This document shows, piece by piece, positions 1 to 64,000 of a stretch of 64,000 nt of DNA. Location of the stretch: assembly GCF_024362485.1 (NCBI RefSeq), contig NZ_CP101456.1, positions 3,100,001-3,164,000 on the forward strand, written 5' to 3'. The translations under genes were made by a program, and so were the position numbers. The first letter of the stretch is position 1. The number at the start of each line of letters is the position of its first letter. The stretch comes from Natronobeatus ordinarius (GTDB lineage: Archaea; Halobacteriota; Halobacteria; Halobacteriales; Natrialbaceae). Under the pieces are notes generated by a model, which saw nothing but the letters and a program-made list of their open reading frames with translations, made no database searches and was not told where the DNA came from.

Positions 1-79
1 CATCGAGGGCTTCTTCGACGTCGTCAACTGGGAGAAAGTCGACGAAGAGTACCAGAAGTGTCTCGACCACTTCGAGTAG
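1..79 (+). CDS. C-terminal end of an unidentified protein (partial)
   Basis: An open frame enters from the left edge (phase: first full codon at base 2) and gives 25 residues ending VDEEYQKCLDHFE before TAG at 77-79. Codon use (third-position G/C) is like the neighbours. Too little is present to name the protein. It is followed by the minisatellite and then the lactate dehydrogenase gene. Confidence 0.55.
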   Translation, partial: IEGFFDVVNWEKVDEEYQKCLDHFE

Positions 80-138
80 TCGACCGGACGACCGTCCGGT
101 AGCCGACCAGGTACACGTTCTAGTTCTTTCGACGACCG

Positions 139-338
139 TCTCCGAGAGCGACGCCTCCCCGACGAGCGCAACTGTCTCCGAAAGCGACGCCTCCCCGACG
201 AGCGCAACTGTCTCCGAAAGCGACGCCTCCCCGACGAGCGCAACTGTCTCCGAAAGCGACGCCTCCCCGACGAGCGCAACTGTCTCCGAAAGCGACGCCT
301 CCCCGACGAGCGCAACTGTCTCCGAGAGCGACGCCTCC
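139..338. repeat. 36-bp tandem repeat (minisatellite), about 5.6 copies
   Basis: Units begin at 139, 175, 211, 247, 283 and 319 (the last is a 20-nt partial). Each unit starts TCTCCGAAAGCGACGCCTCC and ends with CCGACGAGCGCAACTG. Copies are identical except that the first and last read GAG where the inner ones read GAA. Because 36 is a multiple of three, the minus strand stays open as a 12-residue repeat (GGVAFGDSCARR). There are no spacers, so this is not CRISPR. The array ends about 27 nt before the TATA box of the next gene. Confidence 0.95.
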
Positions 339-364
339 GACGAATGCCGGTTCGACGGCGACCA

Positions 365-370
365 TTTATT
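365..370 (+). promoter_or_regulatory. TATA box of the D-lactate dehydrogenase gene
   Basis: TTTATT is centred about 27 nt before the ATG at 395, the spacing expected if transcription starts at the start codon (leaderless mRNA). This spacing decides the start of the downstream gene. Confidence 0.6.
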
Positions 371-394
371 CACCCTCGTGAGCTGTATCGTACC

Positions 395-3300
395 ATGGCA
401 ACAGAGGACATGGAACGCCGGTCGACGGCCGAAGGGCTGAGACCAGCGGCGGACGAGGGTGGGCACGAACGACTCGCCCGCGACCTTCGGGCGGCCTGTG
501 ACGGCGACGTCCGGTTCGACCGGTACACGCGCGTCTGTTACGCGACCGACGGGAGTATCTACGGCGCCGAGCCCGCAGGAGTCGTCTTCCCGCGAGACGT
601 CGCCGACGTCCAGGCAGCGGTCCGCGTCGCGAGCGACCACGAGGTGCCCGTCCTCCCCAGGGGAGCCGGCTCCTCGCTCGCAGGACAGGCAGTCGGCCCC
701 GGCTGCGTCGTGCTCGACTGCTCGAGGCACCTCGACGCGATCCTCGAGGTCGACCCCGAGGCCCGAACCGCGCGGGTCCAGCCAGGCGTCGTCCAGGACG
801 ACCTCGACGACCACCTCGCCGAGTGGGGACTGAAGTTCGCGCCCGACCCCGCCTCCGCGAACCGGGCGACGATCGGCGGCGGGATCGGTAACAACTCGAC
901 AGGAGCCCACTCCGTCAGATACGGGATCACGGACGCCTCCGTCGACGAACTCCGGGTGGTGCTCTCGAACGGCGAGCTGATCCACACCCGGGAGGTCGTC
1001 CTCGACGGCGAGGAGTACGAGGACATCGTCTCCCGGGACACCCGCGAGGCCGCGATCTACGAGACCGTGCGCGGACTCGTCGAGGACCACGAGGACGAGA
1101 TCGAAGCGCGGTACCCGAACCTGAAGCGGCGCGTCACCGGCTACAACCTCGACCGAGTGATCTACGAGACCGACGACGGCGAGGCGGTGATCAACCTCTC
1201 GAAACTGCTCGTCGGAGCGGAGGGGACCCTGGGTGTCGTCGTGGAGGCGACCGTCTCGCTCGTGAGCAACCCGGAGGAGACGGCGCTCGCGCTCTACGCC
1301 TTCGAGGACCTGCTCGAGGCGCTCGAGGCGGTCCCCGAGGCCCTCGAGTTCCCCGTCAGCGCGGTCGAGCTGATGGACGAGGAGGTGTTCCGCCTCGCCA
1401 GCGAGTCCGACGGCTACGCCGAGTACGCCGACCCGATCCCCGGCGGGGCCGCGGCCGCGCTCATGCTCGAGTGGGACGACGAACTCGTTTCCGGGGACGA
1501 TCAACGCGCGGCGTTCGAGTCGGCCGTCGCCGACACCACCGCGCACTTCGTCGCGAACGGCGACGCCTTCGACGTCCTCGAGGCGTACGAGGAGGCCGAC
1601 CAGGAGCGGCTGTGGAAGCTTCGGAAGGCGGCGATTCCGCTGTTGATGAGCCTCGAGGGCGACCCGAAGCCGTACCCGTTCATCGAGGACGCGACCGTCC
1701 CGCCCGCAGAGCTCGCCGAGTACGTCTCGGCCTTCGAGGAGATCCTCGAGGCCCACGACACCTCGGCGGCCTACTTCGCCCACGCGGGATCGGGGACGCT
1801 CCACATCCGGCCAATCTTGAACCTGAAGGAGGAAGGCGGCGTCGAGGCGATGCGTTCGATCGCCGACGACGTGACGGACCTCGTCCTCGAGCACCACGGC
1901 TCGTTCTCGGGCGAACACGGCGACGGGATGGCCCGCACCGAGTTCACGCCCAAGATGTACGGCGAGGAGCTCTGGGGGGCGTTCAAGCGGGTGAAGACGG
2001 CGTTCGACCCCGACTGGCTGTTGCACCCGGGCAACGTCGTCTACCGCGACGGCCCCGACGACCCCGGTCCGGACTCGCCACGCGGCGTCGGCGCCGACAT
2101 GCGCGAGCACCTCCGGTACGGCCCCGACTACTACTCGCTCGAGCCACGGACGACGCTCGAGTTCGACGACGAGGGCGGCTTCTCCCACCTCGTCGAGCTC
2201 TGCAACGGCTGTGGGACCTGCCGACAGACCGATCGCGACGTGATGTGTCCGACCTATCGTGCGAGCGAAGAGGAGATCACGACGACCCGCGGCCGGGCGA
2301 ACCTGCTCCGGGCGGCGGTCAGCGGCGACCTCCCACCCGAGGAGCTGTACACGGAGGAGTTCCAGCGACGCGTCCTCGACCTCTGTATCGGCTGTAAGGG
2401 CTGTCAGAGCGACTGCCCGACGGGCGTCGACCTGGCGAAGCTCAAGGCCGAAGTGAAACACCAGTACCACGACCGCGAGGGAATCAGCGCCCGCGAACGG
2501 CTGTTCGCGAACGTCGATCGGCTCGCCGCCCTGGGAAGCCGGCTCGCACCGCTGTCGAACTACGGTCCCCGACTCCCCGGCTCGCGTCGGCTCCTCGAGC
2601 GAACGCTGGGAATCGCGCCCGAGCGCTCGCTACCGTCGTTCGCCGGGGAGTCGCTCGTCTCGTGGTACGACGAGCGCGGCCCACGGGTGAACCCCGCGAC
2701 AGCGATCGACCGCGTGGTGCTCTACCCGGACACGTACACCAACTACACCGACCCCGACCCGGGGAAGGCCGCCGTCGCGGTGCTCGAGGCTGCGGACGTC
2801 CACGTCGAGATTCCGTCTCTCGGCCCGACGGGTCGGGCGGCCTACTCCCAGGGCCTGCTCGACGTCGCGGCCGACCGGGCGACGGCGCTGCTCGACGACC
2901 TCGAGTCCCATCTCGAGCGCGGTCGGTCGGTTCTCTTTCTCGAGCCCTCCGACGCCTCGATGGTCGTCGACGAGTACGGCTCGCTGCTGTCCGATTCGCG
3001 AGTCGAGACGCTCGCCGCGAACGCCGTCGGCGTCTGTGCGTACCTCGACTGGAATCGCGTGGTCGACTCGCTCGCCTTCGACGCCGATGTGACCCTCGCT
3101 TATCACGGCCACTGTCACCAGAAGGCCCTCGGCCGTGATCACCACGCCGTCACCGTCCTCCGTCAGGCTGGCTACGCGGTCGACCCGCTCGAGTCGGGCT
3201 GCTGTGGCATGGCCGGCAGCTTCGGCTACGAGGCCGACCACTACGACCTCTCGCGAGCGATCGGCCGCCTGCTCCTCGAGCAACTCGACGAGAGTGCCGG

Positions 3301-3409
3301 CGAGGCAGTGGTCGCCCCCGGTGCCTCCTGTCGAACGCAGGTCGGCGACTTCGCGGGGTACGACCGGCCCCACCATCCGATCGAGGCGCTGGCGGCCGCA
3401 CTCGAGTGA
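395..3409 (+). CDS. FAD-linked oxidase/Fe-S protein, probable D-lactate dehydrogenase
   Basis: Single 1004-residue chain combining the flavin and iron-sulfur halves that are separate in GlcD/GlcF. The FAD_binding_4 domain comes first (PRGAGSSLAGQ at about 88-98), then the FAD-oxidase C-terminal domain to about residue 550. Two 4Fe-4S clusters follow (CNGCGTC at 603-609; CIGCKGC at 664-670 with C674), and then CCG-type cysteine-rich motifs (HGHCHQKAL, GCCGMAGSFGYE near 936). Such fused proteins oxidise D-lactate or glycolate and pass electrons to the respiratory chain at the membrane. ATG 395 is chosen because of the TATA box 27 nt upstream; the frame is open 17 codons further up. The exact substrate is inferred. 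Confidence 0.88.
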   Translation: MATEDMERRSTAEGLRPAADEGGHERLARDLRAACDGDVRFDRYTRVCYATDGSIYGAEPAGVVFPRDVADVQAAVRVASDHEVPVLPRGAGSSLAGQAVGPGCVVLDCSRHLDAILEVDPEARTARVQPGVVQDDLDDHLAEWGLKFAPDPASANRATIGGGIGNNSTGAHSVRYGITDASVDELRVVLSNGELIHTREVVLDGEEYEDIVSRDTREAAIYETVRGLVEDHEDEIEARYPNLKRRVTGYNLDRVIYETDDGEAVINLSKLLVGAEGTLGVVVEATVSLVSNPEETALALYAFEDLLEALEAVPEALEFPVSAVELMDEEVFRLASESDGYAEYADPIPGGAAAALMLEWDDELVSGDDQRAAFESAVADTTAHFVANGDAFDVLEAYEEADQERLWKLRKAAIPLLMSLEGDPKPYPFIEDATVPPAELAEYVSAFEEILEAHDTSAAYFAHAGSGTLHIRPILNLKEEGGVEAMRSIADDVTDLVLEHHGSFSGEHGDGMARTEFTPKMYGEELWGAFKRVKTAFDPDWLLHPGNVVYRDGPDDPGPDSPRGVGADMREHLRYGPDYYSLEPRTTLEFDDEGGFSHLVELCNGCGTCRQTDRDVMCPTYRASEEEITTTRGRANLLRAAVSGDLPPEELYTEEFQRRVLDLCIGCKGCQSDCPTGVDLAKLKAEVKHQYHDREGISARERLFANVDRLAALGSRLAPLSNYGPRLPGSRRLLERTLGIAPERSLPSFAGESLVSWYDERGPRVNPATAIDRVVLYPDTYTNYTDPDPGKAAVAVLEAADVHVEIPSLGPTGRAAYSQGLLDVAADRATALLDDLESHLERGRSVLFLEPSDASMVVDEYGSLLSDSRVETLAANAVGVCAYLDWNRVVDSLAFDADVTLAYHGHCHQKALGRDHHAVTVLRQAGYAVDPLESGCCGMAGSFGYEADHYDLSRAIGRLLLEQLDESAGEAVVAPGASCRTQVGDFAGYDRPHHPIEALAAALE

Positions 3410-3461
3410 CGCGCTCGTCCTGGCCCGCAACCCTTTGACGGTCCCCGTCGAAAGGAGCCAC

Positions 3462-3830
3462 ATGGCCGAGGAGCATCCGTTCGACGTCGCACTCGAGAAT
3501 CGGCTCATGGGCAAGGGAATCTACCTCACGCGGTGGGAACAGGAGGGCGACGTCGTCGACTGTGCGTACGAGACCGTCGCGGAGGTGCCGGCGGTCACGA
3601 GCCACGAGGTCGGCGTCGTCGTCCGGACGCTGCTCGAGGTCGCCGACGAGCACGAGGCGTGGACGCCGATCACGCTCGAGGCGACGTCGACGACGACCGA
3701 CGGGACGGTCAGAGGCGAGTGGCGCGTCGAGGCCGACTGGTTCAGGCGACTCTACGACGACCTCTCGGAACTCGAATTCTCGGAACTCGTGCTGTCGTCG
3801 GTGGAGAACCGATCGGCGCGAGAACAGTAG
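3462..3830 (+). CDS. conserved-looking hypothetical protein
   Basis: 122 residues, acidic, with no signal peptide or membrane segment. It has a good Shine-Dalgarno (AAAGGAG at 3451-3457) before ATG 3462 and lies 52 nt after the dehydrogenase, so it may be cotranscribed. The sequence alternates short strands and helices with no motif I recognise. No function can be assigned. Confidence 0.75.
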   Translation: MAEEHPFDVALENRLMGKGIYLTRWEQEGDVVDCAYETVAEVPAVTSHEVGVVVRTLLEVADEHEAWTPITLEATSTTTDGTVRGEWRVEADWFRRLYDDLSELEFSELVLSSVENRSAREQ

Positions 3831-3870
3831 TATTAAGTTTTGTGGCCGCGCGTTGTTGAGACAATCCATC

Positions 3871-4479
3871 ATGACCGGCGAGCACGTCTTCGTTTCTCAC
3901 GATCAGGCAGACCTCGAGCTGGTTCAGGACCTGTTCTCGACGGTGAAGAACTTCCCCTTCGGCGTGCACCTCGCCCTCGAGGAGGTGGGGTCCGGTCGGG
4001 CGCGAGAGCGGCTCAAAGCGCGGATCGCGAACAGCGACGTCGTTGTCGCCGTCCTCACCGAGTCCTCGGCCGACAGCCAGTGGCTCAACCAGGAGGTCGG
4101 CTACGCGCTCGCGAGCGGCGTCCCCGTCCTCCCGCTGTACGACCGCGAGTCGCTTCGCTCCGGCTACCTCGCCGACGTCGACGGCGTCGAGATCGCTCGA
4201 GACAACTTGACGGTCACGATCTTCAACCTCCTCAGCCGGCTTCGAGCGCAGCTCGCCCCGCTCGGGGCGCTGTCGGTTCCCGACTGGTACGTTCGGTTCC
4301 CCTGCACGATGCCCGACTGTGGCCACCCGGTCACCCTCGAGATCAGCCAGGGACAGCCGAAGCTGTGGAAGCTCCGCGAGCACGGTCACCTCCTCGAGAC
4401 GACGTGTGACGTCTGTGAGACGACGTACTACTTCGACCCGGCGACGATCGGCTTCGTCCGACGCGAGAGCGCACCCTGA
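3871..4479 (+). CDS. stand-alone TIR-domain protein with C-terminal zinc knuckles
   Basis: 202 residues. Residues 4-115 are a TIR fold: VFVSHDQAD at the start, LALEEVGSG in the box-2 region, then SDVVVAVLTESSADSQW. Glu75 in WLNQEVGYAL sits where NAD-cleaving TIR enzymes carry the catalytic glutamate. The C-terminal part has C145-x4-C150 and C179-x2-C182, a likely zinc-binding module. TATTAA at about 3830-3835 may be its TATA box. The family includes NADases of antiviral defence systems, but no partner defence gene is adjacent. The domain call is firm; NADase activity is inference. Confidence 0.82.
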   Translation: MTGEHVFVSHDQADLELVQDLFSTVKNFPFGVHLALEEVGSGRARERLKARIANSDVVVAVLTESSADSQWLNQEVGYALASGVPVLPLYDRESLRSGYLADVDGVEIARDNLTVTIFNLLSRLRAQLAPLGALSVPDWYVRFPCTMPDCGHPVTLEISQGQPKLWKLREHGHLLETTCDVCETTYYFDPATIGFVRRESAP

Positions 4480-4490
4480 TCGCAGCCGGA

Positions 4491-5159
4491 CTACCGGAGT
4501 CGGTCGTAGGCGTCTTTGACGAGCGTAAACGCCGACCGACTGCCGCTCTTTCGGTCCGGGTGCGCCCGCTTGATCTGTCTGAGAAACGCCTCGCGAATCG
4601 CTTCGTCCGTCGCTCCCTCGTCGACGCCGAGGACCGCACGCGCTTCCGTCGTTCGCATCATCACGTCCGCGACGACGCCATCCGCTTTGGCTCGCTCCGT
4701 GCAGTCGGCGCACAGCGCTTCGGTTCGGTCGTCGATCGTCGTGACGCGAAAGAGCTCCGCTTCGACCCACTCGTGACACTGGCTACAGCAGCTCCGGGTC
4801 GTGGCGAGTTCGGTCGTTTCCACGTCCGACCGGCCGTTCGCGACCGACGGCTCGGTGTTCCCATCACTCCGGCCAGGGACTTCCGCGAGACAGTCCGGAC
4901 AGCAGGTGACGACCGTCCCGTCGACGAGGACGACGTCCTCGAGGTCGCCACGCGAAAAGTCGCCGGTACAGCCGTCACAGTCGGCACGACATCGATCGAG
5001 CGAAGCGAGGCGTTCGACCGCCTCGCGAGCGTACGGCTCACAGTCGAGACAGCACGCGACCGTTTCCCCGTCCGGCATCGACACGGTGGTGAGCCGGTCG
5101 AGGAGAACGAGCCGTCCACAGCCGTCACATCCGTCGCGCCGTCCGTCGACTACTGCCAT
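4491..5159 (-). CDS. J-domain protein with N-terminal CxxC zinc fingers
   Basis: 222 residues. Three pairs of CxxC-type knuckles come first (CDGC at 11-14, CCLDC, CDGC, CCPDC, CSQC, CADC). A C-terminal J domain follows (about 172-222) with the diagnostic HPD in KRAHPDRKSG and the helix ending VKDAYDRL. It probably docks a client or partner onto DnaK; the zinc fingers suggest protein or nucleic-acid binding. The start at 5159 is supported by CTATATC at 5183-5190 on the opposite strand, about 27 nt upstream (leaderless). It converges with the TIR gene, 11 nt apart. Confidence 0.85.
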   Translation of the reverse strand: MAVVDGRRDGCDGCGRLVLLDRLTTVSMPDGETVACCLDCEPYAREAVERLASLDRCRADCDGCTGDFSRGDLEDVVLVDGTVVTCCPDCLAEVPGRSDGNTEPSVANGRSDVETTELATTRSCCSQCHEWVEAELFRVTTIDDRTEALCADCTERAKADGVVADVMMRTTEARAVLGVDEGATDEAIREAFLRQIKRAHPDRKSGSRSAFTLVKDAYDRLR

Positions 5160-5250
5160 CGGGTGAGGGATTCGGCATCGTCCTATATCAGTCCTGTCGT
5201 CGCGTCGGTGACTGAATCCAGATTCGGCGCACCCGTCGACGCCCGACGGG

Positions 5251-5374
5251 ATATAGCACCCGTTGAAAGTCATTGCACACCCGGTCACGAACGTCAGCGG
5301 CCAGCCTCGACGACGAGGCCGAGGCTGGCCGCTCGGCTGTGACCGGGTGTAAATCGTTTCAACGAGTACTATAG
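5251..5374. repeat. long imperfect palindrome, dispersed repeat copy 1
   Basis: Two arms of about 58 bp are inverted around GACGACGAGG. The left arm begins ATATAGCACCCGTTGAAAG and contains CACACCCGGTCAC and GCGGCCAGCCTCG. The reverse complement of the right arm begins CTATAGTACTCGTTGAAAC and contains ACACCCGGTCACAG and GCGGCCAGCCTCGGC. A related copy is at 13443-13558. No ORF lies inside. It resembles a MITE or a structured intergenic element. Confidence 0.8.
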
Positions 5375-5639
5375 TAAGCGATTACCACAGAACGGCGACG
5401 ACGGAAGCCGCAGATCGAACGCGAGCGGTGGACGCGAAAGGAGTGGATAACGAAGTCCGAACACGGCTACGGAGCGAGTGCGAGGGCCATCCTCGCACGC
5501 CAGCGCCCTGTCCGTTGGCCGACTCCCGGCGACGCCAGTCGCCGAGGTTCCTCCTCTCCTGTCACCAGTTTCGGCGAGCGACGATCGGGCATAACCGAGA
5601 ACCGGGAGACCAATAGGGCCCGAGCACCGACTCGAGGGT
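5375..5639. other. intergenic, no gene seen
   Basis: Together with 5160-5250 this flanks the palindrome. Only short, poorly supported frames are present, and I see no RNA gene. Confidence 0.5.
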
Positions 5640-6068
5640 ATGGCCGAAACCGTTCGGATACCCGGATTTGGAGACGGGGCGGATCGCGAAACGGTGTTCG
5701 TCGGCGTCGTCGACGTGGCGCTGCTTGCGGGACTCGTTCTCCTGGGGCAGCTGAGCCACGGACAGAACCCGCTCGCGGAGCCGCTGGGCGCACTCGAGGC
5801 GATCGCGCCGTTCGTCCTCGCCTGGATCGTCGTGGCCCCCTTTGCAGGCGTCTACGCTCGAGCGGTGCTGTCCTCGCCGACGGCAGCCGTTCGAGTGACG
5901 GTAATCGGGTGGCTCGCGGCGGCGAATGTCGGATTTATTTTGCGCGCCTCGCCGTGGTTCGAGGGCGGAATCGCCTGGGCGTTCCCGCTCGTGATGACCG
6001 GAATGGGACTGCTCTTGCTCGTCGGCTGGCGCCTCGCCTACGTGGCGCTCGCCGGCGGCGGACGCTAA
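5640..6068 (+). CDS. DUF3054-type four-helix membrane protein
   Basis: 142 residues with four predicted membrane helices (roughly 22-40, 57-78, 84-105 and 113-137). It matches my recollection of the small haloarchaeal/bacterial DUF3054 family in length and in the WIVVAPFAGVY region of helix 2. The function is unknown. It is convergent with the NosL-NosD gene, 30 nt apart. Confidence 0.75.
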   Translation: MAETVRIPGFGDGADRETVFVGVVDVALLAGLVLLGQLSHGQNPLAEPLGALEAIAPFVLAWIVVAPFAGVYARAVLSSPTAAVRVTVIGWLAAANVGFILRASPWFEGGIAWAFPLVMTGMGLLLLVGWRLAYVALAGGGR

Positions 6069-6098
6069 CGAACCGGCCCAGAACGGTCGCTCGAACAC

Positions 6099-8039
6099 CT
6101 ACGAGTTCTCAGATTCAGGGTCACAGTGGCGCTCCTCGAGTTCCCACTCGACCGCGTCGAACCAGTCGGCGTTCGTCGGCTCACACAGCGGCGCCGTGTC
6201 GACGATGTCTCCCGCTCGCATTCCCGGCACCGTCGCCTCGAACGACGAGACGGCGTCGATGACGGGCGCCCGGGCGAGCGTTGGCGTCCCGTCGACGTCG
6301 GGGAGCCGCTGGTCGACGGGGTGGGTCGGCGAGAACGATCGCTCGAGGACGACGCCGTCTGTCTCCCCGATCGAGCCGTCCCAGTAGTTCCCTCGTTCGT
6401 CCTGGGTCCAGACGCGAAGCGGCGTGAACGGGCCGCTGCTGGCGTGGTCGACGTTGTCGACGAAGTCGTTGCCGACCACCAGGTTAGTCGGCAGCATCGA
6501 CCGCGCCTGCATCCCTTGGACGTTGCCGGCGATGACGTTCTCCTCGTAGATCGTGTTCGAGGCCTCGGCCCGAAGGCCGACCTGATTGCCCACGATGACG
6601 TTCCGGGCCACGTAACTGTCGCTGCCCTCGGGACGGATCCCTCTCGGATTGCCGACGACTTCGTTCTCGACGATCCCGATCCGTTCGGGGCCGGTCATGA
6701 CGTAGATCCCCACGTTGTCCTGGTCGCTGGCGTGGTTGTTCGCGATCAGCGCGTCCGACGTGTACATGAAGTGAACGCCCATCCGGCCGCCTTCCATGTG
6801 GTTACCCCGGATAACGATCCCGTCGGCGCGGTGGGTGTAGACGCCGTCCCGACCGTCGATGAACGTCGAGTCTTCGATCACGCCCGGCGAGTGCATCGCG
6901 ACGACGCCCATGTAGCCATCGCGCCAGTTCTCGGCCCCGTACACCGTGACGTTCCGGACGACTGCGTCGGGGCTGTGGCGGAGCAAGACGCCGTTGGCGG
7001 GCGTCTCGATCGTCACGTCCTCGATCAGCGCACCCGCGGCGCCGGTCGTCACGACGCCCGCGTCACCCTCGCTGTACGCACCCTCGAGGTCGTCCTCCCA
7101 CGCTTCCAGGTCGGCGTCCTCGTCCGGCTGGTGGTCGACGGCCAGCTCGTCGCCGGTCTCCTCGCCGACGCCAGTTAGTTCGAGGCCCACGACCGCGGCT
7201 CGTGGCGACTCGAGGGCCACGACCGAGCCGTTCCCGCCGCCATCGATCGTCACGTCGCCCTCGCCCCGGAGCGTGATCGGCCGGTCGATCGTCACCGTCT
7301 CCTCGTACGTTCCGTCGGGGACGACGACCGTCTCGTTCGCCCCGGCGGCGTCGATCGCTCCCTGGATCGTGTCGGCATCCTCGCCGACGACGACCGTCTC
7401 GGGGCGCTCGAGCAGGGCTCGCGAGTCGTCGACGAGCGCGTCCGCGTTCGCGTGGTGATCGTCGACGCGCTCGCGGACCGTCCCGGCGTCGTCGAGGTCG
7501 AACTCCGTCTCGAGGACGGCCTCCCAGGTCAGGACCGAGCCCCCGTGGTCGTCGACGAACGCCTCGGCCGCGGCCCGGTCGCCGAACGGGACGACCGTCT
7601 CGCTCGACGGCGTTCGGGCGTCGCTCCCGACGACGTAGACGGCGTCGGCCGCGTCGACCCAGCCGGGTTCGGCGGCCGGGTTCGGGTAGCCGTCGTCGGT
7701 CAACTCGAGATCGCTCTCTGCGTAATCGGTGACGTAGATCGCGAGCGGGTAGCCAAAGCGCTGTTCGTGGGTTGGCTCCCGCTGGACCTCGACGAACCGC
7801 TCGACGCCGTAGTAGCCCGTGACGTACTGATACTGGGAGTAAAAGACCTGGACTCGAGGGAGTTCGACGTCGTCCTCGAGGGCGACCTCGTCGTCGAAGG
7901 CGAGCCCCATCGAGATGGTGTCGTCGAAGTCGACGGGGTCGGGCGACGTCGAGCCGACGTCGACGAGAAAGAGCCCGACGGCGCCGAGGACGACGACGGC
8001 CGCGACCAGGTACCAGGTGGTCCGGGAGCGTTCGCGCAC
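6099..8039 (-). CDS. nosD: NosL-NosD fusion: exported beta-helix copper-accessory-like protein
   Basis: 646 residues. An uncleaved-looking N-terminal membrane segment (about 8-28) anchors an extracellular protein. Residues about 90-190 resemble NosL (DAADAVYVVGSD, VVPFGDRAAAEAFVDDHGG, SVLTWEAVL). From about 215 there is a pentapeptide-like right-handed beta-helix of the NosD/CASH type (TIQGAIDAA, YEETVTIDRPITLRGEG, many NNH/ENEVVGN turns). NosL and NosD are accessory proteins of nitrous oxide reductase copper-site assembly, but nosZ, nosF and nosY are not in this window. It follows the DyP-like gene by 60 nt on the same strand, so the two are probably cotranscribed. Its role here may be another exported metalloprotein. 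Confidence 0.82.
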   Translation of the reverse strand: MRERSRTTWYLVAAVVVLGAVGLFLVDVGSTSPDPVDFDDTISMGLAFDDEVALEDDVELPRVQVFYSQYQYVTGYYGVERFVEVQREPTHEQRFGYPLAIYVTDYAESDLELTDDGYPNPAAEPGWVDAADAVYVVGSDARTPSSETVVPFGDRAAAEAFVDDHGGSVLTWEAVLETEFDLDDAGTVRERVDDHHANADALVDDSRALLERPETVVVGEDADTIQGAIDAAGANETVVVPDGTYEETVTIDRPITLRGEGDVTIDGGGNGSVVALESPRAAVVGLELTGVGEETGDELAVDHQPDEDADLEAWEDDLEGAYSEGDAGVVTTGAAGALIEDVTIETPANGVLLRHSPDAVVRNVTVYGAENWRDGYMGVVAMHSPGVIEDSTFIDGRDGVYTHRADGIVIRGNHMEGGRMGVHFMYTSDALIANNHASDQDNVGIYVMTGPERIGIVENEVVGNPRGIRPEGSDSYVARNVIVGNQVGLRAEASNTIYEENVIAGNVQGMQARSMLPTNLVVGNDFVDNVDHASSGPFTPLRVWTQDERGNYWDGSIGETDGVVLERSFSPTHPVDQRLPDVDGTPTLARAPVIDAVSSFEATVPGMRAGDIVDTAPLCEPTNADWFDAVEWELEERHCDPESENS

Positions 8040-8099
8040 GGGTAGAGTGTGGGCGTCGACGGAAATGAACCGACTGGTTCGCCCGTCGAAGTCAGAGCG

Positions 8100-9377
8100 T
8101 CACGACGGGTTCGGCGTCGGCAGCGACCGGTGACGTCGCGGCGGCACGAGGTAGTTCGCCCGTCGGCGCACCGTGAGATACTGGAGGATGCCGTTGTTCG
8201 TTCGCGAACCGACTGCCGTCGAGCCGGCGAGGTCGGCGCCGGTCATCGCCTCGCGGGTCGCCACGAAGTCGGCGACCCGTCGCTGGTGGGACAGAAAGTG
8301 GAGCCCGGCCCGGTCGCCGTCGGTCGAACTGCAGTCTCGGCGGAGCAACAGGGGCTCGTCGCCGTCGCGGACGCGGGCGACCTTCTGGGTGTGGCCGACC
8401 ACGCCGCGCTCGCGGGCATCCGTCTCGGCCGTCTCGCCGCAGTCGTCGACGTCGGCCCCGTCGCCGAGGTTGTGGCCGGCTCCCTCGAGGCGCCCCTCGT
8501 CGGCGTGGGCCGGGCAGAACATCTTGGCGACGCGCTGCTCGCGGCTGTCTTGCTCGTACCACTGGTGGAGATTGAGGTCGATCTTCGAGAGGTGGGTCGT
8601 CGTCCCGTCTTCGAAGGGGCCGTCCCGGATCGTGACGCGATCCTCCGAGGCCTGGTTCTCCCGAAAGCCGGACTTGAAGCCCATGAACAGCGGGGCGTCC
8701 TCGGGCACCGGCTCGGAGTCGGGCACGTCGGCCGCGTTCGCCTGCTCCGCCGCCGGAAGGCCGTCGCCGACGAACCCCGTTCGGCGCTCGGCGACGTCGA
8801 AGACGCCCTCGAGCGTCCCCTCGACCCCGACGCCGTTCAGTTCCTCGAGTTCGCCCGCGAGCGCTTCCTCGGCGCCGACGACGGCCTGGCCGTAGTCACT
8901 CGCGAGGTGGACCAGGGCGTCGTAGGCGTCGGGTTCGGGGTCCTCGATCGGCGCGAGCGCCTCGGGCTGGGGCAGGTCGACGGCCTCGGAGAGATCCTTG
9001 TCGAATCGATCGAAGTACGTCGGCGAGTAGCCCACCGTGAACGCGAGTCCCTCGCTCCCCCACTCGTAGGCGCGCTCGAGGCTCGTGAACGCGGCCTCGA
9101 GTTGCTCGCGTTCGCCCTCGGTCGGCCCGTCGCCGACGTACTCGAGACAGCACAGCACGTGGTGTTCGGGCAGCAGGTAATTTCCGTGGTCGTCCTCGCG
9201 CACGGCCGAGTTCCAGGCGTGCTGGCGCTCGGGACGGTCGTCGGGGTCGACCGACGCCCGCGCGGGACCGTCGTCGGCCTCGCGCTCGAGGCAGGCGGCG
9301 AACGCGCTCGCCCCGCCGATGGCGACGGCGCTGCGGACGAACGCTCGGCGAGGGAGCCCGCGTGACCGGCGACTCAT
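8100..9377 (-). CDS. Tat-exported DyP-type-peroxidase-like protein
   Basis: 425 residues. The N-terminus carries a Tat signal (R10-R11 followed by a hydrophobic stretch ending AFAACLE, a possible lipobox). The C-terminal half matches DyP peroxidases: GHTQKVARVRDG with His329 as likely proximal haem ligand, EPLLLRRDC, then AGLHFLSHQRRVADFV. The distal motif GxxDG reads G233-F-K-S-G237, so the catalytic aspartate is replaced by serine. Haem binding is therefore plausible, but classical peroxidase activity is doubtful. ATG 9377 is chosen because the Tat motif follows directly; the frame stays open upstream. Same strand as the NosL-NosD gene. Confidence 0.78.
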   Translation of the reverse strand: MSRRSRGLPRRAFVRSAVAIGGASAFAACLEREADDGPARASVDPDDRPERQHAWNSAVREDDHGNYLLPEHHVLCCLEYVGDGPTEGEREQLEAAFTSLERAYEWGSEGLAFTVGYSPTYFDRFDKDLSEAVDLPQPEALAPIEDPEPDAYDALVHLASDYGQAVVGAEEALAGELEELNGVGVEGTLEGVFDVAERRTGFVGDGLPAAEQANAADVPDSEPVPEDAPLFMGFKSGFRENQASEDRVTIRDGPFEDGTTTHLSKIDLNLHQWYEQDSREQRVAKMFCPAHADEGRLEGAGHNLGDGADVDDCGETAETDARERGVVGHTQKVARVRDGDEPLLLRRDCSSTDGDRAGLHFLSHQRRVADFVATREAMTGADLAGSTAVGSRTNNGILQYLTVRRRANYLVPPRRHRSLPTPNPS

Positions 9378-9600
9378 GGGTCGTGGCTCCGGGACGCGCG
9401 AGTAAGGGAGTTGTGGTGGTGACAGCGCTCGTCTGGGCTCCGAGGTTCCGGCAAGGTGTGACCGTCGGCCGTCACTCGGTGGGTCGTTGAGCTGGCCTCG
9501 TCGAACCCGCCGGCTGTCCGCTCTGCGGTCCCCGGTGACCGATCCATCCGAACGCGGGTGAACTGTTCCTCGAGCGAGCGTTCGCGGCCATCCCAGCGCG

Positions 9601-11154
9601 TCAGCCGTCGATCGAACGGAACGGGTCGCCGAGCGCCTCGAGATCGAGCCCCTCGCGAACGAGGGCGGCGGCACGCTCGTACGGCGACACCTCGTCGACG
9701 CCCGACTCACTCGGCGACGGTCGCTCGCGTCCCGCGTGGTCGTAGACGCACTCGAGGAACGCCTCGCGGACGTTCGGATTGTCGAACAGGCCGTGGAGGT
9801 ACGTTCCCAGCACCTGCCCGACCGCCGCGCTCTCGGGCTCGAGCGGTCGGGAAACGGGCTCGAGCGCGCGCGTCCGGCCGGCGTGAATCTCGTAACCCGA
9901 GGCGGTTCCGGTCGACCCCTCGATCGGCCCCGTGCCGTCGACGTCGACGGTCGTCTGCTCGAGTCGCTTCGTCCCCTCGAAGCTCGTCTCGACGGGTAGC
10001 AGTCCGAACCCGGGGACGGCTGTCCGGGGACCGGTGCCCTCGCGGTCGGCGTTCACCAGCCGTTCGCCGAGCAGCTGGTAGCCACCACAGAGGCCGACGA
10101 TGGGGCCGTCGAACGACTCGAGGGCCTCGCCGAATCCCGCCTCGCGGAGCGCCAGCAGGTCGTCGACGGTGTTTTTCGTCCCCGGGAGGACGACGGCGTC
10201 GGCGTCGGCGAGCACCTCGGCGCGGCGGGGGCCGTCGACCGGCACGTAGGCGACCCTGACGCCAGGGACGGCGGCGAGCGCCTCGAGGTCGGTCGCGTTC
10301 GAGATGCGCGGCAGCCGGGGGACGGCGACGGTGACGCTCCGGTCGGACGGAACGCCGTCTTCGGTGCCGTCGACGACGCGCTCGTCCGTCGCCGGGAGGG
10401 CGACGCTGTCCTCTTCCGGCAGGCCTGGATCGGCGTACGGCAACACGCCGAGGATCGGAACGCCGGTTCGCGACTCGATCGCGTCGATCCCGGGCTCGAG
10501 TAAGCTCGCGTCGCCGCGGAACTTCGTGATGGCCGCGCCGAGCACCCGCTCACGGAGGTCGTCGGGGAGCAACTCGAGGGTACCGTAGAGGCTGGCGAAC
10601 GCCCCGCCGCGCTCGATGTCCACGAGCAGGAGGATCTCGGCGTCGGCAAAGCGCGCCGTCTCGACGTTCGCCAGGTCCCGGTCGTGGAGGTTGATCTCGG
10701 CGATGCTTCCCGCCCCTTCGGCGATCACGACGTCGTGTGCCCCGGCGAGTCGGCGGTGAGACGCCTCGGCCGCGGCGCGGGCGCGCTCCCAGTGGTCCTC
10801 GTAGTACGCGCCGGCGGCGAGGTGCTCGAGCGCCCGGCCCTGGACGACGAGCTGGCTCTCACCGTCGCCGCGGGGTTTGAGCAGGACGGGGTTCACGTCG
10901 GTCGTCGGGGTGACGCGGGCGGCCCGGGACTGGACGAACTGGGAGACGCCGATCTCGCCCCACTCGTCGCCTGCCTCACTCGACGCAGCCGTCTCGCCCG
11001 CCCGAACGACCACGCGGGCGTTGTTACTCATATTCTGGGCCTTGTACGGCGCCACGTCGACGCCCGCGTCGGCGAGCAGCCGACAGAGTCCGGCCGCCAC
11101 CGTCGACTTGCCGACGTGACTCGCCGTCCCGGCGACGAGGATCGTTCGGGTCAT
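9601..11154 (-). CDS. cbiP: cobyric acid synthase (glutamine-hydrolysing)
   Basis: 517 residues, the usual length. The N-terminal dethiobiotin-synthetase-like ATPase domain has the P-loop [11 protein letters not shown] (about 8-18) and [20 protein letters not shown] class I glutamine amidotransferase domain follows, with nucleophile Cys in [10 protein letters not shown] and the C-terminal YEIHAGRT. It amidates cobyrinic acid a,c-diamide side chains in adenosylcobalamin synthesis. No other cobalamin gene is adjacent. Confidence 0.95.
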
Positions 11155-11205
11155 TCGCTCGAGCGGACGATGTGCGCCGGGCGGTTTCGAGCTATCGGTT
11201 CGGGC

Positions 11206-11391
11206 TTAGCCGCCGCTCTCGAACTCGACGCGCTCTTGGGGATGGGGCTCGATGTGGCTCAGAATCTCGTGCGGGACGTAGCCGATGTTGTATCCCTCCT
11301 CGTTGCGCAGGACGATCCCGCGTTCGAACTCACGAAAGTCGAAGCAGTCGATCTCCTCGTAGGCGTTCCCCGGTTTGTAGACGACTTTCAT
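11206..11391 (-). CDS. small conserved-looking protein of unknown function
   Basis: 61 residues beginning MKVVYKPGNAYEEID and ending with an acidic tail and two glycines. It has a compact mixed alpha/beta composition (DFREFERGIVLRNEEGYNIGYVP), typical of small soluble haloarchaeal proteins. Codon use matches the neighbours. I do not recognise the family. It lies 51 nt upstream of the cobyric acid synthase start on the same strand. Confidence 0.65.
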   Translation of the reverse strand: MKVVYKPGNAYEEIDCFDFREFERGIVLRNEEGYNIGYVPHEILSHIEPHPQERVEFESGG

Positions 11392-11613
11392 ACCCGGCCG
11401 AAGGGTGTCCTCGCGGGTGGCGCTGGGGCTTGCCCGTGCCGGCTAGCGGCTCCATGACCGTCGGCGAGTAACTCGAGACCGTCACCGACGCGATCGAGAC
11501 GCAACCGCCGGCGTACAGCCCCTGACGTCGACGGCACTGGACACGTCCGGGGCGACGACACTCGAGTGCGAACGGGAAAAACTGCGCTGGCTGCCGTGTT
11601 CGCGAGGGAAAAC

Positions 11614-11634
11614 TGCGCTGGCTGGGATTTGAAC
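11614..11634 (-). repeat. detached copy of the tRNA-Gly 3' end
   Basis: 21 bp identical to 11774-11794, the 3' end of the tRNA-Gly gene, in the same orientation and 160 bp away. A shorter 11-bp match lies at 11583-11593, preceded by the same GGGAAAA context. A direct copy of a tRNA 3' end is what site-specific integration at a tRNA gene leaves behind. Confidence 0.9.
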
Positions 11635-11641
11635 TACGCCC

Positions 11642-11704
11642 AGACGGTCCTGCTCACCTCGCTTCGCTCGGTTGCGCGGGCTGCGACTGGTCTAGTTCAA
11701 ATCC
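11642..11704 (-). repeat. core of a tRNA-nested module (Gly type)
   Basis: Read on the minus strand: GGATTTGAAC (11704-11695, inverted copy of the tRNA-Gly T-arm), seven bases, GTCGCAGC (11687-11680), CGAGCGAAGCGAGG (11670-11657), then GACCGTCT (11649-11642) just before the detached tRNA end. The order and core motifs match the modules behind tRNA-Leu at 46706-46757. Confidence 0.7.
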
Positions 11705-11711
11705 AGATTCG

Positions 11712-11774
11712 ATTTCTCCGAACACGAATACTCGCGCTGCTTCGCAGCGCTCGTGGGGTTGTGTTCGGAGAAAT
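11712..11774. repeat. 14-bp perfect inverted repeat abutting tRNA-Gly
   Basis: ATTTCTCCGAACAC (11712-11725) pairs with GTGTTCGGAGAAAT (11761-11774), with an inner hairpin GCGCTGC-TTC-GCAGCGC (11734-11750). The outer arm includes the tRNA discriminator base, so the structure would start exactly at the mature tRNA 3' end. It could act in 3' processing or termination, or be one end of the nested module. Confidence 0.85.
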
Positions 11775-11844
11775 GCGCTGGCTGGGATTTGAACCCAGGT
11801 TGTGACCATGGCAAGGTCACGTGATACCACTACACTACCAGCGC
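11774..11844 (-). tRNA. tRNA-Gly (anticodon GCC)
   Basis: 71 nt. Acceptor GCGCTGG pairs with CCAGCGC. The D-arm is GTGTAGTGGTATCAC, the anticodon stem TGACC/GGTCA with loop TTGCCAT (anticodon GCC), the T-arm CTGGG-TTCAAAT-CCCAG, and the discriminator A. CCA is not encoded. All stems pair. Confidence 0.97.
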
Positions 11845-11953
11845 CGTGCTGCACTTTCAACTACACCGGGAGGGATGTATAAGGGTTGCGAATCGGGAGC
11901 GGTGTGGGCTGTGAATGCGTGACCCACGAGAGTCGACAATTCGAGCGAGTCCC

Positions 11954-13378
11954 CTACTCCCACGTCGCACTCGAGACGAGTTCCTCGACCGACCGCCTCT
12001 CGAGGCTTCCCACGACGGCCTCGAGCTCGGCGACGTCGACTCCGCCCTGGTCGGCCGCCTCGACCAGGTCCCGAACCTTCTCGAGGGTCGCCGCTCGCGA
12101 CATCGGCGTTTCGGGGTCGCCGCGGGCAGACTCGACGAAGCGTTCGTGGGTTCCGTCGGTCGTTTCGACGACGACCCTGGCAGCCCACTGGTCGGGGAAC
12201 AGGTCGCTGACTTCCTCGTCGGTCGTGACGGTCGTCGCCGCCATGAGTGCGCGCAGGCGGAGGTCCTCGAGTTCCGACTGGGCGGCGAGGAAGGAAGCGA
12301 AGCTCGCGTCCCCTCGGGTGAGCGTCAGGGCCGCGCCGAATGGCATGCTGAACTGGCAGTCGACGAAGTTCGACGGGCGGCGCTTCTCCTCGATCGGGTC
12401 GCCCGTGAGCCGGATGCCGGCGGCGGGAAGCGCGACCTCGATCGCCTCGATGCGATCGGCCTCGACCTTCGGGGCGAGGTCAGCCAGGGCGTCGAGGGCA
12501 GCGTGCATGTACCGACAGCACGGGTAGGGCTTGAGCGCCGTCTCGACGACGGCGTCCCGATCGTCGAGTCGGTCGAACGCCTCGAGGTGAGGGTCGTCGG
12601 TGTAGGCAGCGAAGAAGCCGTACTCGCCCTCGAGTGGGTCGGCCGCGGCCTCGAAGCCGGCCTCGGCCAGGGCCGTCGCGGTTACGGCCCGCTGGGCGGC
12701 GAGGCCGGGGTGGAGGCGCTTGTTCCACGCGCCGTTGGCGAGAAACTGCAGCGAGCCCGCCGCCTGACTGCCGTTGACGCCGAAGGCGTTCTCGAGTTCG
12801 ACCGTCGTGAGTCCGCGCACGATTCCCGCGGCGGCCGTCGCGCCGAACGTCCCGCAGGTCGCCGTGATGTGAAAGCCACGATCGTAATGAGCGTCAGTGT
12901 TGACCGCCTCGCCGACGGTGCAGGCGACGTCGTAGCCCGCGGCGATCGCCCGGAGCAGACGGTCGGTCGAGGCGTCGATCGCCTCCGCGGTCGCGAGCGC
13001 AGCCGCGATCACGGGTGCGCCGGGGTGGAGCGACGACATCCGGTGGGTGTCGTCGAAGTCGAGCGAGTGCGCGAGCGTGCCGGTGACGAGCGCTGCGTGA
13101 TCCGGTGGGACACGTTCGCCCGTTGGGATTACGGTGGCGAGCCCGTCGGCAGCAGCCGAGTGGGCGGCCGGACCGAGCGCCTTGAGGCCGCCCAGGACCG
13201 CCGGGGTTGAATCGGCGTGGGCTGCTCCGCCGACGACGACGCCGAGCCAGTCGAGGAGGTGTTGCTCGAGTTGTTCGCGAACGTCGGCCGTCAGCGGCGT
13301 CTCGGCGCGATCGACGCAGTAGGTGGCGAGAGCGGTGGTTGAGTCTGTCACGGTACTCGATGGCTCACATGACGACAT
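11954..13378 (-). CDS. MmgE/PrpD family protein
   Basis: 474 residues, full length for the 2-methylcitrate dehydratase/MmgE fold. Family landmarks are LLDWLGVVVGG near 43, HSLDFDDTH near 112, HITATCGTFGATAAAG near 180 and KPYPCCRYMHAALDA near 293. Members dehydrate methylcitrate, itaconate or related acids; the substrate cannot be told here and no prp genes are adjacent. It is monocistronic, between the tRNA-Gly locus and the second palindrome copy. Confidence 0.88.
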   Translation of the reverse strand: MSSCEPSSTVTDSTTALATYCVDRAETPLTADVREQLEQHLLDWLGVVVGGAAHADSTPAVLGGLKALGPAAHSAAADGLATVIPTGERVPPDHAALVTGTLAHSLDFDDTHRMSSLHPGAPVIAAALATAEAIDASTDRLLRAIAAGYDVACTVGEAVNTDAHYDRGFHITATCGTFGATAAAGIVRGLTTVELENAFGVNGSQAAGSLQFLANGAWNKRLHPGLAAQRAVTATALAEAGFEAAADPLEGEYGFFAAYTDDPHLEAFDRLDDRDAVVETALKPYPCCRYMHAALDALADLAPKVEADRIEAIEVALPAAGIRLTGDPIEEKRRPSNFVDCQFSMPFGAALTLTRGDASFASFLAAQSELEDLRLRALMAATTVTTDEEVSDLFPDQWAARVVVETTDGTHERFVESARGDPETPMSRAATLEKVRDLVEAADQGGVDVAELEAVVGSLERRSVEELVSSATWE

Positions 13379-13442
13379 GAAACTTCTCCCTCAGTCGTCC
13401 CGCGGATGCGATCTGACTGGCCCAGGGTGGCGAGCACAGTGC

Positions 13443-13558
13443 AGTAGTCGTCAACCGTCAGTGCACACCCGATCACGAACGGCCGCGGCTAGCCTCGGCA
13501 ACGAGACCGAGGCAGTCCGCTTGGCTGTGGGGGGTACATCGTTTCAACAACCAGTATA
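13443..13558. repeat. long imperfect palindrome, dispersed repeat copy 2
   Basis: Aligns along its whole length with the element at 5251-5374. Shared blocks are TGCACACCCGATCACGAAC, AGCCTCG, ACGAG, CCGAGGC, GGCTGTG, CATCGTTTCAAC and TATAG, at the same spacing. The arms pair less well than in copy 1, which suggests age. No coding content. It lies upstream of both the PrpD gene and the ribosomal operon. Confidence 0.75.
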
Positions 13559-13723
13559 GCCACTGAGAGGGCTGTGTGTGATACGGTCTGTTGTGACTCG
13601 GGACCGGCGATCGCTGCACCGTTCGAGCGATCACCTATAACACGGTACAACGATCCGTATGAATCGGTTCATCGGTCACTGTATCATCATCACTGACTGT
13701 GTCTCTAATTACCACGAAATCGG

Positions 13724-13744
13724 GGCTGTGAACCGCTCACAGCC
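13724..13744. promoter_or_regulatory. perfect 8-bp inverted repeat upstream of the ribosomal operon promoter
   Basis: GGCTGTGA-ACCGC-TCACAGCC lies about 20 nt before the TATA element at 13764. The position fits an operator for a regulator of the ribosomal operon; this is inference from position and symmetry only. Confidence 0.5.
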
Positions 13745-13763
13745 GGGATCGGAATCCGCTATC

Positions 13764-13771
13764 CTTTTAAG
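13764..13771 (+). promoter_or_regulatory. TATA box of the ribosomal protein operon
   Basis: CTTTTAAG is preceded by purine-poor GCTATC. Transcription would start near 13795 and leave a 5' leader of about 30 nt before ATG 13826, unlike the leaderless genes elsewhere in the window. Confidence 0.6.
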
Positions 13772-13825
13772 ACGTGGTCAGCAAAAGATCGCTACAGTCT
13801 AGTGACGAGGCGCCGAAGTCTCGGC

Positions 13826-14722
13826 ATGACCGTCAGCGTACTCGTGCCGTCGTCGCTCACCCGTGAAGCCGAGGACAAACGCGAGGCAACTCGCAAACTC
13901 GGCTACGTCGCCCGCGCGGCGACGATCTTCCGGGTGGACCGCCTGCTCGTCTATCCCGATCGGGAGGGCGAACGCGGGCGATTCGACGGCGGGTTCGTAA
14001 GCACCGTGTTGCGGTACGCCGCAACGCCACCGTACCTTCGAAAGGAGGCGTGGGGCGTGCGGGACGAACTGGAGTACGCGGGCATCTTGCCGCCGCTCCG
14101 CGCACCGTCACAGACCGGCTCCGAATCGAACGGTTCGGGGTCGACAAGACAAGGGATCGTGACCGAGGTCGGACCTGAAGGGCGCGTCCGGGTCAATTGC
14201 GGACTGCAACACCCGATCTCCCTCCCCGTTCCGTCGAAGATGACGGTCGAGGAGGGAGAACGCGTGACCGTCAGGATCTCTTCGCGACGACCGGTCCGGG
14301 CGAAGCTCGTCGACGAACCCCTGCCGGGGTTCGCCGTCGAGCAGACGGACCTTTCGGCAGCACTCGGCCGTGAGGACGCCGGCGTTCGAATCGCAGCCTC
14401 CCGATTCGGTGCAGAACTCACCGGTGGGGGGCTCGAGACGCTGGCCGGACGCGTCGAGCGGGACGGGATGACCGTCGCGTTCGGCGCGCCCGAGAGAGGG
14501 TTGCCGGACATCCTCGGCATCGACGCGTCGTCGGTCGACGCGGCGTGGGACGACCACGCCGCCGTCGGCGACGCCGAGACCGAGGACGACGACGCACACG
14601 TCGAACCCGCCGATCCGGGGTTCGACCTCTGGCTCAATACGGTTCCGAACCAGGGCAGCAAGGTGGTCAGAACGGAAGAAGCGATGTTCGCCACCCTCGC
14701 TCCCCTCTCACTGAGAGCGTGA
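13826..14722 (+). CDS. SPOUT-family RNA methyltransferase (archaeal C9orf114/SPOUT1-like)
   Basis: 298 residues. Starts TVSVLVPSSLT and contains KLGYVARAATIFRVDRLLVYPD. An inserted OB-like segment follows (GIVTEVGPEGRVRVNCGLQ). The knotted C-terminal region has MTVAFGAPERGL and ends LNTVPNQGSKVVRTEEAMFATLAPL, the SAM-binding knot of this family. Homologues are RNA (rRNA) methyltransferases. It heads the L3 operon with only 4 nt before rpl3, which supports a role in ribosome assembly. The start at 13826 gives the family's N-terminus. Confidence 0.85.
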   Translation: MTVSVLVPSSLTREAEDKREATRKLGYVARAATIFRVDRLLVYPDREGERGRFDGGFVSTVLRYAATPPYLRKEAWGVRDELEYAGILPPLRAPSQTGSESNGSGSTRQGIVTEVGPEGRVRVNCGLQHPISLPVPSKMTVEEGERVTVRISSRRPVRAKLVDEPLPGFAVEQTDLSAALGREDAGVRIAASRFGAELTGGGLETLAGRVERDGMTVAFGAPERGLPDILGIDASSVDAAWDDHAAVGDAETEDDDAHVEPADPGFDLWLNTVPNQGSKVVRTEEAMFATLAPLSLRA

Positions 14723-14726
14723 TAGA

Positions 14727-15746
14727 ATGCCACAAAAACACGCACCACGCAAAGGCTCACTCGGGTTCGGCCCACGACAGCGGGCGACCAGCGAGGTCCC
14801 CCGTTTCAACTCGTGGCCGGACGACGATGGACAGCCGACGCTCCAGGGCTTCGCGGGCTACAAGGCCGGCATGACCCACGTGGTGATGGTCGACGACAAA
14901 GCGAACTCGCCGACCGAGGGAATGGAGACGACCGTTCCTGTCACCATCGTGGAGACGCCGCCGATGCGCGCCGTCGCCCTGCGTGCGTACGAAGAAACGC
15001 CTTACGGACACCAGCCGCTCACCGAAGTCTGGACCGGCGAGTTCGTTCCTGAACTCGACCGCGTCCTCGACCTTCCCGGTGACGACTACGACGCCGAGGC
15101 CGCCGAAGACGAACTTCGCGGCTTCCTCGAGGAAGGACGCGTCTCGGACGTGCGGGCGATCACCCACACCGTCCCCGGCGACGTCCCCTCGATGCCGAAG
15201 AAGAAACCCGACGTGATGGAAACGCGCGTCGGCGGCGGCTCGATCGGCGAGCGCGTCGACTTCGGCCTCGAGCTGCTGGCCGACGGCGGCGAGCACTCGA
15301 TGACCGACGTCTTCCGCGCCGGCGAGTACGTCGACGCGAGCGGCGTCACGAAGGGGAAAGGAACCCAGGGTCCCGTCAAGCGATGGGGCGTCCAGAAGCG
15401 CAAGGGCAAACACGCCCGGCAGGGATGGCGCCGCCGCATCGGGAACCTCGGTCCCTGGAACCCAAGCCGCGTCCGCTCGACGGTCCCCCAGCAGGGGCAG
15501 ACCGGCTACCACCAGCGGACGGAACTGAACAAGCGCCTCATCGACGTCGGTGACGGCGCGGACGCGACGGTCGACGGCGGCTTCGTCAACTACGGCGAGG
15601 TCGACGGACCGCACGCGTTGATCAAGGGATCGCTCCCCGGGCCGAACAAGCGCCTCCTGCGCTTCCGCCCGGCGATCCGACCCGGAGACCAGCCGCGCCT
15701 CGATCCCGAGGTTCGGTACGTCTCTACCGCATCCAACCAGGGATAA
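14727..15746 (+). CDS. rpl3: 50S ribosomal protein uL3
   Basis: 339 residues, archaeal/eukaryotic length. The N-terminus MPQKHAPRKGSLGFGPRQRA and the conserved KGKGTQGPVKRWGVQKRKGKHARQG loop that reaches toward the peptidyl transferase centre are intact. Starts 4 nt after the methyltransferase stop; rpl4 follows 3 nt downstream. Confidence 0.99.
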   Translation: MPQKHAPRKGSLGFGPRQRATSEVPRFNSWPDDDGQPTLQGFAGYKAGMTHVVMVDDKANSPTEGMETTVPVTIVETPPMRAVALRAYEETPYGHQPLTEVWTGEFVPELDRVLDLPGDDYDAEAAEDELRGFLEEGRVSDVRAITHTVPGDVPSMPKKKPDVMETRVGGGSIGERVDFGLELLADGGEHSMTDVFRAGEYVDASGVTKGKGTQGPVKRWGVQKRKGKHARQGWRRRIGNLGPWNPSRVRSTVPQQGQTGYHQRTELNKRLIDVGDGADATVDGGFVNYGEVDGPHALIKGSLPGPNKRLLRFRPAIRPGDQPRLDPEVRYVSTASNQG

Positions 15747-15749
15747 TCC

Positions 15750-16502
15750 ATGCAGGCAACAGTACGCGACCTGGACGGTGCGGACGCAAGGGAGGTCGAG
15801 CTCCCGGCGGTCTTCGAGACGGAGTACCGCCCGGACCTGATCGCCCGCGCGGTCCGCGTCGCCCAGGCCAACCGAACCCAGCCCTACGGCGCCGACGAGT
15901 TCGCCGGTATGCGAACGCCCGCGGAGTCGTTCGGCAGCGGCCGCGGGATGGCCCACGTCCCCCGACAGAACGGGCGCGGCCGACGCGTTCCCCAGACCGT
16001 CAAAGGACGGAAGGCCCACCCGCCGAAAGCCGAGAAGGACTGGAGTGAATCGTTCAATGACAAAGAGAAGAAGCTGGCCGTCCGCAGCGCCATCGCTGCG
16101 ACGACCGACGCCGAACTGGTCGCCGAGCGCGGCCACCAGTTCGACGAGGACACCGAACTCCCGCTCGTCGTTTCCGACGAGTTCGAGGAGCTCGTGAAGA
16201 CGAAAGAGGTCGTCTCCTTCCTTGAGGACGCTGGCGTCTACGCAGACGTCGAGCGCGCCGAGGACGGACGCGGCATCCGCGCGGGTCGCGGCAAGACCCG
16301 TGGCCGGAAGTACAAGACGCCGTCGTCGATCCTCTTCGTGACCTCGAGCGAGGCCGGCCCGTCGACGGCCGCCCGCAACCTCGCGGGCGCCACCGTTGCG
16401 ACGGCCGCGGAGGTCAACGCCGAGGACCTCGCACCCGGCGCACAGCCCGGACGGCTGACGATCTGGACCGAGAGTGCACTCGAGGAGGTGGCTGACCGAT
16501 GA
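15750..16502 (+). CDS. rpl4: 50S ribosomal protein uL4
   Basis: 250 residues of archaeal L4 (L1e type). The extended loop that lines the exit tunnel is recognisable (GRGMAHVPRQNGRGRRVPQTVKG), as is KTRGRKYKTPSSILFVTSSE. The last four bases overlap the rpl23 start (ATGA), so translation is probably coupled. Confidence 0.99.
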   Translation: MQATVRDLDGADAREVELPAVFETEYRPDLIARAVRVAQANRTQPYGADEFAGMRTPAESFGSGRGMAHVPRQNGRGRRVPQTVKGRKAHPPKAEKDWSESFNDKEKKLAVRSAIAATTDAELVAERGHQFDEDTELPLVVSDEFEELVKTKEVVSFLEDAGVYADVERAEDGRGIRAGRGKTRGRKYKTPSSILFVTSSEAGPSTAARNLAGATVATAAEVNAEDLAPGAQPGRLTIWTESALEEVADR

Positions 16503-16753
16503 GCGGAATCATCGACTACCCGCTGGTGACCGAGAAGGCGATGAACGACATGGACTTCCAGAACAAGCTCCAGTTCATCGTGAACGTCGACGCCACCAAA
16601 CCCGAGATCACCGAGGCTGTCGAGGAGCGCTTCGACGTCGAGGTCGTCAAGATCAACACGCAGGTGACGATGGAGGGCAAAAAGAAAGCGACGGTTACGC
16701 TGTCGACTGACGACGACGCCCAGGAAGTCGCCTCCAGAATCGGGGTGTTCTGA
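16499..16753 (+). CDS. rpl23: 50S ribosomal protein uL23
   Basis: 84 residues starting [18 protein letters not shown], with the family's second half [20 protein letters not shown]. Binds 23S rRNA at the tunnel exit, where SRP docks. Overlaps rpl4 by 4 nt and is 2 nt from rpl2. Confidence 0.99.
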
Positions 16754-16755
16754 AC

Positions 16756-17478
16756 ATGGGACGCAGAATTCAGGGCCAACGACGCGGACGCGGCACGCCC
16801 ACGTTCCGGGCGCCAAGCCACCGCTACAAGGCGAAGCTCGACCACCGGAAAGAAGGAGACGACGACGTCGTCTCCGGCACGGTCGTCGACATCGAACACG
16901 ATCCCGCGCGCTCGGCGCCGGTCGCCGCCGTCGAGTTCGAGGACGGCGATCAGCGTCTCGTCCTCGCACCCGAGGGTATCACAGTGGGCGAAGAGATCCA
17001 GGTCGGCGTCTCCGCGGAGATCAAGCCGGGCAACACGCTCCCGCTCGCGGAGATCCCCGAAGGAGTACCGGTCTGCAACGTCGAATCGAAGCCGGGTGAC
17101 GGCGGTAAGTTCGCCCGCGCCTCCGGCGTCAACGCAGACCTGATCACCCACGACCGCGACGCCGCGGTCGTCCAGTTGCCCAGCGGCGAGGTCAAACGCC
17201 TCGACCCGCAGTGTCGGGCAACGATCGGCGTCGTCGCCGGCGGTGGGCGGACGGAGAAGCCGTTCGTCAAAGCCGGCAAAAAGTACCACAAGATGCGCGC
17301 ACGAGGTACGAAGTACCCACGCGTCCGTGGGGTCGCGATGAACGCCGTCGACCACCCCTTCGGTGGCGGTGGCCGCCAGCACCCCGGTCGCCCCAAGTCC
17401 GTCTCGCGGGACGCCCCGCCGGGACGGAAGGTGGGTGACATCGCTTCGCGCCGAACCGGCCGAGGTGGGAACAAATGA
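16756..17478 (+). CDS. rpl2: 50S ribosomal protein uL2
   Basis: 240 residues, archaeal length. [20 protein letters not shown] at the start and the [20 protein letters not shown] signature, with the histidine close to the peptidyl transferase centre, are intact. Overlaps rps19 by 4 nt. Confidence 0.99.
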
Positions 17479-17900
17479 GCCAAGAGTACAGAACCGGCCG
17501 CGAGGGTGAGGAGTTCACCTACCGCGGCCACACGCTTGAGGAGCTGCAGGAGATGGAGCTCGAGGACGTCGCGGAACTGCTCCCCGCACGGAAGCGGCGA
17601 AGTATCGTACGCGGACTCGACGAGGAGCAACAGAAGCTGCTCGAGAAAGCCCGCGAGAAAGACGAGCAGGAGACTGCAAACTCGCCGATCCGGACGCATC
17701 TGCGCGACATGCCGGTGCTGCCGGAGTTCGTTGGACTCACGTTCGCCGTCTACAGCGGCCAGGAGTTCGGCCGCGTCCGAGTAGAGCCCGAGATGATCGG
17801 CCACTATCTCGGCGAGTTCCAGCTGACACGCAACTCCGTCGAACACGGACAGGCGGGGATCGGTGCCACTCGCTCGTCGAAGTTCGTCCCACTGAAGTGA
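17475..17900 (+). CDS. rps19: 30S ribosomal protein uS19
   Basis: 141 residues with the archaeal N-terminal extension ([26 protein letters not shown]). The rRNA-binding C-terminus contains [24 protein letters not shown] and ends FVPLK. Overlaps rpl2 by 4 nt. Confidence 0.99.
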
Positions 17901-17907
17901 TCCACGT

Positions 17908-18384
17908 ATGGGAATCAACTACTCGGTCGACGCGGACCCGGACACCACCGCGAGAGCGATGCTCCGGGAGCGTCACATGAGTCACAAGCACAGCAAAGAG
18001 ATCGCCCGCGAGATCAAGGGCAAGCGCGTCGACGAGGCCCAGGAGTACCTCGAGGCGGTCATCGCCGGCGAGCGATCGCTCCCCCTCAAGTCGCACAACA
18101 CCGGTGCGGGCCACCGCTCGGACATCGACGGCTGGGACGCCGGCGGCTACCCGACGAAAGCCTCCGAAGCGTTCCTCGACTTGCTCGAGAACGTCGCTGC
18201 CAACGCGGAGAACCAGGGCTTCGACGGTGAGGCGATGGAGATCGTCCACTGCGCCGCCCACAAGGTCGGCGAGTCGATCGGCCGCAAGCCCCGCGCGATG
18301 GGGCGGGCGACGGCGTGGAACACGCCGCAGGTCGACGTCGAGATCGTCGTCGAAGAACCCGAAGACGAGGAGGGAGATAACTGA
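17908..18384 (+). CDS. rpl22: 50S ribosomal protein uL22
   Basis: 158 residues. Begins MGINYSVDADPDTTARAML and carries AHKVGESIGRKPRAMGRATAWN, the archaeal version of the beta-hairpin that lines the exit tunnel. Its TGA overlaps the rps3 ATG by one base. Confidence 0.99.
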   Translation: MGINYSVDADPDTTARAMLRERHMSHKHSKEIAREIKGKRVDEAQEYLEAVIAGERSLPLKSHNTGAGHRSDIDGWDAGGYPTKASEAFLDLLENVAANAENQGFDGEAMEIVHCAAHKVGESIGRKPRAMGRATAWNTPQVDVEIVVEEPEDEEGDN

Positions 18385-19334
18385 TGGCAGACGAACACCA
18401 GTTCATCGAAAACGGCCTGCAGCGCTCGCAGATCGACGAGTTCTTCGCCGAAGAGCTCGGTCGAGCGGGCTATGGCGGGATGGAAGTCGCGAAGACGCCG
18501 ATGGGGACGCAGATCGTCCTCAAAGCCGAGAAGCCCGGTATGGTCATCGGCAAGGGCGGTGAGAACATCCGGAAAGTGACCCGCGCACTCGAGGAGCAGT
18601 TCAACCTCGACGACCCCCAGATCGACGTTCAGGAGGTCGACGAACCCGACCTCAACGCGCGGATCGTCGCCGACCGGCTGGCCAACGCGCTCGAGCGCGG
18701 CTGGTACTTCCGGAAGGCCGGTCACACGACGATCGACCGGATCATGGACGCTGGCGCGCTGGGCGCCGAGATCGTCCTCGCCGGGAAGGTCACGGGCGCG
18801 CGTTCGCGCGTCGAGAAGTTCAACCGTGGCTACATCAAGCACAACGGCGAACCCGCCGAGGAGATCGTTGATCACGGCCAGGGCGTCGCCGTCATGAAGC
18901 TCGGCACGATCGGCGTGACGGTCAAGATCATCCCGCCGGGAGCCGAGCTCCCCGACGACTTCCGCATCCACGAGGATCTCGATCCCGAAGAGGTCGTCCC
19001 CGAGGCCGTCGAGGCCAACGAAGGCGTCGAGGAACTGCTCGAGGCCGAACCCGAGGAAGCCGACGAGCCCGAAGCCGAGGAGGCTGAAGCCGACGTCGAG
19101 GCCGAAGAAGCGCCCGAACTCGACGAAGAGGTCGTCGAGGAGGTCATCGAAGAGGAAGTCGCCGCTGACGAAGCGGAAGCAGACGCCGACGCTGACGCGG
19201 AAGCAGATGCCGACGCGGAGGCCGAGGAAGACCTCGAGGAACTCGAGGAGGACGTCGAGGCCGAAGCCGAGGAGCTCCTCGAGGAGATGGAAGCCGAAGA
19301 CGAGGACGAAGCCGACGAGGGAGGTGACGCCTGA
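18384..19334 (+). CDS. rps3: 30S ribosomal protein uS3 with long acidic tail
   Basis: 316 residues. The core to about 205 includes the KH domain with the GxxG loop in MVIGKGGENIRKVTRAL. The last 100 or so residues are almost entirely Glu, Asp and Ala, an acidic extension typical of haloarchaeal S3, and longer here than the bacterial protein. Stop and rpl29 start overlap (TGATG). Confidence 0.99.
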   Translation: MADEHQFIENGLQRSQIDEFFAEELGRAGYGGMEVAKTPMGTQIVLKAEKPGMVIGKGGENIRKVTRALEEQFNLDDPQIDVQEVDEPDLNARIVADRLANALERGWYFRKAGHTTIDRIMDAGALGAEIVLAGKVTGARSRVEKFNRGYIKHNGEPAEEIVDHGQGVAVMKLGTIGVTVKIIPPGAELPDDFRIHEDLDPEEVVPEAVEANEGVEELLEAEPEEADEPEAEEAEADVEAEEAPELDEEVVEEVIEEEVAADEAEADADADAEADADAEAEEDLEELEEDVEAEAEELLEEMEAEDEDEADEGGDA

Positions 19335-19558
19335 TGGCGATCTTGCACGTCGAGGAGATGCGCGACATGACGCCCGCCGAGCGCGAGGTCGAACTCGAGG
19401 AGCTCGAGACGGAGCTGCTGAACGCGAAGTCCGTGCTGGCCGCCGGTGGTGCCCCGGAGAACCCGGGCGAAATCGGCGAGCTCAAGCGGACGATCGCGCG
19501 GCTCAAGACGGTTCAGCGGGAAGAGGGCGATCTGGACGACGCCCAAGACGAAGCATAG
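19334..19558 (+). CDS. rpl29: 50S ribosomal protein uL29
   Basis: 74 residues. The helical pair EMRDMTPAEREVELEELETELLNAKSV and GEIGELKRTIARLKTVQREE is the L29 fold. Overlaps rps3 by one base; rnp1 starts 4 nt after. Confidence 0.98.
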   Translation: MAILHVEEMRDMTPAEREVELEELETELLNAKSVLAAGGAPENPGEIGELKRTIARLKTVQREEGDLDDAQDEA

Positions 19559-19562
19559 AACG

Positions 19563-19961
19563 ATGGCACTGACACCCGAGACCCTGCCGCGACACGAACT
19601 CAACGGCCTGCCGGTCCGCGTCGTCGAGAGCGACGACCCCGGCCGGGTCGGCCTCGAGGGGCGCGTCGTCATCGAGACGACGAACACCCTCCACATCGCG
19701 GCTCGTGACGACGGCGAGGTTCGGGTGGTCCAGGTGCCGAAATCGGGCTCAGTATTCGAGTTCGCGATCACAGATGACGCCGCCGGTCTCGAGAAGGGAT
19801 CGGGGACTGCGTCCAAACTGGCCGACACTCAACCCTCGACGTCAGACGACTTCGAGGACCGGGCTGGCGAGGACGTAGCCTACGTTACGGTCGATGGATC
19901 GCGACTGCTCTCACGACCCGCCCGACGGACGGAAACAAGTGGTGATTCACCATGGCAATAG
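19563..19961 (+). CDS. rnp1: ribonuclease P protein component 1 (Rpp29/Pop4 type)
   Basis: 132 residues. The Sm-like core contains [36 protein letters not shown] and [13 protein letters not shown]. Subunit of archaeal RNase P, which trims tRNA 5' ends. The C-terminal part (about 75-132) is longer and less conserved than the family core. It overlaps rps17 by 10 nt, the standard archaeal location between L29 and S17. Confidence 0.95.
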
Positions 19962-20401
19962 GACTAGACGTTGACACCCCTCCGGAACCAGAAGAGCCGG
20001 AGGAATACGACTACGAGAAGTGTCCGTTCTACGGCGAGCTTCCCGTTCGAGGTCAGATCCTCGAGGGACTCGTCGTCTCGACGGACATGGACAAGACCGT
20101 AGTCGTCGAGCGAGAGTACGACGTGACGGTACCCAAATACGACCGTCAGATGAAACGTCGCTCGCGCATTCCGGCACACGTGCCGGGCGTGCTCGAGCCG
20201 CTCTCGGTCGGTGACACGGTCAAGATCGCAGAGACCCGACCACTGTCGAAGACGAAATCGCACGTGGTCGTCGAAGTAACCGAAGAAGCGACCGCCGAGG
20301 ACGTCGCCGAGCTTACCGGTCAGGCCGAGCCTGAGCCGGAGCTCTCGGCTGAGGACCTCGCGGCCGGTGGCGACGAAGACGCAGACGCGGGTGAGCAGTG
20401 A
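19952..20401 (+). CDS. rps17: 30S ribosomal protein uS17
   Basis: 149 residues. The OB-fold core has [32 protein letters not shown] and [21 protein letters not shown]. It adds an acidic C-terminal tail of about 30 residues beyond the usual archaeal length. The stop overlaps the rpl14 start by one base. Confidence 0.99.
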
Positions 20402-20799
20402 TGGAGGCGATCAAAGCCGACGTCACGCAAGGGCTCGTCAAGGGCTCGCTCGTCACGTGTGCCGACAACACGGGCGCACGCGAGCTGAAGGTCATCAGCG
20501 TCTCGGGCTACCACGGCACCAAGAACCGCCAGCCGAAGGCGGGACTCGGTGACAAGGTGACCGTCTCGGTCACCAAAGGGACTCCCGAGATGCGCCGACA
20601 GGTCCTCGAGGCCGTCGTCGTCCGCCAGCGACAGACGATTCGCCGGCCGGATGGCACGCGCGTGAAGTTCGAGGACAACGCGGCGGTCATCATCGACGAG
20701 AACGAAGAGGCCCGCGGAACGGAGATCAAGGGCCCGATCGCCCGCGAAGTCGCAGAGCGCTTCGGAGCAATCGCGAGCACAGCCACGATGATCGTATGA
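20401..20799 (+). CDS. rpl14: 50S ribosomal protein uL14
   Basis: 132 residues. [33 protein letters not shown] and the C-terminal [19 protein letters not shown] are family landmarks. The ATG at 20401 is chosen over the in-frame GTG just before it because it overlaps the rps17 stop. Confidence 0.99.
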
Positions 20800-21152
20800 G
20801 CAGACAACCACGCAAACAGCGAAACGAAACGGAGCGTGCCCCGCTGCACCAGCGACACGCACAGCTTCACGCGACCCTCTCTGAGGAGCTTCGCGAGGAG
20901 TACGACACTCGCCGGACCCGCGTCAACGTGGGCGACACCGTCGAGGTCATGCGCGGCGACCACGCCGGGCACGAAGGCGAGGTGCTCCGGACGATCCTCA
21001 AAGACGGCGTCATCCACGTCGAGGGGGTCACGGTCGAGACGGCCGACGGCGAAGAGGTGCCGCGGCCAACCTACCCGTCGAACGTCCGGATCACGGCGCT
21101 CGACCTCGAGGACGAGCGACGCGAGGCACGCCTCGAAGGTGATAACGAATGA
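20796..21152 (+). CDS. rpl24: 50S ribosomal protein uL24
   Basis: 118 residues. The KOW motif is in [20 protein letters not shown], with the archaeal/eukaryotic L26-like N-terminus [20 protein letters not shown]. Overlaps rpl14 and rps4e by 4 nt each. Confidence 0.99.
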
Positions 21153-21865
21153 GCAACCACCAGAAACGACTCTCGGTACCGAAGTCCTGGCCGGTCGAGC
21201 GCAAGACCGACACGTTCACCGTCAAGGCCCGCGCGGGCCCCCACGGCGAGGACGGCGTCCCGCTGCTAATCTTGCTTCGGGACGTGCTGGGCTACGTCGA
21301 CTCCCGAAAAGAAGCGCGCTACGCGCTCAGCCAGGACGCAATCCTGGTCAACGGCGACCCGATCAACGACGAGGGACGCCCGATCGGGATGTTCGACATC
21401 GTCGCGTTCCCCCAGCGTGAGGAGTACTACCGCGTCTTCCCCGACGAGGGCGGACGCCTCTCGCTGACACCGATCGACGCCGACGCGGCCGGAAGCCGCC
21501 TCGGCAAGGTCGCGGGCAAGCGCCAGGTCCAGGGTGGGAACACCCAGCTGTCGCTACACGACGGAACGAACGTCGTCGTCGACTCCGACGAGTACAGCAC
21601 GAACGACTCGATCGTCGTCGACAACGAAACCAAAGAGATCGTCGCCCACTTCCCGTACGAAGAGGGCGAACTCGTGACCGCCGTCCGCGGTAACCACGGC
21701 GGTAAGATCGGCTCGCTCGAGGAGATCGAGGTCACCTACGGCAGCGGCTCGAACATCGTCACCGTCGAGACGCTCGACGGCGAGGAGACGTTCGAGACCG
21801 TCGAGGAGTACGTCGTCGTCATCGACGAGAACTTCATCGGAGATGAGGGAGGTGACGACGAATGA
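21149..21865 (+). CDS. rps4e: 30S ribosomal protein eS4
   Basis: 238 residues, archaeal/eukaryotic-type S4e. S4-like RNA-binding motif in [20 protein letters not shown], central domain [15 protein letters not shown], and C-terminal KOW-like [12 protein letters not shown]. Overlaps rpl24 and rpl5 by 4 nt. Confidence 0.99.
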
Positions 21866-22386
21866 GCGAGGCCGAGTTCCACGAGATGCGCGAACCCCGC
21901 GTCGAGAAGGTCGTCGTCCACATGGGCGTCGGCCGCGGTGGCCGCGACCTCGGTCACGCCGAGGACATCATCGAGGACGTCACCGGCCAGCAGAGCGTCC
22001 GCACGCAGGCCAAACGGACCGAGCCGGACTTCGGCATCCGCCAGGGCGACCCGATCGGTACGAAGGTCACCCTCCGTGGCGAGGACGCCGAGTCGTTCCT
22101 CGAGACCGCGCTGCCGCTCGCGGAGCTCTCGTCGACGCAGTTCGACGAGACGGGCAACTTCAGCTTCGGCGTCGAGGAACACACCGAGTTCCCGAGCCAG
22201 GAGTACGACCCGACCGTCGGGATCTACGGGATGGACGTCACCGTCAACCTGGTGCGTCCGGGCTACCGCGTCGCGAAACGCGATAAGGCCAGCCAGACGA
22301 TTCCGTCGAGACACCGACTCACACCGGAGGACGCCATCGCGTTCCTCGAGTCGAACTTCGACGTCGAGGTGACCGAGGATGAGTGA
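21862..22386 (+). CDS. rpl5: 50S ribosomal protein uL5
   Basis: 174 residues. [38 protein letters not shown] and [20 protein letters not shown] are characteristic. Binds 5S rRNA. The 3' end overlaps rps14 by 8 nt. Confidence 0.99.
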
Positions 22387-22543
22387 AAGCGAGAACGAGA
22401 CGGGTGAGGTCGCGACGGGGCAGACCGAAGCGTGCCCACGCTGTGGCCGCAAACAGGGGCTGGTCGGCAAGTACGACATCAACCTCTGTCGGCAGTGTTT
22501 CCGCGAGATCGCCCGCGACATGGGATTCAAGAAGTACAAATGA
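22379..22543 (+). CDS. rps14: 30S ribosomal protein uS14, zinc-binding type
   Basis: Only 54 residues, so easily missed. The zinc site is CPRC...CRQC (C-x2-C, 18 residues, C-x2-C). It ends [14 protein letters not shown], the invariant S14 C-terminus. Placed between L5 and S8 as in other archaea, overlapping both. Confidence 0.98.
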
Positions 22544-22932
22544 CCGGAAACGACCCACTCAGCAACGCACTCTCGGGGATCGACAACGCCGAGAGCGTGG
22601 GGCATCTCAGCCACGAGGTAACGCCCGCCTCGAACGAGATCGGCAGCGTACTCGAGGTCTTCTACGACCGCGGGTACATCGACGGCTTCGAGTTCGTCGA
22701 CGACGGTAAAGCCGGTCGGTTCGAGGTCGAACTGAAAGGAGCGATCAACGAGTGTGGCCCCGTGAAGCCACGTTACTCGGCCAAAGCCGACGAGTTCGAG
22801 AAGTGGGAGAAGCGATACCTCCCCGCTCGGGACTTCGGCGCGCTCGTCGTCACGACGAGCAGTGGCATCATGAGCCACTACGAGGCCAGAGAGCAGGGCA
22901 TCGGGGGCCAGGTGATCGCGTACGTCTACTAA
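22540..22932 (+). CDS. rps8: 30S ribosomal protein uS8
   Basis: 130 residues. Starts [18 protein letters not shown] and contains [20 protein letters not shown]. The C-terminal [20 protein letters not shown] is the 16S-binding signature. ATG overlaps the rps14 stop. Confidence 0.99.
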
Positions 22933-22934
22933 CG

Positions 22935-23468
22935 ATGAGAGTAGCACTGGAAATCCCCGACGAGGTAACCGCCGAAGTCGACCACCTCGACCTGACCGTT
23001 GAGGGACCGAACGGCGCCGTCACGCGCCGCCTCTGGTACCCGAACGTCTCAGTCGAGGTCGAAGACGACCACGTGGTGATCGAGAGCGACGTCGAGAACG
23101 CGAAGACCAACTCGACCGTCGGCACGTTCGAGAGCCACGTCGAGAACGCGTTCCACGGCGTGACCGAGGGCTGGGAGTACGAGATGGGAGTCTTTTACTC
23201 TCACTTCCCGATGCAGGTCCGCGTGGAGGGCGACGAGGTCGTCATCGAGAACTTCCTCGGCGAGAAAGCACCGCGACGAACGACTATCCACGGTGACACG
23301 GACGTCTCCGTCGACGGCGAGACCGTAACCCTGTCCGGTCCCAACAAGGACGACGTCGGACAGACCGCCGCCGACATCGAACAGCTGACCAAGGTGAAAG
23401 GCAAGGACACCCGCGTCTTCCAGGACGGCGTCTACATCACCGCCAAACCCGCCAACGGAGGTGCCTGA
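22935..23468 (+). CDS. rpl6: 50S ribosomal protein uL6
   Basis: 177 residues of two L6 repeats. The first starts MRVALEIPDEVTAEVDHLDL and the second has the signature HFPMQVRVEGDEVVIENFLG. Placed 2 nt after rps8. Confidence 0.99.
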   Translation: MRVALEIPDEVTAEVDHLDLTVEGPNGAVTRRLWYPNVSVEVEDDHVVIESDVENAKTNSTVGTFESHVENAFHGVTEGWEYEMGVFYSHFPMQVRVEGDEVVIENFLGEKAPRRTTIHGDTDVSVDGETVTLSGPNKDDVGQTAADIEQLTKVKGKDTRVFQDGVYITAKPANGGA

Positions 23469-23471
23469 TAG

Positions 23472-24218
23472 ATGGCAGACGAAGAACAGCAAGCCCAGGA
23501 AGACGTCGACGCCGAGGACGACGGTCCAGAAGAGCTCGAGGACATCAGCGGCGTCGGCTCGAGCAAAGCCGAGGCGCTTCGCGAGGCCGGCTACGAGTCC
23601 GTCACGGACGTCAGAGAGGCCTCACAGGACGACCTCGCCGAGGTCGACGGCATCGGGATGGCACTGGCCGCCCGTATCAAAGCCGACGTCGGTGACCTCG
23701 AGGTCACCGAAGAGGCCGAAGCCGAGATCGAAGACGAAGCCGCCGAGGAGGAAGCAGAGCCGGCCGAAGACGTCGAAACGGAGCTCCAGCCGCGTGGACT
23801 CGTCGAGAAGACGCCGGAGCTCACCGACGACGAACAGCGGCTGCTCGCCCGCCGCAAGCGCGAGGGCAAGCCACAGTTCAACCGGCAGGACTACCACAAG
23901 AAAAAGCGCACGCCGGAATCGTGGCGTCGCCCCCGTGGTGGCCTCTCGAAGCAACGGCGCGGGATCAAAGGCAAGGGCCCGAAGGTCCAGGCCGGCTACC
24001 GCACGCCCACGACGGTGCGCGGGAAGCACCCGAGCGGCTTCGAGGAGGTTCGCGTCGAGAACGTCGACGACCTCGAGGACGTCGACGGCGACACGCAGGC
24101 GGTTCGAATCGGTTCGTCCGTCGGCGCTCGCAAGCGCGAGCGGATCGAAGAGGAGGCTGAAGCGGACGGGATTCGCGTCCTGAACCCGACCTACGTCGAA
24201 GTCGAGGTGGAGAAATGA
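23472..24218 (+). CDS. rpl32e: 50S ribosomal protein eL32 with N-terminal helix-hairpin-helix extension
   Basis: 248 residues, about twice the eukaryotic length. Residues about 20-75 form two helix-hairpin-helix motifs ([36 protein letters not shown]). An acidic linker follows, then the L32e core ([19 protein letters not shown] onward). The extension is a known haloarchaeal trait. Overlaps rpl19e by 4 nt. Confidence 0.97.
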
Positions 24219-24664
24219 CTGACCTGCGCGCACAGCGACGGCTCGCGGCGGACGTCTTAGACGTCGGGAAGAACCGCGTCTGGTTCGACCCCGACGCCCA
24301 GGGCGACATCGCGGCGGCCATCACGCGAGAGGAGATCCGCGACCTCGTTGAGGAGGGCCTGATTCAGGCCAAAGACGCCCGCGGTAACTCGCGTGGCCGC
24401 GCCCGCGAGCGCAACCAGAAACGCGCCTACGGTCACCGCAAGGGGCCGGGCACCCGGAAGGGGAAGAAAGGCGCACGGCAGAACGAGAAAGCACAGTGGC
24501 AACAGCAGATCCGTGCACAGCGACGGACGCTGCGGGAACTCCGCGACAAGGGCGAACTCACGCCCACGGAGTACCGCGAGCTCTACCGCAAGGCGAGCGG
24601 TGGCGAGTTCCGAAGCGTCCGGTACCTGTTGAACTACATCGACGACAACTACGGTGACCAATAA
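24215..24664 (+). CDS. rpl19e: 50S ribosomal protein eL19
   Basis: 149 residues. [20 protein letters not shown] at the start, then a very basic central helix ([20 protein letters not shown]) and the C-terminal [19 protein letters not shown]. Stop overlaps the rpl18 start by one base. Confidence 0.99.
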
Positions 24665-25209
24665 TGGCAACAGGACCACGATACAAGGTACCGATGCGTC
24701 GTCGCCGCGAGGTCCGGACGGACTACCATCAGAGGTTGCGCCTGCTGAAATCGGGCAAGCCCCGGCTGGTCGCTCGCAAGAGCAACAAGCACACTACGGC
24801 GCAGCTGATCGTCCCCGGACCCCAGGGCGACGAAACGCTCGCGAACGCACACTCGAGCGACCTCGAGGAGTACGGCTGGGAAGCCCCAACGGGTAACCTT
24901 CCAGCAGCGTACCTCACCGGCCTGCTGGCCGGCAAACGAGCGCTCGAGGCGGGCGTCGAGGAGGCCGTGCTGGATATCGGCCTCAACACGGCGACGCCCG
25001 GCAACAAGGTGTTCGCGGTACAGGAAGGAGCGATCGACGCGGGCGTCGAGATTCCGCACAACGACAGCGTCCTCGCAGACTGGTCGCGCACGCGCGGCGA
25101 GCACATCGCCGAGTACGCCGAACAGCTCGAGGAGCCGCTGTATGCGGACTTCGACGCCACGGAACTCCCCGAACACTTCGATGCGGTACGAGAGGCGATC
25201 CTAGAATGA
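24664..25209 (+). CDS. rpl18: 50S ribosomal protein uL18
   Basis: 181 residues of archaeal/eukaryotic L18 (L5-like). [39 protein letters not shown] and [18 protein letters not shown] are diagnostic. Binds 5S rRNA with L5. Overlaps rps5 by 4 nt. Confidence 0.99.
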
Positions 25210-25844
25210 GTCGAAACGACTACGACGACGGCTGGCAGCCTGTCACCCGTCTCGGCACAATGGTACAGGAGGGCGAGATCGACACGATGCAGGCCGCCCT
25301 CGACTCGGGACTCCCGCTCAAAGAGCCCGAGATCGTCGACCAGCTCCTCCCCGGACTGGACGACGAGGTGCTGGACATCAACATGGTCCAGCGCATGACC
25401 GACTCCGGCCGCCGGGTCAAGTTCCGGTGTGTCGTCGCCGTCGGCAACCGCGACGGCTTCGTCGGCTACGCCGAGGGACGGGACGACCAGGTCGGCTCGG
25501 CCATCCAGAAGGCGATCGGCATCGCGAAGCTGAACATCATCCAGGTTCCCCGGGGCTCTGGCTCCTGGGAGGACCGCTCGGACCGACCCCACTCGCTGAC
25601 CCACCGGACGAAAGGGAAAGCAGGCTCGGTCGAAGTCGAGCTCATCCCGGCCCCCGAGGGCCTGGGCCTGGCCGCGAGCGACACCGTCCGCGCGGTGCTC
25701 GAGCTCGCCGGCATCGAGAACGCCTGGACGAAGAGCTTCGGCAACACCCGCACGACGGTCAATCTGGCGAAGGCGACGTTCAACGCACTCGAGAACGCCT
25801 CGCAGTCGCGCACGCCGGCCGCACGTGAGGTGGTCGAACAATGA
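25206..25844 (+). CDS. rps5: 30S ribosomal protein uS5
   Basis: 212 residues. The S5 double-stranded RNA-binding signature [20 protein letters not shown] and the C-terminal domain [19 protein letters not shown] are intact. Overlaps rpl18 and rpl30 by 4 nt. Confidence 0.99.
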
Positions 25845-26308
25845 AAGCGATCGTCCAGCTGCGCGGTGAGGTGAACCGCTCGAGCGACGTTGACGATACG
25901 CTGTCGATGCTCAACATCCACAAGGTCAACCACGCGACGGTCGTCCCCGACACCGACGCCTACCGTGGGATGATCACGAAGGTCAACGACTTCGTCGCCT
26001 ACGGCGAACCCTCGGTGGAAGTGCTCGAGACGGTGCTCGCAAAGCGCGCCGAGCCCCTCGAGGGTCGACAGTCGGACGTCGACGAGGAGTGGCTCGCCGA
26101 GCACACCGACTACGACGACTTCGCCGAGTTAGCCGAGGCGCTGCTCGACGAGGAGACGACCCTGCGCGAGCAGGGACTGTCGCCGACGCTCCGCCTGCAC
26201 CCGCCACGTGGCGGTCACGAGGGTATCAAGCACCCGGCAATCGAAGGCGGCCAACTCGGAAAACATACAACGGAGGAGATTAACGACCTCCTAACGTCGA
26301 TGCGATAA
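25841..26308 (+). CDS. rpl30: 50S ribosomal protein uL30
   Basis: 155 residues, archaeal/eukaryotic L7-like. The ferredoxin-like core [20 protein letters not shown] and [20 protein letters not shown] are intact. It ends with the archaeal [20 protein letters not shown] segment. Confidence 0.99.
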
Positions 26309-26310
26309 TC

Positions 26311-26784
26311 ATGACGAGTAAGAAACGACGCCAGCGCGGCTCACGAACCCACGGCGGCGGCACGCACAAGAACCGCCGTGGTGCGGGCCACCGAGGTGGC
26401 CGCGGACGCGCAGGGCGCAGCAAACACGAGTTCCACAACTACGAACCGCGGAAGAAACACGGCTTCAAGCGTCCCCAGGGCATCCGCGAGGAGGTCCTCG
26501 AGGTAGACGTCAAGACGCTCGACGAGGACGCGATCCTCTACGCCGCCGACGGTCTCGCCGAAGAGACCGCCGACGGCTACGCGATCGACGTCCGTGACGT
26601 CGTCGAAGACGGCCACGAGGCCGACGTCGTGAAGGTGCTCGGCGGCGGCCAGGTGCGCAACGCACTCGAGGTCACCGCGGACGCCTTCACCGCGGCCGCC
26701 GAAGAGAAACTCGAGGACGCCGGCGGAGACGCGATCCTCACGGAGCGTGCCCAGGCCGACGCGAACGAACAGGACGAGGAGTAA
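26311..26784 (+). CDS. rpl15: 50S ribosomal protein uL15
   Basis: 157 residues. The Gly/His/Arg-rich N-terminus (RGSRTHGGGTHKNRRGAGHR) and C-terminal VKVLGGGQVRNALEVTADAF are typical. 2 nt after rpl30; secY begins 3 nt downstream. Confidence 0.98.
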   Translation: MTSKKRRQRGSRTHGGGTHKNRRGAGHRGGRGRAGRSKHEFHNYEPRKKHGFKRPQGIREEVLEVDVKTLDEDAILYAADGLAEETADGYAIDVRDVVEDGHEADVVKVLGGGQVRNALEVTADAFTAAAEEKLEDAGGDAILTERAQADANEQDEE

Positions 26785-26787
26785 ACT

Positions 26788-28257
26788 ATGGGATGGAAGG
26801 AAACCGCCGAACCGGTCCTGACTCGGATGCCCACGGTCGTGCGCCCAGAGGGCCACGTCCCGTTCAAGCGCAAGCTCATGTGGACGGCGGGCATCCTCGT
26901 GTTGTACTTCTTCCTGACGAACGTCGCACCGGTCGGACTCCTCGAGGCCGACGCCCAGGACGACCTCTTCGGGCAGTTCCGGACGATCCTGGCCGGTGAA
27001 CACGGGTCGCTGATGCAGGTCGGCATCGGGCCGATCGTCACCGCCAGCATCGTCTTGCAGCTACTCGGCGGGGCGAACCTGCTCGGGCTCGATACGAACG
27101 ATCCGCGGGACCAGGTGCTCTACCAGGGGCTCCAGAAGCTGCTCGTCATCGTGATGACGGCGCTGACGGCGCTCCCCATGGTGTTCGCCGGCGAGTTCCT
27201 TCCAGCCCAGCCACAGCTCCAGCTCGGTGGTCTCGTCCTCGGTCCCACCGAGGTGAAGGCGCTGGTGTTCTTCCAGATCTTCATCGGCGGCATCCTCATC
27301 CTGTACATGGACGAGGTCGTGAGCAAGTGGGGAATCGGCAGCGGCGTCGGGCTGTTCATCATCGCCAGCGTGAGCCAGATGCTCGTCGCCGGGTTCCTCT
27401 CGCTGAGCCCCGACGGCTTCTTCTACAGCTGGTACATGATCGTCACGGGCCAGACCGAGATCGGCTCGCTGGTCGCCGGTGACGGCCTCTACCAGCTGCT
27501 GGTCGATGAGGGGATGATCATCGCGCTGCTGACGACGCTGCTCATCTTCGGGATCGTCGTCTACGCGGAGTCCGTCCGCGTCGAGATTCCGCTGAGCCAC
27601 TCGCGCGTCAAGGGTGCTCGCGGTCGCTTCCCGGTGAAGCTCATCTACGCGAGCGTCCTGCCGATGATCCTCGTCCGCGCGCTCCAGGCGAACATCCAGT
27701 TCCTGGGGCAGATCCTGAACAGTCAGCTGGGTGAGTCGATGCCCGACTGGCTCGGTGTCTACGGTCCCCAAGGACAGCCGGTCAGCGGCTTCTTCTACTA
27801 CACCGCCCCGATCTACTCGCCGGAGGACTGGATGTGGTGGACGGGGGCCGTCACCCAGGAGGCGTGGATGGTCATGATCCGAGTGAGCGTCGACCTGACG
27901 TTCATGGTGATCGGCGGTGCCATCTTCGCCATCTTCTGGGTCGAGACGACCAACATGGGCCCCGAAGCGACCGCGCGACAGATCCAGAACTCCGGGATGC
28001 AGATCCCCGGCTTCCGACAGAACGTCGGCGTCGTCGAGAAAGTCATGGAGCGGTACATTCCGCAGGTGACCGTCATCGGCGGCGCGCTCGTCGGCCTGCT
28101 TGCCGTCTGGGCGAACATGCTCGGCACGATCGGTGCCGTCGGCGGGACCGGTCTGCTGCTCGCGGTCTCCATCACGTACAAGCTGTACGAGGAGATCGCC
28201 GAAGAGCAGATGATGGAAATGCATCCGATGATGCGCCAGATGTTCGGCCGCGAATAA
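26788..28257 (+). CDS. secY: protein translocase subunit SecY
   Basis: 489 residues with ten transmembrane helices. Forms the protein-conducting channel with SecE. The plug-region GIGPIVTASIVLQLLGG, the cytosolic loop HSRVKGARGRFPVKLIYAS and AIFWVETTNMGPEATARQIQ are conserved landmarks. Last gene of the ribosomal operon. A T-rich stretch (CTTTCTCAGTTCTC near 28270) after the stop may terminate transcription. Confidence 0.99.
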   Translation: MGWKETAEPVLTRMPTVVRPEGHVPFKRKLMWTAGILVLYFFLTNVAPVGLLEADAQDDLFGQFRTILAGEHGSLMQVGIGPIVTASIVLQLLGGANLLGLDTNDPRDQVLYQGLQKLLVIVMTALTALPMVFAGEFLPAQPQLQLGGLVLGPTEVKALVFFQIFIGGILILYMDEVVSKWGIGSGVGLFIIASVSQMLVAGFLSLSPDGFFYSWYMIVTGQTEIGSLVAGDGLYQLLVDEGMIIALLTTLLIFGIVVYAESVRVEIPLSHSRVKGARGRFPVKLIYASVLPMILVRALQANIQFLGQILNSQLGESMPDWLGVYGPQGQPVSGFFYYTAPIYSPEDWMWWTGAVTQEAWMVMIRVSVDLTFMVIGGAIFAIFWVETTNMGPEATARQIQNSGMQIPGFRQNVGVVEKVMERYIPQVTVIGGALVGLLAVWANMLGTIGAVGGTGLLLAVSITYKLYEEIAEEQMMEMHPMMRQMFGRE

Positions 28258-28365
28258 ACGCCGCTCTCACTTTCTCAGTTCTCGAGACCACTCGAGCGTC
28301 CGCGTTCTCTGAGGACGAGTTCGTCTGCAAGACCGAGCAGCGATGAAACGACTGGGGGTATCGCC

Positions 28366-29616
28366 TCAGCTCGAGGGTCGGTCTGATTCGGTAGCCTGTG
28401 CTGCTGGTGTTACCAGCCCGAGAACCACGATCAGGCCGACCAGTACGGCGAGACCCAGGAACGCCTCGTCGAAGAAGCCCCGATCGGCGGCGGCGCCGAA
28501 GAGCGCAGGACTGACCGCCCCGATCGTGAACGAGACCGTTCGGAGGAGCCCGAAGCCGGTCCCCTGGATCTCTTCGGGGAGCGAAAGGATGAGGTGTAAC
28601 TGCGTGATCGTCGCGAACCCGAGCATCGTACTCAGGACGACCGTGATAGCGACGAGGGGCCAGAATCCCTCGAGGACGGGCAACACCACGAGACCGATCC
28701 CGGAGATACCCATCACGACCAGCAGCGACCGTTTGATGCCGATTCGGTCGTAGGCGGCACCCGAGAGGGGCTGGACGACGACCCCAAGACCGAAGAACAG
28801 CCCGAACAGGACGGCGGCGAGCGTCCCCGAGAGACCCTTTTCGTCGATCAGGTACGTCGGGTAGAAGCCGGTGAACGCCTGCCAGACCGTGACGCCGAGC
28901 AAGAGCAACGCCGTCCCGTAGCGGACCGGCGGGCGGTTGATTCCCGAGAGGACGGTGCGCGCGGACTCGAGCGAGGAAGTCTCCGCTGGTGGAGACGGGG
29001 TCGCGCGTCCGGAGGGGACGACTGCCCAGAGGGCGATCGCGGCAAGGGCGAACAGCGGGATCGCGAAGCCGAAGCCGTACTGCCAGGCGAAGGCGACGGC
29101 GATGAAGCCGGCGACTGGCGGGAGGAGCGACTGGCCGGCGTCGGCGGCTGCTGACGTGACGCCGTTTGCGGCACCGAGCTGGTCGGGGTAGAGATCGGCG
29201 AGGATGGTGTAGCGGGCGACGGCGTACAGTGCGACGCCGAAACCGAACAGCGCCGTCACGAGAAAGAGGACCGGCGTCGATCGCGCGGTTACGATCAGGA
29301 CCAGGGTGCCCACGGAGATGGCCGAACTGAGGATGAGAATCGCCTTCTCCCCGAATCGATCCGCGAGCACCCCGCCAGGGAACTGTCCGAGCCCGTAGGC
29401 GATGAACAGGACGGTCAAAAGGAAGCCCGCCGTCGTAAGATCGAGTCCGTAGGCGTCCCGGAGGTACGGCAGCATCACGGGATAGATCATCCTGACGCCG
29501 AGTGAGAGGAGCCACCCGGCGGCGATTACGAGCAGAATCGGTCCGCGACCATCGCTCCAGAGACGCCGTGCTTCACGGCTGAGAACCGAGAGATAGCGCA
29601 CGTGTATCGTCGTCAC
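28366..29616 (-). CDS. major facilitator superfamily transporter
   Basis: 416 residues, twelve predicted helices, with the MFS motif-A-like loop GVLADRFGEKAILI between helices 2 and 3 and its echo YDRIGIKRSLLV in the second half. Substrate unknown. The frame opens with GTG (29616) and contains no early ATG, so the exact start is uncertain. Convergent with secY. Confidence 0.82.
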   Translation of the reverse strand: MTTIHVRYLSVLSREARRLWSDGRGPILLVIAAGWLLSLGVRMIYPVMLPYLRDAYGLDLTTAGFLLTVLFIAYGLGQFPGGVLADRFGEKAILILSSAISVGTLVLIVTARSTPVLFLVTALFGFGVALYAVARYTILADLYPDQLGAANGVTSAAADAGQSLLPPVAGFIAVAFAWQYGFGFAIPLFALAAIALWAVVPSGRATPSPPAETSSLESARTVLSGINRPPVRYGTALLLLGVTVWQAFTGFYPTYLIDEKGLSGTLAAVLFGLFFGLGVVVQPLSGAAYDRIGIKRSLLVVMGISGIGLVVLPVLEGFWPLVAITVVLSTMLGFATITQLHLILSLPEEIQGTGFGLLRTVSFTIGAVSPALFGAAADRGFFDEAFLGLAVLVGLIVVLGLVTPAAQATESDRPSS

Positions 29617-29784
29617 CTGTCAGCGATTTAGTGGTGCAGTGTATCAGCGTTCCGGACCCGGGGCGAATGTGGCTTTCGAGCGATTTGGACGGTCGGTTCG
29701 GCTCGTCAGAGACGTGGCTTCGGTCGGCCCGAGAGGTCGAACCCGGCACCAGCCTCGACTCTCGAGAGGAGAGATCGTCGACGA

Positions 29785-30822
29785 TCAATACTCGTTCGCG
29801 AGTCGGTCGCCGGTCTCGAGGCCGTTTCTGAGTGCGGCGTGGACGCGGCCCTCGCCGGGGATCCAGTCGCCGACGGCGTAGAGACCGTGCGTTTCGGCCT
29901 CGACGAGCGGGCCGCGATCGACAGCCGCCTCGGGGAGCGCGTAGCGCCAGCCCTGGTGGTCGGTCCAGTCGGGCGCTGTCAGGCGTTCGTCGTCGAGAAT
30001 CGACGTGGTCAGTTCGGCGAGTTCGGCGACGTTCGCTGGCGCCGGTACGTCGTACCGCTCGGTCGACCACTCGTGGTTCGCCTGGACGACGAGGACCGAC
30101 TCGCCGTCCGGAACGTGTCCGGGTTTGCACTCCTCGCGGGCGATCCAGCCGACCTCGTGGGCTTTGTCGTCGTTCACGAGCGCGTAGTAGGGCACCTCGA
30201 GTTCGAACTCGTATCCGAGGACGGCTGTCCAGACCGTCCGGTACGGGACAGCCCTCGCGGCAGCCGCGAGTTCGTCCCGGACGGCGGCGTCCCAGTCGGC
30301 CGTCTCGAGGAGCGTGGCGGTCTGTGGGGCGGGCGGGTTCAACACGAGGACGTCGAACGGCCCCCAGGCGGTCCCGTCGGCGTCAGTGAGCCGCCAGCCG
30401 TCGTCGAGGCGTTCGATCCGTTCGACGCGCGTTCCGCGGTGGACCGTTGCGTCCGTCGGCTCGAGCAACCGTTTGGCGAGCTGGGTGAGTCCCGATCGAA
30501 AGGTCCACTTGTGCTCGTTTTTGGTTCGTCCTTCGGAGACGGTGCCGTCCCGGTCGAACGTCCAGATCGGCTCGATCACGTCGACGAGTCCGTCGGTGTC
30601 GAGGTCGTTCGTGAGTACGTCAGTGACGCGGTCGTCGGCCGATGTGACGTAGTTCGCTCCGTAGTCGTACGTCACGTCGCCGCGGCGACGGGTCGCTGCG
30701 CGGCCACAGACGCCGCGAGACTTCTCGAGGATCGTCACCGCTGCGTCCGAACCGTGCTGATCGAGGGCGAACGTGAGCGCACTCGCGCTCACACCCGCAC
30801 CGACGACGCCGACCTGAATCAT
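29785..30822 (-). CDS. FAD-dependent amine-oxidase-like (renalase-type) oxidoreductase
   Basis: 345 residues. The dinucleotide-binding motif VGVVGAGVSASALTFAL is at the N-terminus, followed by EKSRGVCGRAATRR and DYGANYVTSADD. C-terminal LYAVGDWIPGEGRVHAAL is the second FAD-contacting motif. These features match NAD(P)/FAD-dependent oxidoreductases of the renalase group. Substrate unknown. Divergent from the Bat-type regulator. Confidence 0.83.
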   Translation of the reverse strand: MIQVGVVGAGVSASALTFALDQHGSDAAVTILEKSRGVCGRAATRRRGDVTYDYGANYVTSADDRVTDVLTNDLDTDGLVDVIEPIWTFDRDGTVSEGRTKNEHKWTFRSGLTQLAKRLLEPTDATVHRGTRVERIERLDDGWRLTDADGTAWGPFDVLVLNPPAPQTATLLETADWDAAVRDELAAAARAVPYRTVWTAVLGYEFELEVPYYALVNDDKAHEVGWIAREECKPGHVPDGESVLVVQANHEWSTERYDVPAPANVAELAELTTSILDDERLTAPDWTDHQGWRYALPEAAVDRGPLVEAETHGLYAVGDWIPGEGRVHAALRNGLETGDRLANEY

Positions 30823-31018
30823 CGATTCGGGTACGGCCCTCGTGCGGATATGCGCTGCGCCCGATCCGGATCGACTGTTTGTGTCGGTGACGTTCGGCCG
30901 GCGTGGTTTCTCACGCTGAAGAGATGATCTTCCAGCGTGGACGTTCAGGGCAGAATGGTGGCGGGAAACCCTGTCGCTATCACAATCCGTCTATACGAGT
31001 TTGTGGTGGTTTCCAATA

Positions 31019-31678
31019 ATGACGACCGTCGTCGAACTCGAGATACCGGCTGCACAGTTCGGTCTCTCAGAGACCTTCGAACGGGTGCCGACGTTCGAGT
31101 TTCGAATCGGCGGGATGATCGGCGACGCGCCGCCGCTGGTCTGGGTGTCGGGTGCCGATCGGGCGGCTGTCGAGTCGGCGCTCGAGGACGATGCGAGCGT
31201 CGAGGTGATCGCACGGCTGACCGATGCCGGTGGCGGCCGCTGGCTCTACCGGCTGGCGTTCGGACAGACGGTGAAGCTCTTCCAGCAGCTCGTCTCGGAG
31301 AACGCCGGCGCGATCCTCGAGGCGTCCGGACGCGACGGGACGTGGTCGCTCACGCTGCTGTTTCACGATCGCGAGGCGCTGTCTGTAGCCCACGGACTGT
31401 TCGAGCGATACGAGTTCGGCGCGACGGTGACGCGGGTAGCGACGATGGACGGCGCCTGTGGCGAGGGGTCGCCGCTGACGAAGACCCAGTACGAGACGGT
31501 GGTCACGGCGTACGAACTCGGTTACTTCGACGTCCCGCGGAAAGTGACGCTGAAAGAACTCGCCGCGGAACTCGACGTCTCCCATCAGGCGCTCTCGGAA
31601 CGACTTCGGCGAAGCCACGCCGCGCTCGTGAACGCGGAACTCTCGAGCCGAATGGCACCGACGGAGATCGATCCGTAG
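31019..31678 (+). CDS. Bat-type HTH_10 transcriptional regulator
   Basis: 219 residues. The N-terminal ligand-binding-like domain (about 1-150) is of the kind found in bacterioopsin-activator relatives. The C-terminal HTH_10 domain has TKTQYETVVTAYELGYFDVP and ELAAELDVSHQALSERLRRS. A TATA element (CTATACG near 30990) about 28 nt upstream supports a leaderless start at 31019. Target genes are unknown; the divergent oxidoreductase is a candidate. Confidence 0.88.
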   Translation: MTTVVELEIPAAQFGLSETFERVPTFEFRIGGMIGDAPPLVWVSGADRAAVESALEDDASVEVIARLTDAGGGRWLYRLAFGQTVKLFQQLVSENAGAILEASGRDGTWSLTLLFHDREALSVAHGLFERYEFGATVTRVATMDGACGEGSPLTKTQYETVVTAYELGYFDVPRKVTLKELAAELDVSHQALSERLRRSHAALVNAELSSRMAPTEIDP

Positions 31679-32089
31679 CCTCGGATCGACAGTCGTGAAT
31701 TATTCACTCCGCAACTAGGGCAACAAACACTCTTGTCCAACTATCACGGGACAATACTTCAGGAAAACACATCATCCGGTCTACAGAGTCGAATTATCCT
31801 CAAAAGGTAGCTTTAATACTGGACACGCATACAGTATGACTGTCGTCTGCGAGACGACGACGCGACGTACCGCCAACTGACCGATCCCTGTGAGTGCCGG
31901 TGGCAAACGATTCTCACGAATCGTCAGTCAAGGGAGATGTAACTGTCTCCCGAACTCACTCATGCTCGATCACCGTTCGCGACCACTCGTGGCTGTGTGG
32001 TCGCCACTGCCAGACCTCGCCGGTCGTCTCCCACCGACCGCTTGCGTCCCTCGGACGGTTTTATCACAGTTCCAGGCCAACGGCGAGTC
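31679..32089. other. intergenic, 411 nt, no convincing gene
   Basis: AT-richer than the surroundings. Contains a TATA-like TTTAATA (31812) and a 14-codon ORF (31836-31880). Near the right end, TTTATCAC at about 32060 is the likely TATA box of the next gene. I see no stable RNA. Confidence 0.5.
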
Positions 32090-33013
32090 ATGTCGTTAGT
32101 GTTGCCGAGTGAACTCGTCGTCGACCGATTCTTGCCGACGGTCAGAGCGATGCTCGCCACACGGCTGGCCGACCGAGAACTGACCCAACAGGAGATCGCG
32201 ACCCACCTCGGGGTCACACAGGCAGCAGTCAGCAAGTACGTCGGTGGCGAGGCGACGGGCGACGACCGATTTCGAGCCGATCCGGATACCGTCGCGACCG
32301 TCGAACTGATCGCCGACGGACTCGCGGACGGTTCGATGGACGGCTACGACGCACTCGCGGAACTGCTCTCGTTGATCAGACGGCTCGAGGATCGTGGCCC
32401 GATCTGTGAACTCCACGAAGCCGAGATGCCAGCACTCGAGGGGCTCGGCTGTGATCTGTGCGTCCGAGGGATCGACACCGACGTGCAGGCCGAACGTGAC
32501 GTCCTCGCAGACGTTCGGAAAGCCGCGCGCACGCTCGCGGCGACGGCCGATTTCGACGCGTACGTCCCGAACGTCGGAACCAACGTCGGCACGGCACTGC
32601 CAGACGCGGCGGACGTCACCGACGTCGCAGCGATCCCCGGGCGGATCTACGTGGTGGGCGGTCGCGTCGAGGTCCCGGCCAATCCCGAGTTCGGCGCCTC
32701 GAGGAACGTCTCGACCGCCGTGCTCGCCGCCTCGACGGTCGACCCCACCGTTCGCGGTGCCGTGAACGTCGCCACCGACGACAGTCTCCTCGAGGCCGCC
32801 CGACAACTCGGTTGCGAGCCACTCGAGTTCGACCCCGACTACGAGGATCGTGCCGCGCACCTCTGTGAGCGATTCGACGACGAGGGTCGCGTTCCACGGG
32901 TCATCTACCACCGTGGCGCGTTCGGTATCGAACCGATCACGTACGTCTTCGGAACGACGGCGCTCGAGGCGGTCGACTTCGTTCGGGCGCTCGTTCGAAC
33001 CGCGTCGACGTGA
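32090..33013 (+). CDS. thiR: ThiR-like regulator: HTH fused to a ThiN domain
   Basis: 307 residues. The N-terminal helix-turn-helix is LTQQEIATHLGVTQAAVSKYVGG (about 37-59). The C-terminal thiamine-phosphate-synthase-like ThiN domain (about 130-305) has NPEFGASRNVSTAVLAA and VIYHRGAFGIEP. In archaea this architecture is the thiamine-responsive regulator ThiR; some relatives act as synthase. The presence of the SRN and YHRGAFG motifs means enzymatic activity cannot be excluded. TTTATC about 27 nt before ATG 32090 indicates a leaderless mRNA. Confidence 0.85.
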   Translation: MSLVLPSELVVDRFLPTVRAMLATRLADRELTQQEIATHLGVTQAAVSKYVGGEATGDDRFRADPDTVATVELIADGLADGSMDGYDALAELLSLIRRLEDRGPICELHEAEMPALEGLGCDLCVRGIDTDVQAERDVLADVRKAARTLAATADFDAYVPNVGTNVGTALPDAADVTDVAAIPGRIYVVGGRVEVPANPEFGASRNVSTAVLAASTVDPTVRGAVNVATDDSLLEAARQLGCEPLEFDPDYEDRAAHLCERFDDEGRVPRVIYHRGAFGIEPITYVFGTTALEAVDFVRALVRTAST

Positions 33014-33164
33014 CCGTGATTTTCGAACGGAACGCGTTCCTCGAACGGGTGAGTATGCACCCCGAACGGAACGAAACGAACGGTTTACTGATGAAACCGA
33101 TGGCCGCTCGGCGGGTCGACAGGCGACCCGTAGAAAGAAAGGAGTCGACCCAGCGAACGGACGC

Positions 33165-33662
33165 ATGATCGAATCCGACGACATCGCTCCCGACGTCCCG
33201 CGCGTTCGACAGACGCTTGTGCTTCCAGCATCGACGCTGGCCTCGCTGCGGGGGTGGGCGATCGACGGGACTGGACTCGCTACGCTGGCCCGGGTTCGAG
33301 ATCCAGACGGACGCATCGCACTCGTCCGAAACGACTGGACCGACGGCTGGTTCCTCCCCGGCGGCGCGGTCGAACCGGGTGAAACGCCGGCTGGGGCCGC
33401 TAGACGGGAGGTGCGTGAAGAAACGGGTCTCGAGGCAACCCTCGAGGGGCCGCTCGTCGCGCTCGAGCAGACCTACGTCTCCGAAACCGACGGCGACCCA
33501 CAGTTCTCGGCACTGCAGGCCGTCTATTCGGCGACCGCTGACGGTGAGATTCCCGACGCGTCACAGCTGGGTGTGGCCGAGGGGGAGATTCAGGCGGCGC
33601 GGTGGTTCGAGACGATTCCCGGAAACCTCCACGATGGCGACCTGCTCCGGCCGTATCTCTGA
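33165..33662 (+). CDS. Nudix hydrolase
   Basis: 165 residues. The Nudix box GGAVEPGETPAGAARREVRE continuing ETG supplies the metal-binding REVREETG. A preceding LPGGAVEPG loop and C-terminal AARWFETIP are typical. Hydrolyses a nucleoside-diphosphate-linked substrate, which cannot be specified. ATG 33165 gives a family-length protein. Confidence 0.92.
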   Translation: MIESDDIAPDVPRVRQTLVLPASTLASLRGWAIDGTGLATLARVRDPDGRIALVRNDWTDGWFLPGGAVEPGETPAGAARREVREETGLEATLEGPLVALEQTYVSETDGDPQFSALQAVYSATADGEIPDASQLGVAEGEIQAARWFETIPGNLHDGDLLRPYL

Positions 33663-33950
33663 TCGACTCGCCTCCCTGTCCGGTTTCTTACCCCGCGATC
33701 GTGTGAGCTCACCTCCTCGAATTGATATCGCAATATACCATTTATTCTCAGCTGTGGTGCGACCGTCGGTTACGCTCGATAGAACGGCGACCTCGCTCGT
33801 GAACGGCGGCCCTGCCGTTGTACCCACGTTTCGCCCCGTCGGGGACCAGCTGAGAACCAACCCTGCGATTCGAGCGACGGAGCAGTGGCTCTCACGGCAA
33901 GGTTCGTCCGAGCACACGGTGAAAACCGTCGTTACACCGAACGACTCGAG

Positions 33951-34622
33951 TCAGTAGATGAGTTCGTCGTCGTTCTCGACCATATATAGCGTCCGGGCAG
34001 CGATGTTGACCGCGTGATCGCCGACGCGCTCTAGGTCACGGATCGTGAGCAACAGCCGGGAGACGTCCTGGAGGAGGATCTCGACTTCGGCGGGGGACTC
34101 GAGTTCGCGTTCGATGAGGTCGCGGACGACGATCTCGCTCGCGCGCTCGGCGAAGTGGTCGAGGTCGTCGTCACGCACGGCGAGTTCCCGGCAGGCGTCG
34201 ACGTCGCCGGTGTCGTAGGCCTGCATCGCGTCGTCGACCATCTCGAGGGTGAGTTCACCCATCGCCTGGACGTCGACGTCCGGGAAGAGGTCGCGTTCGG
34301 ACGCTTTCGTATAGTCGCCGAGGTTCACCGCGAGGTCGCCGATCCGCTCTAAGTCAGTGATGATCTTGAACGAGGAGGCGATAAAGCGCAGGTCGCTCGC
34401 GACCGGCTGCTGGAGCGCCAGCAGCCCGATACACTGTTGCTCTAAGTCGAGGTACATCCGGTTGACCTCGCCGTCGCCTTCGATCACCTCCTGGGCGAGC
34501 TCCTCGTCCTTGCGGTCGAGGGCGTCGAGCCCCATCCGAAGCCGCTCCATCACGACCTCGCTCATGTAACAGACGTCCTCGCGGAGCTCCGTGAGTTGTT
34601 CCTGGTACGATTTCCTGGCCAT
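33951..34622 (-). CDS. phoU: phosphate signalling protein PhoU
   Basis: 223 residues, the usual PhoU length. Two three-helix repeats each carry the metal-binding signature (DLERIGDLAVNLGDY near 95; DLERVGDHAVNIAART near 200). Regulates the Pst transporter and prevents excess phosphate uptake. Lies downstream of pstB on the same strand but 680 nt away, so it probably has its own promoter. The ATG at 34622 starts MARKSYQEQL; a longer frame upstream has no support. Confidence 0.96.
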   Translation of the reverse strand: MARKSYQEQLTELREDVCYMSEVVMERLRMGLDALDRKDEELAQEVIEGDGEVNRMYLDLEQQCIGLLALQQPVASDLRFIASSFKIITDLERIGDLAVNLGDYTKASERDLFPDVDVQAMGELTLEMVDDAMQAYDTGDVDACRELAVRDDDLDHFAERASEIVVRDLIERELESPAEVEILLQDVSRLLLTIRDLERVGDHAVNIAARTLYMVENDDELIY

Positions 34623-35302
34623 GAATGTGACACACTCCCCGGTGGTGATGTATGTTGCGCTCACCTCATTCACTGAAAACCACAGGTTCGGTCGTTCATC
34701 GTCGTTCCCGTGAGACAACCGTCCACTCGTGCGCGGTTCGCCGGGGAGTGGTCGACCGTCGATCCCGAACCGGCTCGGTAGTACGCACGCGCGGGCGAAC
34801 CGGTTCGGTGACACGTCGTCCGACTCGCGGTCGCTTCGGTACGGGCCCGATCGGCGTCGAACTGGTGGTCTGCGTCCACAGACACCAGCGGAGTGTGCGG
34901 AGTTCGGGCTCGCGTCGAGGGCCACTCGTTCGTCCTCGGTCAGCCGACAGCGGCGACTAGCCACCCGATAAACCACATACCGTGATATAGAATTTCGTGA
35001 ACGACGGTTCTCGGCCAGAACTCGAAGATCGCCGAGCGGACGTCTGAACGGATATAGTAACAACTGAAACGGGAGACACACTGCTCGCAGCGAAACAGCT
35101 CCCGCATCGAACGCGTCGGTACTCACCTCGAGCGCGTCGGAGCACGCCGTCGCGGCTTCCGCCCGGTTTTACAGACGAAGTTCGAGGCGGACTCGAGAAC
35201 CGACGATCGAACCCGCAGGTACTCTCACAGCACTGATGGAAACAGGTACCAGACGTCGAACCGACGACCGATTGCTAGTGGTGGCCGGTTGGCCGAACCC
35301 GG
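34623..35302. other. intergenic, 680 nt between pstB and phoU, no gene found
   Basis: Several short frames exist on both strands but none has a convincing start or composition. At 35052-35066 GATATAGTAACAACT followed by GAAACGGG faintly resembles the end of the palindromic repeat at 5251. It could hold the phoU promoter or a non-coding RNA. Confidence 0.45.
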
Positions 35303-36160
35303 TTAGCCGAACTTGCCGGTGATGTAGTCCTCGACGCGCTGACTCTCGGGGTTCTCGAAGATCTTCGCGGTATCGTCGAACTCCGCGAGGTAGCCGCCGG
35401 TGAGGAAGACGGCGGTCTTATCGGAGATGCGGGCGGCCTGTTGCATGTTGTGGGTGACGATGACGACCGTGTACTCCTCGGCGAGCTCTTCGACCAGATC
35501 CTCGATCTGGGAGGTCGCGACGGGGTCGAGCGCGGAGGCAGGCTCGTCCATGAGGATGACCTCGGGGTCGGTCGCGATCGCACGGGCGATACACAGCCGC
35601 TGTTGCTGGCCGCCGGAGAGTTCGAGTCCCGACTCGTCGAGTCGGTCTTCGACCTCGTCCAGCAAGGCGGCGCGCTCGAGTGCCGTTAGCACCTTCTCTT
35701 CGACGTCGTCGTCTTTCCCCTGGACGCGCAGGCCGTAGGCGACGTTGTCGAAGATGCTCTTGGGGAAGGGGTTGGGCTTCTGGAAGACCATGCCGATCTT
35801 TCGGCGGAGGGCGACGGGATCGACGTCGTCGTCGTAGATGTTCTTCCCGTGGAAGTAGAGGTCACCCTCGACGCGGGCGACGTCGATGAGGTCGTTCATC
35901 CGGTTGATCGACCGGAGGAAGGTCGACTTACCACAGCCCGACGGGCCGATGAGCGCCGTCACCTGCGTTTCGGGGATATCCATGTCGATCCCCTGAAGCG
36001 CCTGGTCGTCGCCGTAAAACACCTTGAGGTCGCGCGACTCGATGACCGCCTCGTCGACGCGAGGGGAGCCAGCGGTGTAGTCTCTGTCGGTCGTCTCCTC
36101 ACCGATCGAACCCGACTGGGCCCGCGGAACGGTCTCGGATCCACCTCCATCAGCGGTCAT
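35303..36160 (-). CDS. pstB: phosphate ABC transporter ATP-binding protein PstB
   Basis: 285 residues. Walker [10 protein letters not shown] (about 73-81), the PstB-typical Q-loop [18 protein letters not shown], signature [14 protein letters not shown] and Walker [14 protein letters not shown] are all intact. An N-terminal extension of about 38 polar residues precedes the ABC core. ATG 36160 overlaps the stop of a 33-codon leader ORF. Confidence 0.98.
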
Positions 36161-36258
36161 GCAGTTACTGGAGACAGGGCGCTACGGAAGTTACCTGTTG
36201 CGAAACGGTACCGCCACGAGGACGCGTCACGTCGCCCGTCGAACGTCTCGTCTGCCAT
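36157..36258 (-). CDS. 33-codon leader ORF coupled to pstB
   Basis: Reads [10 protein letters not shown], then [12 protein letters not shown], and ends LSPVTA. Its TGA (36159-36157) overlaps the pstB ATG as ATGA. A TATA element (TATTTAC, centred near 36287 on the minus strand) lies 29 nt before its ATG, so the mRNA would be leaderless and begin with this ORF. pstB could then be reached by translational coupling. Whether the peptide itself has a role is unknown. Confidence 0.55.
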
Positions 36259-36282
36259 CGAGTGAACGAACCGGGCTCTCGA

Positions 36283-36316
36283 GTAAATAGGCTACTATGA
36301 CATCTATATACTGCTA
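36283..36316 (-). promoter_or_regulatory. pstB promoter with candidate phosphate-response motif
   Basis: On the plus strand TAAATA-2-CTACTATG-3-TCTATATA-6-TAT (spacers approximate). The TAAATA is the TATA box of the leader ORF/pstB mRNA, and the remainder lies just upstream of it. Nearly the same string occurs at 39327-39363 before pstS, which suggests a shared activator site (a P-box-like element). Confidence 0.6.
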
Positions 36317-36437
36317 TTGAGTATTCGGTGGGTCTCACTCTTCGGCAGGTCTCACTCGAGTGGCGTACTGGTGGCTGCGAAGACCGGCCGTTCGTCCGGT
36401 AAGACCTGAACGAGGGTGTGAAAATTCGTGGCGGCGA

Positions 36438-37340
36438 TCAGCTTCGCGGATCGTACCGGTTGCGGATGAGGACTGCCGTCGCGTTCATCAGCAACAGGAT
36501 GGTGAGCAGGACGACGATCCCAGCGGCGGCGATGTGCTGGAACTCGGCCTCGGGCAGGGTGGCCCACTTGAAGATCGTCATCGGCATCGCGCTGAACGGG
36601 CTGGTGAGGCCGTCGGGGGCGACGAACAGCGACGTCGACGCGCCGACCATCAGGATCGGCGCCGTCTCGCCGATCGCCCGGGAGAGCGAGAGGATCGTCC
36701 CCGTCATGATGCCGGGCAGCGCCCGCGGAAGGACGACGTCACGGGTGACCTGCCACTGCGTCGCGCCGACGCCGTAGGCCGCCTGCCGCTGGGAGTCGGG
36801 CACTGCACGCAGGGCCTCCTGAGTCGAGACGATGACGATAGGGAGGATGAGTAGCGTGAGCGTGAGCGCACCGGCGATGAGACTCGAGCCCAGCTGCATC
36901 GCGCGGACGAAGATCGCCAGCCCGAGCAGCCCGTAGACGATCGAGGGGACCCCGGCGAGGTTGGCGATGTTCGCCTCGATGAACGACTTCAGTCGACTCT
37001 CGGGGGCGTACTCCTCTAAGTAGACCGCCGCACCGACGCCGAGGAAGATCGTGAACACGGCTGTCAGCGCGATGAGAAAGATCGAGCCGACGATGGCAGG
37101 GTAGATGCCGGCTCCTCGCCCGTCAGGCAGGAAGTTCTCGACGGCCTGTGACGGCGGGTACGTGAGGAACTCCCAGGTGACCCAGCCCCAGGACTCGTAG
37201 ATGACGTCGGCGAGCAGGGCGACGAGGGCGACGATGCCGACGAGCGTCGAGGCGAAGCAGACGGCGACAAAGGCGCGACCGATCGTGCGCTTGCGTTCGA
37301 TGTCGCCCCTCGACTCGGCGAAGGGATTCTCGGTGCTCAT
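36438..37340 (-). CDS. pstA: phosphate ABC transporter permease PstA
   Basis: 300 residues, six membrane helices. The binding-protein-dependent permease loop is [21 protein letters not shown]. The start at 37340 overlaps the pstC stop (ATGA), so translation is probably coupled. Imports phosphate with PstC, PstB and PstS. Confidence 0.97.
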
Positions 37341-38263
37341 TGGTACTCCTCCCGGTAGCGCGATTTGATCCACATACTGAACAGGTTCATCGCGAGGGTC
37401 ATGGCGAACAGCGTCAGGCCGACGGCGAACAGGCTCTGGTAGCCGATCGAGCCCACCGAGACGTCACTGATGCCGATCTGGACCATGTACGCGGTCATCG
37501 TCTGCATCGACTCGAGCGGGTTCGCCGTGATCTGTGGGGTCATCCCGACGGCGAGCGTGACGGCCATCGTCTCCCCGATGGCCCGCGAGAGCGCGAGGAT
37601 GTAGGAGGCGATCACGCCCGACAGCGAGGCGGGGACGACGACGTTCGTCGACACCTCGAACTTCGTCGCGCCGAGGCCGTAGGCAGCGTTTCTGAGGTCG
37701 TCGGGCACCGAGGACATGGCGTCCTCGCTCAGGCTCGAGACCATCGGGATGATCATGATCCCGACGACGATCGCGCCGGCGGCCGCGTTGAACGTCCCCG
37801 TTTCGGGGAAGAACTGCTGGATGATCGGCGTGATAAACGACAGCGCGAAGAAGCCGTAGACGATCGTCGGAATCCCGGCGAGGACCTCGAGCGTGGGCTT
37901 GATGACCTTCCGGATCTCCGGGTCGGCGTACTCCGAGAGGTAGATCGCCGTGGCCGTCCCGACGGGGATCGCGATGAGCGCCGATCCGAGCGTGATCACC
38001 AGCGTCCCCCACACGAGCGGCAACACGCCGTAACTCTGGGGACGGATGACCGGCGACCACTCGGTTCCCGTGAGGTACTCGACGATCGAGACGTGCTGGA
38101 AGAACTCGACCGATCCCGCGACCAGGACGCCGATAATGGCGAGCGTCGTGAGGATCGTCACGAGTGCACACGAGAGGAACACGTATCGAACGATGGAATC
38201 CGTTCGGTCTGCGACTCCGCCGTTTCCGCGAGCGATGTCGACAGTTCGGTCGGTGCCGCTCAC
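37337..38263 (-). CDS. pstC: phosphate ABC transporter permease PstC
   Basis: 308 residues with six membrane helices and the EAA-type loop [24 protein letters not shown] 38263 is chosen because it overlaps the TGA of pstS (GTGA). The frame is open further upstream, but only inside pstS. Confidence 0.96.
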
Positions 38264-39303
38264 GCGACCACCCCCGCGATGGCGTTCTCGAGTTTCTCGT
38301 GCTCCGCGTCGACGGTCTCGTCGGGGATCGCGTAGTAGCCGACCCGGCGAGCACCCCACTGCGTCCAGGTCAGCGTCTCGCCAGGTTCGACGATGTCGGC
38401 CTCGGCCGCCACGTCGTCGATCTCCTGGAAGAAAAAGCGGGCGAACGCCCGCCCCTCCTCGCGTTCGAACAGGTCGGTGCGAAAGTACGTAAAGAGCGGT
38501 CGCGTCAGCGGCGTGTACTCACCGGATTCGATCGTCTCGCGCGTCGGTTCGACGCAGCCGTCGCCGTCGTCGACGGCGATGAGTTTGAGGTCTTCCTCGT
38601 TCTCGTAGTAGTAGCCGGCACCCCCGAACCCGATCGTGTGCGGGCCGCCGCGGACGCCACGGACGATCACGTTCGTGTCAGCGCTCGCGGAGTAGTCCGA
38701 ACGGATGTCGCCGATCTCGCCGTTGATCGCCTCGGTGAAGTAGTCGAACGTCCCCGAGGCCGGATCGCGACCGTAAAGTTCGATCTCCTCGTCGGGGAAG
38801 TCCGGGTCGTCCGGGCGAACGTCGCTCCAGGTCTCGACGTCGGATCCCGACTGCCAGATTCGGCTCAGTTCTTCGACGGTGAGACAGTCACACCAGTCGT
38901 TCTCCGGACTGACGAAGACCGCGAGGCCGTCGAGCGCCGTCTCGAGTTCGAGGTACTCGACGTCGTTAGTCTCGCAAAGTCGGCGCTCGTCTTCGAGGAT
39001 CGTTCGGCTCGCGTTCTGGGCGTGCGTCTCACCCGCACAGAATCGCTGGAATCCCGCGCCCGTCCCCGAGCCGTTGACGGGGATGTCGACGCGGTTGTTC
39101 CGCCACATGAACTCCTCAGAAACGATGGCACCGTGGGGGAGGACGGTGTTGCTTCCGTCCATCCGGATCTCCCCCGACAACCCGCTATCCTCACCTCGTG
39201 TAATACACCCTGCCAGTCCCACCAGGGTCGCTCCTGCGGTACCGAGCAGAACGCGCCGACGGGAGATCCCCCCGGCGTGCCCCGGTGTCGGCTCGTTTCC
39301 CAT
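38260..39303 (-). CDS. pstS: phosphate-binding lipoprotein PstS
   Basis: 347 residues. Twin arginines (15-17) and the lipobox VGLAGC (Cys33) mark a Tat-exported lipoprotein. The phosphate-binding fold shows [42 protein letters not shown] and ITNVIV-like [10 protein letters not shown]. First gene of the pstSCA operon. The TATA box (TATTTAG) is centred 28 nt before ATG 39303. Confidence 0.97.
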
Positions 39304-39326
39304 CGGTAACCTATTGACGATACCGT

Positions 39327-39363
39327 CTCTAAATACCCTACTATGTTTTCTATATAGTAGTAT
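39327..39363 (-). promoter_or_regulatory. pstS promoter with candidate phosphate-response motif
   Basis: On the plus strand it reads CTAAATACCCTACTATG then TTTTCTATATAGTAGTAT. About 26 of 34 positions equal the pstB promoter at 36283-36316, including the part outside the TATA box. In Haloferax a P-box upstream of the TATA box is known to control pstS; identity with that element is inferred. Confidence 0.65.
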
Positions 39364-39511
39364 GTTCGACAACCGTTGTCTGGGTGGATGGGCGTCGTCT
39401 TTTTCGTTCTCCGACACCAGTATATCGTGTGTTACTGCGGAGTACTCCCGTTTTCCAATCGTCTCTATAGATTGTAGTGGATTTATATTCCCTCGTTCAA
39501 AACTACGGTGC

Positions 39512-40507
39512 ATGGAGACGCGCAAGGTCCAGGTGACCGGTGGTTCGACGTACACCGTCTCGCTCCCGAAGACGTGGGCGACCGACAACGACGTCAGCGC
39601 CGGCACGACCGTCGAGTTCTACCCCGAGGACGACGCCCTGCTGTTGACCCCACAGAGCGAAATCGAACGGGAACGGGGAACCCTCGACGTCTCGAGCCTC
39701 GAGGACGAACGCCTCGTCCGGGCTGTGATGACGATGTACGTCAGCGGCTTCGACATCATCTCCCTCGAGGCGGGCCGGATCACGACGGCGCAGCGACGGG
39801 CGATCAGGGACGCCACCCAGAACCTCGTCGGCGTCGAGGTGCTCGAGGAGACGACCGACAAGGTCGTCATTCAGGACTTACTGGATTCCTCGGAGCTCTC
39901 GATCGTCAACGCCGTCACGCGGATGCGTCTCATCGCCACCTCGATGCTCGAGGACGCGCTCGTCTCGCTGATCGAGAACGACGACGACGTCGCCCGCGAC
40001 GTCATCGAGCGCGACGACGACGTCGACCGCCTCTGGCTCGTCGTCTCGCGAATTTTCCGGGCGACGCTGCGTTCGCCCCGGGCAGCAGAGGAGCTCGGCG
40101 TCTCCCGGGAAGACTGCTTCGACTACCACTCGAGCGCCCGCCAGCTCGAGCGCGTCGCCGACCACGCCGTCAAGATCAGCAAGCTCGCGCTGAAACTCGA
40201 GGAGATCCCCGACGACGTTGCGGTAGCGCTCGAGGAGCTCCACGACGACGCTGCCGACATCCTCGAGAAGTCGATGGACGCACTGTTCGCCGAGGAGACC
40301 GACGAGGCGAACCGCCTGGCCCACGACGCGATCGAGTCGGTGATCGACGTCGACGAGCACACCCGGACGATCGACGACATGCTCAGGGAGCTCGACCCCG
40401 TCCAGGCACAGTCGCTCGGGCTGATCGTCGACTCGCTCTCCCGCAGCGCCGACTACGGCGGCAACATCGCCGAGAACGCCCTCCAGAAGGCCGCCCCACG
40501 GCCGTGA
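39512..40507 (+). CDS. AbrB-PhoU phosphate uptake regulator
   Basis: 331 residues. An N-terminal SpoVT/AbrB DNA-binding domain (VQVTGGSTYTVSLPKTWA, about 5-22) is followed by two PhoU-like helical repeats (SARQLERVADHAVKISKLAL; SLSRSADYGGNIAENAL). Divergent from pstS, 208 nt apart, so it probably regulates that operon. TTTATA at 39482-39487, 27 nt before ATG 39512, indicates a leaderless mRNA. Confidence 0.93.
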   Translation: METRKVQVTGGSTYTVSLPKTWATDNDVSAGTTVEFYPEDDALLLTPQSEIERERGTLDVSSLEDERLVRAVMTMYVSGFDIISLEAGRITTAQRRAIRDATQNLVGVEVLEETTDKVVIQDLLDSSELSIVNAVTRMRLIATSMLEDALVSLIENDDDVARDVIERDDDVDRLWLVVSRIFRATLRSPRAAEELGVSREDCFDYHSSARQLERVADHAVKISKLALKLEEIPDDVAVALEELHDDAADILEKSMDALFAEETDEANRLAHDAIESVIDVDEHTRTIDDMLRELDPVQAQSLGLIVDSLSRSADYGGNIAENALQKAAPRP

Positions 40508-40529
40508 CCGTCGGCGATCGTCACCGCCG

Positions 40530-41183
40530 ATGACGCCACCGCTTCTCTTCGACATGGACGGCGTTCTCCTCGAGGGTCGAGGCACTGACCCGTCGGTCTA
40601 CGACCGGGCTGCCGACGCCGCACTCGAGGAACTGGGCGTCGACGCGCCGGTGGACGCGAGGCGGCTGCTTCGCACCTACGAGTACGCGGACGTCGAGACG
40701 GGCTGTACGATGCTCGAGCTCGATCCCAAGGAGTTCTGGCGGCTGAAAGAAGCCCACGCCTCACAGATTACTCACGCTCGTCTCTTATCGGGCGAGCGAA
40801 GAACGTACGACGACCTCGAGGTGGTCCGGACTCTCGGAGCCGACGTAACGCTCGCGCTCGTCACCAACAACCGTCACGCGACCGCCGAGTTCGTCGCATT
40901 GCACTTCGAACTCCCGTTCGACGCCGTCCGCGGCCGCGACCCGACGCCCGAGGGATTTCGCCGCCGGAAACCACGGCCCGACTATCTCCTCGAGACGATG
41001 GACGCCCTCGGGGTCGCCGACGGGATCTACGTCGGCGACCGCGAGACGGACGTGATCGCCGCCCGGAAGGCGGGGCTCGAGCCCGCGTATCTCCGTCGTC
41101 CACACAACCACGATGCGCCGTTGCCGGACGGGGCAGCGTACGAACTCGAGTCGCTCGCGGCGCTCCCGACGACGCTGCGGTGA
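40530..41183 (+). CDS. HAD-superfamily hydrolase (phosphoglycolate-phosphatase-like)
   Basis: 217 residues. Motif I FDMDGVL (nucleophile Asp8, Asp10), motif II LVTNN, motif III lysine in RRKPRPDYL and motif IV GDRETDV are all present, with a helical cap after motif I. Probably a small phosphate-ester phosphatase. 22 nt after the AbrB-PhoU gene and probably cotranscribed, which would link it to phosphate scavenging. Confidence 0.9.
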   Translation: MTPPLLFDMDGVLLEGRGTDPSVYDRAADAALEELGVDAPVDARRLLRTYEYADVETGCTMLELDPKEFWRLKEAHASQITHARLLSGERRTYDDLEVVRTLGADVTLALVTNNRHATAEFVALHFELPFDAVRGRDPTPEGFRRRKPRPDYLLETMDALGVADGIYVGDRETDVIAARKAGLEPAYLRRPHNHDAPLPDGAAYELESLAALPTTLR

Positions 41184-41316
41184 TCGGGGTCGGACCCAGC
41201 TGGATCGAGGAGAGAGACGACTCGGGGTTCAAATCGGTCGGTAGAGTACCTGTTTCACCGAGACCGAGAGCGCGTCGGCTCACCGATTCGCGTTCGAAGA
41301 CAGAAAACGGGGCCGC

Positions 41317-41688
41317 TCACTCGAGGGAGACGGCGTTGACCTGTCCGGTCTGGCCGGGGCGGGAGGTGACGCGCGCCTCGCCCTCGTCGGTATCGATGAC
41401 CGCGCCCTTGGTGATGATGTTCCGGCGGACGTAGTTGGGGTTGGCGTCGTTCTCGACGACGTCGGTGATCGTCGTCGTCACCGTCTCGCCATCGACGCTG
41501 ACGTTCGCGACGTCCGTCGCGAGCGCGCGAACCTTCTGACCGTTGCCGCGGACGCCGACCGTCCGGAAGCGGGGCTCGCCGACCTGCGTCTCGGCGGGGA
41601 GCCGTCCGAGTTCGGATTTCTTGCGGTTTCGGAAGTGCTTGAGTCGACCGCCCGTTCGCTTTCGCGTGGAGCGTCCCTGGTCTTGCAT
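41317..41688 (-). CDS. rps8e: 30S ribosomal protein eS8
   Basis: 123 residues, archaeal S8e length. MQDQGRSTRKRTGGRLKHFR and KKSELGRLPAETQVGEPRFR are the family start, and NYVRRNIITKGAVIDTDEGE the C-terminal half. Isolated from other ribosomal genes. ATG 41688 is chosen because the S8e N-terminus begins there. Confidence 0.98.
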   Translation of the reverse strand: MQDQGRSTRKRTGGRLKHFRNRKKSELGRLPAETQVGEPRFRTVGVRGNGQKVRALATDVANVSVDGETVTTTITDVVENDANPNYVRRNIITKGAVIDTDEGEARVTSRPGQTGQVNAVSLE

Positions 41689-41767
41689 ACCCGGAACCAG
41701 TCCCGGCGAATACTTGAATGCAACCTTTTGCGTCAGCGACGGCTCGCGCCGTCGGTGTCGGCGCCCG

Positions 41768-42625
41768 TCACGCGTCGAACGGTTCCAGGTGTGCCCCGTC
41801 GAACGCGATCGGCTCGCCAGCCCGGTCGAAACAGCCGTACTCGGTGACGCCCTCGATGGCGAGCCTGCCGTCGCACGTGAACGTGTGGCCGACCCGGACC
41901 GTCTCCTCGTCCACCGCGAGGACGTCGCCCTCGACGGCGAGCGTCGACCCGAGCGGGACCGGCGAGCGGAATTCCCAGTGCCAGTCGCCCATGCGGAACG
42001 GCTGTTTTTCGCCGCTCGTCGCCGCCAGACTCGAGCCACGCTCCTCGAGAAACTCCTCGAGGGCGATCGTCGCGAAGCGAGGATACTCCTCGAAGTAGGC
42101 CCACGAGACGCCCTCGGTGTGGGGGCTGCGGATCGGAACCGTTGATGAGATGGTCGCCAGGACGTCACTGGCGTCGTCGGCGTCGTCGTCAGGGAGTTTC
42201 GCCGGACCGACCGCGGGAGCCCGGTCGACCAGCACGTCGGCGACGTTCCGGCGAACCCGTTCGGGGAGCGCCACCGCCGCCCCGTTCTCGTCGACGGTCA
42301 CGTGGGTGATTCGCGCGGCCCAGAGCGGTTCCCCCGTCCCGTCTCTCATCTCGTAGCACAACTCGAGGCTCGACTCGCCGACGGCCACCGGGTCGACCTC
42401 GACGGTGACGACGTCTTCGAGCGCGGGGTAGCGATGGACGGTGGTGTCGACGGCAACCGGTGCGTGGGGAATCTTCCCCTCGGCGATGAGGTCGGGAAAG
42501 CCGTAGCCGAACGTGGCGACGACGTACTCGAGCGCGCGGATCTGCCAGTCGAAGATCGTCGAACTGTGAGCGAGCGGACCGGCGAGTTCGCCGAAGCGGA
42601 CCGGCCGCGCGTCGATCGTGCGCAT
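41768..42625 (-). CDS. double-hotdog acyl thioesterase-like protein
   Basis: 285 residues built of two hotdog-like halves (about 1-140 and 150-285). The second half includes WHWEFRSPVPLGSTLAVEGD and VRVGHTFTCDGRLAIEGV. Resembles acyl-ACP/acyl-CoA thioesterases. The natural substrate is unclear, since archaea lack classical fatty acid synthesis. Lies between S8e and malic enzyme on the same strand. Confidence 0.7.
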   Translation of the reverse strand: MRTIDARPVRFGELAGPLAHSSTIFDWQIRALEYVVATFGYGFPDLIAEGKIPHAPVAVDTTVHRYPALEDVVTVEVDPVAVGESSLELCYEMRDGTGEPLWAARITHVTVDENGAAVALPERVRRNVADVLVDRAPAVGPAKLPDDDADDASDVLATISSTVPIRSPHTEGVSWAYFEEYPRFATIALEEFLEERGSSLAATSGEKQPFRMGDWHWEFRSPVPLGSTLAVEGDVLAVDEETVRVGHTFTCDGRLAIEGVTEYGCFDRAGEPIAFDGAHLEPFDA

Positions 42626-42701
42626 GACGACTCCCTGTCGCGCCACGGAAAATAGCGTTCAGACGGCGGCAACCCGTGCGCGGTCGACGCCCGGGTCCCG
42701 G

Positions 42702-44960
<2,259 letters not shown>

Positions 44961-45109
44961 AAATAAGCTCACTGTCGGCGGCTATTAAAAACGATGCGAA
45001 AGGGACAGTCGACGATTGTCGAACCCCGTTCACGTGCGTGCCGAGGGTTCCGGAGCACTCGTTCGCCCGATTCGACCGTTTTATACGCACCGCACCAGTG
45101 GGGTGGGGT

Positions 45110-45604
45110 ATGGACGTCGCGCTTGGTGGGACGTTCGACCCCGTTCACGACGGCCACCGGAGACTGTTCGAACGGGCGTTCGAACTCGGGGACGTGACCG
45201 TCGGACTGACGAGCGACGAACTCGCACCGAAGACCCGTCACGTCGATCGATACGTCAGACCGTACGACGAACGAGCGCGTGACCTCGAGGCCGAACTCGA
45301 AACGTTCGCCGACGGACGCGACCGGTCGTTCGAGATCAGAACGCTCACCGAACCAACGGGGATCGCGACCGAACCGGAGTTCGACTACCTGATCGTCTCA
45401 CCGGAGACCGTCGACGGTGGCAAGCGAATCAACGAGCTCCGCCGCGAACGGGGATACGATCCGCTCGAGATCGTCGTCGTCCCACACGTTCGCGCCGAGG
45501 ACGACGACATTATCTCGAGCACCCGTATCGTACAGGGGGAGATCGACGAACACGGGAATCTTACCCCCGAACGCGACGGCCGCGGGGCCGACCAGCCGAG
45601 ATAG
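45110..45604 (+). CDS. coaD: phosphopantetheine adenylyltransferase (archaeal type)
   Basis: 164 residues. The nucleotidyltransferase motif TFDPVHDGH (about 8-16) and the C-terminal IISSTRI are intact. Converts 4'-phosphopantetheine to dephospho-CoA. TTTTATAC at 45079-45086 places the start of a leaderless mRNA at ATG 45110. Divergent from maeB. Confidence 0.95.
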   Translation: MDVALGGTFDPVHDGHRRLFERAFELGDVTVGLTSDELAPKTRHVDRYVRPYDERARDLEAELETFADGRDRSFEIRTLTEPTGIATEPEFDYLIVSPETVDGGKRINELRRERGYDPLEIVVVPHVRAEDDDIISSTRIVQGEIDEHGNLTPERDGRGADQPR

Positions 45605-45756
45605 CGTCGTCGATTGGGGTTACCCGGCACGCGCTGGTTCGTGGGTACCGCTTCCAGAACCGTTCACCGAGTTTCTCGACGTAGCGTGAGCTTATGCCCC
45701 GGAAGTAGCGAACTTCGCGGTAGAAGTAGCCTGTTACGCCTGTCGAACGCGACGAA

Positions 45757-46065
45757 CTACCACCGTGGTGGTTCGAGGCCGGCAGCCGCCAGGAGTTCTT
45801 TCCACCGTTTCTGGATCGACAGCCGGGACACGCCGGTGGCGTCAGCGACTTCGCCCTGTGTGCGACCGTCGCCGGCGACGAGCGATCCAGCATAGACGCT
45901 GGCCGCGAGAACGGCCTGCTTCGACCGATCGGCGTCGGGGACGTTGGCCAGAAAGAGATCGAGTGCACACGATCGGGCCTCAGTCGAGAGCTCGAGCCGA
46001 TCGGCGACCTGCTCGAGTTCCTCGAGCCAGCCCTCGTGTTCGACGCGGTCGCGGGCGCTGTACAT
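45757..46065 (-). CDS. small TFB-like protein with a single cyclin fold
   Basis: 102 residues. It resembles one cyclin repeat of transcription factor B (LSTEARSCALDLFLANVPDA, SKQAVLAASVYAGSLVAGDG) and ends with the TFB-type helix-turn-helix TQGEVADATGVSRLSIQKRW. There is no zinc ribbon and only one repeat, against two in genuine TFB. The start at 46065 is fixed by TATATGA (minus strand, near 46093) about 28 nt upstream. It may bind DNA or act as a TFB competitor. Confidence 0.85.
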   Translation of the reverse strand: MYSARDRVEHEGWLEELEQVADRLELSTEARSCALDLFLANVPDADRSKQAVLAASVYAGSLVAGDGRTQGEVADATGVSRLSIQKRWKELLAAAGLEPPRW

Positions 46066-46361
46066 ACAGCCGTGTAGTCGGCCGTGAATCATATACTCTC
46101 GGGGAGCCACTCGTTCGTCCCGATCGTTTCGGGATCGCTCGAGTCGACTCACTGGCGGGTGGAATTCGGGTCGAAAACACTGTTCTGACAACGATCAGCT
46201 ACGCCCGGTAACAGTTCGGACGCCCAGCCACACCGAAAATCTATGAACGACTAGTTGAACCGGCCGTTCGTCGCCGATTTCACTAGGAGACGATTACTAA
46301 TAGCTCGAGCCGACCAAGCTTGCGTCGACGCCAACCGCCGGATGGCCCCGGTGTCACCTCG

Positions 46362-46535
46362 ATGAACGAACCAACCTGCAAACTCGTCTGTACTGGATGC
46401 GGACTCGAGATGCCGTACCGAGATCGATCTCTGGCCGAACAGGCGGCGGAGCTCCACCAGCTGCGTGACCCCGAGCACGTGACGTTTATCGTGCCGCCGG
46501 ACTGGTCGCCGGAGGAGCCGGTGACCCACGAATGA
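46362..46535 (+). CDS. small cysteine-containing protein, function unknown
   Basis: 57 residues. CKLVCTGCG near the N-terminus (C-x3-C-x2-C) may bind zinc. The rest is acidic (EQAAELHQLRDPEHVTFIVP). ATG 46362 is chosen as the first methionine giving the cysteine motif near the start. It lies 46 nt before the tRNA-Leu gene. Confidence 0.65.
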   Translation: MNEPTCKLVCTGCGLEMPYRDRSLAEQAAELHQLRDPEHVTFIVPPDWSPEEPVTHE

Positions 46536-46581
46536 GGCGGACCGACAACTTCTTATCCGGCTCGCGGGAACCCGAAACTGC

Positions 46582-46663
46582 GCGCGGGTAGCCAAGTGGT
46601 AACGGCGCAGCGCTTAGGACGCTGTCTCGTAGGAGTCCGCAGGTTCGAATCCTGTCCCGCGCA
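46582..46663 (+). tRNA. tRNA-Leu (anticodon TAG)
   Basis: 82 nt, class II. Acceptor GCGCGGG/CCCGCGC, D-arm with AAGTGGTAACGG, anticodon stem CAGCG/CGCTG around loop CTTAGGA (anticodon TAG), long variable arm TCTCGTAGGAGTCCG, T-arm CAGG-TTCGAAT-CCTG and discriminator A. CCA is not encoded. Confidence 0.97.
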
Positions 46664-46757
46664 TGCTTCTCCGAGCAACTTCGCGAGGAGAAGCATCACG
46701 ACGAAGGATTCGAACCCTGCAAGTCACAGCGCTCGAGTGAAACGAGAGCGACCGTCT
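46663..46757 (+). repeat. tRNA-nested module 1 (Leu type)
   Basis: A hairpin starts with the discriminator base: ATGCTTCTCC ... GGAGAAGCAT (46663-46696). Then come GGATTCGAACC (46706-46716, inverted copy of the Leu T-arm), six bases, GTCACAGC (46723-46730), a small stem (CTCGAGTGAAACGAGAG) and GACCGTCT (46750-46757). A copy of the tRNA 3' end follows. Confidence 0.75.
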
Positions 46758-46763
46758 TGCTAC

Positions 46764-46785
46764 GGTTCGAATCCTGTCCCGCGCA
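46764..46785 (+). repeat. second copy of the tRNA-Leu 3' end
   Basis: 22 bp identical to 46642-46663, the T-arm strand, acceptor strand and discriminator of tRNA-Leu. It lies 122 bp downstream in direct orientation. The rest of the tRNA is absent. Confidence 0.95.
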
Positions 46786-46895
46786 TACCGTCTCGAACGA
46801 ACGTGAGAGACGTGTCTGCGCGACGGCGGGATTCGAATCAGGGAGGTCGCAGCCCGGGAAGCGACCGAAGGGAGCGACCCGGAACGTCCGACCGT
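46786..46895 (+). repeat. tRNA-nested module 2 (Leu type, diverged)
   Basis: Same order as module 1 with a different sequence: hairpin CGTCTC...GAGACG (46789-46812), GGATTCGAATC (46829-46839), six bases, GTCGCAGC (46846-46853), a structured stretch, GACCGT (46890-46895). The third tRNA end then follows directly. Confidence 0.7.
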
Positions 46896-46994
46896 GGTTC
46901 GAATCCTGTCCCGCGCATGCTTCTCCGAGCACCTTCGCAAGGAGAAGCATCACGACGAGTGCTTCAAATTCTGCAAGTCACAGCGCTCGAGTGT
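46896..46994 (+). repeat. third tRNA-Leu 3' end with near-copy of module 1
   Basis: 46896-46917 equals the tRNA 3' end. The next about 77 bp repeat 46664-46740 at a constant offset of 254 bp with few changes, including the hairpin TGCTTCTCC...GGAGAAGCA and GCAAGTCACAGCGCTCGAG. Here the inverted T-arm has decayed to GCTTCAAATTC and no fourth tRNA end follows, so this looks like the oldest or terminal copy. Confidence 0.85.
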
Positions 46995-47073
46995 GTCGAG
47001 CCGCTCGCTCGCCGACGGAGCGACGGACGATCGACGTGGGCCACTCGAGGACTCGGACTCGCGCACTCGGAGG

Positions 47074-47691
47074 CTATATGAGCGCGAGAAGGAACGAACC
47101 CACGCCGATCAGGAGTGCCGGAAAGAGCGTTTCGGACACGGAGACGTTGTGCGTCGCTGCAATCCCTCTCGCGAGCATACAGAGACTCCAGCCGGTAACC
47201 AACAGGAGGATGGCAAGGGAAACCGGGTGGAACGTCGCGCTCTCGATGGCCTCGAGTTCGGCTGCGAGCTGGGCCGTGTCCGAACCGTCGAGGTGCAGCT
47301 GCGAGAGCTGGTACCAGGTGAATCCCAGGGTAGCAGGTGCCGTGATGAGCTCCGGGGCGTACGCCCAGCCGGCCACACCGAGGGCGTCGCGGAAGCTGCC
47401 GTCAGTCGACGACCCGCCGATGAACCCGTGCATCATCGCTGCGACGATGAGCCACGCCAGCCCGTAGAGCAAGAGCCCGACAGGGAGGACTCCGACGAGC
47501 ATGTTCGTCAGTTCGCCCTGGAGCCCCTTCGGTGGGTTTTCGATCCGACTGAAGAGGAGGTGGACGAGTACGAAGAGCAGCAAGATATCGACGGCGACGT
47601 GGAGGACGAACACGAGCAACCCCGTCGGGAACGGATCGTCCCGGTCGGCGAAGTATTCGTGGGGGTTCAGGAGGGGCGTTCTGGGCGACAT
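47074..47691 (-). CDS. Yip1-domain membrane protein
   Basis: 205 residues with about five membrane helices. The N-terminus LLNPHEYFADRDDP leads into the Yip1-like domain, with helix motifs AWLIVAAMMHGFIGG and YAPELITAPATLGF. Role unknown in archaea. A strong TATA (GATATATAC, minus strand, about 47718-47728) is 27-30 nt before ATG 47691. The region to the right is a divergent promoter shared with dacZ. Confidence 0.8.
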   Translation of the reverse strand: MSPRTPLLNPHEYFADRDDPFPTGLLVFVLHVAVDILLLFVLVHLLFSRIENPPKGLQGELTNMLVGVLPVGLLLYGLAWLIVAAMMHGFIGGSSTDGSFRDALGVAGWAYAPELITAPATLGFTWYQLSQLHLDGSDTAQLAAELEAIESATFHPVSLAILLLVTGWSLCMLARGIAATHNVSVSETLFPALLIGVGSFLLALI

Positions 47692-47874
47692 ATCTATATA
47701 CTATCCTGAACGAATTGTATATATCTATCTACACGAACCGTGATCGTATCTCACTGCCAGCCACGTCGACGACACACCGCGGGATTGTTTCGCCGCGTCG
47801 CCGACGAGCGGATCGACAGACGCGCGTCAGACAGTCCACAACGCTTATTCGAGCGGGAACGGGTTGTAGTAGCA

Positions 47875-48693
47875 ATGGCCGGATTAGACGACGCGTTCGG
47901 AGACCTCTTCTCGGGCGTCGACGGGGTGCTTCTCTTCTCGCCCAGCGGTTCGTACTACGAGCGGTTCGAGTCGCTCGAGGACGAGGAGTGTCCGGTGATC
48001 GTCGTGGGAACGGAGAACGCCGTCGGGGCCGACGTCTTCGTCGAGTTGCCGATCGAGTTCGACGACGTCACCGACCGGATCCGGTTCGGCCTCGAGGGCT
48101 GTCTCGACGCCGACCTCGTCGACGATGGGGACGAGCTGGCGTGTGCAACGAGCGTCTTCGGCGACGGCATCGACACCGTATCGCGCGTGCGCGTGGATTC
48201 CGACACGCAGACTGGCATCTACGACCTGTTTACGCGCTCGCGTGCGGACACGGGCGTCGTCAAGGCCGTCCTCGAGCTGGCGATCGAGCTCGGCAAGAAA
48301 GGGCAGAAGGGAAAGCCGGTGGGGGCGCTGTTCATCGTCGGCGACGCGGGGAAAGTGATGAACAAGTCCCGGCCGCTGTCGTACAACCCGTTCGAGAAGT
48401 CTCACGTGCACGTCGGTGATCCGATCGTGAACGTCATGTTGAAGGAGTTCTCCCGGCTCGACGGCGCGTTCGTCATCTCGGATTCGGGGAAGATCGTCTC
48501 GGCGTACCGCTACCTCGAGCCCTCCGCGGAGGGGGTCGACATTCCGAAGGGGCTCGGCGCGCGCCACATGGCCGGCGGCGCGATCACCCGGGATACGAAC
48601 GCGATCGCCATCGTGCTTTCAGAGAGCGACGGGATGGTCCGGGCGTTCAAGGGTGGAGAGATCATCCTGGAGGTCGACCCGGAGGAGTACTGA
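47875..48693 (+). CDS. dacZ: diadenylate cyclase DacZ
   Basis: 272 residues. The C-terminal DAC domain carries the catalytic DGAFVISDSGKIV and GLGARHMAGGAITRDTNAIA (the RHR-type motif reads ARHMAG). The N-terminal about 110 residues are the archaeal domain. Makes c-di-AMP from ATP; in Haloferax this enzyme is essential and affects osmotic behaviour. GCTTATTCG about 28 nt before ATG 47875 is a likely TATA box. mscS follows 1 nt after the stop. Confidence 0.95.
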   Translation: MAGLDDAFGDLFSGVDGVLLFSPSGSYYERFESLEDEECPVIVVGTENAVGADVFVELPIEFDDVTDRIRFGLEGCLDADLVDDGDELACATSVFGDGIDTVSRVRVDSDTQTGIYDLFTRSRADTGVVKAVLELAIELGKKGQKGKPVGALFIVGDAGKVMNKSRPLSYNPFEKSHVHVGDPIVNVMLKEFSRLDGAFVISDSGKIVSAYRYLEPSAEGVDIPKGLGARHMAGGAITRDTNAIAIVLSESDGMVRAFKGGEIILEVDPEEY

Positions 48694-48694
48694 C

Positions 48695-49462
48695 ATGGAG
48701 ACGTGGCAGACGCTGATCGACGAACCAGCGGTCATCGCGCTGGCGGTCCTGGCGCTGGGGTTCGTCGTCGGCTACCTCGTCGGTCGGCTCAACGAACAGC
48801 TGCTGAGTGCCGCGGGCGTACCGGAGGCCGTCGAAGGGACGCCGTTCGAGCGAACCGCCCAGTCGCTCGGCACCTCGACCGTCGAGATCGTCGCCCGGTT
48901 GAGTTCGTGGTTCATCTACGGCATCGCGATCATCACGGCGATCCACATCGCACAGCTGCTCGAGACGGACGTGTTCTGGGAGCGGATCATCGGGTTCGTC
49001 CCGCAGGTGTTCATCGCGGTGCTCGTGCTCATCGTCGGCTTCGTCGTCGCCGACAAGGCCGAACTCTACGTCAGCGAGTACCTCCGCGGGGTGAAACTCC
49101 CCGAAGTGTCGATCATCCCGAAGGTCGTCAAGTACTCGGTGCTGTACGTGACCTTCCTCATCGCCTTGGACCAAGTCCACGTCCAGGTGATCGCGCTGTA
49201 CATCCTGCTGATCGTCTACGTTGCGGGCCTCGTCATCGTCGGCGCCTACGCGTTCAAGGACTTCGTCGTCTCGAGCGCCGTCGGCATCTACCTGCTGCTC
49301 GAGCAACCGTACGGCATCGGCGATCGAGTGGAGATCGGCGATCGTCGAGGGATCGTCCAGGAGGTCGACCTCTTCGTGACGAAAGTGGAGTCCGACTCGG
49401 AAGAGTACATCATTCCGAATCGGCAGGTGTTCGACGAGGGGATCGTCCGGATCCGAGATTAG
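48695..49462 (+). CDS. mscS: small MscS-family mechanosensitive channel
   Basis: 255 residues. Three or four membrane helices (about 12-30, 67-90, 97-120 and 145-172) lead to the MscS pore/beta domain: FKDFVVSSAVGIYLLLEQPY, GIGDRVEIGDRRGIVQEVDL, IIPNRQVFDEGIV. It ends right after the beta domain and lacks the long C-terminal cage. Directly downstream of dacZ, so both are probably cotranscribed, joining c-di-AMP and osmotic response. Confidence 0.93.
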   Translation: METWQTLIDEPAVIALAVLALGFVVGYLVGRLNEQLLSAAGVPEAVEGTPFERTAQSLGTSTVEIVARLSSWFIYGIAIITAIHIAQLLETDVFWERIIGFVPQVFIAVLVLIVGFVVADKAELYVSEYLRGVKLPEVSIIPKVVKYSVLYVTFLIALDQVHVQVIALYILLIVYVAGLVIVGAYAFKDFVVSSAVGIYLLLEQPYGIGDRVEIGDRRGIVQEVDLFVTKVESDSEEYIIPNRQVFDEGIVRIRD

Positions 49463-50280
49463 GGGATCGAGAGCCCCGCGTGCCACCGGTCGACGCCGGC
49501 CTCGCGTTTCACCTCGTCCATCTTCGCGAGGAGGGAAACGGCGAGCGAGGCGGTCTCGGCGGCTCGAGTCTCGCCCTCGGTGCGGAACTCGCCGCCGCTC
49601 CGGTCGGCGTAGACGGTGCAGACGGCGCCCGCCCGGAGCCCGTAGAGGTTCGCGAGCGTGAGGATGGCGCTGGCTTCCATCTCGATGTTCGCGACGTTCG
49701 CTTCACGGAGTTCCTCGACCAGCCCCTCGGAGTCGGCGGCCCGGAAGCCGTCGAAGCCGGGCCGGCCCTGGCCGGCGTAAAAGGAGTCGGCGCTCATCGT
49801 GATCCCGGTGTGGTAGTCATAATCCAGCCGTTCGGCGGCCGCGACGAGCGCACAGACTACCTCGTGGTCGGCGCTGGCGGGGTAGTCCGGGCGCACGTAC
49901 TCGTCGCTCGTCCCCTCCTGACGGACGGCGCCGGTGGTGATGACGAGGTCGCCGACGCGCATCTCGGGCTGGATCGCTCCACAGGAACCGACCCGGATGA
50001 ACGTGTCGGCGCCGACGCGACAGAGTTCCTCGACGGCGATGGCGGCCGAGGGGCTGCCGATGCCCGTCGAGGTGACCGAGATCGGCGTCCCCTCGTACGT
50101 TCCGGTCGCCGTCCGATACTCGCGGTGGTGCGCCCGGTGGTCGTACTCGTCCCAGCAGGCGACGATCTTCTCGACTCGTTCGGGGTTGCCCGGCAGGAGG
50201 ACGGCCTCCGCGACGTCGCCGGGACCGATCTCTAGGTGATACTGTACGTCGGCGTTCGGATCTTCGCTATCGCCGGTCAT
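49459..50280 (-). CDS. udp: uridine phosphorylase
   Basis: 273 residues of the PNP/UDP family. AVLLPGNPERVEKI, TSTGIGSPSAAIAVEEL, FIRVGSCGAIQPEM and IEMEASAILTLANLYGLRAG are the phosphate- and ribose-binding motifs. Splits uridine into uracil and ribose-1-phosphate. The stop overlaps the convergent mscS stop by 4 nt. Part of the nucleoside salvage cluster with cdd and the BMP transporter. Confidence 0.94.
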   Translation of the reverse strand: MTGDSEDPNADVQYHLEIGPGDVAEAVLLPGNPERVEKIVACWDEYDHRAHHREYRTATGTYEGTPISVTSTGIGSPSAAIAVEELCRVGADTFIRVGSCGAIQPEMRVGDLVITTGAVRQEGTSDEYVRPDYPASADHEVVCALVAAAERLDYDYHTGITMSADSFYAGQGRPGFDGFRAADSEGLVEELREANVANIEMEASAILTLANLYGLRAGAVCTVYADRSGGEFRTEGETRAAETASLAVSLLAKMDEVKREAGVDRWHAGLSIP

Positions 50281-50338
50281 TCGGTGGCGAGGTTAGATCC
50301 GACACCGTATATAATTGGGAGGCGAACGAAGGTCCGGT

Positions 50339-50770
50339 ATGGCACGGGGAACGCTCGAGGACACGTACGTCGCCGCCCTGCAGCACGACCGGGCTGACGT
50401 CGATCCGGACGCGACGCTCGTCGGCGTCGTCCGCAAACCGACGCGATGGTTCCACGGGTCTGTCGACGAGAACGTCCCCGAGCTCGGGCCGCCGTCGGAC
50501 CTGCTCGAGGCGGTCAGCGCGGCCGAAGACGACCTGAAGATCCAGGGGCTTTGCGAGGAAGGGGCTCACAACGCCGCGTGGGACCAGGTCAACTTCGAGT
50601 CGCGATATCAAATGTACCTCGAGGAGTCGGCCGACGCGCGGGCGGCCCTCGAGGAACTCGGGGACCGACTCGCGGGAGGCGAGTCGCTCGCACTTGTCTG
50701 TTACGAGAACACCGAGAAGAAGCGGTGTCACCGGACGATCCTCCGGGAAGTGCTCGAGAAACGGCTGTAG
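50339..50770 (+). CDS. DUF488-like protein
   Basis: 143 residues. Contains the DUF488-type late motif LALVCYENTEKKRCHRTILR with Cys-His-Arg. The N-terminal half (GVVRKPTRWFHGSVDENVPE) is haloarchaeal in style. Function unknown. GTATATAAT near 50308 is 28 nt before ATG 50339 (leaderless). Divergent from udp. Confidence 0.78.
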   Translation: MARGTLEDTYVAALQHDRADVDPDATLVGVVRKPTRWFHGSVDENVPELGPPSDLLEAVSAAEDDLKIQGLCEEGAHNAAWDQVNFESRYQMYLEESADARAALEELGDRLAGGESLALVCYENTEKKRCHRTILREVLEKRL

Positions 50771-50776
50771 GACCCG

Positions 50777-51163
50777 TTACTCGAGCATCTCTTCGGTGAT
50801 CGTGTTCGGCAGGAGTTCGCCGAGGGTGTACTCACACACCGCGTCGCCTTCGTCACAGAGGACGAGGAGGTCGTCGTCGCAGAACTCCGCGAGCGTCTGG
50901 CGGCACATCCCGCAGGGCGTGACCCCGTCCCGGCGGTCGGAGCTGACGGCGAGCCGGACGAAGTCGCGGTGGCCCTGCTTGACCGCCTCGGCGATCGCCA
51001 CCTCCTCGGCGTGGAGGCTGTTGCTGTAGTTCGCGTTCTCGAGGTTACAGCCGACGAAGACCTCGCCGTCGGCGGTTTCGAGTGCAGCCCCAACCCGGTA
51101 GTCGGAGTAGGGGACGTGCGCGCGATCCTGGACCTCGCGGGCGGCCTCGATCAACTCGTCCAT
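50777..51163 (-). CDS. cdd: cytidine deaminase
   Basis: 128 residues, normal length. Zinc and catalytic motifs HAEEVAIAEA (His/Glu) and PCGMCRQTLAEF (two Cys), with substrate loop GCNLENANYSNSLH. Deaminates cytidine to uridine, feeding uridine phosphorylase. Lies between udp and the transporter permeases. Confidence 0.96.
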   Translation of the reverse strand: MDELIEAAREVQDRAHVPYSDYRVGAALETADGEVFVGCNLENANYSNSLHAEEVAIAEAVKQGHRDFVRLAVSSDRRDGVTPCGMCRQTLAEFCDDDLLVLCDEGDAVCEYTLGELLPNTITEEMLE

Positions 51164-51280
51164 GGCGGAGACACTCGCGCTCGGGGTAAGAAGTCACCGG
51201 CCTCGTACCAGTGGATGGCTGCCGGTTCCGGTGGTCGCGGGTCGGTTCGCAGCGTCCCGAAAGTGGGTGCGACGGCGAGG

Positions 51281-52348
51281 TCAGTCCTCGCTTGAGTCGT
51301 AGTGCTCTCCGGCCGACGACGGGATCCGGGTCTTGCCGACGAACACGAGCACGACGACGACCGTGACGTAGGGAATAGTGCGGATGAGTTCGGTCGGCAC
51401 CGCGTAGCCGAGCGCCTGCAGGCGGATCTGCACGGCGTCGAGGCCGGCGAAGAGGAGCGAGCCGCCGAGGGCACCCACGGGGTGGTAGTTCGCGAAGAGG
51501 TAGGTCGCGATGGCGATGAACCCACGGCCACCGATGTCGGTCTCGCCGCCGCCGGCGAACGTTCCGAGCTGGCCGAGCGCGAAGCCGGCCCCGCCCAGCC
51601 CCGCGAAGACGCCCGAGAGGAGGACGGCGGCGTACCGGACCCGCCGGACGTCGACGCCGGCCGTATCGAGCGCCTTCGGGTTCTCGCCGCTGGCGACGAC
51701 CCACCGGCCGAACGCGGTCTGCGTGAGCAGGTACCAGCCGGCGACCGTCGCGAGCAGCATGATCCACACCTCGGGGCCCGTATCGAACAGCAGGTAGCCG
51801 ACGACCGGCAGCTCCGAGAGTACCGGTACGGTGACGCTGTCGAACGTGCCGACTCGCGCCGTATTGGGGCTCTGGAAGACGATCCGTGAGGCGAAGGGTG
51901 CGAGCCCGAGCGCGATGAGCCAGATCGCCAGGCCAGCGATGATCTGGTCGGCTTCGAACTCGAGGCAGACGACCGCGAACACCAGCGCGAAGAGCGTGCT
52001 CGCTCCGACGCCGGCGAGAAAGCCCCACCAGTGGTTCGAGACGCCCATCGTCGACTCGCCGGCGCCGATCCAGAAGGTGACGAGGATCGCCGAAAAGGCC
52101 GAGACGATCAACAGCCCCTCGAGGCCGATGTTGATGACGCCGCTTTTCTCGGCGAAGATGCCGCCGATCGCGGCCAGCGCGATTGGGACCGCCAGTCGGA
52201 GGGTGGCCTCGTGCATGCTCGGGCTCGCGAACACGGAGAGTAACGCGGCGACCCAGGAGTCCGGGAACGCCAGGCCGACGACGAGCATGGTCGCGGCGCC
52301 GGCCCCGAAGACGGCGAGGGCAGCCGTTCGGGGAATGCGATCACTCAT
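51281..52348 (-). CDS. nucleoside-type ABC transporter permease 2
   Basis: 355 residues, eight to ten membrane helices, BPD_transp_2 family. EATLRLAVPIALAAIGGIFA, EKSGVINIGLEGLLI and GENPKALDTAGVDVRRVRY are the conserved loops. The start overlaps the end of permease 1 by 8 nt. With the BMP lipoprotein it probably imports nucleosides. Confidence 0.92.
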   Translation of the reverse strand: MSDRIPRTAALAVFGAGAATMLVVGLAFPDSWVAALLSVFASPSMHEATLRLAVPIALAAIGGIFAEKSGVINIGLEGLLIVSAFSAILVTFWIGAGESTMGVSNHWWGFLAGVGASTLFALVFAVVCLEFEADQIIAGLAIWLIALGLAPFASRIVFQSPNTARVGTFDSVTVPVLSELPVVGYLLFDTGPEVWIMLLATVAGWYLLTQTAFGRWVVASGENPKALDTAGVDVRRVRYAAVLLSGVFAGLGGAGFALGQLGTFAGGGETDIGGRGFIAIATYLFANYHPVGALGGSLLFAGLDAVQIRLQALGYAVPTELIRTIPYVTVVVVLVFVGKTRIPSSAGEHYDSSED

Positions 52349-53570
52349 CCGCCTCACCTCCGCCGTCCGCCCGGACCGGACGATGCGTCTCGACGTCGAG
52401 GTACCGGCGGCCGAGCAGCCGGAAGAACTCCGGCATCGCCACGAACAGGATGACGAGCCCGCTGACGATGCCGACCAGCTCCGGCGGGACGGCCGTCGCC
52501 GTCCCGACCGCGCTCGAGCCACTCGAGAGGATGCCGAAGAGGAACGCCGCCGCCCCGACGCCGAGCGGGTTGTTGCCCGCCAGGATCGAGACGGCGATGC
52601 CGTCGAACCCGAGCGGAGGGACGTTCTCGAGCCAGCGACCGTGAACCATGAGCACCCAGAAGGCGCCGGCAATCCCCCCGAGCGCGCCCGAGAGGGTCAT
52701 GCTCGCGACGACCATCCGTTTCTCGTCGACCCCGCCGTAGGCGGCCGCCGCCGGCTGGATGCCGCTGGTCCGGAGCTCGTAGCCGAAGGAGGTCGCCGCC
52801 AGCAGCCACGCGATCGCGACCATGAGGGCGATTGCGAACGCCAGCGCGAGCAGCGAGAAGCTCATCCGCCCGTGGAAGCCGACGATCGGGATCGTCGGAA
52901 TCGTCGCGTACTCCGGGACCGCTGCCGTCTGTGAGTTCGCGCTGTCGGGATCCTGGAACTGCCAGGAGAGCAGCGTCGAGGTGACGCCCACGGCGACGAA
53001 GTTGAGCATGATCGTCGTGATCACTTCGTTGGCGTCGGCGTACGCCTTGAGCGCGCCGGGGATCGCGCCGTAGAGCCCGCCGGCGACCGCGCCCGCGAGC
53101 ACGCCGATCGGGATGAGCAAGACGGTGCCGAGGAACCCGCCCGGCAAGATCGAGGCCGCCGCGAGGACGGTGATGCCGGTGGCGAACCCGCCGACGACCA
53201 GCTGCCCCTGCGTCCCGATGTTGAACAGCCCCGCGCGGAACGCGACGGCGACCGACAGCCCCGCGAAGATCAGCAGCGTCGTCTGCTGGAGCGTCGTCGC
53301 CAGCCGGAGGTTCCGCGGGTGCCAGCCGCCCTCGAGCGGATGGCCGAGCGCGCCGAGAAACAGCTCGTAGTAGACCTGCATCGGGTTGTAACAGAACGTC
53401 TGGCCGGCCAGGTTCAGGCCGGTTCGACAGCTCGCGAACGCACCCGAGACGAAGACGAAGACGCCGCCGACGACGATCGCCACGAGCAGCGCCGCGACGC
53501 TGATCGCCACGCGCTCGAGGGCTGACGCGTGGACGAGCCGTTCGAAGAGCCGTTCGAGCCTGGCTCGCAT
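52341..53570 (-). CDS. nucleoside-type ABC transporter permease 1
   Basis: 409 residues, BPD_transp_2 family. AFRAGLFNIGTQGQLVVGGF and GIQPAAAAYGGVDEKRMVVA are the conserved loops. The start overlaps the ATPase stop by one base. Forms a heterodimer with permease 2. Confidence 0.92.
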   Translation of the reverse strand: MRARLERLFERLVHASALERVAISVAALLVAIVVGGVFVFVSGAFASCRTGLNLAGQTFCYNPMQVYYELFLGALGHPLEGGWHPRNLRLATTLQQTTLLIFAGLSVAVAFRAGLFNIGTQGQLVVGGFATGITVLAAASILPGGFLGTVLLIPIGVLAGAVAGGLYGAIPGALKAYADANEVITTIMLNFVAVGVTSTLLSWQFQDPDSANSQTAAVPEYATIPTIPIVGFHGRMSFSLLALAFAIALMVAIAWLLAATSFGYELRTSGIQPAAAAYGGVDEKRMVVASMTLSGALGGIAGAFWVLMVHGRWLENVPPLGFDGIAVSILAGNNPLGVGAAAFLFGILSSGSSAVGTATAVPPELVGIVSGLVILFVAMPEFFRLLGRRYLDVETHRPVRADGGGEADE

Positions 53571-55177
53571 CAGCGCACCCCTCCGTTCGAGGCGCTGACG
53601 AGCCGTTCGGGACGCTCGCCGGCCATCAACAGCCCGACTTCCTCTTCGGTGACGTCGTTGGGATCGACCACATCGACGAAATCGCCCTCGTACATGACCG
53701 CGAGCCGATCCGACAGCCCCCGCACCTCGTCGAGTTTCGAGGAGACGAGCACGATCGCTACGCCCTCGCGACGGAGTTCGAGCAGCCGGTCGTGGATGAA
53801 CTCCGTCGAGCCGACGTCGACGCCGCGGGTCGGGTGGGTCGCGATCACGAGCGTCGGATCGCGCTCGATCTCACGGCCGACGATGAACTTCTGCTGGTTC
53901 CCGCCCGACAGCGAAGCGGCGCCCGCCTCGGCGTCCGGCGGCCGGACGTCGTACGTGTCGACGATCGCGTCGGCGTGTTCGCGCGCGCTTGCCCAGTCGA
54001 TCCGGCCGGACTCGGCGAACGGCGGCGATCGGTGGCTCCCGAGGACGCCGTTCTCGACGAGGTCGAACGACATCACGAGTCCGCGTTCGTGGCGGTCCGC
54101 CGGGACGTAGGCCATCCCCGCGTCGATCCGGTCGCGCCGGGACAGGGTCGTGATCTCCGTGCCGTCGAAGTCGATTCGCCCGGCTGCGGGCGTCCGGAGC
54201 CCCGTGATCGCCTCTGCCAGCTCCGCCTGTCCGTTGCCGTCCACGCCAGCGATGCCGAAGATCTCGCCGGCCCGGACCTCGAAGTCGACCGAGGAGACCG
54301 TCTCCACGCCGCGTCGGTCCTCGACGGTGAGGGTATCGACCGAGAGGACCGGGTCGCCGGCGTCCGCCGGCGGAGCGTCGATCTCGAGGACGACCTCGCG
54401 ACCGACCATGCGCTCAGCGAGGTCCTCGCGGGTCGCCGCCGCCGGATCGACCGTGGCGACCGATTCGCCGTCACGGAGGACGGTGATCGCGTCGGCGGCG
54501 TGCATCGCCTCCCCGAGCTTGTGGGTGATGAAGATGACCGTCTTCCCCTGGTCGGTGAGCTCATCGAGGACGGCGTACAGTCCCTCGACCTCCTGTGGCG
54601 TGAGGACGGCCGTCGGCTCGTCGAGGACGAGCACGTCCGCGCCGCGGTAGAGCGCCTTGAGGATCTCGACGCGCTGTTGCACGCCGACGTCCAGTTCCTC
54701 GACGGTGGCGTCGGGATCGACGTCGAGGCCGTACTTCTCACAGAGCCGCCGGATCTCGCGATCGATGCGGTCCCGATCGACGGCCAGCCCGAGCCACTTG
54801 CGCGGTTCGTTCCCGAGGGCGATGTTCTCGGCGACGGTCATCGGCCCGACGAGCATGAAGTGCTGGTGGATCATCCCGACGCCGACGTCGATCGCGTCGC
54901 GCGGCGTCTCGAAGGTTCGTTCGACGCCGTCGACCACGATCCGGCCCTCGTCGGGCTCGTACAGCCCGTAGAGGACGTTCATCAGGGTCGTCTTCCCCGC
55001 CCCGTTCTCGCCGAGCAGCGCGTGGACGGTCCCCCGTTCGACGCGGAGGTCGACGTCGTCGTTCGCGACGACGCCGGGGAATCGCTTGGTGATCCCGTCG
55101 AGGTGGACGGCGACCGCACCGTCGGTGACCGAACTGTCGGCTCTCTCGCTCGTTTCGCCCGCTCCCGGTTCGGTCAT
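53570..55177 (-). CDS. nucleoside-type ABC transporter ATPase (tandem ABC)
   Basis: 535 residues with two ABC domains. The first has GENGAGKTTLMNVL, the second starts near 270. The first signature is degenerate (ELDVGVQQRVEI) as usual in RbsA-like ATPases, and the second reads LSGGNQQKFIVGRE. Walker B regions are VLVLDEPTAVLTP and LVIATHPTRGVDVG. It follows the BMP lipoprotein by 6 nt. Confidence 0.95.
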   Translation of the reverse strand: MTEPGAGETSERADSSVTDGAVAVHLDGITKRFPGVVANDDVDLRVERGTVHALLGENGAGKTTLMNVLYGLYEPDEGRIVVDGVERTFETPRDAIDVGVGMIHQHFMLVGPMTVAENIALGNEPRKWLGLAVDRDRIDREIRRLCEKYGLDVDPDATVEELDVGVQQRVEILKALYRGADVLVLDEPTAVLTPQEVEGLYAVLDELTDQGKTVIFITHKLGEAMHAADAITVLRDGESVATVDPAAATREDLAERMVGREVVLEIDAPPADAGDPVLSVDTLTVEDRRGVETVSSVDFEVRAGEIFGIAGVDGNGQAELAEAITGLRTPAAGRIDFDGTEITTLSRRDRIDAGMAYVPADRHERGLVMSFDLVENGVLGSHRSPPFAESGRIDWASAREHADAIVDTYDVRPPDAEAGAASLSGGNQQKFIVGREIERDPTLVIATHPTRGVDVGSTEFIHDRLLELRREGVAIVLVSSKLDEVRGLSDRLAVMYEGDFVDVVDPNDVTEEEVGLLMAGERPERLVSASNGGVR

Positions 55178-55183
55178 GACGAC

Positions 55184-56239
55184 CTAGGGTTGCTCGGGAA
55201 CGTCGATCTCGCCGTCGACGATCGCGGCTTCAGACTCCTCGAGCGCGGAAACGATCTCGTCGGGGACGGCGTCGCCGATCGACTGACCGTAGGCGACGCC
55301 GACGCCGTCGTCCGCGAGCCCGAGTTCCTCGACGCCGCCGGAGAACTCGTCGTCGATGACGTCGGCGACGGCGTCGATGACCGCCTCGTCGACTCCTTTC
55401 ACCATACTCGCGACGATGACGTCCGCGTAGTCCTCTTCGGAGACCGACTGGTCGTCGTCGACGCCGATCGCCAGCCGCCCCTCCGACTCGGCGGCCTGGA
55501 AGACGCCCACGCCGGTCGCGCCGGCCGCGTGGTAGACGATGTCGGCGCCCTGGTCCTGGTACATCGAGAGCGCCGTCTCCCGGCCGCCGGCGGTATCGTT
55601 GAAGTCGCCGACGTAGCTCGTGACGACCTCGACGTCCGGATTGGCGTGTTCGACGCCAGCGACGAAGCCGGCCTCGAACTTTCGGATCAGCGGCGCCTCG
55701 ATGCCGCCGACGAAGCCGACGGTCGCCTCGTCCGGGTCGGTCGCGGCGTCGCCCGCCTCGAACTCCTCGGTGGTAAGCAGCCCCGCGAGGTGGCCGACCT
55801 GGAACGAGCCCTCGTGCTCGCCGAAGACGTAGCTGCGGACGTTGTCCGCGTCCTCGACGACCGCGTCGATGATGATGAAGTTCTGTTCGGGGTACTCCGG
55901 TGCGTTGTCCGCCAGCGGATCCTCCTGCTGGAAGCCGACGCAGGTGATCAGGTCGTACTCCCCGGACTCGGCGAAGTCCCGCTGGATCGAGTCGAAGTCG
56001 CCCTCCGTGTCCGGTTCGGTCTCGTCGTAGGAGACGCCGAACTCCTCGTCGGCTGCCATGACCCCCTGCTGAGCCATGTCGTTGAACGAGTTGTCGCCGA
56101 GCCCACCCGTCGAGTAGATCATCCCGACGGTCGCCGCCGACTCCGTCTCTTCGTCGCCGAACCCGCCGACACAGCCTGCGACGGCCGCGAGGCCGGCGGT
56201 GCTTACTGCCTGTAAGAATCGTCGTCTATCACGTACCAT
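55184..56239 (-). CDS. BMP-family nucleoside-binding lipoprotein
   Basis: 351 residues. N-terminal lipobox AVAGC (Cys23) after an Arg-rich start (RDRRRFLQ), so Tat/lipoprotein export is likely. The BMP (basic membrane protein/PnrA) fold is seen in MIYSTGGLGDNSFND, ADIVYHAAGATGVGVFQAA and AIGVDDDQSV. First gene of the transporter operon. TTATTTAAC at about 56264-56272 on the minus strand, 27 nt before the ATG, suggests a leaderless mRNA. Confidence 0.93.
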   Translation of the reverse strand: MVRDRRRFLQAVSTAGLAAVAGCVGGFGDEETESAATVGMIYSTGGLGDNSFNDMAQQGVMAADEEFGVSYDETEPDTEGDFDSIQRDFAESGEYDLITCVGFQQEDPLADNAPEYPEQNFIIIDAVVEDADNVRSYVFGEHEGSFQVGHLAGLLTTEEFEAGDAATDPDEATVGFVGGIEAPLIRKFEAGFVAGVEHANPDVEVVTSYVGDFNDTAGGRETALSMYQDQGADIVYHAAGATGVGVFQAAESEGRLAIGVDDDQSVSEEDYADVIVASMVKGVDEAVIDAVADVIDDEFSGGVEELGLADDGVGVAYGQSIGDAVPDEIVSALEESEAAIVDGEIDVPEQP

Positions 56240-56404
56240 GAACGTCCATTGTAGACGACAGTAAGTTAAATAATACGGTCCGCTGACGGCTGAGAGAGCG
56301 CAAACGGTCCCGATCGTCGGCCGAACGCTCGCAATCGGTCCACGGCCGACGATCCGCGATCGGTCACAGCCGATCCGCGCTCGACGACCGGTTTCGATCG
56401 ACGG

Positions 56405-57772
56405 TTATCCCGCGGCTTCGACCGCGGACTCGAGGACCGCACGCGCGTCGGCAACCAGGTCGTCGACCGCGTCGCTCTCGGCGTAGAGCCGGACGTAGGG
56501 TTCGGTGCCGCTCGGCCGAACCAAAAGCCACGAGGCGTCGGGGAACTCGAGTCGCACGCCGTAGTCCGTTTCGACGGTCGCGTCGGGGAACGTCTCGGGC
56601 AGGGACGTCTCGAGTCGGGCCATCGCCGCCGCCTTCGCCGCGTCGGGGCAGTCGACGCTCACCTTTCGGTACGGGCGTTCGGAGACCGGCTCGCGCAGCG
56701 GGTCTGTTCCACCGGCGTCGGCCACGAGCGCGGCGACGACCGCGGCGCTGACGACGCCGTCGATCCAGCCACCGAAGGCGGGATGGACGTGCTTCCAGGG
56801 TTCGGCGGCGAAGACGACCGCGGTTCCGGCGCCGCCGCGCTCGCGTTCCCGCGCGATTCCCTCGTGGAGGGCACCGAGTCGGACGCGTTCGACGCGCCCG
56901 CCCGCCTCGCGAACCTGTTCGTCGATGCGTGCGGAGGCGTTGGGGGTGGTGACGACGACCGGAACGTCGGCGTCGGTCGTCCGGGCGTAGTGGGCGGCGA
57001 CGACCGCCAGCACGGTGTCTTCGTGGATCACCTCGCCGTCGCCGTCGAGGACCACCAGCCGGTCGGCGTCGCCGTCGTGGGCCAGCCCGAGGTCGAACGA
57101 TCCGTCGGCGAGGAACGCCGAGAGGTCGGTTAGCGTCTCTGGCGTCGGCTTACTCTCGCGGGCGGGGAAGTGGCCGTCGACGGTCGCGTTCAGGGCGACC
57201 ACGTCGGCCCCGAGGCGCTCGAGCACCTGTGGTGTCGCGAGCGCGCCGACGCCCGCCCCGCAGTCGACGACGACGGACAGTCCCTCGAGCGGCCGCGCCT
57301 CGCCGGCGACCGCCTCGCGGACGTAATCGACGACCGCCTCGCGGTAGGGTTCGAGCACCTCGAGTCGTTCCGACCGGCCCCACTCGTCCCAGGGGGCAAG
57401 TTCCGGTGCCTCGACGAGGGCTTCGACGGCCTCCTCCTGGCTGCGGTCGTACTCGACGCCGTCGACGAAGAGTTTGAGCCCGTTGTCCGCGGGCGGGTTG
57501 TGGCTCGCGGTCACCATCACGCCGCGGCGACCCTGCGAGGCGAACGCGAGCGCGGGCGTCGGCACCACGCCGACGCGCTTGACGTCCGCGCCGGCGCTCT
57601 CGAGGCCGGCAGTCACCGCCGCGGCGAGTGCAGCTCCCGTCTCCCGGCCGTCCCGGCCGACGACGAACGTCGCTCCCGATTCCCCAGCAGCCTGCCCGAC
57701 CGCGAGGGCCAGCGCCGGTGTCACTCGTTCCTCGACGGGGCCACGAATCCCTGCCGTCCCGAACAGCGTCAT
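56405..57772 (-). CDS. phosphohexomutase-family enzyme with atypical sugar-binding loop
   Basis: 455 residues of the alpha-D-phosphohexomutase superfamily. The active-site serine is in VTASHNPPADNGLK, the metal loop in AHDGDADRLVVLDG, and the phosphate-binding loop in VRPSGTEPYVRLYAES. The sugar-specificity loop, GEMSGH in phosphomannomutases and GEQSGH in GlmM, is replaced here by AEPWKHVHPAFGGWIDG. Substrate is therefore open. Its position next to nucleoside genes makes a pentose phosphate plausible; phosphomannomutase is the default alternative. Confidence 0.85.
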   Translation of the reverse strand: MTLFGTAGIRGPVEERVTPALALAVGQAAGESGATFVVGRDGRETGAALAAAVTAGLESAGADVKRVGVVPTPALAFASQGRRGVMVTASHNPPADNGLKLFVDGVEYDRSQEEAVEALVEAPELAPWDEWGRSERLEVLEPYREAVVDYVREAVAGEARPLEGLSVVVDCGAGVGALATPQVLERLGADVVALNATVDGHFPARESKPTPETLTDLSAFLADGSFDLGLAHDGDADRLVVLDGDGEVIHEDTVLAVVAAHYARTTDADVPVVVTTPNASARIDEQVREAGGRVERVRLGALHEGIARERERGGAGTAVVFAAEPWKHVHPAFGGWIDGVVSAAVVAALVADAGGTDPLREPVSERPYRKVSVDCPDAAKAAAMARLETSLPETFPDATVETDYGVRLEFPDASWLLVRPSGTEPYVRLYAESDAVDDLVADARAVLESAVEAAG

Positions 57773-57891
57773 GCTAGGGGTGTTCTCGAGGAACTACTTA
57801 TACTACTGGAGGACGCCAGCCAGGGTACGCGTGCCCGGCACAGGGCCGACGATATCGGCGGTCGGCGAGAAAATGGTGCGCCGGCGCAGGG

Positions 57892-58551
57892 TCACTCCTG
57901 GGGCAGATCGTCGATCAGCACGACGGCCTCACCGTCGATGACCACCGTGTCGGTGGTCTCATCCCGGACGAGCGTCTCGAGTCGGAACTGGCCGTTCCCG
58001 AGGTCCTCGACGACCTCGACCCGGGCGGAGACGCGGTCGTCGATCGCGACGGGGGCGCGGAACTCGAGATCCTGGGAGAGGTAGACGGTTAGCCCCGGGA
58101 GGCGAGCGAGGGCGGCGCTGATGAGCCCGGAGACGAGCGTGCCGTGGACGATCCGCTCGCCGAATCGGCTCTCGGCGGCGAACGCCTCGTCGAGGTGGAG
58201 TCGGTTGGTGTCGCCGCTAATCTCCGCGAACGCGCGGACGTCGGCTTCGGTGATGGCTTTCTCGAAGGTGACCAGGTCGCCGACCGTCATGGCCTCGGGA
58301 TCGTCGACGGTGCGCTCGAACTCCCAGCCGAGATTCGAGTACTCGAGCGAGGGAATCGGCGGCGAAACGGCCTCGGGGTCGGACGCGGCGGGTTCGTGGC
58401 TCGAACCGTTGGCGCTGGCGACCGGCGGTAGCATCGCAGCGGTGGCAGCGCGATTGGCTGCGACTGCACCCTGCAGGAAGCTACTGGTCATCGTCGTCCA
58501 TACGTTCGTCATCGCCGAAAGATTACTCCCCGCAGCGTCCTGCTGTGTCAT
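57892..58551 (-). CDS. phaJ: MaoC-like (R)-enoyl-CoA hydratase, PHA-linked
   Basis: 219 residues. The C-terminal hotdog domain carries the hydratase-2 motif: FAEISGDTNRLHLDEAFAAE with the Asp-x4-His pair, then GTLVSGLISAALARLPG. An N-terminal about 75-residue helical extension (FLQGAVAANRAATAAM) resembles the phasin-like regions of other PHA proteins. Supplies (R)-3-hydroxyacyl-CoA to PHA synthase. Divergent from phaR. ATG 58551 is likely; ATG 58512 is an alternative. Confidence 0.88.
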   Translation of the reverse strand: MTQQDAAGSNLSAMTNVWTTMTSSFLQGAVAANRAATAAMLPPVASANGSSHEPAASDPEAVSPPIPSLEYSNLGWEFERTVDDPEAMTVGDLVTFEKAITEADVRAFAEISGDTNRLHLDEAFAAESRFGERIVHGTLVSGLISAALARLPGLTVYLSQDLEFRAPVAIDDRVSARVEVVEDLGNGQFRLETLVRDETTDTVVIDGEAVVLIDDLPQE

Positions 58552-58954
58552 ATAGTAACACTGTAAGGGGCTGACGGTTATCACTTCTTTGGTTTACATA
58601 AGAACCTCTTACCCCATCGTCACGGAGACGGCCTCCTCCGATAGCCCGTTCGAGCGCTGCTGGCACTCGAGCGCACGTCTGGTTCGAGGCGCTGGTCGGA
58701 GCACGACGTGTCAACAAGCGTCAAATACGCGGGGAATATCGTCGTGGAACGATCCGAATCGAGCGGCCGACGGACGCCCGTTCAGGCGGTCCCGCTCGCG
58801 ACGATCGGCCGCTTGCGAAGCGTCGCCTCGAGCCGGTGCTGACTGCTCGAGTCGATCGCGTTGGGCAGGCTTCGATTCGTTCGATCGAGAGGGGGGGACG
58901 ACCCATAGATGGTTGCTGAAAGGAGGGAAACACCACTCAAAACCATTCAATGTC

Positions 58955-58964
58955 ACCATATGGT
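58955..58964. promoter_or_regulatory. palindrome in the phaR promoter, candidate operator
   Basis: ACCATATGGT, with a flanking looser repeat (CACC...GGTG over about 58954-58972), ends 14 nt before the TATA box at 58979. In Haloferax mediterranei the AbrB-type PhaR binds its own promoter, so this is a natural candidate site. Binding here is inference. Confidence 0.45.
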
Positions 58965-58978
58965 ATTCGGTGGAAAGG

Positions 58979-58986
58979 TTTAATAG
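58979..58986 (+). promoter_or_regulatory. TATA box of the phaRPEC genes
   Basis: TTTAATAG preceded by the purine-rich BRE-like GGAAAGG, centred about 28 nt before ATG 59010, so the phaR mRNA is probably leaderless. Confidence 0.65.
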
Positions 58987-59009
58987 TGATCCGACCGTTG
59001 TTTCAGTTG

Positions 59010-59330
59010 ATGACGGATACTTCCGGCCAGCCGCCCTGGTTGCCGATGCTGTTCACGAAGCAGATGCAGGAAGCGGGCGAGCAGGTCGCTGAGTCCCAGC
59101 AGGAGCTGATGACACAGTTGATGCAAGCCGGCACGAACCCCTTCGAAGCGTTCGAAGGGGCCTCGAGCTTCGGTCCGATGAACATGGGAACCGCGACGTT
59201 CAAAGCCCGCGTGCAGAGCGGCGGCCGGATCAGCATTCCCGAACCCGAACGGGATGCACTCGACATCGAAGAGGGCGACATCGTGCAGACGATCGTCGTC
59301 CCCGTCAAACGAACCCGCGAGGATCAGTAA
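59010..59330 (+). CDS. phaR: PHA regulator PhaR, AbrB-type
   Basis: 106 residues. An N-terminal helical, Gln-rich region (MLFTKQMQEAGEQVAESQQE) resembles phasins and may bind PHA granules. The C-terminal AbrB/SpoVT domain is FKARVQSGGRISIPEPERDA plus IEEGDIVQTIV. In haloarchaea PhaR represses phaRP and is titrated by granules. phaP starts 2 nt downstream. Confidence 0.9.
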   Translation: MTDTSGQPPWLPMLFTKQMQEAGEQVAESQQELMTQLMQAGTNPFEAFEGASSFGPMNMGTATFKARVQSGGRISIPEPERDALDIEEGDIVQTIVVPVKRTREDQ

Positions 59331-59332
59331 TC

Positions 59333-59818
59333 ATGACCCAGAACCCATTCACCGCCGTTTTCGAAGCCCAGCGCACCGCCGTCGAACAGAGCCAGTCGAT
59401 GACCCACGAGCTGCTCGAGGCCCAGCGGTCCTCGTTCGGCGCCGCCGCCGACGTCGTTTCGGCCTCCGAGTCGATGATCGAGCAGAACGCCGAACTGACC
59501 AAGGGCGCGATCCACGCCTACTTCGACGCCGTCGAAGCGAACATGCCCGAGGAGACGGCCGACTTCGACGAGCTCCGCGAGATTGTCGACGAACAGTTCG
59601 ACGCCGCCACCGACGCACAGGTCCAGTCGCTCGAGGCAGTCGTCGACGCCGTCGAGGAGTCCGGCACGGCCTACGACGAGTTCGCCGAGAGCTACGCCGA
59701 GGTCGTCGACTCCTCGTTCGACTCGCTGCTCGAGGCCCACGAACAGGTCGAGGCCAACGTCGCAGAGCTCTCCGAGAACGTCGAGGACGCCGCGAGCGAG
59801 TTCGACGTTTCGGCGTAG
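59333..59818 (+). CDS. phaP: phasin PhaP
   Basis: 161 residues, entirely amphipathic helix with no cysteine (FEAQRTAVEQSQSMTHELLE, later VEANVAELSENVEDAASEFD). Coats PHA granules. Second gene of the phaRPEC order; phaE follows after 40 nt. Confidence 0.92.
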   Translation: MTQNPFTAVFEAQRTAVEQSQSMTHELLEAQRSSFGAAADVVSASESMIEQNAELTKGAIHAYFDAVEANMPEETADFDELREIVDEQFDAATDAQVQSLEAVVDAVEESGTAYDEFAESYAEVVDSSFDSLLEAHEQVEANVAELSENVEDAASEFDVSA

Positions 59819-59858
59819 TAACAATACTTTTTCACGCTAGCAGCCCCATTTTCGTCCA

Positions 59859-60401
59859 ATGACAGACTCAAGCGCAGACGTGCAAAACTGGAACGCGATG
59901 GTCGAACGGTGGAACGAGCAGTTCCTCGAGGCGATCGAGGGGAACATGGAAGCCCAGGCGCAGTTCGTCGAGAGCTGGGCCGACGCCGTCGGCGAGGCGA
60001 CCGACGACGGCGAGATGGCCGAGGGCGTCGAAGGCTACGCCCGTGCGTACGACGCGTGGATGACCGCCTCGACGCAGATGGCCGAGCGGATGAACGACGT
60101 ACTCGAGGGCGAGGACGTCGAACTCGAGGAGTTTCGCGACATCTGGCTCAACACGGCCAACGAGGCGTTCAAAGAAGTGATGTCGACGACGGCCTTCGCC
60201 AAGATGACCGGCGAGACCGTCGGCGACGTCTTAGAGGCACAGCAACAGGCCGACGAGGCTGCCGAAACGACGCTCCGAAGCCTCGGCTTCGCTACCGAGA
60301 GCGACGTCTTAGAGGTCGGCGATCGGCTGGTCGAACTCGAGCGGCGACAGCACGCAGTCGAGGAGAAACTCGACCGCGTCCTCGAGGCACTCGAAGAATG
60401 A
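59859..60401 (+). CDS. phaE: PHA synthase subunit PhaE
   Basis: 180 residues, the haloarchaeal PhaE length. Starts with [20 protein letters not shown] and has [20 protein letters not shown], conserved in class III PhaE. A C-terminal coiled-coil-like region follows ([20 protein letters not shown]). Partner required for PhaC activity. The stop overlaps the phaC ATG (ATGA). Confidence 0.95.
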
Positions 60402-61765
60402 AGAACCCGTACGCACTCGCGCTGGACATGCAGCGCCAGGCCTGGGAGGGAGCGATCGAACTGACCGAGAACGCCTCCGTCGCCCCGGATCGATCGGAGA
60501 CGCTGAACGAAGTCGAGGTGGGACAGACCCCCCACGAGATCGTCTACGAGGAGAACAAACTCCACCTCAAACATTACGAGCCACTGACCGACGAGCAACA
60601 CGACGTCCCCATCCTGATCGTCTACGCGCTGATCAACCGGCCGTACATCCTCGACCTCCAGCCCGATCGGTCGGTCGTCCAGACGTTACTCGAGGAGGGC
60701 TTCGACGTCTACCTGGTCGACTGGGGTGAACCCTCGCCCATGGACCGGACGCTGACGCTCGACGACTACGTCACCCGGTACATCGACAACTGCGTCGACG
60801 TCGTCCGCGACCGCTCCGGGCAGGACGCCATCAATATCCTCGGCTACTGCATGGGTGGCACCATGTCGACGATGTACGCCGCCCTCTACCCCGAGAAGGT
60901 TCGCAACCTCGGTCTGATGGCCGCCGGCCTCTGTTTCGCCGGCGACGGCGGCGTCCTCGAGCTCTGGGGTGCCGACGAGTACTACGATCCCGAGAGAGTC
61001 ACCGACACCTTCGGCAACGTCCCGGCGGAGTTCCTGGACGTTGGCTTCGCGCTGATGGACCCCGTCCAGAACAACGTGACGAAGTACGTCCGCTTCTACG
61101 AGAACATGGAGGACGAGGACTTCGTCGAGAACTTCGCCCGGATGGAGAAGTGGCTCGGCGACGGTATCGACGTCGCCGGCGCGACGTACGACCAGTTCAT
61201 CAGCGACGTCTACCAGGAGAACAAGCTGATACAGAACGAACTGTACCTCGACAGCAAACACGTCGACATCGAGAACCTCGAGATGCCCGTCCTCCAGATC
61301 GTCGCCGAGTACGACCACCTCATCCCGCCGAACGCCTCGAAGCCATTCAACGAGGAGATCCCGAGCGAGGACACCGAGATCATGGAGTTCGCGACCGGCC
61401 ACATCGGGATGTCCGTCTCCTCGCGGAGCCACGCCGAGCTCTGGCCCGACGTCTGTGCATGGTTCGAGGAGCGTTCGCAGGTGGACGAGGAGCCCGTCAC
61501 CGCGGAGCCCGAGACGCCCGAGCCGAAGGAAGCCGACGCGACTCTCGCCGAGGCAACGGAGGCCAACGGTGCGGGCGAGACGGTGGATGCAGACGACCTA
61601 ACGGAACTCAACGGCGTCGGCGAGGCCTACGCCGACGACCTCCGCGAGGCCGGCATCGAGACGTTCGACGACCTCACGAGCGCCGACGCCGCGACCCTCT
61701 CTGCCGACACCGGTATCTCCCCGAGTCGGATCGAAGACTGGATCGAGCAAGCGACCGAGCGATAG
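60398..61765 (+). CDS. phaC: class III PHA synthase PhaC with C-terminal helix-hairpin-helix tail
   Basis: 455 residues. The alpha/beta-hydrolase core (1-365) has the lipase-like box G149-Y-C151-M-G153 with nucleophile Cys151, Asp306 in AEYDHL and His335 in TGHIG as the catalytic triad, plus [10 protein letters not shown]. An acidic linker (about 370-395) leads to a helix-hairpin-helix-like domain ([37 protein letters not shown]). Polymerises (R)-3-hydroxyacyl-CoA with PhaE. The tail is not part of the catalytic fold. Confidence 0.96.
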
Positions 61766-61781
61766 CGCTCCCGATTTTCTG

Positions 61782-62200
61782 TCACGCGACACGTGCCCGG
61801 AGCGACCACCAGCCCGGCCCATAGCAGAGGTAGGCGGCACCTGGCACGAAGCGGATCGCCAGCGGGAGGTCGACGAGTATCACGGAGAACGGGTCGGGCG
61901 GACTGACGACGGCAGCGGCGACGGCCGCCATCGCGAACCCGATTCCGAACGCGCCGAACCACCGCTCGAGGCGTCCCAGCGTCTCCCGTGAGGAGAGTCG
62001 ACGGGCCCGGTAGAAGAGGTACGCTGGAACCGCGAGGAACGGGGGGATCCAGGTGAAAGCCCCCAGAAGAGGCCGCTCGCGCCGCGCACGGTGGCGTCCA
62101 TCCCGATGGCGTACGCGAAACAGACCCCCGCGAGGAGGAACCCGACCATCCAGAGGGTGATGGCGAACGCCGGATCGAGGGCTCCGACTGCCGAACGCAT
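61782..62200 (-). pseudogene. frameshifted small membrane protein gene
   Basis: The N-terminal part (ATG 62200, MRSAVGALDPAFAITLWMVG ... ASGLFWG) and the C-terminal part (AFTWIPPFLAVPAYLFYRAR ... YGPGWWSLRARVA) are in adjacent frames. They join cleanly if one G is added to the five-base G/C run at 62060-62064. The rebuilt protein has about 139 residues and about four membrane helices. AAATTATG (minus strand, near 62228) is 28 nt before ATG 62200. Could be a true inactivating indel, a homopolymer sequencing error, or slippage. No family recognised. Confidence 0.75.
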
Positions 62201-62325
62201 TGCCGGTAGTATCCGTCAATCAGGCATAATTTCCCGACCAGATACGGTTGAGAATTGGACCAGAATCTAGTATGGACCTTAGTCACACAGCTTGTTATAT
62301 ATCGTCGGAGGTCCAACGTATTCCC

Positions 62326-63069
62326 ATGTCGATGGATGGACGAACCTGCGTCATCACCGGTTCCGCGAAGGGAATCGGTCGCGGTATCGCCGAGCACCTC
62401 GGGCGAGAGGGTGCGAACGTGGTCATCAACTACCGCTCTTCGGAGGAGGCGGCGCGAGCGGCCGTCGTGGCGGTCGAGGACGCCGGCGGGGAAGCCGTCG
62501 CCGCCCGGGCGGACGTGGCCGACCGGGAGGCCGTCGAGCACTTACGCGAGGTCTGTCACGACGCGTTCGGCCCGGCAGATGTCCTCGTGAACAACGCCGG
62601 CATCACCGCAGACACCCAGTTCGTCGAGATGACCCGCGACGAGTGGGATCGCGTCATCGACGTCAACCTGGGTGGGATGTTCAACTGCACCCAGGAGTTC
62701 TACGACGACATCTGGGAGGCCGAGGAGGGCCGGCTCATCAACATCTCGAGCGTCGTCGGCAAGCAGGGCAACTTCGGCCAAGCCAACTACGCCACGGCCA
62801 AAAGCGGGATGTTCGGTTTTACCCGCACCATCGCGCTCGAGTTCGCCCAGGGTGGCTCGACGGCCAACTGCGTCGCCCCCGGCTACACGAAGACGGAGAT
62901 GATCGAGACCGTCCCCGAGAAGGTCCTCGATCGCATCGTCGCGGGCATCCCCCTCGAGCGGCTGGCGGAGGTCGAAGACATCGCGAGCGTCGTTCGATTC
63001 CTCGCTAGCGAGGAGTCCTCCTACGTCACCGGCGAGATAATCGACGTCAACGGCGGTATGGATCTCTGA
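62326..63069 (+). CDS. phaB: acetoacetyl-CoA reductase, SDR family
   Basis: 247 residues. Cofactor motif TGSAKGIGRGI (about 11-21), with NYRSSEE after strand 2 suggesting NADPH use, then DVLVNNAGIT, catalytic Ser in NISSVVG and YATAK (Tyr and Lys). Ends with EIIDVNGGMDL, as in PhaB/FabG. Makes (R)-3-hydroxybutyryl-CoA for PhaC. TTATATAT at about 62294 is 28 nt before ATG 62326 (leaderless). Confidence 0.93.
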   Translation: MSMDGRTCVITGSAKGIGRGIAEHLGREGANVVINYRSSEEAARAAVVAVEDAGGEAVAARADVADREAVEHLREVCHDAFGPADVLVNNAGITADTQFVEMTRDEWDRVIDVNLGGMFNCTQEFYDDIWEAEEGRLINISSVVGKQGNFGQANYATAKSGMFGFTRTIALEFAQGGSTANCVAPGYTKTEMIETVPEKVLDRIVAGIPLERLAEVEDIASVVRFLASEESSYVTGEIIDVNGGMDL

Positions 63070-63272
63070 TACGGATTACTGTGTGATTTGCCGGCGCAAC
63101 CGCGACCGTGTGGCGGTTGCGCCAGAACTGACTTCAGCGGTCTGTATGACGGAATTCTCGGCCGGCGGTTGCGTGGATGCGGATTCGTCCGGGTCGCTCG
63201 AGGCCCGAGTATCTGCTCGCTGTCAGCTGTACGGGCGGAACTGAACCTTTTTCACGTCGCTCTGCAACCGTG

Positions 63273-64000
63273 ATGAGTATGCGGGAAACGCTTGCCGAGT
63301 GGCGGCCGGCGGTGGATGCGGCGATCTCCGACCTGCTCCCTCGGAACGTGGACGACGAGTATCTCGAGTCGTTCTTCGGTGCGCCGACCTACCGGTACGA
63401 TTCGGAGGGAATCCAGCACGCGCTGTCCGATCCGATCTGGGACTTACTCGATCGTGGGGGGAAACGCTGGCGAGCCGTCCTCTTTCTCGTCTTCGTCGAG
63501 GCGTTCGGGGAGGATCCCGAGGCGTACCTCCCGTACGCCTGCATTCCGGAGATCCTCCACAACGGGACGATCATCGTCGACGACGTCGAGGACGAGGCGT
63601 CGATACGGCGAGGCGAGCCGGCATTACATCACCGCTACGGACAGGACGTCGCGCTCAACGCCGGGAACGCGATGTACTTTCTCCCGCTGAAGGTCCTGAC
63701 CAACGACCCCGGGAACCTGCCGCCGGAGCGGCGGCTGGCGGCCTACGAGATGCTGACGTACGAACTCAACCGGACTCACCTCGGCCAGGGGATGGACATC
63801 TGCTGGCACAACGAGGACGAGGTTCGGGTCGACCACGAGGAGTACCTCGAGATGTGTGCCTGCAAGACGGGCTGTCTCGCCCGGATCGTCGCCCGGCTCG
63901 CGGCGATCATCACCGGCCAACCGACCGAGGTCGAAGACGCCGTCGCCAACTACGCCGAGCGCACCGCCATCGCGTTCCAGATCGGCGACGACATCTTAGA
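63273..64000 (+). CDS. polyprenyl (geranylgeranyl-type) diphosphate synthase, 3' truncated by window
   Basis: 242 codons are present and the frame is open at the right edge. The first Asp-rich motif is IIVDDVEDEASIRRG, preceded by RGGKRWRAVLFL; the second begins AFQIGDDIL at the very end. HLGQGMDICWH and CKTGCLARIVARLAA are typical. Makes the isoprenoid chains of archaeal lipids or quinones. ATG 63273 follows a T-rich TATA-like CCTTTTT near 63247; ATG 63279 is an alternative. Confidence 0.93.
   Translation, partial: MSMRETLAEWRPAVDAAISDLLPRNVDDEYLESFFGAPTYRYDSEGIQHALSDPIWDLLDRGGKRWRAVLFLVFVEAFGEDPEAYLPYACIPEILHNGTIIVDDVEDEASIRRGEPALHHRYGQDVALNAGNAMYFLPLKVLTNDPGNLPPERRLAAYEMLTYELNRTHLGQGMDICWHNEDEVRVDHEEYLEMCACKTGCLARIVARLAAIITGQPTEVEDAVANYAERTAIAFQIGDDIL

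Follow-up and report, generated by a model that had tools for sequence, protein, structure and literature searches.

Gene-less modules nested behind the tRNA genes of haloarchaea: a family of possible recombination cassettes

The window is a 64-kb stretch (G000:C1:3100001-3164000) of the 4.2-Mb genome of the haloarchaeon Natronobeatus ordinarius. A tRNA-Leu and a tRNA-Gly gene within it are each followed on their own strand by small modules, with the following parts (window coordinates; R1 is the covariance model described below).

46582-46663 (+), parent tRNA-Leu, anticodon TAG
46664-46785 (+), tRNA-Leu module 1, 122 nt, R1 match of 91.3 bits
46664-46695 (+), hairpin 1 of module 1, with an apical GAGC..GCGA tandem-GA motif
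46706-46716 (+), inverted T-arm of module 1, GGATTCGAACC
46723-46755 (+), type A core of module 1: GTCACAGC (46723-46730), stem, GACCGT (46750-46755)
46764-46785 (+), tRNA copy of module 1, the exact last 22 nt of tRNA-Leu from T-loop to discriminator
46786-46917 (+), tRNA-Leu module 2, 132 nt, starting with its hairpin 1
46829-46839 (+), inverted T-arm of module 2
46846-46895 (+), core of module 2
46896-46917 (+), tRNA copy of module 2
46918-47000 (+), tRNA-Leu module 3, truncated remnant, R1 match of 31.4 bits
11774-11844 (-), parent tRNA-Gly, anticodon GCC
11614-11773 (-), tRNA-Gly module, 160 nt
11773-11713 (-), hairpin 1 of the tRNA-Gly module
11704-11695 (-), inverted T-arm of the tRNA-Gly module
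11687-11644 (-), core of the tRNA-Gly module
11634-11614 (-), tRNA copy of the tRNA-Gly module

At both loci, the complete modules contain a core with GTCRCAGC and GACCGT, and they repeat the final 21-22 nt of their tRNA exactly. All parts that a preliminary description of this DNA had reported behind the two tRNAs lie where it placed them. Hairpin 1, which it had begun at the discriminator base, starts with the first base after it. Both modules that it reported behind tRNA-Leu are complete, and they are followed from 46918 by a truncated third that it lacked, with a module-1-type hairpin, a decayed inverted T-arm and GTCACAGC, but without the final tRNA copy. The Rfam matches in the window are tRNAs and an L4-Archaeoglobi ribosomal leader (14175-14274, + strand, 78 bits) alone, and the modules match no Rfam model.

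The pattern GTCRCAGC-N8-38-GACCGT occurs 20 times genome-wide, compared with 5 times for the reversed control, and 12 of the 20 occurrences lie inside tRNA-associated modules with the tRNA 3' end present. The core pattern is not due to chance. Counting copies of a tRNA's last 18 nt (0-3 mismatches) in genome stretches retrieved downstream of it, we found that about 30 of the 46 tRNA genes carry 1-3 modules. In nearly all of these the plan is the same, and the first tRNA-end copy ends approximately 100-200 nt downstream of the tRNA. Further modules stand behind the intron-containing tRNA-Trp and behind tRNA-Pro(CGG), and some stand behind proviruses that entered between tRNA and module. The absence of modules behind other tRNAs had been named beforehand as an argument against a family; most tRNAs of this genome do carry them. 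Module length ranges from 81 to 212 bp and is typically about 120 bp. The two motifs first taken as the kept core are present at both loci of the window, but they define one among several core types: type A (GTCRCAGC..GACCGT), type A' (GTCGCGCGCAGCG..GAGCACGTC), type B (GAGGTTCTG..CAGGTTCTC), a minimal type and others.

Model R1, built from 20 modules of the source genome, detects 48-55 modules there and also matches 36 of the 41 related genomes. A class-wide search, in which 13 candidates were scored per genome and modules per genome are therefore "at least" values, was positive for 285 of 292 haloarchaeal genomes, representing 74 of 77 genera. In a sample of the phylum, 40 of 43 haloarchaea were positive, compared with none of approximately 204 non-haloarchaeal genomes. 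Strong matches in other genomes have a same-strand tRNA upstream in 55 of 58 cases, involving many isoacceptors, and most of them stand 0-3 nt from that tRNA or are separated from it by at least one unit. The preliminary description knew of no family with such a plan, and we found none in the literature searched; this absence is weak evidence, since the search covered few subscription papers.

An alignment of the 20 modules folds into two hairpins: hairpin 1, and a second one in which the inverted T-arm is followed by a spacer, a 4-bp stem and a variable end. In this alignment, 93.3% of the stem cells are paired, compared with 77.0% in shuffles and 25-46% in slid controls, and both partners have changed in 86 stem cells, against 27.8 in shuffles. 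The apex of hairpin 1 reads GARY..GYGA in 125 of 130 modules, and its R and Y covary (60 G-C, 57 A-T, 8 others). The core tip is often GARC-GNA-GYGA (71 cases; 3 in the window, both strands), and the apical C-GNA-G triloops comprise GAA (46), GGA (17), GCA (4) and GTA (4). The spacer of the second hairpin is unpaired and asymmetric, often with GA opposite GCG.

The 22-nt block of identity with the tRNA starts at G53/T54, at the T-loop; the T stem-loop is one described class of tRNA att sites (PMC8371274). Among 37 distinct modules of the source genome, 1.43 of the 11 inverted T-arm positions on average mismatch the module's own tRNA, whereas permuted tRNAs give 2.41, and none of 20,000 permutations matched as well. 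Position 57 pairs in 36 of the 37. In this genome, the inverted T-arm thus follows its parent tRNA, as had been proposed. Together with the tRNA census and the tRNA-linked matches elsewhere, this tracking strongly supports the earlier view of one family whose copies are adapted to their host tRNA. Across genomes, nearest neighbours share the tRNA for 51% of first hairpins and 39% of cores (15% by chance in both cases), and near-identical cores occur at different tRNAs too.

Arrays consist of 1-4 units, all in the same orientation, and their make-up varies between orthologous tRNA-Leu loci. At the tRNA-Leu(TAG) locus, 28 of 30 species have 1-4 units and two have none. For a species pair whose Leu-locus flanks are 93% identical, 37 orthologous tRNAs divide into 11 occupied in both species, 9 occupied in one and 17 occupied in neither. 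Sister species also differ by precisely one unit at tRNA-Gly and at one tRNA-Met locus. At tRNA-Leu(TAA), an identical hairpin 1 is joined to another core in a sister-species pair. The other species retains the second core further downstream, which makes a deletion from one inverted T-arm repeat to another the best explanation of this core swap. Modules reshuffle first hairpins and cores, and homologous recombination between repeats very likely adds to the turnover of units.

A 20.3-kb provirus with PHROG matches occupies tRNA-Arg(TCT) (G000:C1:295958-316298), and two modules stand behind it. Its integrase (330 aa, Pfam Phage_int_SAM and Phage_integrase) starts approximately 165 nt before attR. 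In this provirus and three related elements, attR consists of a type-B-like core followed by a copy of the tRNA from the T-loop onwards, as a 22-nt repeat, and type-B modules share with these attR arms boxes that closely resemble ACTGAGGTTCT and AGGTTCTCAGGYGTGGTTC. Such a match to integrase-bearing elements is seen for type B only; other SNJ2-type elements have unlike ends, and most of them have a 13-15 nt acceptor-end core directly before an existing module or with none. Two integrase-bearing elements of about 18 kb with 13-15 nt cores (G000:C1:1436479-1455190 and 618160-636022) stand between tRNA-Arg(CCG) or tRNA-Met and the respective modules. We rejected the idea that all modules are attP sites of SNJ2-type elements, because most of these elements have the short core and an attR without module structure and inserted before existing modules. 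A kind-1/SNJ2-type integrase is present in nearly all haloarchaea, including most module-poor genomes, and its co-occurrence with modules is therefore uninformative. Pattern scans of IMG/VR revealed no module-bearing viruses, only unrelated matches and one provirus junction at a tRNA-Gly with a module after it. In blastn searches, modules had no match among phages and one among plasmids, on a megaplasmid.

The explanation that we tentatively prefer, and to which we give slightly less than an even chance, is that the modules are a pan-haloarchaeal kind of non-coding recombination cassette, similar to attC, that is nested in tRNA genes and mobilised in trans. A cassette would extend from the T-loop (TTCRANTC) through the tRNA acceptor end, hairpin 1 and the second hairpin to the next T-loop. 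The second hairpin, with its inverted T-arm, unpaired asymmetric spacer, short covarying stem and variable end, would fold as single-stranded DNA and act as an integron attC does, the T-arm being the outer recombinase box and the T-arm of the tRNA taking the role of attI. A tyrosine recombinase supplied in trans, of the T-loop class as in the type-B-core proviruses, would recombine at the T-loop. Each event would insert or excise a single cassette while leaving the tRNA with an intact 3' end, and because the tRNA would always regain that end, a cassette must match its tRNA. Such units may still be mobile; they may function like integron cassettes and might be satellites of integrative elements. 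What is new is the family and its plan, while the proposed mechanism resembles known ones.

attC sites are imperfect palindromes with a paired R box, an unpaired asymmetric central spacer, a short paired L box and a variable end (PMC2727003). The second hairpin follows this plan: it is an imperfect palindrome at the end of the unit, with a paired outer box, an asymmetric unpaired spacer, a short stem and a variable end, and its structure is conserved more than its sequence. As in integron arrays and CALINs (attI-attC, IntI), units of one orientation stand behind a fixed anchor site. The integron R box has the consensus GTTRRRY at the crossover, whereas the outer box of the modules is GTTCRAAT throughout, with C at the fourth position. 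Their anchor is a tRNA T-arm, their host is archaeal and they carry a second hairpin but no gene; we know of no IntI for archaeal modules. Lacking the R box, they are not integron cassettes by defining features. A broader reading, which we consider rather unlikely, is that tRNA genes form the basis of an integron-like system, in which their T-arm would capture gene-less cassettes that, behind most tRNAs, a T-loop-class tyrosine recombinase would stack and exchange. That folded single-strand DNA hairpins recombine in such a system, each cassette being pre-adapted to the tRNA that needs repair, we rate with the same reserve.

Like tRNA-integrating elements, the modules are bounded on either side by direct repeats of the tRNA 3' end. 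Those elements encode tyrosine integrases, whereas the modules, at 81-212 bp, contain no integrase gene; they are not autonomous integrative elements and at best non-autonomous ones. SNJ2-type elements and their relatives (PMC8371274) also duplicate the tRNA 3' end, and the type-B core matches attR of one such provirus family, but the modules are gene-less, are present in about 50 copies in the source genome on most tRNAs and have an inverted T-arm inside. The PATEs, SMRs and MITEs of Haloquadratum are small, non-coding, palindrome-bearing haloarchaeal repeats that, as is proposed here for the modules, are presumably moved in trans; PATEs are relatives of IS605-type transposons, without target duplication or a link to tRNAs (PMC3119063). 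The modules differ in that their ends are direct repeats of the tRNA 3' end, in place of terminal inverted repeats or the near-terminal palindromes of IS605-type transposons, and that strong matches almost always lie at tRNAs.

Several observations speak against cassettes. The link to a recombinase, judged from sequence, would cover type B but not types A, A' or the minimal one, and most SNJ2-type elements, with their 13-15 nt cores, insert between tRNA and module. A DNA duplex of about 120 bp does not readily form a circle, and homologous recombination between 22-nt repeats would give unit differences without an enzyme. Occupied and empty sites were seen without an outgroup-polarised clean insertion.

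The strongest rival, which we regard as doubtful, is that the pre-tRNA extends into the module as its 3' trailer, from which RNase Z would free hairpin 1 and the second, T-arm-mimicking hairpin as stable small RNAs or regulators of tRNA maturation. Like trailer small RNAs, the modules lie on the tRNA strand and begin immediately past the discriminator base. Their + strand folds better than the complement in 33 of 40 and 32 of 37 modules, by 4-5 kcal/mol, a bias that is not present in background windows; one strand therefore matters, which suits RNA as well as single-stranded DNA. The covarying apex of hairpin 1 would suit a structured RNA, and there are almost no T-runs within modules that could stop transcription. 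The pairing statistics are divided. At inner pairs 1 and 2, G.T exceeds A.C, which leans towards RNA and weighs against cassettes. Over all stems, G.U (48) is not favoured over A.C (39), so that there is no RNA-type wobble tolerance, and GNA loops are known from exceptionally stable DNA mini-hairpins (PMC4686876); these two features lean towards single-stranded DNA. Against trailers, the presence and number of modules vary freely between sister species, many tRNAs have none, and Rfam has no match. We know of no requirement for a complete acceptor end and T-arm copy on the 3' side of a trailer, and of no trailer family with inverted and direct T-arms or arrays. The preliminary description had left trailers open beside tiny integrative elements that a tyrosine recombinase would mobilise in trans. 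Such trans-mobilised elements fit better, given the 22-nt block from the T-loop, the near-identity of type-B cores to attR, the precise unit changes and the DNA-like loop and mismatch statistics, with the enzyme being a supposition; the earlier interpretation as a whole is partly supported.

It is improbable that the modules are debris, namely decaying att sites left by ordinary viruses and plasmids that integrate at tRNAs, with homologous recombination at the tRNA-end repeats as the only means of multiplication. The resemblance of provirus attR to type-B cores, the position of proviruses before modules at tRNA loci, which are integration hot spots, and the observed loss of units via direct repeats would agree with this. 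Decay would not, however, keep three helices by compensatory change across all tRNAs or make the inverted T-arm track its tRNA; moreover, the plan of first hairpins and cores is conserved over 74 genera, and the attR ends of most integrated elements are unlike modules. A DNA element that serves the host, such as a decoy or guard at a viral integration site or a replication or transcription boundary behind tRNA genes, would suit the near-universal presence in haloarchaea and the strict position between tRNA and flank, but is very improbable, given that modules do not keep viruses and plasmids from integrating between them and the tRNA, and that occupancy is patchy within one genome.

A non-coding family stands behind about two-thirds of the tRNA genes of this genome, is nearly class-wide and is apparently undescribed in the literature searched. 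As cassettes, the modules would point to archaeal single-strand site-specific recombination outside integrons, would help to explain the fluidity of haloarchaeal tRNA loci as integration sites and could serve as tRNA-specific docking sites for haloarchaeal genetic tools. As trailers, they would add a large and new class to the structured RNAs of archaea, produced with many tRNAs. Under either reading, the modules matter for annotating tRNAs, calling provirus boundaries and transcriptomics in haloarchaea.

Three further loci of the genome depart from simple arrays. Behind tRNA-Leu(GAG) (G000:C1:1040038-1040122, - strand) lies a different tandem repeat that does not have the module plan: its 198-nt unit ends in a tRNA copy, has no inverted T-arm, and its start recurs after the unit. 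At G000:C1:1476144-1476679 (- strand), the whole tRNA-Asp gene is tandemly duplicated together with its modules. An orphan chimeric module without a tRNA (G000:C1:3924686-3924791) has the end of tRNA-Arg(CCT) on its left and that of tRNA-Val(TAC), with one mismatch, on its right.
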